Notes under the pieces: generated by a model
The model's database searches: none
The model's input: the letters and a program-made list of their open reading frames with translations, nothing else
What the model was told of the DNA's origin: nothing
Source of the DNA: Acidimicrobiaceae bacterium
GTDB taxonomy: Bacteria > Actinomycetota > Acidimicrobiia > Acidimicrobiales > Bog-793
Assembly (NCBI GenBank): GCA_003159795.1
Contig: PLPK01000076.1
Location: 83,331-119,390, forward strand
DNA length: 36,060 bases
Direction: 5' to 3'
Program-made: the position numbers and the translations under genes
In this document: piece by piece, positions 1 through 36,060 of the stretch
Numbering within the stretch: the stretch's first letter is position 1
Layout: each line of letters begins with the position of its first letter

Positions 1-69
1 GGCTCCGCCACCCGGCGGCGGCATCCCGCCTCCCGGCGGGCCAGAGCCCATGTCCACACCGTTGGCCAT
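1..69 (-). CDS. N-terminus of a CDS running off the left edge; Gly/Pro-rich start MANGVDMGSGPPGGGMPPPGGGA
   Basis: ATG on the minus strand at 69 preceded by an SD-like GGGAGG (minus strand AGAGGGAGGTCCGACG-ATG); open to the window edge. Confidence 0.5.
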   Translation of the reverse strand, partial: MANGVDMGSGPPGGGMPPPGGGA

Positions 70-396
70 CGTCGGACCTCCCTCTGTGCGCCTCGGAAAG
101 GTCGGTCGGCCCTCGTCGTGCGCACTATCTAGTCGTACGACAACGTGTTTTGCAGGCAACCTGGAACGAACCTCCGGCAGCGTATCCCGTAAAGGACACG
201 CCGGCTCAGAAAAGTGCACCCCCGTCCAGGTTCTCTCGTGCGAGATTCCTGCAGCCGGCGGCACGACGAGTCGGGACACCACGGGGCGCATAGACGCCCG
301 GCCCGGCGCGGCCCCCCGGTCCCCCGCTCCCGAAGGGGTGGGTAGTCACAGATTGATTGGAGTCGCCGCCGACACCGCCCGAGAGGTGCTGGTCGG

Positions 397-1722
397 ATGC
401 CACCGGGGACGGCGATACTACGGGTCGTGGTGCAGCGAATGGTCCTGAGGGGCGCGCGGGTCCCCGGCGACATCGCCGTGGAGGGGGGCCGCATCGCCGC
501 GATCGGCGCGGTCGACGCCCGTCCCGGCGACCGGGTGCTCCCCTGCGACGGTGCTCTCGTCACCGCCGGGCTCATCAACTGCCACCACCACCTCTACCAG
601 TGGCTGACCCGGGGACGGGCGACGGCCTGCGACCTCTTCACCTGGCTGCAGACGCTCTACCCCGTCTGGGGGAGGATCTCGGTCGAGGACACGGCGGCGG
701 CGGCCCTCGTCGGGCTTGGCGAGCTCGCCCTTTCCGGGGCGACGACGGTGTCGGACCACCACTACGTCGTGCCCCACGGCGACGACGCCGTCTTCGACGT
801 GATCGCCGGGGCGGCGCGCACGGTCGGCGTCCGTCTGCAGCTCTGCCGCGGCTCGATGGACCTCGGCGAGAGTGCGGGGGGGCTCCCTCCCGACGCCGTC
901 GTGGAATCGATCGACGCCATCCTCGCCTCCACCGAGGCCGTCGCCGCCCGTCTGCATGACGGGGAACGGGTGATGATCTCCGTCGCCCCGTGCAGCCCGT
1001 TCTCCGTGACGACCGATCTCATGCGCGAGTCCGCCACGCTCGCCCGCCGCCTGGGACTGCGCCTGCACACCCATCTCGCCGAGACCCAGGACGAGGCGGC
1101 CCACTGTGAGGCACGCTTCGGCAAACGCCCGCTCGCGCTGATGGAGGAGCTCGACTGGCTTGGCGACGACGTCTGGTTCGCCCACGCCATCCACCTCGAC
1201 GCCGACGAGGTCGCCGCCGTCGGCCGCTCCCACACCGGCGTCGCGCACTGCCCGAGCTCAAACGCCCGCCTCGCCGCCGGGCTGTGCCCGGTACGGGGCC
1301 TCCTCGACGCGGGCGCGCCCGTCGGGCTCGGCGTCGACGGTCCCGCCTCGAACGAGATGGGCGTCCTGCTGCCGGAGCTGCGCCAGGCCCTCTACCTCGC
1401 GCGCCTGCGGGAAGGGCGGGCCGACGCCCTGTCGCCCGCCGAGGCGCTCGCCCTGGCCACCTCGGGGGGCGCCGCCTGCCTCGGACGACGCGACCTCGGA
1501 CGGCTCGAGGTGGGGGCGGCCGCCGACCTCGCCGTCTGGCCGCTGGACGACCTGGCCGACCTCCCCGACCCGGTGGACGGACTCGTGCTCGGTCCCGACC
1601 GCCGCGTCCGCCACCTCCTCGTCGCGGGCGAGACCGTCGTTTCCGACGGGAACCTCGTGGGCGTCGACCTCGCGGCCGCCCACGCTACCCTGGCACGGCA
1701 CGCCGCGAAGCTGTGGTCGTGA
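397..1722 (+). CDS. Amidohydrolase, 8-oxoguanine deaminase / SsnA-like (TrzN/AtzB superfamily)
   Basis: Metal-ligand motifs NCHHHLYQ, HTHLAET, FAHAIHL and GVDGPASNE; ends with an amidohydrolase beta-sandwich. Start could also be a few codons downstream (MVLRGARV). Confidence 0.88.
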   Translation: MPPGTAILRVVVQRMVLRGARVPGDIAVEGGRIAAIGAVDARPGDRVLPCDGALVTAGLINCHHHLYQWLTRGRATACDLFTWLQTLYPVWGRISVEDTAAAALVGLGELALSGATTVSDHHYVVPHGDDAVFDVIAGAARTVGVRLQLCRGSMDLGESAGGLPPDAVVESIDAILASTEAVAARLHDGERVMISVAPCSPFSVTTDLMRESATLARRLGLRLHTHLAETQDEAAHCEARFGKRPLALMEELDWLGDDVWFAHAIHLDADEVAAVGRSHTGVAHCPSSNARLAAGLCPVRGLLDAGAPVGLGVDGPASNEMGVLLPELRQALYLARLREGRADALSPAEALALATSGGAACLGRRDLGRLEVGAAADLAVWPLDDLADLPDPVDGLVLGPDRRVRHLLVAGETVVSDGNLVGVDLAAAHATLARHAAKLWS

Positions 1723-1792
1723 GGGTCGCGTCCCCACACGCGGCGAAGGCGGCCGGCGCGCCGGCCTGGGCGATGACGCAGGGGTTCGCACC

Positions 1793-3199
1793 ATGCTGAT
1801 CGGCGGCGGGACCGTCATCGACGAGGTGGGCGAGCGGCCCGCCGATGTGCGGGTCGGCGACGACGGCCGGGTGGCCGAGGTGGCGGCGGGGCTCACGCCC
1901 CGCCCGGGCGAGAAGGTGCACGACGCGACCGGCAAGCTCGTTCTGCCCGGGGGGGTCGACCCCCACACCCACATGCAGCTGCCGGTCGGCGCGGTGCGCG
2001 TCTCGGACGACTTCGCTTCCGGCACGCGCGCCGCCGCGCTCGGCGGCACGACGACGATCATCGACTACGTCACGCCCGAGCGCGGCGAGGACCCGCTCGG
2101 CGCCGCCGCGCGGTGGCGGACCCTCGCGGAGCCGTCGGCGATCGACTGGGGGCTGCACCTCAGCTTCACGGCCGTCGTGGCCGAATCGGTCGTCGCGGCC
2201 GCGGTCGAGGACGGCATCACGTCATTCAAGCTCTACCTCGCCTATCCCGACCGCCTGCAGGTCGACGACGGCACCGTCGTCGCGCTGATGCGCGCAGCCC
2301 GGCGCCAAGGAGCCCTCGTCACCCTGCACTGCGAGAACGGCGCGGCGATCGAGGAGCTCCGGCGGGAGGCGCTGGCGGAGGGGCGCACGGGGGTCATCGA
2401 GCACGCTCGCACCCGGCCCCCGCTCCTCGAGGCCGAGGCGACGAGCCGCGCCGCGGTGCTCGCCGAACTGACCGGCGCCGCGATCTACATCGTGCACGTC
2501 TCCTGCGCCGACGCCCTGGCGGCGATCCGCGCGGCCCGGGAGCGGGGCGTCCGGATCCAGGCCGAGACCTGCCCGCAGTACCTGTTCCTCGACGAGACCC
2601 GGCTCGAGGGTCCCGACGCGGAGGACTTCGTCTGCACCCCGCCGCTGCGGCCGACGCGGCACGCCGCGAGCCTGTGGGCAGGACTGGCCAACGGGTGGAT
2701 CCAGACCATCGGCACGGACCACTGCCCGTTCACCCGCGCCGACCGCCGCGTCGGGACGACCGGGGAGCCGGGGGGCGTGCGCGACTTCACTCAGATCCCC
2801 GGCGGGCTCCCGGGGGTCGAGACCCGGCTCGCCCTCATCTGGTCTGCGGTGCGCGACGGGCGGATCACCGCGGCGGACTGGGTGCGGCTGTGCTGTGCGG
2901 CGCCGGCGCAGGCCTTCGGGCTGTGGCCGCGGAAGGGCTCGCTCGCCGCCGGTGCCGACGCCGATGTGGTGGTCTGGGATCCCGAAAGGCGTCACGGGCT
3001 CGGGGCCGGGGACCTCGACATGGCCGTCGACCACTCCCCCTACGAGGGCATGGTCGCCACCGGCTGGCCCGAGCTGGTGCTGAGCCGGGGCCGGGTGATC
3101 GTGCGGGACGAAAGCTTCGTCGGCGACCCGGGCTGGGGCCGCTACCTCGCCCGCTCGCCTCTCTCCCCCGACGGGGGCGCGCCCGTGACGGGACGTTAG
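1793..3199 (+). CDS. Dihydropyrimidinase / D-hydantoinase (HyuA-like)
   Basis: GGVDPHTHMQLP, carboxylated-Lys region TSFKLYLAYPDRLQ, VTLHCENG, YIVHVSC, GTDHCPF; start at ATG 1793 rather than the long upstream extension. Confidence 0.9.
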   Translation: MLIGGGTVIDEVGERPADVRVGDDGRVAEVAAGLTPRPGEKVHDATGKLVLPGGVDPHTHMQLPVGAVRVSDDFASGTRAAALGGTTTIIDYVTPERGEDPLGAAARWRTLAEPSAIDWGLHLSFTAVVAESVVAAAVEDGITSFKLYLAYPDRLQVDDGTVVALMRAARRQGALVTLHCENGAAIEELRREALAEGRTGVIEHARTRPPLLEAEATSRAAVLAELTGAAIYIVHVSCADALAAIRAARERGVRIQAETCPQYLFLDETRLEGPDAEDFVCTPPLRPTRHAASLWAGLANGWIQTIGTDHCPFTRADRRVGTTGEPGGVRDFTQIPGGLPGVETRLALIWSAVRDGRITAADWVRLCCAAPAQAFGLWPRKGSLAAGADADVVVWDPERRHGLGAGDLDMAVDHSPYEGMVATGWPELVLSRGRVIVRDESFVGDPGWGRYLARSPLSPDGGAPVTGR

Positions 3200-3235
3200 G
3201 CTCGTTCCAACCCCTCCCGGGAGGTACGGCTCGAG

Positions 3236-3970
3236 ATGGTGGACACCGCACAGTACTGGCGGCCGCAGTCGTTGGAAGAGGCGTTCTCGCTGCTCGAGAG
3301 CCCGACAGCGGCGGTAATCGGTGGGGGGACGAGCCTCAACGCGCGCGCCGGCGGTGATGCCCGCGAGGTGATCGACCTGCAGGCGCTCGGCCTCGACATG
3401 ATCGCCCGGCGGCCCGACGGGACCCTCGCCATCGGCGCCATGACGAGACTGCAAGAGATCGTCGATTGTGACGAGGTCCCCCCCGTCGTGCGAGAGGCCG
3501 CGCGCCGGGAGGCGCCGAGCACCCTGCGGGCGCAGGCGACCATCGGCGGGTGCGTCGCCCCGGCCGAGTTCGACAGCGAACTGCTCGCCACGCTCCTCGC
3601 CTACGACGCCCACGTCGAGATCACCCGCCGAGACGGCAGGTCCGAGATCACGCTCGAGGTGCTCTTCGGCCGGCTCCCGCTCGAGCACGGAGAGGTCATC
3701 ACCTCCGTGTCGCTCGACACGCGCGGGACCGCCCATCTCGCCCGCACGGCGCGCACGTCGGCCGACCGCGCGATCGTCGCGGCGGTCGCACGCAACCTCG
3801 ACGGCGAGCGGCGGTTGGCGCTCGCGGGGGTCGCGACCACGCCGGTCGTCGTCGAGCCGGCGGCCACCGACCTGCTCACTCCGCCCGGGGACTTCCGGGG
3901 ATCGAGCGGGTACCGGAGCGCACTCGCCGCCGTGCTGAGCGCGCGTGCCCTCGCGGCGGTCGAGCGATGA
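3236..3970 (+). CDS. FAD-binding subunit of xanthine-dehydrogenase-type Mo hydroxylase (XdhB/YgfM-like), short C-terminal domain
   Basis: AVIGGGTSLNARAGGDAREVIDLQAL and ATIGGCVAPAEFDSELLATLLAYDAHVEI resemble FAD_binding_5/CO_deh_flav_C motifs; directly upstream of the Mo subunit. Confidence 0.85.
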   Translation: MVDTAQYWRPQSLEEAFSLLESPTAAVIGGGTSLNARAGGDAREVIDLQALGLDMIARRPDGTLAIGAMTRLQEIVDCDEVPPVVREAARREAPSTLRAQATIGGCVAPAEFDSELLATLLAYDAHVEITRRDGRSEITLEVLFGRLPLEHGEVITSVSLDTRGTAHLARTARTSADRAIVAAVARNLDGERRLALAGVATTPVVVEPAATDLLTPPGDFRGSSGYRSALAAVLSARALAAVER

Positions 3971-4047
3971 GCGGGCTGCGGGCGGACGGCGAAGAGACAG
4001 CCAAGATGACACTGGATGAGTCGGGCGCCAAGCGACGGGGAGAACTC

Positions 4048-6990
4048 ATGACGGAGATTGACCTCTCGGTCAACGGCAGGCGGCACTCCGTCGAGTGCGA
4101 GGCGCATACGACGCTGCTCACGGTGCTGCGCCGCCTGGGGTGCTTCAGCGTGCGGTTCGGTTCCGCGACGGGCGAGACCGGCGCGGCGGCCGTCCTCGTC
4201 GACGGTCGGCTCGTCGCCGCCGACGTGCTGCTCGCCGCCCAGGCCGTCGGTCACGAGATCACCACGGTCGAGGCGCTCAACGTCGCCACCGGCGAGTACC
4301 ACCCGATCCAGGAGGCCTTCGTCGAGGCCGGGGCCATGCAGTCGGGTTACTCGGCGGGTGCGATGGTGCTGGCGACGAAGGCGCTGCTCGAGGCGAACCC
4401 CGACCCCACCGAGGCCGAGATCCGTGACGCGCTGAGCGGGATCCTCGACCGGGAGACCGCCTATGTGAAGGTCGTCGAGGCGGTGAAGCGTGCCGCGGCC
4501 GCTCTGCGCGGCGAGAAGTGCCGCCCGATGGACCCGGTCGTGGTCGACGCACTCGCCGGATACAAAGCGTCGCCGGCGGCCACGGTGACGGAGGTCGACG
4601 GCGAAGTCTCGATGGCGGTGCCGCGTCTCGTCATCTCCCCCGACGTGCCCCAGACCGCCGTCGTCGGCAAGCCCGAGACGAAGGTCGACGCCCTGCGGCT
4701 GGTGAAGGGCAATCCTGCCTTCACCGACGACATCGAGCCGCGGGGCATGCTCTTCGCCAAGGTGCTGCGCAGCCCGCACGCCCACGCCCGCATCGTCGCG
4801 ATCGACGACTCGGCGGCGGCGGCGCTGCCCGGCGTGCACGCCGTGCTCCACTGCCGGAACACCGCCCGCGTGAAGTACGCCTCAGGCGGGCAGAGCTGGC
4901 CCAACCCGCCCCCGTGGGACCAGGTGAGCTTCGACGACAAGGTCCGCCACGTGGGCGACCGGGTCGCCGCCGTGGCGGCGGAGTCGACCGAGATCGCCGA
5001 GGAGGCCTGCCGCCTGATCAAGGTGACCTACGAGGAGCTGCCCGCCGTCTTCGACGAGGTCGAGGCCATCAAGCCCGGCGCGCCGGTCATCCACGACGAG
5101 ACGGACACGGAGGGGATCTTCGACTCGGGGCGCAACATCAGTCACCACATCGAGGGACAGACCGTCTCCGACGAGGCGCTGGAGGCGGCGTTCGCCGGCG
5201 CCGACCGCGTCTTCGAGGAGACCTTCCACGTCCAGCAGGTCCAGCACACGCCCATCGAGCCCCACATCACGATCGGGTGGCTCGACGAGGACGAGCGGCT
5301 GGTGCTGCGCACCTCCACCCAGGTCCCGTTCCACGTGCGCCGGATGGTGGCGCCGCTTCTGGGCCTCCCCGTCAAGCGCATCCGCGTCATCAAACCCCGC
5401 CTCGGTGGCGGCTTCGGGGCGAAACAGGAGATGGTGATCGAGGACATCGTCGGCCACCTCGTGCTCGCCACCCGCCACCCGGTCCGGCTCGAGCTCACCC
5501 GCGCCGAGGAGTTCATCTCGACCCGCGTCCGTCACGCCATGACGGTCACGTTCCGCTCCGGCGTCGACGCCGAGGGCCGGCTCGTCGCCCAGGACATGTC
5601 CGTGGTCTCCAACACCGGCGCCTACGGCACCCACGGGTTCACGGTGAACTCGGTCAGCGGCCAGCACGGCCTGTCGCTCTACAACTGCCCGGCGAAGCGC
5701 TTCCGCTGCGACGTCGCCTACACGAACCGCCCCGTGGCGGGCGCCTTCCGCGGCTACGGCGCGCCCCAGGCGTTCTTCGCCCTCGAGAGCCACATGGACG
5801 ACATCGCCAGGGCCCTCGGGCTGGACCCCTACGAGATCCGCGAGCGGAACTGGGTTCGAACCGGCGACCCCCTCGACATCGTGCTGCGACTCGGCGAACG
5901 CGGTGGCGTCGAGGACCTCGCGCCCGAGGACATCCCCGTCATCACGAGCTGCGGCCTCGAGGAGTGCGCCCTGCAGGGCCGGCGCGCCATCGGCTGGGAG
6001 CGGAGGTCCGACCCCGCCTGGCACCGGCCCGCCGACCGCCCGCACATCCGCCGGGGCCTCGGCATGGCGCTCGCCATCCAGGGCTCGGGGATCCCGCTCG
6101 TCGACATGGCGGCCTGCTCGATCAAGATCAACGACGACGGTTCGTTCAACATGCTCGTGGGCGCGACCGACCTCGGCACGGGCTCGGACACCGTGCTCGC
6201 CCAGATCGCCGCCGAGGTGCTCGGCGTGCCGATCGAGGACATCCTCGTCTACTCGTCCGACACCGACTTCACGCCGTTCGACGTCGGCGCCTACGCCTCG
6301 AGCACGACTTACATCTCGGGGGGAGCGGTGAAAAAGGCCGCCGAGGCGGCCCGGGCAAGGATCGTCGTCCGGGCGGCCAGACTGTTGGGCGTCGACGACG
6401 CCTCGACGATCGAGCTGCACGACCGCCGAGCCTGGGCGCTCGACGGGCGCTCGGTGTCGATGGGAGATATCGCCCTCAACGCGCTGCACACCGAGGACCA
6501 GGAACAGATCATGGGCACCGCCAGCCACGTGTCGCCCGAGTCGCCACCGCCGTTCGCAGCCCAGCTCGCCGAGGTCGAGGTGGACATCGAGACCGGCCAG
6601 GTGACGGTCACGAAGCTCGTCACCGCCGTCGACTGCGGCGTGCCGATCAACCCGATCACGGCGAGCGGCCAGGTCGAGGGGGCGATGCTGCAGGCGCTCG
6701 GCTACGCGCTCTGCGAGGAGGTCGTGCTCGACGAAGCCGGCCGGCCGCTCAACGACCGGTTCGGTCCCTACTGGATATTCCGCGCCGATGACACGCCGCC
6801 GATGGAGGTCTACCTCGTGCAGACGATGGAGCCCTCCGGCCCCTACGGCGCGAAGGCGGTGGCGGAGATCCCGATCGACGACGTCGCGCCGGCGGTGCGC
6901 AACGCGATCCTTGACGCGACAGGCGTCGCCATCAACGCGATCCCGTTCACCCCCGAGCGCGTCTGGCGGGCCCTGCAGCCGGCGACGTGA
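4048..6990 (+). CDS. XdhD-like molybdopterin-binding hydroxylase with degenerate N-terminal 2Fe-2S domain
   Basis: GGGFGAKQEM, GAFRGYGAPQ, TDLGTGSDTVLAQIAAEVL and YGAKAVAEIPIDDVAPA Mo-subunit motifs; N-terminus aligns with XDH small subunits but lacks Cys ligands. ATG 4048 has SD GGGGAGA; an ATGA-overlap start at 3967 is the alternative. Confidence 0.88.
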   Translation: MTEIDLSVNGRRHSVECEAHTTLLTVLRRLGCFSVRFGSATGETGAAAVLVDGRLVAADVLLAAQAVGHEITTVEALNVATGEYHPIQEAFVEAGAMQSGYSAGAMVLATKALLEANPDPTEAEIRDALSGILDRETAYVKVVEAVKRAAAALRGEKCRPMDPVVVDALAGYKASPAATVTEVDGEVSMAVPRLVISPDVPQTAVVGKPETKVDALRLVKGNPAFTDDIEPRGMLFAKVLRSPHAHARIVAIDDSAAAALPGVHAVLHCRNTARVKYASGGQSWPNPPPWDQVSFDDKVRHVGDRVAAVAAESTEIAEEACRLIKVTYEELPAVFDEVEAIKPGAPVIHDETDTEGIFDSGRNISHHIEGQTVSDEALEAAFAGADRVFEETFHVQQVQHTPIEPHITIGWLDEDERLVLRTSTQVPFHVRRMVAPLLGLPVKRIRVIKPRLGGGFGAKQEMVIEDIVGHLVLATRHPVRLELTRAEEFISTRVRHAMTVTFRSGVDAEGRLVAQDMSVVSNTGAYGTHGFTVNSVSGQHGLSLYNCPAKRFRCDVAYTNRPVAGAFRGYGAPQAFFALESHMDDIARALGLDPYEIRERNWVRTGDPLDIVLRLGERGGVEDLAPEDIPVITSCGLEECALQGRRAIGWERRSDPAWHRPADRPHIRRGLGMALAIQGSGIPLVDMAACSIKINDDGSFNMLVGATDLGTGSDTVLAQIAAEVLGVPIEDILVYSSDTDFTPFDVGAYASSTTYISGGAVKKAAEAARARIVVRAARLLGVDDASTIELHDRRAWALDGRSVSMGDIALNALHTEDQEQIMGTASHVSPESPPPFAAQLAEVEVDIETGQVTVTKLVTAVDCGVPINPITASGQVEGAMLQALGYALCEEVVLDEAGRPLNDRFGPYWIFRADDTPPMEVYLVQTMEPSGPYGAKAVAEIPIDDVAPAVRNAILDATGVAINAIPFTPERVWRALQPAT

Positions 6991-7328
6991 CGACCCCGCC
7001 CGCCCGGTGAGCCACCCGGAGCGGCGTGCCGGAAAAAGAGGCTCTTCGGAAATGACACGGGGTGCAGTCACAGTGGCCGGTCTCGTGCTCGCGACGGTTG
7101 CCTGCCCGAGTAACAGCACATCGGGGCGAGGGCCTTGCCACCTAATCGCCGAACATTGTTATGTGGCACTCACGACTGCGCGTAACGCCGAATATGTCCC
7201 TACCAGCTAGCGGCAATTTCTGCAGCAGACGTACCACAGAAGAACCAGTTATGGCCTTGTTCGCTGGCAAGGAACGCAAAATCAACTGGTTGGTCTCCCA
7301 GTCGGGCCCGGTAAGACACCATTGGTCT

Positions 7329-8549
7329 TTATTCTGTGACGCCAGAAGGTGCCGCGGGCTGCCGGAGTGATCCGGCGACGGCGAACGCGACGACGAAGAG
7401 CGCGACGACGAGCCACAGGGCATTGAGAAGACCGGCGGCTCCGGCGAGCAAGCCGATGGCTGGTGGCCCGGCGAGGTTGGCGAAATAGCCGATGGAGGCA
7501 ACGACACTGACGCGTTCGGCCGGGTTTGGCCCGCTCTCGGCGGCAGCCGACATGCCAAGGGGGAAGCCCATTGAGACCCCAACCGCCCAGAACAGGACAC
7601 CGACGAGGACGGTCCAGAAGTTGGCGCCAAGGATAAAGAGAACCACACCCAGTACGCCGAGGGCGGTGGTGTACCGGATGGTGTGAACGCGCCCAAGCCG
7701 GTCGACGACCGGGCCACCGAAGATCCGAGCAAGAGCTTCGCCGGTAGCGAACGCGGTGAAGAAGAGGGCGGCGATGGCGGCGGTCTGGCCGTGATCGTTG
7801 CGGACAGCGAGGGTGAGCCAGTTGTTCGCGGACCCCTCGCCGAGCTCGACACCAAGCAGGACAACGCCAATCAGCAGTAGACGCCAATCCGTCCAACCGC
7901 GCAGCCATTGGCGCACCTTGGCGAGGCGCGTCTCGGTGGGCAATGCGTCCCGCGTGCGGTCCCCGGAAGGGATGGCCGGGGCCAAGACAAGTCCGACCGC
8001 CCCGATGATGACCGCTTCGCCGATGAACTGCACCGAGGGAGTGACTCCGAGCGCCGCGCACGCCGCACCGATTCCCGATCCCACTGCGGCACCGATCGAC
8101 CACGTCCCGTGCATCAAGGGCATGAGGGTGCGGCCGGCGGCCCGTTCGATCGCCGACCCCTCCACGTTGATCAGCACGTCGAGGATGCCGATCCCAAGTC
8201 CTATGAACAAGAAGGCAACGCTGACCAGTGGAACCGATCGCAGGGTTATGGCCACGCCCATGACAGCCATCGCCGCGGCGATGACTAGGAGCGATGCCGT
8301 CACGCCACCCCGACTCCCGAGCCGGTGGAGTATCGGTGCCGAGGCGACAAGACCGGCGATGGCCCCGACCGTCACGCCAGCGAGGAGCAGGCCGATCGTA
8401 GCGATGCCGATGCCGAGTTCCGCTTTGACCGCCGGAAGCCGGGGGCCCCAGGCGGCAACAGTGATCCCACCGAGACCAAAGGCCGCCATGATCGCCCTTC
8501 GCCACCGGAACAGGGCGGCTCGGTCAACAACGACGGTTGTGTCGGTCAT
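7329..8549 (-). CDS. MFS transporter (YbjJ/FucP-like topology)
   Basis: About 12 hydrophobic segments from MTDTTVVVDRAALFRWRRAIMAAFGLGG; motif RLGSRGG; ends SLRQPAAPSGVTE. Confidence 0.85.
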   Translation of the reverse strand: MTDTTVVVDRAALFRWRRAIMAAFGLGGITVAAWGPRLPAVKAELGIGIATIGLLLAGVTVGAIAGLVASAPILHRLGSRGGVTASLLVIAAAMAVMGVAITLRSVPLVSVAFLFIGLGIGILDVLINVEGSAIERAAGRTLMPLMHGTWSIGAAVGSGIGAACAALGVTPSVQFIGEAVIIGAVGLVLAPAIPSGDRTRDALPTETRLAKVRQWLRGWTDWRLLLIGVVLLGVELGEGSANNWLTLAVRNDHGQTAAIAALFFTAFATGEALARIFGGPVVDRLGRVHTIRYTTALGVLGVVLFILGANFWTVLVGVLFWAVGVSMGFPLGMSAAAESGPNPAERVSVVASIGYFANLAGPPAIGLLAGAAGLLNALWLVVALFVVAFAVAGSLRQPAAPSGVTE

Positions 8550-8797
8550 GTATGAGCGGCGCTGGGGTTGCTGCTCGTCGGCCTCCCGGTCATCGCCGCT
8601 ATCGTACGGAACCGTCCCTCCGGCAGGTGGCACGTTCATCACAAACAATGAGGGGCGCGCTTGACGGTACCCACCCGAAGCGCGCCGACCCACAGGGGGG
8701 CTCGGAACAGAATGCCCGGTCTGCGCTCGCGACGCTGAGAAGACGCGGTTCCCGAAGCGAGCGTGTATCGACGGCTCTGGTGTACGACCCGCGCCAC

Positions 8798-8839
8798 ATA
8801 ACACGTGCGTGCAGGCGGTGAGAGTGTCACCCGTGTAAT
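8798..8839. promoter_or_regulatory. Nested inverted repeat in the divergent MFS / hydroxylase intergenic region
   Basis: ATAACACG ... CGTGTAAT (7/8 paired) enclosing the perfect GGTGA-gagtg-TCACC. Confidence 0.4.
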
Positions 8840-8975
8840 GCCGGTTCGGTGGGGCAACCTCTGGCCCCCGGAGCGTCAAGTGATTGCTGTTGCAAGCAGC
8901 GCACCCCGCCCTTTTCCGAAGAGCCGAGAAAGGGCCCCGGATAGGCTGCGACCGTCGTGGGGGGCAGGTGCTGAC

Positions 8976-11585
8976 GTGGTGACTCGGGACGGCTCGGACG
9001 GTCCCGGAACCGTCGCGTTCGTCCTCAACGGCAATCCCGTCGAGGTGCGCCGCGACCACCCGCACCTCCTCGCGGCGCTGCGCGAGGGGCTCGACGTCAC
9101 ATCCCCCAAGGACGGGTGCTCGCCGAGCGGCCAGTGCGGCTGTTGCACGGTGCTCCTCGACAACAAGGCCGTGGTGGCCTGCCAGGTCTCCTTGGAAAGG
9201 GCCCAAGGTCGCTCCGTCACGACCCTCGAGGGGTTCGACCCCGCCGAGCGGCGTCGCTACGCGACCGCCTTCGTCGCGACCGGCGCCCTGCAGTGCGGCT
9301 TCTGCACGCCGGGGATCGTCGTCCGCCTGAAGGCGCTGATCGACAGACAAGGCGCCAGCCTCACCCGCGACGAGGCCGCCAGGCACCTCGGGGCCCACCT
9401 GTGCCGCTGCACCGGGTACGCGAAGATCCTCGACGCCGCCGAGCTGCTCGCCAGCGGCGCGCAACCCAGAGCCCGCGCGGCGGGCGGGATCGGCGCCCGC
9501 GCCGCCCGCTACGACGGCCCCCGCCAGGCGCTCGGTGACGCCGTCTACATCGACGACCTGCGCCGTCCGGGCATGCTGCACGGGGCGGTCCGGCTCGCCG
9601 ACCACGCCCGGGCCGACGTCGTGCGGATCGACACCGTGGCCGCCCGCGCCCTGCCCGGCGTCGCGGCGGTGCTCACTGCCGCCGACGTGCCGGGCGAGGC
9701 CCGCGTCGGCATCGCAGTGTCCGACTGGCCGGTCTTCATCCCGGAAGGCGGCCGTACCTCGTATCTCGGTGACGTCCTCGCCATGGTCGTCGCCGATTCG
9801 CGCGAAATCGCCCGGCGAGCCGCCGCCCTCGTCGAGGTCAGCTACCGGGTGCTGCGTCCTTTCACCGACCCCGTGGCGACGCTCGCCGACGCAGAGGACG
9901 CCGTCTGGCAGCAGCCGGGCAACGTGCTGGCGCGCTCCGCCTACCGCCGGGGCGACGTCGACGCGGCCCTTGGTGCCTCGGCGCACCGCGTCCACGAGGT
10001 CTTTTCGACCCAGCGGGTCGAGCACGCCTTCCTCGAACCGGAGTCCACCCTCGCCGAGGCCCGCCCCGACGGCACCGTGCTGGTGTACTCGGGGGGACAG
10101 GGCGTCTGGGACGACCGGCGCCAGATCGCGGCGGTGCTGGGACTCCCCGAGGACCGGGTGCTCGTCGAGCAGGTCGCCAACGGCGGCGCCTTCGGCGGCA
10201 AGGAGGACCTCTCGAACCAGGCGCAGACGGCGCTGGCGGCCTGGCTGCTCCGGCGCCCCGTAAAGTGCACGCTCTCACGAGAGGAGTCGCTGCTCCTCCA
10301 CCCGAAGCGCCACCCGTTCCGGCTCGAGTACTGGGCCGGCTGCGACGGGGCCGGGCGGTTGACCGCCCTGCGGGCCCGGCTCATGAGCGACAGCGGGCCG
10401 TACGCCTCGGTCGGGAGCCACGTGCTCGAGCGCGCCGCCGGGCACGCCTCCGGGGCGTACGTCGTGCCGGCGATCGCCGTCGAGGCCGTCGCCGTGCGGA
10501 CGAACAACCCCGTCGCGGGAGCGTTCCGCGGCTTCGGCGCCAACCAGGCCCAGTTCGCGATGGAGGGGGTCATCGACCGCCTCGCCGAGCAAGTGGGGCT
10601 GAGCGGCTGGGAGATGCGGGTCCGCAACGTCGTCACGCCCGGCGCCGTCTGGGGCCCCGGGCAGGTGATGGATGAGGGCAGCCGGGGGGCGCTGGCGTGC
10701 CTGGAGCGCGTGAAGCCCGCTTACGAGGAGGCAAGAGCGGCCGGCAAGGCGGTGGGGCTCGGGCTCGGGCTGAAGAACACCGGGCTCGGCAACGGGGTCG
10801 TCGAGGTGGCCCGGGCCATCGTGCGGTTCGACGAGGGCGGCGGCGTCGAGGTGCGCCACTGCTGGAGCGAGATGGGACAGGGCATCCACACCGTCGCCCG
10901 CCAGGTCGCCGTGGAGGAGCTCGGCGTTGCCCCTGACCGGGTCCGGGTCGTCGTCGACACGTCCCGCGAGCTCGGCGCCGGCCAGACGACCGGCTCGCGG
11001 GGCACCCTCATGGGCGCCGGCGCCATCGCTGCCGCCTGCCGTCGCGCCAACGAGGACGGCCGCCTGGTGGGGGTCGACTACCTCGGCGAGCACCGGGTCG
11101 ACTGGACGGACTCGGCCTCGGCGGGCACGCCCCGCCCGACGGTCCACGCCGCCTTCTCTTATGCCGCCCAGCTCGTCGTCATGGACCGCGGATCGGGACG
11201 CATCGATCGCGTGCTCGCCGTCCACGACGTCGGGCGGGCCGTCAACCCGTTGGCCTGCGAGGGCCAGATCCAGGGCTCCGTGCACATGGGGCTCGGCTAC
11301 GCCCTCTCGGAGGACTTCCCCACGGACGAAAGCGCGCGGCCCCGCAACCTGACGCTGCGCAGCCTCGGGATCCTGCGCGCGAAGGACGTACCCCCGATCG
11401 ACGTCGTGCTCATCGAGGTGCCCCAGCCCCGCTCCCCCTACGGCATCAAGGGGATCGGCGAGATCGGGCTCGTGCCGACGGCCGGCGCCGTCGCGGCGGC
11501 GCTCCACGACCTCGACGGGGTCTGGCGCGCCACCCTTCCGATGTCCACTCCCCCGGCCGAAACCGCCGATTCCGGGACCGACTGA
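8976..11585 (+). CDS. Xanthine-dehydrogenase-type hydroxylase, fused 2Fe-2S and Mo-binding subunits (resembles the so-called selenium-dependent XDH family)
   Basis: Intact DGCSPSGQCGCCTVLLD, LQCGFCTPGI and HLCRCTGY; GGAFGGKEDLSNQ, GAFRGFGANQ, AVHDVGRAVNPLACEGQIQGSVHMGLGYAL, IKGIGEIGLVP. GTG 8976 or 8979 proposed as start. Confidence 0.88.
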   Translation: MVTRDGSDGPGTVAFVLNGNPVEVRRDHPHLLAALREGLDVTSPKDGCSPSGQCGCCTVLLDNKAVVACQVSLERAQGRSVTTLEGFDPAERRRYATAFVATGALQCGFCTPGIVVRLKALIDRQGASLTRDEAARHLGAHLCRCTGYAKILDAAELLASGAQPRARAAGGIGARAARYDGPRQALGDAVYIDDLRRPGMLHGAVRLADHARADVVRIDTVAARALPGVAAVLTAADVPGEARVGIAVSDWPVFIPEGGRTSYLGDVLAMVVADSREIARRAAALVEVSYRVLRPFTDPVATLADAEDAVWQQPGNVLARSAYRRGDVDAALGASAHRVHEVFSTQRVEHAFLEPESTLAEARPDGTVLVYSGGQGVWDDRRQIAAVLGLPEDRVLVEQVANGGAFGGKEDLSNQAQTALAAWLLRRPVKCTLSREESLLLHPKRHPFRLEYWAGCDGAGRLTALRARLMSDSGPYASVGSHVLERAAGHASGAYVVPAIAVEAVAVRTNNPVAGAFRGFGANQAQFAMEGVIDRLAEQVGLSGWEMRVRNVVTPGAVWGPGQVMDEGSRGALACLERVKPAYEEARAAGKAVGLGLGLKNTGLGNGVVEVARAIVRFDEGGGVEVRHCWSEMGQGIHTVARQVAVEELGVAPDRVRVVVDTSRELGAGQTTGSRGTLMGAGAIAAACRRANEDGRLVGVDYLGEHRVDWTDSASAGTPRPTVHAAFSYAAQLVVMDRGSGRIDRVLAVHDVGRAVNPLACEGQIQGSVHMGLGYALSEDFPTDESARPRNLTLRSLGILRAKDVPPIDVVLIEVPQPRSPYGIKGIGEIGLVPTAGAVAAALHDLDGVWRATLPMSTPPAETADSGTD

Positions 11586-11587
11586 GA

Positions 11588-11619
11588 CCGCCGGGTGCCG
11601 GCGACCGCTCAACCGGCGG
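11588..11619. terminator. Possible bidirectional terminator hairpin between convergent hydroxylase and adenine deaminase genes
   Basis: CCGCCGG (11588-11594) pairs with CCGGCGG (11613-11619); alternative tight stem CGCCGG-gtg-CCGGCG inside; overlaps the ade stop; no T-run. Confidence 0.3.
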
Positions 11620-13333
11620 CGACGTCGACGATCGAGAAGGTGGACACGTCCAGCAGGCCCCGGTCGGTCATCCGCAGCTCGGGGATCACCGTGAGGCCCA
11701 GGAACGAGAGCTGCATGAACGGCGCGTCGAGCGTCAGCCCGAGCCGGGTCGAGACGACGTCGGCGAGCTCTTTCACCTCGCGGGCGGTCTCGACGGCGTC
11801 CTTGTCGCTCATCAGGCCGCCGATCGGCAGCCGCACCTCGCCGATCACGTGCCCGTCGAGCATCGCCACCTGCCCGCCGCCGAGCTCGACGAGCCGCGCC
11901 ACGGCGGCCGCCATCTCGGCCGGACCGGTTGGGTCCCGCGTCCCCACGACCATGCAGTTGTGGGCGTCGTGGGCGACGGTCGAGGCGATCGCCCCCCGCG
12001 CCAGGCCGAACCCGGCGACGTAGCCAACCCCGATCCGCCCGGTGTTCCGGTGGCGCTCGACGGCGGCAATGCGCGCCACGTCCTGGGCCGAGTCGGTGAG
12101 GTCAACGACGAGGTTCCTCGTCGACAGCGATCCTGACTCCACGCCGATCACCCGGGCCTTGCCACCCGAGGGCTCGGCGAACTCGAAGGCCGCCGGACCC
12201 GGCAGTTCGTCGAGGTGCACGGAGTGGAACATCCACTCGGGCGCCGATGCGGCGGGGACGACACCGGGGAGGATCTGGCCGTCGACCGCCACGAGCCTGC
12301 CGGCCTGCCAGACGCGGGCCGGCTCGAAGGTCGCCAGGTCGTCGAAGCAGAGCACGTCGGCCTGGTAGCCGGGGGCGAGCCAGCCGAGGCGGTCGAAGCG
12401 GTGGTAGTCGGCGGGGTTGGCGGTCGCCAGCACGAGTGCCTCCTCGACCGGGAGCCCGGCGGCGACCGCCAGTCGCACGCAGTCGTTCATGTGGCCGTCG
12501 TGGAGCAGCGTGTCGGGCTCACGGTCGTCGGTGCACAGACAGACCCGGTCGGTGCCGTGGGCCAGCACCGAGGGAATGAGATCGGCGAGGTTGCGCGAGG
12601 CCGAGCCCTCGCGGATGAAGATCCACATCCCCTTGCGGCGCTTCTCGTCGGCCTCGTCGGCATCGGTGCACTCGTGGTCGGACTCCACACCGGCGGCGAG
12701 GTAGGCGTCGAGGGCCCGGCCGCGGATGCCGGGAGCGTGCCCGTCGACCCGCCGGTGGCCCGCCGCGGCGATCTTGGCGAGCACCTCGGCGTCACCCCGG
12801 ATGACGCCGGGGAAGTCCATCACCTCGGCGATGCCGATCGCGCCGTGGTGCTCGAGGAGTTCGACGAGCTTGGCGTGGTCGAGCTCCGCCGCCGGACTCT
12901 CGAAAGGCGACGCCGGCACGCAGCTCGAGGCGTAGATGCCGAAGGTGAACGGCAGGTCCCTCGCCGCGTCGGCAAGGGCGACCACGCCGTCCACCCCGAA
13001 GACGTTGGCGATCTCGTGCGGGTCGGCGGCGACGGCGGTCGTCCCGTGCGGCATCACGGTCCGCACGAACTCGTCGACCCAGAGCTTGGTCGACTCGAGG
13101 TGCATATGCGGGTCGATGAAGCCGGCGGTCAGCGCGGCGCCGGCGACGTCGATCACCTGGGCGGCGTCGCGGGGCCCCCAGCCGGCGATCACCCCGTCGA
13201 CGATGGCGAGGTCGGTGGCGACCCATTCCCGGGTGCCCGGGACGAAGACCCGGCCCCCCTTGATCAGCAGGTCGGCGGGCTCGTCGCCGCGCGCAACGGC
13301 GAGCACCCGGGGCGTACCCCTCCGCGCCTGCAT
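11609..13333 (-). CDS. ade: Adenine deaminase
   Basis: DLLIKGGRVFVPGTREWVATDLAIVDGVIAGWG, GFIDPHMHLESTKL, PHGTTAVAADPHEIANVFG and the C-terminal GIGYVAGFGLARGAIASTVAHDAHN-type block. Confidence 0.92.
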   Translation of the reverse strand: MQARRGTPRVLAVARGDEPADLLIKGGRVFVPGTREWVATDLAIVDGVIAGWGPRDAAQVIDVAGAALTAGFIDPHMHLESTKLWVDEFVRTVMPHGTTAVAADPHEIANVFGVDGVVALADAARDLPFTFGIYASSCVPASPFESPAAELDHAKLVELLEHHGAIGIAEVMDFPGVIRGDAEVLAKIAAAGHRRVDGHAPGIRGRALDAYLAAGVESDHECTDADEADEKRRKGMWIFIREGSASRNLADLIPSVLAHGTDRVCLCTDDREPDTLLHDGHMNDCVRLAVAAGLPVEEALVLATANPADYHRFDRLGWLAPGYQADVLCFDDLATFEPARVWQAGRLVAVDGQILPGVVPAASAPEWMFHSVHLDELPGPAAFEFAEPSGGKARVIGVESGSLSTRNLVVDLTDSAQDVARIAAVERHRNTGRIGVGYVAGFGLARGAIASTVAHDAHNCMVVGTRDPTGPAEMAAAVARLVELGGGQVAMLDGHVIGEVRLPIGGLMSDKDAVETAREVKELADVVSTRLGLTLDAPFMQLSFLGLTVIPELRMTDRGLLDVSTFSIVDVAAG

Positions 13334-13479
13334 CCCACGACTCTAGGCGCCCGCCTCCTCAAAATCGGTCACCTGGAAGCCGATCGTCGGCCGATACGCG
13401 ACGAGTGACGAGGGTGGGAGCCTCCTCCCGGTGGCCTCGGTACGCTCGGCTGGCCAGCACGAGGGGAAGGACGCACGAC

Positions 13480-14127
13480 GTGGAGGGCCAAGGCACTGAA
13501 CCGGGCGAGTTTGGCCCCGTCGCCGGCGTCGTGCTCGCGGCCGGCAAGGGACGGGGCTTCGGCGCCCCGAAGGCGCTCGTATCGTTCGCTGGCGAGATGC
13601 TCGTCGAGCGTGCGATACGCACCCTGGCTGCGGGCGGCTGCCGGCCGGTCATCGTCGTGCTCGGCGCCTCCGAAACGGAGATCCGCGCGCGCTGTGACCT
13701 CGGCGGTGCCGTCGTCGCGGTGAACGAAGCGTGGTCCGAGGGGATGGGCGGGTCGCTGCGGGTCGGGCTCGAGGCGGCGCGGGGATGCGAGGCCAAGGCC
13801 TGCCTCGTCGCCCTGGTCGACCAGCCGCTCGTCACGCCCGCCCTCGTCGCCCGCCTGATCGGCGCCTGGGAGAGCGGCGCGCGGGCCGCCGTCGCCGCCT
13901 GGTCGGGCGAGGGCCTGACCCCGGTCGTCCTCGACCGCTCGCTGTGGGAGGCGGTCGCCGAGCGGGCCGTCGGCGAAGTTGGCGCCCGGGCGCTTTTGCG
14001 CGAGCGCCCCGAGCTCGTCACTCTCGTCGACTGCGCAGACGTGGGCGCGCCCGACGACATCGACACCGTCGCCGACCTGAAGCGCCTGGAAGCCGACCGG
14101 CTCGCGTGGCCGACCGCACGGCCCTAA
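13480..14127 (+). CDS. MobA/MocA-like nucleotidyltransferase (molybdenum cofactor cytidylyl-/guanylyltransferase family)
   Basis: VAGVVLAAGKGRGFGAPKALVSFAGEMLVERAI; DQPLVTPALVARLI; GTG start at 13480 with SD GAGGGGAAGG. Confidence 0.82.
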   Translation: MEGQGTEPGEFGPVAGVVLAAGKGRGFGAPKALVSFAGEMLVERAIRTLAAGGCRPVIVVLGASETEIRARCDLGGAVVAVNEAWSEGMGGSLRVGLEAARGCEAKACLVALVDQPLVTPALVARLIGAWESGARAAVAAWSGEGLTPVVLDRSLWEAVAERAVGEVGARALLRERPELVTLVDCADVGAPDDIDTVADLKRLEADRLAWPTARP

Positions 14128-14603
14128 CGGTCCCAGGTACCCGATCGCCCGCCGGATTTGTGCAGCAGCTGCAGGTCGTCGACCCGCACGCCCGGGTCGG
14201 CGGCGAGCACCGCCCCCACGATGGTGAGCGCTGCCCCCGCACAGGCGGTGAGCGCCTCCATCTCGACGCCCGTCCGCTCGACGGTCTCGGCGGTCGCCTG
14301 AATCGACACCACCGACCCGCGCAACGCGACCTCGACGGCGATCGAGTCGATCCGGATCGGGTGGCACAGCGGGATGAGCCCCGCGGCGCGCTTGCCGACG
14401 ACGAGGCCGGCCGCTCGCGCCGCCGAGAGGATGTCGGGGCCCGCCAACGGGTCTCCCAGCAGATCCCGGCCCGTTTTTGAAACCCGGACCCGGCAGGCGG
14501 CCCGGGCGACGCGGTGGGTCGGGGCCTTCGCGATCACGTTGACCATCGACGCCCGGCCGTGCTCGTCGACGTGACTGAGACCCCCGTCCCCGGCCGCCTC
14601 CAC
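14124..14603 (-). CDS. moaC: Cyclic pyranopterin monophosphate synthase MoaC
   Basis: [64 protein letters not shown]. Confidence 0.95.
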
Positions 14604-14692
14604 GACTAGAGCTTCGCGCCCCGCCGTCGCAGCGGCGGCGCCCCGGGGACTCCGCCTCGAGCCGGCGGGCGGTGGCCCGCTACGCTGGGCTT

Positions 14693-15160
14693 ATGCCCCT
14701 CGCTGCCAAGATCCTCACCGTCTCCGACGGCGTCGCGGCGGGAATCCGGGAGGACACCTCGGGACCCGCCATCGCCGCCCGGCTCGAGGCAGCCGGCTTC
14801 AGCGTCGCGGCCCGAGCCGTCGTCGCCGACGACACCTCCGCCATCGCCGCGGCGCTCACCGAGATGGCCCGTGGCTTTAGCGGCCTCATCGTCACGACCG
14901 GCGGCACGGGCTTCGCGCCCAACGACACGACGCCCGAGGCGACGCATCTCGTCATCGAGCGCGCCGCGCCCGGGCTAGCCGAGGCGATGCGCCAGGCGAA
15001 CCCGCTCGGCAGGCTGTCGCGCGGCGTCGCCGGCACGCTCGGCCTGGCGCTCGTGCTCAACACCCCCGGCTCGCCCGCCGGCGCCGTCGAGCACCTCGAG
15101 GCGGTGCTCGACGCCCTCCCCCACGCGCTCGATCTGCTCGCCGGGGAACGACCGCACTAG
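14693..15160 (+). CDS. MoaB/Mog family molybdopterin adenylyltransferase-like protein
   Basis: [79 protein letters not shown]. Confidence 0.9.
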
Positions 15161-15195
15161 CGACCGCCGCACCGCCGGCCGAGGGGGCTGCGCCG

Positions 15196-15432
15196 CTAGC
15201 CGCCGGACACTGGCGGCAGCACGGCCACCTCGTCGTCAGGCACGAGCGAGGTGTCGGCGGTGGCCCTGCGGCCGTTGACCCAGATGCGGCTCCTCGCGAG
15301 GACGGCCGCGAACGACGGGCCGTAGCGGGAGCGCGCCGCCGCGAGCAGATCACCGACCGTGTCGCCGGCGAACTCGTCGGATCGCACGCCGGCTGCGTCG
15401 CCGGCGGGGCCGAAGAGGCGGAGGCGGGTCAG
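15196..15432 (-). CDS. moaD: MoaD/ThiS-family sulfur carrier
   Basis: Ubiquitin-like ORF ending in PPVSGG; translation extends in frame to TRLRLFGPAGDAAGVRSDEF. Start ambiguous (CTG 15432 or GTG 15387). Confidence 0.75.
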   Translation of the reverse strand: MTRLRLFGPAGDAAGVRSDEFAGDTVGDLLAAARSRYGPSFAAVLARSRIWVNGRRATADTSLVPDDEVAVLPPVSGG

Positions 15433-15433
15433 C

Positions 15434-16501
15434 TCAACCCCCGATCATCGACATCGTGCGCACGGGGCGAACGAAGGCGGCCTCGCCGATGCCGTGGCCG
15501 GCCCGCTTCCCCCAGACGGCCCGACGTAGCACACGCGCGATCGCGTCGTCGCTAGCCCCGCCAACCAAGAGATCCCGCACCGACAACTCGTCGTCGCTGA
15601 ACAGGCAGTTGCGCACGGCGCCGTCCGCCGTCAACCGCAGCCGGTTGCATGTCCCGCAGAAGGGCTCCGACACCGTCGCCACGACGCCGATCCGTCCGCC
15701 ACCATCGACGAATTGATAGACCGTCGCCGGCGCCACGTCGGTGCTGTCGCGCCACACGGGCGCCAAGGGCGAATAGGCGGCGAGGCGGGCGATCACCTCG
15801 GCCGACGGCACGACGGCGTCGGCCGCCCAGCTGCCCTCGGAGTCGAGCGGCATGAACTCGATGAAGCGCACCTCGCGGCCCGTTGCCCGCCCGAATTCGG
15901 CGAAGTCGACGATCTCGTCGTCGTTCACACCACGCTGGAGGACGACGTTCACCTTCACCGGCCGCAGCCCCGCCTCTTCGGCCGCATCCATGGCCGCAAG
16001 TACCCGGCCGAGCTCGCCTCGGCGACGGATCCGGGCAAAGCGATCTGCGCGTAGCGAATCGCAGCTCACGTTGACGCGGTCGAGGCCGGCCGCCCGCAGC
16101 GCCGGGGCGAGGCGGGCGAGGGCCGTCCCGTTCGTCGTGAGCGCGAGGTCGGCGAAACCGAGCGCCGAGAGCCGCGCGACGAGGTCCGCCAGGCCGGCAC
16201 GCACGAGCGGTTCGCCGCCCGTCAGGCGCACCGCGGTGACGCCCAACGAAAAGGCGATGCGCGCGACACGCTCGATCTCGTCGAACGTGAGGATCTCGTC
16301 CCGGGGCCGGAAGATCTCGCCCACTTCCGCCATGCAGTAGGTGCAGCGGAGATTGCAGCGGTCCGTCACCGAGATCCGCAGGTCGGTGTGCACCCGGCCG
16401 AACGTGTCGACGAGCGGCCCCTCCTCTGGCATCGCCACCGCGCGCGCCAGTGGCTCGGGTCGCCTGGCGAGACGGACGGGCGCCGCCGCAACGGCCGTCA
16501 C
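15434..16501 (-). CDS. moaA: GTP 3',8-cyclase MoaA (radical SAM)
   Basis: DLRISVTDRCNLRCTYCMAE (CxxxCxxC), RLTGGEPLVR, EPFCGTCNRLRLTADGAVRNCLFSDDE; GTG start overlaps the moeA stop. Confidence 0.94.
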   Translation of the reverse strand: MTAVAAAPVRLARRPEPLARAVAMPEEGPLVDTFGRVHTDLRISVTDRCNLRCTYCMAEVGEIFRPRDEILTFDEIERVARIAFSLGVTAVRLTGGEPLVRAGLADLVARLSALGFADLALTTNGTALARLAPALRAAGLDRVNVSCDSLRADRFARIRRRGELGRVLAAMDAAEEAGLRPVKVNVVLQRGVNDDEIVDFAEFGRATGREVRFIEFMPLDSEGSWAADAVVPSAEVIARLAAYSPLAPVWRDSTDVAPATVYQFVDGGGRIGVVATVSEPFCGTCNRLRLTADGAVRNCLFSDDELSVRDLLVGGASDDAIARVLRRAVWGKRAGHGIGEAAFVRPVRTMSMIGG

Positions 16502-17796
16502 GCCCCCCCGCCCTTTCCCGCCGGAGCCAGGCCGTCGGCGTCGAGCAGCATCACCCGCACACGATCCCCCCGCCGCACGCCCTCGCCGTCGGGCAGCAGC
16601 GCCAAGGCGTTGGCGGCCGCCATCGCGCGCAGCTGGTGTGAGGCCTGGCCCCCGGACGAACGCACGTGGAGGCGGCCGTCCGCGCCGAATGCGGCGACCA
16701 CCCGGGCGAGGTGCAGTCTTCCGTCGGCCACACGCCGCAGGTCCTCGTCGGCGAGGCCGTCGAAGGTCGGCCGGTCGAGCTGGCGGTGCCCGGCCATCTT
16801 GCGCAGTGCCGGACGCACGAACAGCTCGAACGAGACGAGCGACGACACGGGATTGCCGGGCAGGGCGAACACCGGCGTGCCGGAGCCCGCGAGCACGCCG
16901 AAGGCGAGCGGCTTCGCCGGCTTGATGGCCACCTGCATCCAACGCATCTGTCCGCCGGTCAGCTTGTCGAGCACGACCCTCACGTAGTCGCGGTCCCCGA
17001 CGCTCACCCCACCGGAGGTGACCACGGCGTCACAGCGGGTCGCCGCAGCGACCAGCGCCTCGGCGACACTTTCCTCGTCGTCGGCGACGATGCCGAGGTC
17101 CTCCGCCCCGAAGCCGGAGGCGCGCATCTCGCCGAGCAGCGCCGGGCGGTTGGCGTCGCGGATCGCGCCGGGCCCGAGCGGACGGCCCGGCAACGTGAGC
17201 TCGTCGCCGGTCGACAGGACCCCCACCCGCGGGCGCGGGTGCACGAGGACCCCCACCTCACCGAGGCTCGCCAGCACGCCGAGATGGGGAGGGCCGAGCA
17301 CCGTTCCCTCCTCGATCACCACCTGGCCGGCCTCGATGTCCTCCCCGGCTCGCCGGACGTACTCGCCGGGCGCGACCGGCCCGTGCACCAAGACGACGGA
17401 CCCGGCGTCCTCGGTCGAGGTCCGCTCGACCATGCAAACGGCGTCGGCTCCCGCCGGGAGCGGCGCGCCCGTCATGATCCGCACCGCCTCGCCGGCGCCG
17501 ACCGCCATTTCCCCCACCAGCCCGGCCATGACCGACCCGACGACTTGCAGGCGGACGTCGCCGCCGGCGGTGTCGGCGGCGCGCAGGGCGTAACCGTCCA
17601 TCTGCGAGTTCGCAAAGGGCGGCACACACCCCGCCGCGATGACGCGCCGGGCGGCGACACAACCGAGGGCGTCGCGAAGCGCACACTCAACCGGCCGCGC
17701 CGGCGAGACGCCGGACAGGACGACAAGGCGTGCGTCGGCGAGCGGGATCACCGGCGCGCCGCACCCGCGGCCCTGACAGGTGGCGCCTCGCAGCAC
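16498..17796 (-). CDS. moeA: Molybdopterin molybdenumtransferase MoeA
   Basis: PPFANSQMDGYALRAADT, IMTGAPLPAGADAVCMVE, GVLSTGDEL, VTSGGVSVGDRDYVR, PVFALPGNPVSSLVSFELFVRPAL; exact start uncertain. Confidence 0.92.
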   Translation of the reverse strand: MLRGATCQGRGCGAPVIPLADARLVVLSGVSPARPVECALRDALGCVAARRVIAAGCVPPFANSQMDGYALRAADTAGGDVRLQVVGSVMAGLVGEMAVGAGEAVRIMTGAPLPAGADAVCMVERTSTEDAGSVVLVHGPVAPGEYVRRAGEDIEAGQVVIEEGTVLGPPHLGVLASLGEVGVLVHPRPRVGVLSTGDELTLPGRPLGPGAIRDANRPALLGEMRASGFGAEDLGIVADDEESVAEALVAAATRCDAVVTSGGVSVGDRDYVRVVLDKLTGGQMRWMQVAIKPAKPLAFGVLAGSGTPVFALPGNPVSSLVSFELFVRPALRKMAGHRQLDRPTFDGLADEDLRRVADGRLHLARVVAAFGADGRLHVRSSGGQASHQLRAMAAANALALLPDGEGVRRGDRVRVMLLDADGLAPAGKGGGA

Positions 17797-18119
17797 ATTC
17801 GGCGGCTCACACTCCCGCTGAGACGATGTCGGCGACCGATTCTCGATCGATCGCCACCTGGTGATCCTATCGGCGGGTCACCGCGGCACCGCCCGGCCCA
17901 GGAGGGCGATCGGCGCGCGCCCCGGTCCGGGCCGTCACAACAGGGCAGATCGGTGACCCGGGTGAGAGGCGGAATAGGAACGGCTGGCGCGGTGTTCTCC
18001 AACCTTGTGCACCGTCGCCGGAATCGCGCGGCCCAAGACCGCTCCCGGCATTGTCATCAAGAGACAAGAAGACGCCGGCCCGTCCGGATCGGTGAGTCCA
18101 ATACACCCAAGGGGGAACA

Positions 18120-20939
18120 GTGTCACTGATGCGAATCTTCAGGCCGCACCCGAGTCGCCTGGTCCGAAAGGCCATGGCAATCGGGGGCGCGGTCGCAGTT
18201 TCGGCCGGGATGATCGCCATTATCGGGACGGCCCTTCTCGCCACTCCCGCCGCGGCCGTGATCGCGCCGACGTTCCCGTCCGGCAGCCCGGTCCACACCT
18301 ACACCGTCACGACGACGACGGACCCGGTGTCGGGGACCGCCTGTCCCGCCACCAACTCCGATCCCTGCAGCCTGCGCGCCGCGGTCACCCAGGCGAACAC
18401 CGACGGCACCCTCGACGAGATCGTCCTGGGGGCCGGCACGTACACGCTCGAGAATGGCCTCGGGCAGGGCGTCCTCGACGTCTCGGACACCGCTGGGTTG
18501 ATCATCTCCGGAAACGGCGCCTCGTCGACCATCATCCAGCGTGACACCTCGGCCGCCGACTACGGCGTCCTCGAGAGCTTCGACGCTCCGCTCGAGCTCA
18601 CGGGCCTCGGTATCGAGCACGGCGACGCCGAGTGGGGCGGTGGCATCTACCTCATCAATGCCAACCTCTTCGCCTCGGGCGTCACCGTCCGGGACAACAC
18701 CAGCACCTACTCCGGCGGCGGCATCTACGCGAACAGCGGAAGCTACGTCTCCGGGACGGATCTCACCGTGTCGGACAACACAGCCGGCGACGGGAGTGGC
18801 GGTGGCCTCTACACCCTGGGCACGGACGGCGTCACGCTCTCCGGCAGCACCGTGTCGGACAACACCTCATGGAACAACTCGGGCGGCGGCGTCTACACCG
18901 CCGGAGATGGACCGGCGATGCTCACATCCGACGTGTTCTCCGGCAACACCGCGGCCTCCGATGGCGGCGCGGTGTACCTCTCCGCGGGGAGCTCGTCGAG
19001 TTCGGCGTTCGTGGCCGACACCTTCACCGGCAACACCGCGGGTGCTGGTGGTGCCGTCTTCCAGAGCGACGGGGGCCTCGTCATCTCCGACACCTCGCCG
19101 GTGAGCGACGCCTACGTCGGCCCGAGCAGGTTCACCGACAACGTGGCGATGGACGACTCGGGTGGCGCCCTCTACCTCGACTCCTCTGACGGAACCCAGT
19201 GCGGGACCCTGCCCTCGACCGACCTCTTCGGCTCGTTGGACGCCAACGTCTGCGTCACCGACACGACGTTCCACTCGAACGTCGCGGTGTACTCCAGCGA
19301 AGTCTCGGGCGGCGCGATCCGGAATGAAAACGCCTACGCGCTGCTGAGCCACGACACGCTGACCGGCAACACCGCCCTCGCCGATGACGGCAGCGCCGCA
19401 GGCGGCGCGATCTACAACGACGAGGAGATGGCGATCACGGACTCGACCATCAACTCGAACAGTGCCGTCGGCTACGGCTACGGCGACGGTGGCGAAGGCG
19501 GCGCCGTTTACAACAACTCCGGCTACGACCTGTCGATCTCACGTAGCACCATCAACAACAACTCGGTGTCGTGCACGAGCGAGGCATGCGACAACGAGGG
19601 TGGCGCTCTCGTCAGCCTCGGCTACGCGGTCATCAGCCACTCGCAGGTGAACGGAACCTCCGCCACCTCGAGCTGTTCGGATGCCGAATGCGACATCTAC
19701 GGCGGCGCGATCTACGAGACCGGCGAGATGTTGATCAACGCGACCGAGATCGATCACACCACGGCCTCCGCGAGCGTGGCGGGAAACGATGACGCCTACG
19801 TCTACGGCGGCGCGATCTACGCAGATGGCGAGTTCAGCCTCCACTCGTCGGATGTGAACGCCACGTCCGTCACCGCGACGAGCGGGCTGGACGGGGCCGC
19901 AGTCTATGGCGGCGCCATCGCCAACGTCTCGCTTTTCGGGATGGAGTCTGACTCGGTCGACGGCACCTCTGTCACGGTGAACGTGCCGAGCTGGCTCGAG
20001 GTCTACGGCGGGGCGGTCGCGAACAGCGATGGAGAGTTCTGGCTGGAGCGCAGCGCCATCGTCGGGACCACGGAGCACCTGACTGGTCCCCACTCCCCCG
20101 GTGACGTCCAGGGTGGCGGCTTTTACGAGTCAGGTCTCGGCACCTTCGCCGCCGAGAACGACACGATCGCCAACAACACCGGCGCCGACCAAGGTGGGGG
20201 CATCTACTACTACAACGACTACACGGGCCAGCAGATCACGAACCTGACAATCAGCGGGAACGCGGTCACCGGGGTCGGCCAGGGCGGAGGTATCTACTTC
20301 GATAACTCCACCGATGCACCCACCGTCACCGGGACGATCCTCGCCGGCAACACCGCCTTCGGCCTGCCGAACGAGTGCGCCAACCCGGAGTCGTACAACT
20401 CAGGTGGCTACAACATCGACGACACCAACACCTGCCTGCTGGACGGGACGGGGGACCAGGTGAGTGTGAACCCCCACCTCGCCCCGCTTGGCACCTGGGG
20501 ACGGACGACGTTGGAGTTCGCACTCCTGCCCGGCAGCCCGGCGATCGCGGCGGAGGACAACGCCGTCTGCCCGGACACGGACCAGCACGGGATCGCCCGC
20601 CCCGTCTCGGGGTCCTGTGACGTGGGCGCGACGGAGCTCGTCTTCAAGACGGTCACGCCCACCGAGACCGACACCGTCCACCCGTCGGGGACCGTCTCGT
20701 ACGGCAACACGGTCAAGCTCCACGTCCACCTCTCAGGCAGCGAGGGGAAGGTGTTCGGGAGCGTGAAGGTCAGTCTCGGTGCCAAGGCACTCTGTGACCA
20801 GGTGCTCGCCAAGGGGAGTACGGACTGCAAGTTCAACTCCCACGCCCTCGGGCACGGAAGCCACAAGCTCACCGTCTCCTACAAGGGTGAGGGTTGGTAC
20901 CGCTCGCTCAGCAAGGATGTCGTCGTCAAGACGTCCTGA
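18120..20939 (+). CDS. Large secreted right-handed beta-helix (choice-of-anchor Q / polymorphic-outer-membrane-like) protein with C-terminal Ig-like domain
   Basis: Signal peptide (KAMAIGGAVAVSAGMIAIIGTALLATPAAA), CSLRAAVTQAN motif, many GGG(I/V)Y / SGNTA turns, LLPGSPAIAAEDN..CPDTDQHGIARPVSGSCDVGATEL block, C-terminal Ig-like repeat; SD AAGGGGGAACA before GTG. Confidence 0.85.
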   Translation: MSLMRIFRPHPSRLVRKAMAIGGAVAVSAGMIAIIGTALLATPAAAVIAPTFPSGSPVHTYTVTTTTDPVSGTACPATNSDPCSLRAAVTQANTDGTLDEIVLGAGTYTLENGLGQGVLDVSDTAGLIISGNGASSTIIQRDTSAADYGVLESFDAPLELTGLGIEHGDAEWGGGIYLINANLFASGVTVRDNTSTYSGGGIYANSGSYVSGTDLTVSDNTAGDGSGGGLYTLGTDGVTLSGSTVSDNTSWNNSGGGVYTAGDGPAMLTSDVFSGNTAASDGGAVYLSAGSSSSSAFVADTFTGNTAGAGGAVFQSDGGLVISDTSPVSDAYVGPSRFTDNVAMDDSGGALYLDSSDGTQCGTLPSTDLFGSLDANVCVTDTTFHSNVAVYSSEVSGGAIRNENAYALLSHDTLTGNTALADDGSAAGGAIYNDEEMAITDSTINSNSAVGYGYGDGGEGGAVYNNSGYDLSISRSTINNNSVSCTSEACDNEGGALVSLGYAVISHSQVNGTSATSSCSDAECDIYGGAIYETGEMLINATEIDHTTASASVAGNDDAYVYGGAIYADGEFSLHSSDVNATSVTATSGLDGAAVYGGAIANVSLFGMESDSVDGTSVTVNVPSWLEVYGGAVANSDGEFWLERSAIVGTTEHLTGPHSPGDVQGGGFYESGLGTFAAENDTIANNTGADQGGGIYYYNDYTGQQITNLTISGNAVTGVGQGGGIYFDNSTDAPTVTGTILAGNTAFGLPNECANPESYNSGGYNIDDTNTCLLDGTGDQVSVNPHLAPLGTWGRTTLEFALLPGSPAIAAEDNAVCPDTDQHGIARPVSGSCDVGATELVFKTVTPTETDTVHPSGTVSYGNTVKLHVHLSGSEGKVFGSVKVSLGAKALCDQVLAKGSTDCKFNSHALGHGSHKLTVSYKGEGWYRSLSKDVVVKTS

Positions 20940-20970
20940 TCGAAAGAGGGGCCTTCGGGCTCGAACCGGA

Positions 20971-21007
20971 GCCGCCGCTTCCCCCTTGGGTTGGGGGGAG
21001 CGGCGGC
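20971..21007. terminator. Strong GC hairpin between convergent beta-helix and modBC genes
   Basis: GCCGCCGCTtCCCCC-ttgggttg-GGGGGAGCGGCGGC, near-perfect stem with a one-base bulge. Confidence 0.65.
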
Positions 21008-21046
21008 TTCGCGTCGGGGAAGACCGCCCGCCCGGCGGGGTTCTTC

Positions 21047-22867
21047 TCAGGGTGTCCGGGGCCAGACGGCGATCGCCTCAGCCGGCACCTCGACGCGACA
21101 CCGCTCGCCGGGGACGGCGCCCCCCGCACCCCCGCCGCGGCCGCGTAGCAAGAGCCCGCCGCCGAGGTCGAGTGCGACCTCGTGAGCGGAGCCGAGATCA
21201 AGGACGTCGACGACGAGTGCCTCGAGACTCCCGGCCGCGCCGACTCGGACCTGCTCGGGCCGGATACACCACCACAGCGGCGTGCCCGGTGGGAGCCCGT
21301 GGGCCGGCCCTTGGAACGCCACGTCGCCACAGACGATCCCACCGCCCGGGCGGGCTGTTCCCGGGAGGAGGTTGGCGATGCCCAACAGGCGCGCCACCTC
21401 TGGCGAGGCAGGTCTCGCAAAGACCTCGCGCCGGGCGCCTTCCTGGAGCAGGTGGCCGTCGGCGATGACCATCACCTCCGCGGCGAGCAGCGCCGCCTCC
21501 TCCGGGTCGTGGGTGACGAGCACGGTCGAGATCCCCGTCTCGAGCTGCAGCTGGCGCAGCTCGCGTCGCAGATCGGCCCGCACCGGCGCGTCGAGCGCCG
21601 AGAACGGCTCGTCGAGCAGGAGCAGGCCCGGCGAGCGGCTGAGCGCTTGTGCCAGGCCGACCCGCTGGCGCTGGCCGCCGGAGAGCTCGCCCGGCAACCG
21701 GTTCTCGAGGCCGGCCAGCCCGAGCCGTTCGAGCCAGTAGGCGGCTATTGCGGGGTCGGCGCCGGCGCCGAAGAGCAGCTGCCCCCAGACGGTGAGGTGC
21801 GGGAAGAGGGCGACGCCCTGGGGCAGGTAGCCGATACGGCGCTCCTCGATGGGGACGCCCGCCACCTCGGCCTCGCCGTAGCGGACGGAGCCGGGCGAGG
21901 CGCCGTAGAGGCCCGCGAGACAGCGCATCGTCGCCGACTTGCCGGACCCCGACGGTCCGAGGATCGCGAGGCTCGTCCCCGTACCCACGTGGTCGAGCCG
22001 GAGGTGGAAGGTGCCGAGGCGGAGCCGGAGGTCGAACGAGACCGGGCTGCCCGCGACTCTCGCCGGCGCGGCCGGCACCGGGAGATGCGCCACGACCCTG
22101 CGCCTGGTCCTTGGCCGGAGCCGGGTGAGGCTGACGACGACGACGGCGAGTCCGAGCGCGAGGGCGGTGGGCGCCTCGGTCTGCGCAAGCCCGCTGGCGC
22201 TGAACTGCACCGATGTGAAGACCGGCAGGGTGTAGGGGTGGTAGGCGAGGATCACGGTCGCCCCGTACTCGCCGAGCGCCCGTAGCCAGGCGAGCAGCAG
22301 TCCCGCCCGGATCCCCTCCGCCGCGCCCGGCAGGCCGACCCGCCAGAACCTCGCCAGCTGCCGGTGGCCGAGCCCGGCCGCGAGGTCGTGGAAGGCCGGG
22401 TCGACGCCGCCGAAGGCGGAGCGCGCGACGAGGACGAGGAACGGTGAGGCGACGAAGGTCTGGGCGAGCACGACGCCCGCCAGCGAGTCGGTCAGGTTCC
22501 CGTTGAAAAGGCTCCCGAGCGTCGTGTACGGCCCCACGATGTAGATGAGAAGGATCCCCGCCATGAGCGGCGGCAGCGCCAGCGGCAGGGACACCACGAG
22601 CGTGACGAACGAGGCCCAGCGGGACCTCGAGCGCGCGAGCAGGTAGGCGAGCGGGATCCCGAAGGCGGCGATGAGCGCCGTGGAAATCGTCGCTGTGATG
22701 GCCGAGGTGTAGAGGGCGGGATACAGCCCCGGTGCCGAGAACCCCCGCTGGTTCGAGGTTCCGAGCCGGACGACGAAAGCGCCGAGTGGGACGGCGAGGT
22801 AGAGCGCGAGCAGCCCGCCGAGCACGAGCAGCGGGCTGTTGCGCCACGCTCGCCTTCCCACCGCCAC
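21047..22867 (-). CDS. Molybdate/tungstate ABC transporter, ModB permease fused to ModC ATPase
   Basis: N-terminal permease with EYGATVILAYHPYTLPVFT (ModB EAA-loop-like), then Walker A GPSGSGKS, LSGGQRQRVGLAQAL, LLLLDEPFSALD and TOBE-like tail, in one uninterrupted frame; GTG 22867. Confidence 0.88.
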   Translation of the reverse strand: MAVGRRAWRNSPLLVLGGLLALYLAVPLGAFVVRLGTSNQRGFSAPGLYPALYTSAITATISTALIAAFGIPLAYLLARSRSRWASFVTLVVSLPLALPPLMAGILLIYIVGPYTTLGSLFNGNLTDSLAGVVLAQTFVASPFLVLVARSAFGGVDPAFHDLAAGLGHRQLARFWRVGLPGAAEGIRAGLLLAWLRALGEYGATVILAYHPYTLPVFTSVQFSASGLAQTEAPTALALGLAVVVVSLTRLRPRTRRRVVAHLPVPAAPARVAGSPVSFDLRLRLGTFHLRLDHVGTGTSLAILGPSGSGKSATMRCLAGLYGASPGSVRYGEAEVAGVPIEERRIGYLPQGVALFPHLTVWGQLLFGAGADPAIAAYWLERLGLAGLENRLPGELSGGQRQRVGLAQALSRSPGLLLLDEPFSALDAPVRADLRRELRQLQLETGISTVLVTHDPEEAALLAAEVMVIADGHLLQEGARREVFARPASPEVARLLGIANLLPGTARPGGGIVCGDVAFQGPAHGLPPGTPLWWCIRPEQVRVGAAGSLEALVVDVLDLGSAHEVALDLGGGLLLRGRGGGAGGAVPGERCRVEVPAEAIAVWPRTP

Positions 22868-22874
22868 AGACCTC

Positions 22875-23831
22875 CTAGGAGACGAGCGAGCGCAGCGGCT
22901 TTGGCACCGCCGAGCGTGGCCCGGAGAGTTTCGCCGGGGAATCGACCGTGAGACCGAAGCTACGCAGGATCGCGGAGCCCTTCGCACTGAATAAGAACTT
23001 CACGAGAGCGACCGCCCCCGCCTCGTGCGGCGCACGGTTCACGACCGTGACCACGTAGGGGTTCACCAGCTTGATCGGGCCGAGCGTGACGGTCGGGATG
23101 TTGGCGGCCTTGGCCTCGACCCCGTAGAAGAACGCCGCGTCGAGCTGGTGGGCCTGGAGTCGACCGACCATGGACTCCTCGGGGAAGACGTCGGAGGTTT
23201 CGGTGGCGAGGGTCTTGAGCGCCGGCATGTTCTCGGCCCTGGCGGCGTCGTGGAGTGCCTCGACGGCGAGGACGCCCTTCGGGTCGATGGCCGGGTCGGT
23301 GCGCCCGAGCCGGAAGCCCGGCATCGTGATGACCTTGTACCACGGCTTGGTATGGAAGTACTTGGCGAACTTGCTGGTCGGGTTGTAGCCGAGCAACAGC
23401 GGCGTCGTCCCGAACTGCGCGTACCAGGAGACCCAGTCGCCGTTTCTGGTGCCCTCGAGCGAGGCCGCGGACTTCGCACCGGCGCTGACGAACACGTCCG
23501 CCTTCTGGGTCTTGCCCTGGATCTCGGTGGCGAGCGCCGACGAGCCGGCGGAGAAGCCGTCGAACGCGTAGCCGGTCGCCTTGTCAAAGGAGGCGCTGAC
23601 CTTCGCCATGGTGTCGACGAGCGATCCGGCATAGAGGACGTAGACCGGCCCGCCCTTCGAAGCCGAGGCGACAGCCGGGCCGGTACCGGGAATCGGCGCC
23701 GCGAACACAAGAAGGGTCCCGGCCGCCATCGCCATCGCGGCCCACCGGGTGCACCGGCGCCACGGGTGGCCCACCACCCGGAATGCGACAGCACGCCGGT
23801 GACCCGGCGCGTGGTTAGCAAGGTAGGACAT
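22875..23831 (-). CDS. ModA/WtpA-like molybdate/tungstate-binding protein
   Basis: Signal peptide; VYVLYAGSLVDTMAKVSASFDKATGYAFDGFSAGSSALATEIQGKTQKADVFVSAG; directly upstream of modBC. Confidence 0.85.
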   Translation of the reverse strand: MSYLANHAPGHRRAVAFRVVGHPWRRCTRWAAMAMAAGTLLVFAAPIPGTGPAVASASKGGPVYVLYAGSLVDTMAKVSASFDKATGYAFDGFSAGSSALATEIQGKTQKADVFVSAGAKSAASLEGTRNGDWVSWYAQFGTTPLLLGYNPTSKFAKYFHTKPWYKVITMPGFRLGRTDPAIDPKGVLAVEALHDAARAENMPALKTLATETSDVFPEESMVGRLQAHQLDAAFFYGVEAKAANIPTVTLGPIKLVNPYVVTVVNRAPHEAGAVALVKFLFSAKGSAILRSFGLTVDSPAKLSGPRSAVPKPLRSLVS

Positions 23832-23846
23832 GCACGGCCCCTTTCG

Positions 23847-23867
23847 ACTAATCAACTTGTGACTAGT
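23847..23867. promoter_or_regulatory. Inverted repeat operator candidate upstream of modA
   Basis: ACTAATCA-acttg-TGACTAGT (7/8 paired), 15 bp upstream of the modA start and just beyond the padR stop. Confidence 0.55.
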
Positions 23868-23871
23868 GAAC

Positions 23872-24486
23872 CTAGCCCGACCCACCCCACCACGGTGCCA
23901 CTCCGGGGCGGGCGGGCCCAGGGGACGTGGTCCCTGCGCCCCCGCCGGTCCCGGCGGCCTCGATCAGCTCGGCGAGGAAGCTCGCCAGGGCCTCGGCCGA
24001 GCGGAGCCGCCAGCGGCTGAGCGTCGCGTCGAACCCCTCGGCCTCGGCGAGCTTGCGTCGCAACCCGTCGAGCATCGGATCGAGCCGCGCCGCCTGGGCT
24101 TCGAGGAGCCCCCGGGGGTCCCGGCCGGCGCGGTCGATGAGCAGCAACTTCACCAGCAGCTCTGACCGGGCGTCGCGCACGTGCGCCACCACCTCGGCGA
24201 GCCAGTAATCGAGCGCCACCCGCCCCTCCGGCGTCGCCTCGACCAGGCGTCGCTCGGGACCGCGCTCGCCGGGGACCGAGCCAACCTCGCGCACAAGTCC
24301 CGCGGCCTCGAGCGAGGCGAGCGCCCGGTAGACGAGCGGGCGCGGGATGGTCCAGATCGTGCCGATCACGCCATTCGGCGCGAAGGCCCGGCCGAGCGCG
24401 AAACCGTGGGTCTGGTTCTCGGCGACGAGCCCGAGCACTGCCCACTCGCCGAGCGAGCGATCCTTCGATGTCGTCACCGGGGCCAC
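23872..24486 (-). CDS. PadR-family transcriptional regulator
   Basis: LGEWAVLGLVAENQTHGFALGRAF..IWTIPRPLVYRALASLEAAGLV wHTH and Vir-like C-terminal helices. Confidence 0.85.
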   Translation of the reverse strand: MAPVTTSKDRSLGEWAVLGLVAENQTHGFALGRAFAPNGVIGTIWTIPRPLVYRALASLEAAGLVREVGSVPGERGPERRLVEATPEGRVALDYWLAEVVAHVRDARSELLVKLLLIDRAGRDPRGLLEAQAARLDPMLDGLRRKLAEAEGFDATLSRWRLRSAEALASFLAELIEAAGTGGGAGTTSPGPARPGVAPWWGGSG

Positions 24487-24535
24487 CCTACGTGCATCGC
24501 ACGCGATCGGGACACTGCCAGGCGAGGCCGCCTGT

Positions 24536-24745
24536 CTAGTCCTTGGCGACCATGACGGCGGTGGACTTGATCACCGCCGAGACCGAGTCACCGACGGCGA
24601 GACCGAGAGACCCGACGGAGTCCCTCGTGATCACGGCGACGACCTCCTCGCCACCGGCGAGCCGGATCGTGACCACGGACATGACCGCCCCCGGCTCTAT
24701 CGAGATGACCGTCCCGGGCAGCTGATTGCGAGCGCTGATCCTCAT
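24536..24745 (-). CDS. Molbindin (single TOBE/Mop domain)
   Basis: MRISARNQLPGTVISIEPGAVMSVVTIRLAGGEEVVAVITRDSVGSLGLAVGDSVSAVIKSTAVMVAKD, canonical Mop domain. Confidence 0.93.
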   Translation of the reverse strand: MRISARNQLPGTVISIEPGAVMSVVTIRLAGGEEVVAVITRDSVGSLGLAVGDSVSAVIKSTAVMVAKD

Positions 24746-24888
24746 GTCCGGACAGTATCGTCCCTGGTCACCTGGTTGCCGCGGGTGGAATGGCCGATCG
24801 CGGGACCTCTTGTAACTGGTCGGGGGGGGAACCTACGCTCCCTGGGCCGTTCGCGGCCGAACCGCCCGTGCAAAAGGAGAGGCCCACG

Positions 24889-26580
24889 ATGCTGAGTGCC
24901 CTGGAGATCGCCCGTCAAGCCGACCTGAAGCCGATCGAGGAGATCGCGGCCCAGATGGGGATCGGCCAGCACCTGCTCGAGCACTACGGCCAGAGCGTCG
25001 CCAAGATCAAGCTCGACGCCATCGACGAGCTCGCCGACAGGCCCCGTGCCCGTTACATCGTCGTCTCGGCGGTCAGCCCGACGCCCTTCGGCGAGGGCAA
25101 GACGACGATGACCCTCGGGCTCGGCCAGGCGATGCGGCTCATCGGCAAGCGGGCGACCGTCGCGATCCGCCAGGGCTCGATGGGACCGACGTTCGGCATC
25201 AAGGGGGCGGCCGCCGGCGGCGGCTACAGCCAGGCCGTGCCGTTCGAGACGCTGGCCCTCAGCCTCACCGGGGACATGCACGCCGTGACCGCCGCCCACA
25301 ACATGCTCGCCGCGATCCTCGACAACCACATCTACCAGGGAAATTTGCTCGGCATCGACGTCCACGACATCACCTGGCGACGCGTCCTCGACGTCGACGA
25401 CCGCGCGCTGCGCAACGTCATCACCGGCCTCGGGAGCCGGCTCGACGGGATCCCGCGCCAGACCGGGTTCGACATCACCGCCGCCTCGGAGGCGATGGCG
25501 GTCCTGGCACTTTCGAGCTCGCTGATCGACATGCGGGCGAGGCTCGGCCGGATCATCGTCGGCTACACGAGGGCCGGCGAGCCGATCACCGCCGAGCAGC
25601 TGCGGGGGGCGGGCGCAATGACGGTCATCATGCGCGACGCCCTGAAGCCGAACCTTTTGCAGACCCTCGAAAACACCCCGGTGCTGGTGCACGCCGGGCC
25701 GTTCGGCAACATCGCCCACGGGGCCTCGTCGATCGTCGCCGACCTGATCGGCATCCACTGCGGCGACTACCTCGTCACCGAGGCCGGCTTCGGCGCCGAC
25801 ATGGGGGCGGAGCGCTTCTTCAACATCAAGTGCCGGACCTCGGGGCTCGAACCCGACGCAGGGGTCGTCGTCACCACCGTGCGGGCCTTGAAGGTGCAGT
25901 CCGGACGTCACCGCGTCGTCGCCGGGCGGCCGCTGCCTGAGTCGCTGACCACCGAGAACGTCGACGACGTCCAGGCGGGGGCACCCAACCTCGCCAAGCA
26001 GGTCGAGAACATCCGCTGCCACGGCGTCACCCCGGTGGTCGCGATCAACGGCCAGCCGGGCGACTTCCCCTCCGAGCACGAGGCGATCCGCGAGATCGCG
26101 GCCTCCCTCGGCGTACGGGTCGCGCTCTGCCAGCCCTACACCGAGGGTGGGAAGGGCGTCGTCGAGCTCGCCGAGGCGGTCGCCGAGGCGGCCGAGGAGC
26201 CGAGCCGGTTCCAGCTCCTCTACCCGACGGAGATGCCGCTGCGGGAGAAGATAGAGACGATCGCCGAGCGGATCTACGGCGCCGACGGGGTCGACTACTC
26301 CCCCACCGCCCAACGGCAACTCGCGCGTTACGAGGCGAACGGGCTGGGGAACCTGCCGATCTGCGTCGCCAAGACCCAGTACTCGCTGTCAGCGGATCCC
26401 ACCCTCTACGGCGCGCCGACCGGCTGGAGCCTTCACGTGCGCGAGGTGCGGGCCTCGGTCGGGGCGGGGTTCATCTACCCGATCTGCGGCGACATGTCGA
26501 CGATGCCAGGGCTCAGCTCGACGCCCTCGGCCTACGAGATCGACATCAACGACGAGGGCGAGATCGTCGGCCTCTCCTGA
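24889..26580 (+). CDS. fhs: Formate--tetrahydrofolate ligase
   Basis: TPFGEGKTTMTLGLGQAM, QGSMGPTFGIKGAAAGGGYSQ, LTGDMHAVTAAHNMLAA, PICVAKTQYSLSADP; ATG 24889 with SD AAAAGGAGAG. Confidence 0.96.
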   Translation: MLSALEIARQADLKPIEEIAAQMGIGQHLLEHYGQSVAKIKLDAIDELADRPRARYIVVSAVSPTPFGEGKTTMTLGLGQAMRLIGKRATVAIRQGSMGPTFGIKGAAAGGGYSQAVPFETLALSLTGDMHAVTAAHNMLAAILDNHIYQGNLLGIDVHDITWRRVLDVDDRALRNVITGLGSRLDGIPRQTGFDITAASEAMAVLALSSSLIDMRARLGRIIVGYTRAGEPITAEQLRGAGAMTVIMRDALKPNLLQTLENTPVLVHAGPFGNIAHGASSIVADLIGIHCGDYLVTEAGFGADMGAERFFNIKCRTSGLEPDAGVVVTTVRALKVQSGRHRVVAGRPLPESLTTENVDDVQAGAPNLAKQVENIRCHGVTPVVAINGQPGDFPSEHEAIREIAASLGVRVALCQPYTEGGKGVVELAEAVAEAAEEPSRFQLLYPTEMPLREKIETIAERIYGADGVDYSPTAQRQLARYEANGLGNLPICVAKTQYSLSADPTLYGAPTGWSLHVREVRASVGAGFIYPICGDMSTMPGLSSTPSAYEIDINDEGEIVGLS

Positions 26581-26931
26581 CGGCCGGACGGCCATCTCGG
26601 CGGAGGCCCGGCGCGAGCCAGGGCTTCATCGACAGCGGTCGTGACCTGGCCGTCCGCGTCGAGGTGATCGCCGATCACATCCCGGCTTGGTGGTCACGAT
26701 CCGGGACCTGCCAGGCGCGGCGCCGACCCGCTCGGCTGGGCGGGTAGCGGCCCCGGCGGCGAGCTGGGGCTTGCCGGCCCGACCGCGTAGACGAGCCCGG
26801 GTGTACTTGGCTGCCGGAGACTCGCCCATGACGCGCCGACGGCGCGCGAGACGCCGCCGGACCGCCTTGCCCCACAGAACGGAGCTGCTTCGCGTCAGGG
26901 GCGCGCCGACTTTGCCGGCGGCCCGCGTTGC

Positions 26932-27621
26932 TCAGTAGCAGTCGATGCCGAGCCCCATGTGCCTGCCGGCAGTGGTGGCTGTCGCGTCGGCGGTCGCGTG
27001 AAGCGATGACGAAGAGGTGAGCGACGCGTCCCAGACGTTGATAATCGCTTCTGTCCAGATCCGGAGCCACGCGTCGTAGGCGGCGGGGTGCGCTGCCGTA
27101 TTGACCTTCACCATTTCGTCGATGAAAAGTGACTGGATCTCGTTCTTGTAGTACTGCAATGCGTCGATGACCGGTTCGTGTTCGTATCCCTCGATCCGCG
27201 CGAGGTATTTCGCGCAGTAGCCGTTCGCTGTACGGTCGAAGGCCGCTGGGCTCGCGGTCACACCTGTCCACATACTCGTGACGGTCACCCGGGTCGCGGT
27301 GCGGAGACCATGGGCAATCGATCCGCTCACCGAGACCTTGTAGCCCCTCGTCAGCCACTGGATCTGGGTGCCCACGGTCCACTGCCAGAGGTCGATCTCA
27401 ATGACGGCGTCGGGAGCGATCGCGATCCCCAACCGGCTCCGGCCGACGTCCAGGACGATGGTCCGCCCGGCAACGTTCACCGAGCCGATGGTGCCGGCCG
27501 TCGAGAAATAGCCGTGCGGGGCGCGCGGACCCGTGGCCGCAGAGATCGGACCGGCGGCAGGAACGAGAACCACGCACAGCGCCGCGACCAGCACGAACGC
27601 CGCTCTCTTCGCGATCGACAT
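26932..27621 (-). CDS. Secreted hypothetical protein
   Basis: Signal peptide MSIAKRAAFVLVAALCVVLVPAAGPISAA; no recognised domain; ends GLGIDCY. Confidence 0.65.
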   Translation of the reverse strand: MSIAKRAAFVLVAALCVVLVPAAGPISAATGPRAPHGYFSTAGTIGSVNVAGRTIVLDVGRSRLGIAIAPDAVIEIDLWQWTVGTQIQWLTRGYKVSVSGSIAHGLRTATRVTVTSMWTGVTASPAAFDRTANGYCAKYLARIEGYEHEPVIDALQYYKNEIQSLFIDEMVKVNTAAHPAAYDAWLRIWTEAIINVWDASLTSSSSLHATADATATTAGRHMGLGIDCY

Positions 27622-27692
27622 CGCCGACCCCTTTCTCGGTCTCCGGCGGGGACCCACCGCTTCCTGACGGGAGGATACTCAGCCGGGGTCGG

Positions 27693-27706
27693 GCATTCCC
27701 GAATGC
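27693..27706. promoter_or_regulatory. Small palindrome upstream of the secreted hypothetical
   Basis: GCATTC-cc-GAATGC perfect inverted repeat, about 70 bp upstream of the minus-strand start at 27621. Confidence 0.25.
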
Positions 27707-27915
27707 AACACGGGAAGGGAACCGCCGGCTCCCACGTGGCGCCGCGGCAGGTAATGAGCAACGAGACAACGAGCCTGTGCCTTTTCGGGCCGTCCTTTGG
27801 CTCCTCGCTCTGGCAGGCTTGCGCCCATGAGCTGGCGAGCTCCGCGCGACTCACCCGAACGATGGTTGCTCATCAGGAGCGGGCTCCAGCATGAGCTCGA
27901 CCCCCGCCCCCGGAG

Positions 27916-30396
27916 ATGAGCCCAGCCGCGACACCGGATGCGCCGACCGCGATCGCCCCGGCAGGCCATCGCCGGCGGGCCCGAGAGGTCGCCCAGCAGA
28001 GCCGTGACCTTCTCCGCTCACCGGCCACGCGGCTATTCGGGTTCGAGCTCGAGAGCGGCCGACTCCGTCCCGGGGGCCTTTCGGCCCCCGCCCGGTGGCT
28101 GACACTCCTCGGGCTTGCCACCCTTGGGTTTCTCTGCCTCGCCGTCCTCGTCCCGGGGGTCGCCATCGTCGGTCCGGCGAGCCTCGTCCGGGCGATCGGC
28201 CTCGAGCTCGTGGTCCGCACCGGAACCGTGGGCGCGACCATTCTCGTGCTCGGGATTGGTTGGGAGCTCCTCGTGTACGGCGCCTCGCGGGCGGCTCCGT
28301 CCATCCGCGTGGCTGTCGGCGTTCTCTTCCTCTTCTCGAACGGCCTGCTGGTCGCCAACCTGGCGGTCACCCCGTCCGTCGGCTGGGCGGTCATCCTGCT
28401 AAGCGACGTCGCCAAGACCTGTCTCGTCGTCGTGGCGGTCGTCCTCATACTCGGTGCGTTTGTGCGCGAGGGACCGACCGGTCGACGGCTGAACGCCGCG
28501 TCGCTCCTCCGCCTGGCACCGTGCGTCCTCACCGCGGTCATGTCGGGCTCGCTGCTCGTCCTCGACTGCACCGGACGGGGAGCGGCCGGGGTTCGCGGTG
28601 ACCTCGCGGCGGGCGCCGTCCAGTCCTTCGCCACGATCATCTTGTTGTTCGCGCCGCTGCTCTACCTGTCAGGGATGGCGGTGCTCTCTCTCAGCTACAC
28701 GATCGGCACCGCGACGACCGAAACTTTCGGTCACGTGCGACGCGGCCTGTTCGGCGCGGTGCTCGCCGCGCTTTTCCTCGCGGAAGCCTGGTTCTACGGC
28801 TGGCGGGACCGGCGCGACCTCTGGCCCGCACCACGCGGCTGGGTCATCCTCCTGCACGTGGTTCCGGTGGCCGCGGGCTTCGCAGCACTCGCCTTCATCG
28901 GCCGGCGGATCCTCGCCAAGCGGAGCGAACCCGTCCACGGCACCGCCAGCATGGCGGTGGCGCTCCTCGTCGCAGTGCCGAGCATCGTCGGCGGCCTGTA
29001 TTTCGCGCTCTACAGCATCTCGACGCTCGGCTTCTTCCACGTCCCCACCGCCGTCAGGAACGGCCTCGCCGGCTCGCAGGCGGCCGTCGTCTCCGTCTTC
29101 GTCTCGACCGGGCCGAGATGTGTGCTCTTCGCCGTCACGACGACGGTCGCGCTCGTTGTCGCACGCGACGGCTCGATCAGCATCCGACACCGGGAATCCG
29201 CGCTCTGTCTCGCCTTCATGTCCTTCTGGGTCTTTTGGACGCTCTTCGTCGATTGGCTGCCGGGCACCGACACGGCGGACACGAGCCTGCTCTCGCTCAC
29301 CGTGGTCGGGACGGCCGCGGCGTGGGTGGCCGTGAAGTGGCGCGAACTCACGGAGCGCGATCTCGCCCGCACCGTCGGGCTCCTGGTCGTCGTCTGGCTG
29401 CTCGATGCCGACGCGGGGTTGCTGCGGTCGCTGGCGCATCTCGCGACGACGGAGAGCAGGTTCGTGCTCGTCGGCGGCGTGCTACTCGTCCTGGCGGGCA
29501 AGTCCCAGTTCACAGCCAACACGAGCCGGCGGCTGCCGCGGGACTCGCGGGCGACGATGTGGATCGGCTACCTCGTCCTCTCTCTGAGCGTCGCCTGGTG
29601 GGATCGCAACGTGGGCGGTTTCGCCCAGCTCACCGCGCACAACGCCGAACTGAGCGTGTTCGGGTTCATCGCTCTCCCGTATGCGGCCTGGCTCGTGATC
29701 TCCGAACGTTTCGAGACGCCCTTGTTCGCGCGGTCCGGGGCCATCGGGGTGCCGGGTACCGGTTCCCCCGAGACGGCGGGTGAACCGTCACCGGCGGAGG
29801 CCGGATCCCATCGCGCACCTGCGCTCGAACCCGGTGGGACACGTCCCATCAGGAAAACCGTTTCTGTCGCGGTGGCGGTCGCCCTGGTGCTTCTCGGCAC
29901 AGCCTGGGGCGCCTACGCCATCGACACCGCCGCGATGCGCGACTCAGTCCCGCTCTCACGGGGCGTCGCGGTCGAGGTCGCCCCGCACTGGAAGGTGGCG
30001 ATCCGATCGAGCACTCTGTTCGAGGCCACCCGCACTGCCCCGGCGGCGACCTTCTCCGTGTTGCTCGAATTCACAACCGCCACCCGTCCCAGTTCCCCTC
30101 TCGCCACGTACCTGAGGGAGCAGACGTTCCTGGCCGACGTCCGCCGGGGCGCGGTGACCACTTTCCAGCTCCCCGTGAACGGGAATTTCAGCGAGGTCAG
30201 CCTCGGTCACTTCAGCGCGCTCTACTCGGGCAATCCAGTGTTCGGGGAGATCTTCAGCCTGTTGAACCCGGCGACCGGCTCGTTGGCAATCGGCGTCGCG
30301 TTTGCCGACAGTCACGCCGACTACCACGAGGTTGGCAGCCAGATCGCATCAATGGAGGAGTCGCTCGACACGCCGCGGCCGCGGCCTCTGTGGTGA
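27916..30396 (+). CDS. Large polytopic membrane protein with C-terminal extracytoplasmic domain
   Basis: Numerous hydrophobic segments in the first ~600 aa, a linker, one more TM (VSVAVAVALVLLGTAWGAYAI), then a soluble C-terminal domain; no family recognised. Confidence 0.75.
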   Translation: MSPAATPDAPTAIAPAGHRRRAREVAQQSRDLLRSPATRLFGFELESGRLRPGGLSAPARWLTLLGLATLGFLCLAVLVPGVAIVGPASLVRAIGLELVVRTGTVGATILVLGIGWELLVYGASRAAPSIRVAVGVLFLFSNGLLVANLAVTPSVGWAVILLSDVAKTCLVVVAVVLILGAFVREGPTGRRLNAASLLRLAPCVLTAVMSGSLLVLDCTGRGAAGVRGDLAAGAVQSFATIILLFAPLLYLSGMAVLSLSYTIGTATTETFGHVRRGLFGAVLAALFLAEAWFYGWRDRRDLWPAPRGWVILLHVVPVAAGFAALAFIGRRILAKRSEPVHGTASMAVALLVAVPSIVGGLYFALYSISTLGFFHVPTAVRNGLAGSQAAVVSVFVSTGPRCVLFAVTTTVALVVARDGSISIRHRESALCLAFMSFWVFWTLFVDWLPGTDTADTSLLSLTVVGTAAAWVAVKWRELTERDLARTVGLLVVVWLLDADAGLLRSLAHLATTESRFVLVGGVLLVLAGKSQFTANTSRRLPRDSRATMWIGYLVLSLSVAWWDRNVGGFAQLTAHNAELSVFGFIALPYAAWLVISERFETPLFARSGAIGVPGTGSPETAGEPSPAEAGSHRAPALEPGGTRPIRKTVSVAVAVALVLLGTAWGAYAIDTAAMRDSVPLSRGVAVEVAPHWKVAIRSSTLFEATRTAPAATFSVLLEFTTATRPSSPLATYLREQTFLADVRRGAVTTFQLPVNGNFSEVSLGHFSALYSGNPVFGEIFSLLNPATGSLAIGVAFADSHADYHEVGSQIASMEESLDTPRPRPLW

Positions 30397-31719
30397 TCAG
30401 AGAGGCCCGCGCGATGTGCCCCGTGCCGCTTTCCGGCACAGGAGCACCCTTTGGCGTCGATCCAGCGGTAACCGGTCACCGGTCCTGGTCTCGCCCTCAG
30501 GACTGGCGAGTTGACGCTCCAGGGAGGTAAAGACCGTGATGATCTCCGGTGCCTCGTACGCCCGATTTCGCCGACCAATGTTGACCTGCCTCAGGATGCC
30601 TGCCCCGACGAGGCGCTGGATCGCGTCGTTCGCAGGGTTGAACGTGCGACTGATCAACCTCGCTGCACCGTCAACGGTGAGGACCGGGGCTCCGGGAAGG
30701 ATGCGCAGAATCCGGTCGGTCGCCGAATTCGCCCGAACGGACCCAAGGCGCTCTCGCCAGGAAGCCTCGATCTCTGCCGCTCGGGCCTCAAACGCCGTGG
30801 CGTCCTGCACGGAACGAGTGCAGGCTCCCGCGAAGCGGCCAACCCAGATGTTGAGTCCTTCCAGTGCTCGCTGCGAGGTTGCCGAGCCGGCGTAACGGAA
30901 GGCGGTGAGTCCGTCGACGTAGCTGCGTGCCAGCGTGGCGAGCACCAGCGAGACCGGCGGGAGCACCCGTTCGGCGATTCCTCGACGGCGGAGCACCATG
31001 TGGATGAGGGCACGGCCCGTGCGCCCGTTGCCGTCCACGAAGGGGTGGATCGTCTCGAACTGCGCGTGGGCGATGGCAGCCTGTGCGACCGCGGGGAGGT
31101 CGTCCGTGTTGCAGAACTCGCACAGGTCGGCGATGAGGTCCGACACGAACTCGTGGGGTGGAGGGACGAAATCCGCTGAGCACGGGTTGTAGTCGCTTCC
31201 ACCGATCCAGTTCTGCTCTTCCCGGAAGTGTCCGCCGTAGTCCTCCAGACGGGTTCCTCGAAGCAGGCGACGGTGCAGCTCCAGGAGGAGGTCTGAGGTA
31301 ATGGGGTCACCAGCGCCGATGCTCTGGATGGCGTGGACCATGGCATCGATGTTGTTGAGGACCTCGTGGGCGGTGACGTCCGACGGCGTCTCAGAGAGCG
31401 TCCGGACAACCTCGGCGTGCAGGAGACGTCTCGCTCCGATGACGAGCCCCTCGATCCGGGAGGAAGCAACGGCCTCCGCGCGCAGCAGGATGCGAGCAAG
31501 CGCTTCGGTATCGACGAGTACGCTCGCCTCTGCGTTCAACCGGGTGATCGCCGTCTCGGCGTCAGCGACGTCGGCAGCGACCTCACCGTCCAGCATGACG
31601 CGGCGTCCGACAAGAGGATCGGGGACGTAGGCTTCGTACTCACACGGTCGAGTGTCCTTCCGGGGCAGCCCGCTCCCACCAAGGGTGCTGCTCCAGCGAC
31701 GATTCATAACCTTTGACAT
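30397..31719 (-). CDS. Fic family protein (Fic N-terminal domain + Fic core + C-terminal winged helix)
   Basis: Core motif HPFVDGNGRTGR; inhibitory-helix-like VASSRIEGL; C-terminal VDGAARLISRTFNPANDAIQRLVGAGILRQV wHTH; SD AAGGAG. Confidence 0.93.
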   Translation of the reverse strand: MSKVMNRRWSSTLGGSGLPRKDTRPCEYEAYVPDPLVGRRVMLDGEVAADVADAETAITRLNAEASVLVDTEALARILLRAEAVASSRIEGLVIGARRLLHAEVVRTLSETPSDVTAHEVLNNIDAMVHAIQSIGAGDPITSDLLLELHRRLLRGTRLEDYGGHFREEQNWIGGSDYNPCSADFVPPPHEFVSDLIADLCEFCNTDDLPAVAQAAIAHAQFETIHPFVDGNGRTGRALIHMVLRRRGIAERVLPPVSLVLATLARSYVDGLTAFRYAGSATSQRALEGLNIWVGRFAGACTRSVQDATAFEARAAEIEASWRERLGSVRANSATDRILRILPGAPVLTVDGAARLISRTFNPANDAIQRLVGAGILRQVNIGRRNRAYEAPEIITVFTSLERQLASPEGETRTGDRLPLDRRQRVLLCRKAARGTSRGPL

Positions 31720-31726
31720 GGATTCT

Positions 31727-31780
31727 CCTTATCTCAGGTTAGTCTACAACCTCAAATAAGGACTGCAGGTACTTGAGGTT
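31727..31780. promoter_or_regulatory. Fic promoter with three TTGAGGTT-type half-sites
   Basis: CCTTATCTCAGGTT-agtctac-AACCTCAAATAAGG (12/14 paired) plus a third half-site TTGAGGTT at 31773-31780, which forms a perfect inverted pair with AACCTCAA at 31748-31755. Confidence 0.65.
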
Positions 31781-31926
31781 GCGGCGCCACCCTGCGCAGC
31801 ACTCGCCGAGGAGGCTTGCAACCGCTGCTGCAGCGTTGCCTTAGGCACCAGGACGCGAGGTCCGATGCCGATGCTCGGGATGTCGCCACGACGCACGGAC
31901 GCGTTGGCGAAGGCTCGGAAGAGACT
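31744..31926 (-). pseudogene. 5'-truncated excisionase/helix-turn-helix (HTH_17-like) fragment
   Basis: Minus-strand frame reads SLFRAFANASVRRGDIPSIGIGPRVLVPKATLQQRLQASS..*; a stop codon directly precedes it and there is no start or N-terminal helix. Confidence 0.5.
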
Positions 31927-32308
31927 TCACTCGTGGCAGGTGCTGATGCGTCGCACAGGGCGGTCGCGGACCGCCGATCCACAGTTGGACGACCTGCCTG
32001 ACGGCCATCGGAACACGCCCCTTTGACGAACCGCCCGCGGTCGCCGGGCAGGGGGGTCGAAGTTCCACCCGCCTCGCCCGCGCGCGGTGTCCACCAGGCC
32101 CTCCCCAGTCCCGGCAGGTGGGCCGTGGCCGTGCCGCGTGCCCCGAGCTCGTCGGGCGCGTCGCCGCCGCACTTTCCTCATCGGAGGGGGGCAAGACACT
32201 TCAACACGAAGCGCATGCCGCCCCCAATTCAGCGCAGGACAGGCCGGCACCACCGATCGACAACACCTTTGGCTACGGTCTCGCGCCGGCATCGGCTCGG
32301 TCAGGTCA

Positions 32309-34132
32309 TCACGCGGACTTGACGAAACGATCCCGCAGCTCGATGATCCGGCGTCGACGGGAGGCCACCAGCAGGTCCGGGTCGCCGAGCTGAACATCCC
32401 ACGCGGGGTAGATGCCCCAATCCGATTCGACGCCGGCGGCTCTCATCAAGGTGGTGGCCCGTTGCGAGACGCTGCTCTGCGTGAGCCGGAAGTGGGCCAT
32501 CAGGTCCTTCACGAGCATCGCGCCCCCTGTCGGCGTGAACAGGTCGTTCGCCTTGCCGATGGTCCAGCACACGGCGGCTGCCGCGGTGTCCGCCCGTCCC
32601 CGGCGTCGCAACACCTCGGGGTCGCCCGTCGCGACTTTGGCCAGGTAGCGGCGGCAGGCGGTGCGGTACTCGACGTCAAGGAGTTCGTCACAGCACCGAT
32701 CGCATCGGGTGAGGATCTCGCTCACCTTTGCTGCGATGTCCTCGGGAATGCCATCCCAGACGAAGGCTTCGTCGGGGAGCGCCTCAACCGGGAGGGCGGC
32801 TAACGCCTCTTCGCCCCCGACCGCCCGTCGCAGCGACGCGAGCATCACCTTGCCGATGTTGTGGAGGGCAGCGAATTCGTTGCCACCCGAGAGCCACGAT
32901 GGGTCATCCAGGTCGATCGCCCCCACCGCGGCCAGGAGAGCCGCGGGACCCTGCAGACGCGGCGAGCGGATGGACCGCTGGTAATCGGGCTCCCACTCGT
33001 CGACGGCGGCGAGGGTCTCGGCGGTGAGCCCCGGGCGGATCCGGCGAGCAGCGTGTGCGTAGGCGATGAACGCCCGCAGGAGCTCGGGGGCCGCGGACAG
33101 GAACTCCGCGGGCGCCACTATCTTCCGGGGGATCCAATCCGAGAGCAGGATCTCGACCGCCGTCGGACTCCAGCGAAGCGGGTCTCCGGGCCCGTAGTCG
33201 GTGGCGAACCACAGGATCGACTCGAACAGGTCGCGGTGCCCGCGATCGTCGAACGCGGCGCCAAACTCGGAAGCGAAGAAGGACTCGGTCAGCGCCGCCT
33301 TGTCGTCCTCGCCCCACTCGGGGCGTTCGTAACCGACACCACCCACGGGCAGAAGGCGCGCCGCCCACTCGACGAGCGGTCGGCACGCCGGCCACGACTC
33401 GCTCTCGAGCGGCGGGAACATCATCGACCCGTGCTCCACCGCCTCGGTGATCCGCTCCCTCGCATCGGCCGGATCGAGCGCGCGCCACTCAGTGTCGCGG
33501 GGCGCCTCGGCATGCTCCCGCATGATCGCGAGCATCTCCTCGATCGACTCCGGCACGACGAAAGCGTCCTTGGCGACGGTGCCGAGGTTGTGGTCGACGT
33601 AGACGACGACAGCGAGTTCTTGGCCGTCCTCGAGGCGAACCCCCACGATCAGGTTGTCACCGTCGCCGAGTACGTGCACCATCTCGACGCAGCGGTAGGC
33701 CTCCGCCTCGGCGAGGCGCGACAGCCACTCGGGAAGGGCATGGCGGCGATCGGCGAGGTTACGACGCGTCCTGGCCCGGAGCAGCTCGTCGGGGGCGAGT
33801 TGGGCGATCGCGGCGAGGAGCGCCGAGGTCTCGAGCCGGTCGACCTCGGCGAAGGTCTGCACCAACTCGTCCAAGCTCAAGGGCCCGTCGCTTCCGGCAG
33901 CGACCCGGTCGAAGGGAGCCCGCGAACGTGGATCCAGCGCCGAGACGAGGCTTGAGACCTCTGCCAGCAGGTCGAATGCCTCGCCGGTGGCGAGACGCTG
34001 GCGAACATCGGCCAGGAGGTCCGGTTCGGCGGCGCGTTCGCGTCGTGTCCGCCGTCCACCGCGGCTAGCCGACGGCGGCGTTCCCTTCGGAGTGGCTCTT
34101 CCTCCGCGGGGGTGACTCCCAGGTCTTGGCAC
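32309..34132 (-). CDS. Hypothetical protein with C-terminal DUF6398-like region
   Basis: Long ORF with coherent protein composition; C-terminus RCDRCCDELLDVEYRTACRRYLAKVATGDPEVLRRRGRADTAAAAVCWTIGKANDLF..; start codon uncertain. Confidence 0.75.
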   Translation of the reverse strand: MPRPGSHPRGGRATPKGTPPSASRGGRRTRRERAAEPDLLADVRQRLATGEAFDLLAEVSSLVSALDPRSRAPFDRVAAGSDGPLSLDELVQTFAEVDRLETSALLAAIAQLAPDELLRARTRRNLADRRHALPEWLSRLAEAEAYRCVEMVHVLGDGDNLIVGVRLEDGQELAVVVYVDHNLGTVAKDAFVVPESIEEMLAIMREHAEAPRDTEWRALDPADARERITEAVEHGSMMFPPLESESWPACRPLVEWAARLLPVGGVGYERPEWGEDDKAALTESFFASEFGAAFDDRGHRDLFESILWFATDYGPGDPLRWSPTAVEILLSDWIPRKIVAPAEFLSAAPELLRAFIAYAHAARRIRPGLTAETLAAVDEWEPDYQRSIRSPRLQGPAALLAAVGAIDLDDPSWLSGGNEFAALHNIGKVMLASLRRAVGGEEALAALPVEALPDEAFVWDGIPEDIAAKVSEILTRCDRCCDELLDVEYRTACRRYLAKVATGDPEVLRRRGRADTAAAAVCWTIGKANDLFTPTGGAMLVKDLMAHFRLTQSSVSQRATTLMRAAGVESDWGIYPAWDVQLGDPDLLVASRRRRIIELRDRFVKSA

Positions 34133-34727
34133 AGGGCAACACTACGGGCCGGGCTGAGGCAAGTCAGCCTGACACGGGGCGCAAGCCGGGGCCGCGCCAA
34201 CCGCGGGCGAGTGGTACCTGGGTCCCCGGGACTCCCAGCGGACCCGCCCGACCGCGGTCAGCTCGGAGTCCGGGTGTCGAACGAGTGGCGCAGCCCGGTC
34301 GTCGCCCGGCGTTCCGTGTCGGCGGCAGCAGTGCTCCAGCTCGACGGAACCATGGCGACAGAAACCACCCCATGGCGCGAGCGCCACCAGTCCGATGCTG
34401 TTTCCACTCGCCCTGGCAAGCGACGAACGAAAGACCCGACGTCAAGACTGCGAGAGTGGTGCCCACCTCTCTCATCTGCCTGCCACCTCAGGGTGGACAG
34501 CCGCGCTCGGTTGCGGTGCCGAACACCGGTCGTGCCCGGGGCCCCTCCGGATCGGACCGCGCGGAAGCCGAGCATCCTCGTCACTGGTAGTTGGCAGGAC
34601 GGCAACCTGCCAGCTCGCACGCCGACTCGCACGGCCGCCGACGGGCGACCGCGGACGAACGCGGCGCGTTCGCCAACCGGGCTCTCCGGCCGGGTCTTCG
34701 CGGCTCATACGATGATCGACGGTGCCC

Positions 34728-35798
34728 ATGGAACGGATGGACCGGGAAGAGTTTTTCGAACGATTGTCCGTGCTCGACGAGGCGCGTCTGAAGAAGGCGT
34801 TGTGGAACCTGTACTGGCGTGGCGCTGCCCCAATGCGCCAGCGGATCGAGGCCGAGCTTGATCCCGACGGTCTGCACCGACAGCGTGCCGCGGCCGAGGT
34901 GGTCGATCCAAAGTGGACGCTGAGCGAGGTGCGGGAGTTCGTGGGACTGGCGCGGTCGGGCGCGTACCTCGCGGGCGACCGCCGGGTCAGTCCACGCGAA
35001 CGCACCCGTTGGCGGTTCACCTTCCGGCGGCTCGTGAAGGACGCTGAGGTTGCCCTTCGTGAGGACGACGTCGCGGACGGCGCCGCGGCGATGGCGCTGC
35101 TCGTCGACCTCGGCCAAGAGATGCGGGACCGCTGGTACTTCCGGTCCGAGGACCCCGTCGAGGCCGCTCGTGTCGTCGTGTCGGACGAGGTGGCGCTCCT
35201 GTGGACACGGGTCCTTGATCGACTTGGCTTCGACGAGTTCGCCCGCTCGGCCGCTCCCCAGCTCCTGCGGTGGGAGTCCGAGTTCGGATGGACCCGCACA
35301 GGATTTGGCCGGATCCGGGCGCAGGAGACCTCGCTCGCGGAGGTCCTCGGGCGGATGCTTTCGGCGCCCGACATGTGGGTCACCTTCGCCAACCGATACC
35401 TGGAGGCGCTCGACGCCGTCGCCGACGCCCGAGCCGCGGCATCCGGACGCGGTCGGTACCTTTCCGGGCGCGACCCCGAACGACGCGCGGGTGATCTCGT
35501 TGAGTGGCACCTCCTGCTCCTCGACCGGTTGTTCGGAGGCGATGCCGAGGACCGCCTCGACCGGCTCGCCGCGCATTCCGCCCTCAGCGGGTCCGAAATG
35601 ACCTACTTCCGAGCGCAGCTTGCCAACCGCCGGGGCGATCTGACAACCGCGCGCCGCCTGGCAACTGAGGCACTGGAGAGACTGCCCGGCCACCCCGGTT
35701 ACCTCCGATTCGCGCGTGAAATCGATGCGCCGCTCCCGGTTCGAGCCGAGGATGTTGCGCTCTCTCGAGTCGAGAGGCTGATGACGAACGACGGATGA
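34728..35798 (+). CDS. Hypothetical protein, TPR-like helical C-terminus
   Basis: MERMDREEFFERLSVLDEARLKKALWNLYWRGAAPMRQRIEAEL...; continuous ORF (GTG 34722 is an alternative start). Confidence 0.75.
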   Translation: MERMDREEFFERLSVLDEARLKKALWNLYWRGAAPMRQRIEAELDPDGLHRQRAAAEVVDPKWTLSEVREFVGLARSGAYLAGDRRVSPRERTRWRFTFRRLVKDAEVALREDDVADGAAAMALLVDLGQEMRDRWYFRSEDPVEAARVVVSDEVALLWTRVLDRLGFDEFARSAAPQLLRWESEFGWTRTGFGRIRAQETSLAEVLGRMLSAPDMWVTFANRYLEALDAVADARAAASGRGRYLSGRDPERRAGDLVEWHLLLLDRLFGGDAEDRLDRLAAHSALSGSEMTYFRAQLANRRGDLTTARRLATEALERLPGHPGYLRFAREIDAPLPVRAEDVALSRVERLMTNDG

Positions 35799-35934
35799 GC
35801 GGCACACCAACTGCCACCTACTGCCGGTGTGCCTCCCCAGGTTGCCCGGAGGGGTCACTCCGAGGCCCATTTCTGTTCCCTGGTTGCTTCCCGGTCCAAC
35901 ACACGGCCATATTTATGCCCTACAGTTGCTCTTG

Positions 35935-36060
35935 GTGACCGATAACCCTTCTCCAGTTGCTGGATCTGCCTCAGATCGGCTCGATAATGGTACGTCTGTT
36001 GCTCGGGTGCTCCCGCACCCGGCCGGCCGGCTGGCCGTCGCCACCTCGCAGACCAAGGCC
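35935..36060 (+). CDS. 5' part of a CDS running off the right edge
   Basis: GTG at 35935 opens MTDNPSPVAGSASDRLDNGTSVARVLPHPAGRLAVATSQTKA... with no stop before the window end. Confidence 0.45.
   Translation, partial: MTDNPSPVAGSASDRLDNGTSVARVLPHPAGRLAVATSQTKA

Follow-up and report, generated by a model that had tools for sequence, protein, structure and literature searches.

The window, a stretch of 36,060 nucleotides from a contig of an Acidimicrobiaceae bacterium, encodes a 980-residue molybdenum hydroxylase in which none of the eight cysteine ligands of the two [2Fe-2S] clusters is present. Judging from the alignments, this protein almost certainly binds neither cluster, and its N-terminal ferredoxin-like domain (the ghost domain) is most likely a structural scaffold. 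We propose that the protein is a urate dehydroxylase of the xanthine oxidase fold, with a cluster-free scaffold and a Mo that would be recharged in its own pocket; as a whole, we hold this explanation to be evenly balanced between right and wrong, and its parts are graded separately below.

Loss of the iron-sulfur cluster ligands

The open frame runs from the ATG at 4048 to 6990 on the + strand and is divided as follows.

4048..4512, + strand: ghost [2Fe-2S] domain, residues 1-155, beta-grasp part and helical bundle, no ligand Cys
4162..4224, + strand: former FeSII (plant-type) ligand positions, S39 (4162-4164), T44 (4177-4179), A47 (4186-4188) and D59 (4222-4224)
4342..4455, + strand: former FeSI ligand positions, S99 (4342-4344), S102 (4351-4353), D134 (4447-4449) and E136 (4453-4455)
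4513..4662, + strand: linker, residues 156-205, fast evolving, 36.6% mean identity, omega 0.28
4663..6990, + strand: molybdopterin-binding catalytic domain, residues 206-980 (Pfam MoCoBD_1, MoCoBD_2 and Ald_Xan_dh_C)
5896-5898, + strand: E617, which aligns with E606 of Escherichia coli XdhD
6865-6867, + strand: E940, the catalytic Glu in GAKAVAE

The protein contains the a/b hammerhead and both Mo cofactor-binding domains (Pfam PF02738, PF20256 and PF01315). Among the hallmarks of the xanthine oxidase family, the Mo cofactor-binding domains with the GGGFG motif and the catalytic Glu are present according to Pfam and motif alignment, and the eight Cys for two [2Fe-2S] clusters are absent from the alignment (0/8). 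Pfam Fer2_2 (PF01799) still detects residues 73-147 of the ghost domain with 70 bits. The closest NCBIfam model of the whole protein is TIGR03313 (XdhD), whose curated cut-off of 1101.9 bits is not reached (691.5 bits).

The three ligand blocks of the window protein read VRFGSATGETGAAAVLVDG, MQSGYSAGAM and GILDRETAYVK, just as the earlier sequence-only reading had described them. In the alignment with E. coli XdhC, the ligands C44, C49, C52, C64, C103, C106, C140 and C142 are replaced by S39, T44, A47, D59, S99, S102, D134 and E136, respectively. That reading had also noticed a single Cys away from the ligand positions; the ghost domain has in fact two, C17 and C32, both outside the ligand positions and neither of them invariant. 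The same eight columns contain no Cys in E. coli XdhD or in any of 80 relatives, which were drawn from a one-genome-per-species collection. Surveying 296 genomes from this class added 24 loci, all 0/8, some of which may come from genomes already in the 80-relative set. In the intact control set (n=38), all eight Cys are present, except in two haloarchaeal paralogues with seven. The pattern is thus all-or-none, 0/8 in about 104 ghost loci versus 8/8 (7/8 in two cases) in intact relatives. Sampling beyond Actinomycetota covered E. coli, Cetobacterium, haloarchaea and other plasmid-borne enzymes.

Fold of the ghost domain and selection on it

Modeled alone with AlphaFold, the ghost domain has a pLDDT of 85.6 and a pTM of 0.83; the former FeSII loop (residues 38-44) is the sole stretch with pLDDT below 50. 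Foldseek aligned the model with the best solved [2Fe-2S] small subunits at TM-scores of 0.80-0.86. The domain therefore has the fold of a small subunit but not the cluster ligands that the alignment was searched for. The whole-protein model (pTM 0.81) aligns over its full length with Desulfovibrio aldehyde oxidoreductase.

Across residues 1-150, identity to the window protein averages 65%, against 70% in the Mo domain and 37% in the linker; median omega is 0.106 for the ghost domain and 0.098 for the Mo domain, with the linker at 0.28. The ghost domain is under purifying selection, and the earlier proposal of a structural domain kept by selection is borne out by both the models and the omega values.

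Origin of the ghost state

The statement in the earlier reading that the N-terminus of E. coli XdhD is Cys-poor proved correct, all eight ligands being absent in the alignment (0/8). The residues at these positions are D, A, D, S and S, N, S, D. XdhD was found in 5157 of 5426 complete E. coli genomes (95%). Annotation labels it a Mo/Fe-S-binding subunit, and a Cys-free N-terminal fragment is named iron-sulfur cluster-binding protein. We found no report of the missing Fe-S ligands of XdhD in the literature searched, a set that lay mostly outside subscription papers.

The system closest to the window is E. coli XdhD-YgfM (TIGR03313/TIGR03312). Both have a fused small-Mo polypeptide with the flavin subunit encoded directly upstream, lack the eight Fe-S ligands, keep E606 and the catalytic Glu, and belong to a reductive urate cluster. 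They differ in that the window protein falls below the family cut-off, has other replacement residues and has probably lost its clusters independently; about 41% of Mo-domain and 31% of ghost-domain residues are identical.

The closest relative that we found for E. coli XdhD, the XdhD of Cetobacterium somerae, has all eight ligand Cys. Like the window protein, it has the fused layout, a flavin subunit and a urate cluster, which contains SsnA, DpaL, D-aminoacylase and a UacX-like dehydrogenase; unlike it, both the eight Cys and the flavin-site Asp are present. In the Mo-domain tree, the E. coli and Cetobacterium proteins are sisters (support 100/100), and a distinct clade (100/100) comprises the actinobacterial ghosts. 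Constraining this tree to a single ghost clade cost 113.6 log-likelihood units (AU p 1.2e-4). In the small-domain tree with the ligand columns masked, the E. coli-Cetobacterium pair (100/98) adjoins the actinobacterial ghosts, and a single ghost clade was again rejected (AU p 0.01). A common origin of the ghost state with E. coli XdhD was thus rejected on both domains, and the suggestion of a shared XdhD-family trait is not supported: the window protein scores 691.5 against 1101.9 bits, and the E. coli enzyme is sister to one with eight Cys. Since that sister is intact and the single clade is rejected, two or more separate losses of the Fe-S relay are probable, barring a regain of eight Cys in Cetobacterium. 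Such a regain is implausible, because the N-domain of the Cetobacterium protein groups with the E. coli ghost domain.

Among intact relatives from actinobacteria, the nearest (L106-L110 and L139-L143) are Mo enzymes of urate clusters. They resemble the window protein in the Mo domain (50-54% identity), in the E606 equivalent and in a nearby carbamoyltransferase pair and carbamate kinase, but have a separate small subunit with 8/8 Cys and a canonical flavin subunit. A search of viral contigs returned one E. coli fragment only.

Gene neighborhood

The following genes surround the ghost gene in the window.

397..1722, + strand: 8-oxoguanine deaminase-like amidohydrolase (NF006055, 537.8 bits, above the cut-off of 532)
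1811..3199, + strand: D-hydantoinase/dihydropyrimidinase, HyuA-type, start approximate (TIGR02033, 473.5 bits, over the cut-off)
3236..3970, + strand: FAD-binding subunit, YgfM-like (best NCBIfam TIGR03312), directly upstream of the ghost gene
8865..11585, + strand: second fused Mo hydroxylase, Se-dependent-XDH type, 8/8 Fe-S ligands (TIGR03311, 820 bits, cut-off 830; CCCCCCCC)
11609..13333, - strand: adenine deaminase (TIGR01178, 509.8 bits, over the cut-off)
13405..14127, + strand: MocA/NboR-like nucleotidyltransferase for Mo cofactor modification (profile search, translations)
after 14127 to about 23.9 kb: candidate Mo cofactor and molybdate transport genes, named by reading translations

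The second fused Mo hydroxylase serves as an intact control inside the window. To the left of the window, the same contig encodes a nucleobase permease, two PLP enzymes, an F420-type LLM oxidoreductase, carbamate kinase, an SsnA (422 bits, cut-off 444), two carbamoyltransferases and an intact three-subunit XDH. In Nocardioides (L013), both PLP enzymes, SsnA, LLM, both carbamoyltransferases, the flavin subunit, the ghost enzyme, hydantoinase and XDH lie in a single cluster. The genomic link of the ghost enzyme with SsnA, HyuA, YgeW/YqeA-type genes and a putative yanthine reductase is thus seen both on the contig of the window and in the Nocardioides cluster. LLM homologues lie near 49 of the 80 ghost loci, and the intact sister enzymes adjoin the same carbamoyltransferase pair and carbamate kinase.

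Judging by gene content, the two gene sets, on this contig and in Nocardioides, match the reductive urate pathway of PMC12507026. According to that paper, SsnA occurs in Actinomycetota, and in Chloroflexota the step after yanthine is proposed to be the work of an F420-dependent reductase.

YqeB and YqeC homologues are found downstream of the ghost gene in 57 and 40, respectively, of the loci compared. In profile searches, the genome of the window organism gave no YqeB match, and its best SelD match reached 44 bits against a cut-off of 125. Selenium is therefore not required in this organism, and a selenium cofactor was rejected as a substitute for the relay.

Urate dehydroxylation as the likely reaction

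E. coli XdhD-YgfM turns urate into yanthine, and its E606, named for yanthine formation, is proposed to orient urate (PMC12507026). Conversion of urate to yanthine has also been demonstrated for XdhAC of Clostridium sporogenes. Glu occupies the E606 position in all ghost enzymes compared, as well as in the Cetobacterium enzyme and the intact sisters from actinobacteria; E. coli XdhA has a gap there. The active-site alignment further showed that the catalytic Glu and the TQVP and GGGFG motifs are kept across the ghost clade. These residues suggest that the window protein is likely a urate dehydroxylase that removes the C6 oxygen to give yanthine (2,8-dioxopurine), most likely the first step of the reductive urate pathway.

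The top PDB sequence match for the Mo domain is 4-hydroxybenzoyl-CoA reductase (1rm6), which belongs to the xanthine oxidase family like the window protein and works as a reductive dehydroxylase. Unlike the window protein, it is described with two [2Fe-2S] clusters and an extra [4Fe-4S] cluster.

The flavin subunit

A flavin subunit is the upstream partner of the ghost gene in 74 of the 80 relatives. Its double-Gly FAD motifs, GGT and TxGG, are kept in 99-100% of 77 ghost-linked flavin subunits (GGT and TIGG in the flavin subunit of the window). The Asp corresponding to D123 of E. coli XdhB is present in 76% of intact flavin subunits, among them those of Cetobacterium and five intact actinobacterial sisters, versus 0/77 of the ghost-linked ones, and is absent from YgfM. 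Because the Gly motifs are kept and the Asp is lost, FAD is probably still bound, in an altered site. On these alignments, the flavin side is altered as well in both ghost lineages. Apart from separate complete XDH sets, the neighborhoods of the relatives contained no second small subunit beside the ghost gene that could act in trans.

Electron supply to the Mo site

The earlier reading had asked how electrons leave the Mo site without the two relays. The direction is probably the reverse: since the Mo site of the characterized relative reduces urate, the question is how electrons arrive. From the missing ligands we strongly infer that no Fe-S relay connects the flavin subunit with the Mo site. 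Two proposals stand foremost, redox-neutral recharging of Mo within its own pocket and delivery from NADH through the flavin. We tentatively favor the former, though it falls somewhat short of an even chance, and place it first because both relay modules are changed in both ghost lineages.

In redox-neutral recharging, a second substrate hydroxylated at the same Mo would recharge it, in a transhydroxylase-like cycle; xanthine could be oxidized to urate, for example, and urate then reduced to yanthine. The flavin subunit would be kept mainly for structure or for slow or auxiliary input. Pyrogallol-phloroglucinol transhydroxylase (PMC10420851) is a precedent for oxygen abstraction and insertion at one Mo. 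The proposed analogy is that oxygen is taken off one substrate and put into another at a single Mo; however, this enzyme belongs to the DMSO reductase family and has an unrelated fold. Several points speak against such a cycle. NADH was the sole added reductant when E. coli XdhD-YgfM made yanthine (PMC12507026), which favors an external donor; we found neither a minus-NADH control nor a metal analysis of XdhD, nor any mention of the missing clusters, in the passages of that paper that were consulted, and the words 'cysteine' and '2Fe-2S' do not occur in its main text. The same paper reports that E. coli delta-xdhA cells leave xanthine unconsumed; this speaks against XdhD itself oxidizing xanthine in those conditions, so the co-substrate in E. 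coli may be other than xanthine. Retention of the flavin subunit in 74/80 relatives, with its Gly motifs, would also be odd if it carried no electrons. We consider it possible, with somewhat less confidence, that the enzyme has no electron chain at all: oxygen would be moved between purines (e.g. xanthine C8 and urate C6), urate would be reduced without a reductant, and the wiring, having become unneeded, would have been lost on at least two occasions, one leading to E. coli-type XdhD and one in Actinobacteria.

Alternatively, electrons from NAD(P)H may reach Mo without clusters via the FAD of the YgfM-like subunit, by another docking, a moving flavin domain or side-chain hopping, a route that we regard as doubtful. 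It would agree with the FAD subunit and its GGT and TxGG motifs having been retained in both ghost lineages, with an aromatic residue having been gained at position 37 by every actinobacterial ghost compared, with an E. coli assay in which no reductant other than NADH was added and with a protein of ~30 kDa, putatively YgfM, that co-purifies with E. coli XdhD (PMC12507026). But the published model in that paper sets YgfM as in Rhodobacter XDH, and the conserved flavin-site Asp is gone in both ghost lineages. A gained Trp/Tyr hopping chain was not seen in the ghost domains, apart from the one new aromatic at residue 37: each domain contains 0-2 Trp, so there is no Trp chain, and intact homologues likewise carry aromatic residues at the positions of Y101 and Y139. 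In known XDH structures, moreover, the distance from flavin to Mo is too great for direct tunneling.

It is improbable that the Mo-pterin receives its electrons directly, at the protein surface, from a separate carrier (F420H2, ferredoxin, flavodoxin or, for E. coli, AegA/YgfT or YgfK). The F420-type LLM oxidoreductase in the cluster of this genome, with LLM genes near so many other ghost loci, would fit such a carrier, as would the proposed role of E. coli AegA in formate-dependent urate degradation (PMC8097209). However, the LLM enzyme is more simply the next step, a yanthine reductase, as proposed for Chloroflexota (PMC12507026); the window operon has no ferredoxin gene, and the ghost domain still covers the face where a donor would dock.

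Readings that depart from a urate reductase or from a cluster-free domain

Less probable still is that the protein is not a urate reductase and acts on another substrate, or in a non-redox reaction such as hydration or isomerization, in the same purine cluster. Three draft genomes (G539, G590 and G630) carry a ghost and an intact-type enzyme together, and the two may differ in role; in addition, the window gene adjoins the hydantoinase and the 8-oxoguanine deaminase, not SsnA. Set against this are the retained E606 equivalent and catalytic Glu, the position of the Nocardioides ghost gene within a full urate cluster, and the intact sisters beside the same carbamoyltransferases and carbamate kinase.

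We give very little credence to a domain that still holds clusters or another metal through Ser, Asp or Glu ligands. D134, R135, E136, T137 and Y139 are invariant in 55 sequences and S39 is nearly so in the actinobacterial ghost clade, and D134, E136 and S39 could serve as such ligands. However, among actinobacterial ghosts and E. coli XdhD, the residue at ligand position 3 varies between Ala, Gly, Ser and Asp, and the one at position 5 is sometimes Gly, leaving no full set; a search of the ghost alignment for a consistent alternative set of four ligands per site found none, the replacement set of E. coli XdhD differs, and the model fails to place FeSII loop 38-44.

An artefact (pseudogene, decay, or sequencing or assembly error) is next to impossible, although the window comes from a draft genome in 86 contigs and the relatives are mostly metagenome-assembled: the frame is open, decay is dismissed because the omega of the ghost domain is near that of the Mo domain, and the all-or-none Cys pattern, identical in E. 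coli XdhD, recurs across about 100 independent assemblies.

Implications

Two [2Fe-2S] clusters have been treated as defining for enzymes of the xanthine oxidase family. Cluster-free enzymes and intact sisters in one pathway offer a natural comparison for the recharging of Mo without a relay. The reductive urate pathway, described as anaerobic, now also takes in Acidimicrobiia and Nocardioides, where one step is probably F420-linked. XdhD starts urate breakdown in gut bacteria, a process with a bearing on gout.

Ghost and intact-type Mo hydroxylases and related small subunits

Three genomes (G539, G590 and G630; loci L172-L177) each contain both the ghost enzyme, which lacks all eight [2Fe-2S] ligand cysteines, and an intact-type enzyme; yqeB/yqeC adjoin the ghost enzyme, and the intact-type enzyme is without them. 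In split E. coli xdhD genes (NZ_CP119441.1 and NZ_AP042478.1), the Cys-free N-terminal fragment is annotated as '2Fe-2S iron-sulfur cluster-binding protein', a label that, judged by sequence, is unsupported.

At two haloarchaeal urate-cluster loci, the small subunits of one paralogue (L098:11268-11846 and L099:3785-4330) retain 7/8 ligand Cys; the third ligand of the plant-type FeSII site is Ser in Haloarcula and Natrinema alike. The adjoining paralogue has an intact ligand set. No flavin gene is annotated next to the 7/8-Cys subunits at either locus.

Other genes of the window and the reductive urate pathway

Further features are as follows:
window 8865-11585, selenium-dependent-XDH-like fused enzyme, clusters intact
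window 18120-20939, large open frame rich in Thr and Ser, which carries what looks like a signal peptide and has segments resembling repeats
L091:9517-12470 (G000:C54), two carbamoyltransferase genes adjoining carbamate kinase

The genome encoding the selenium-dependent-XDH-like enzyme has neither YqeB nor a convincing SelD.

Genes of the reductive urate pathway, which is described as anaerobic, are present in Acidimicrobiia (window 397-3199 and locus L091) and also in Nocardioides. Acidimicrobiia and Nocardioides are known mostly as aerobes. The carbamoyltransferase pair with carbamate kinase also occurs at L139-L143, which are among the intact-type actinobacterial urate-cluster loci, and at locus L179. 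With two carbamoyltransferases beside the kinase, the pathway may convert each ureido group of the intermediate derived from urate into carbamoyl phosphate, for a yield of two ATP.
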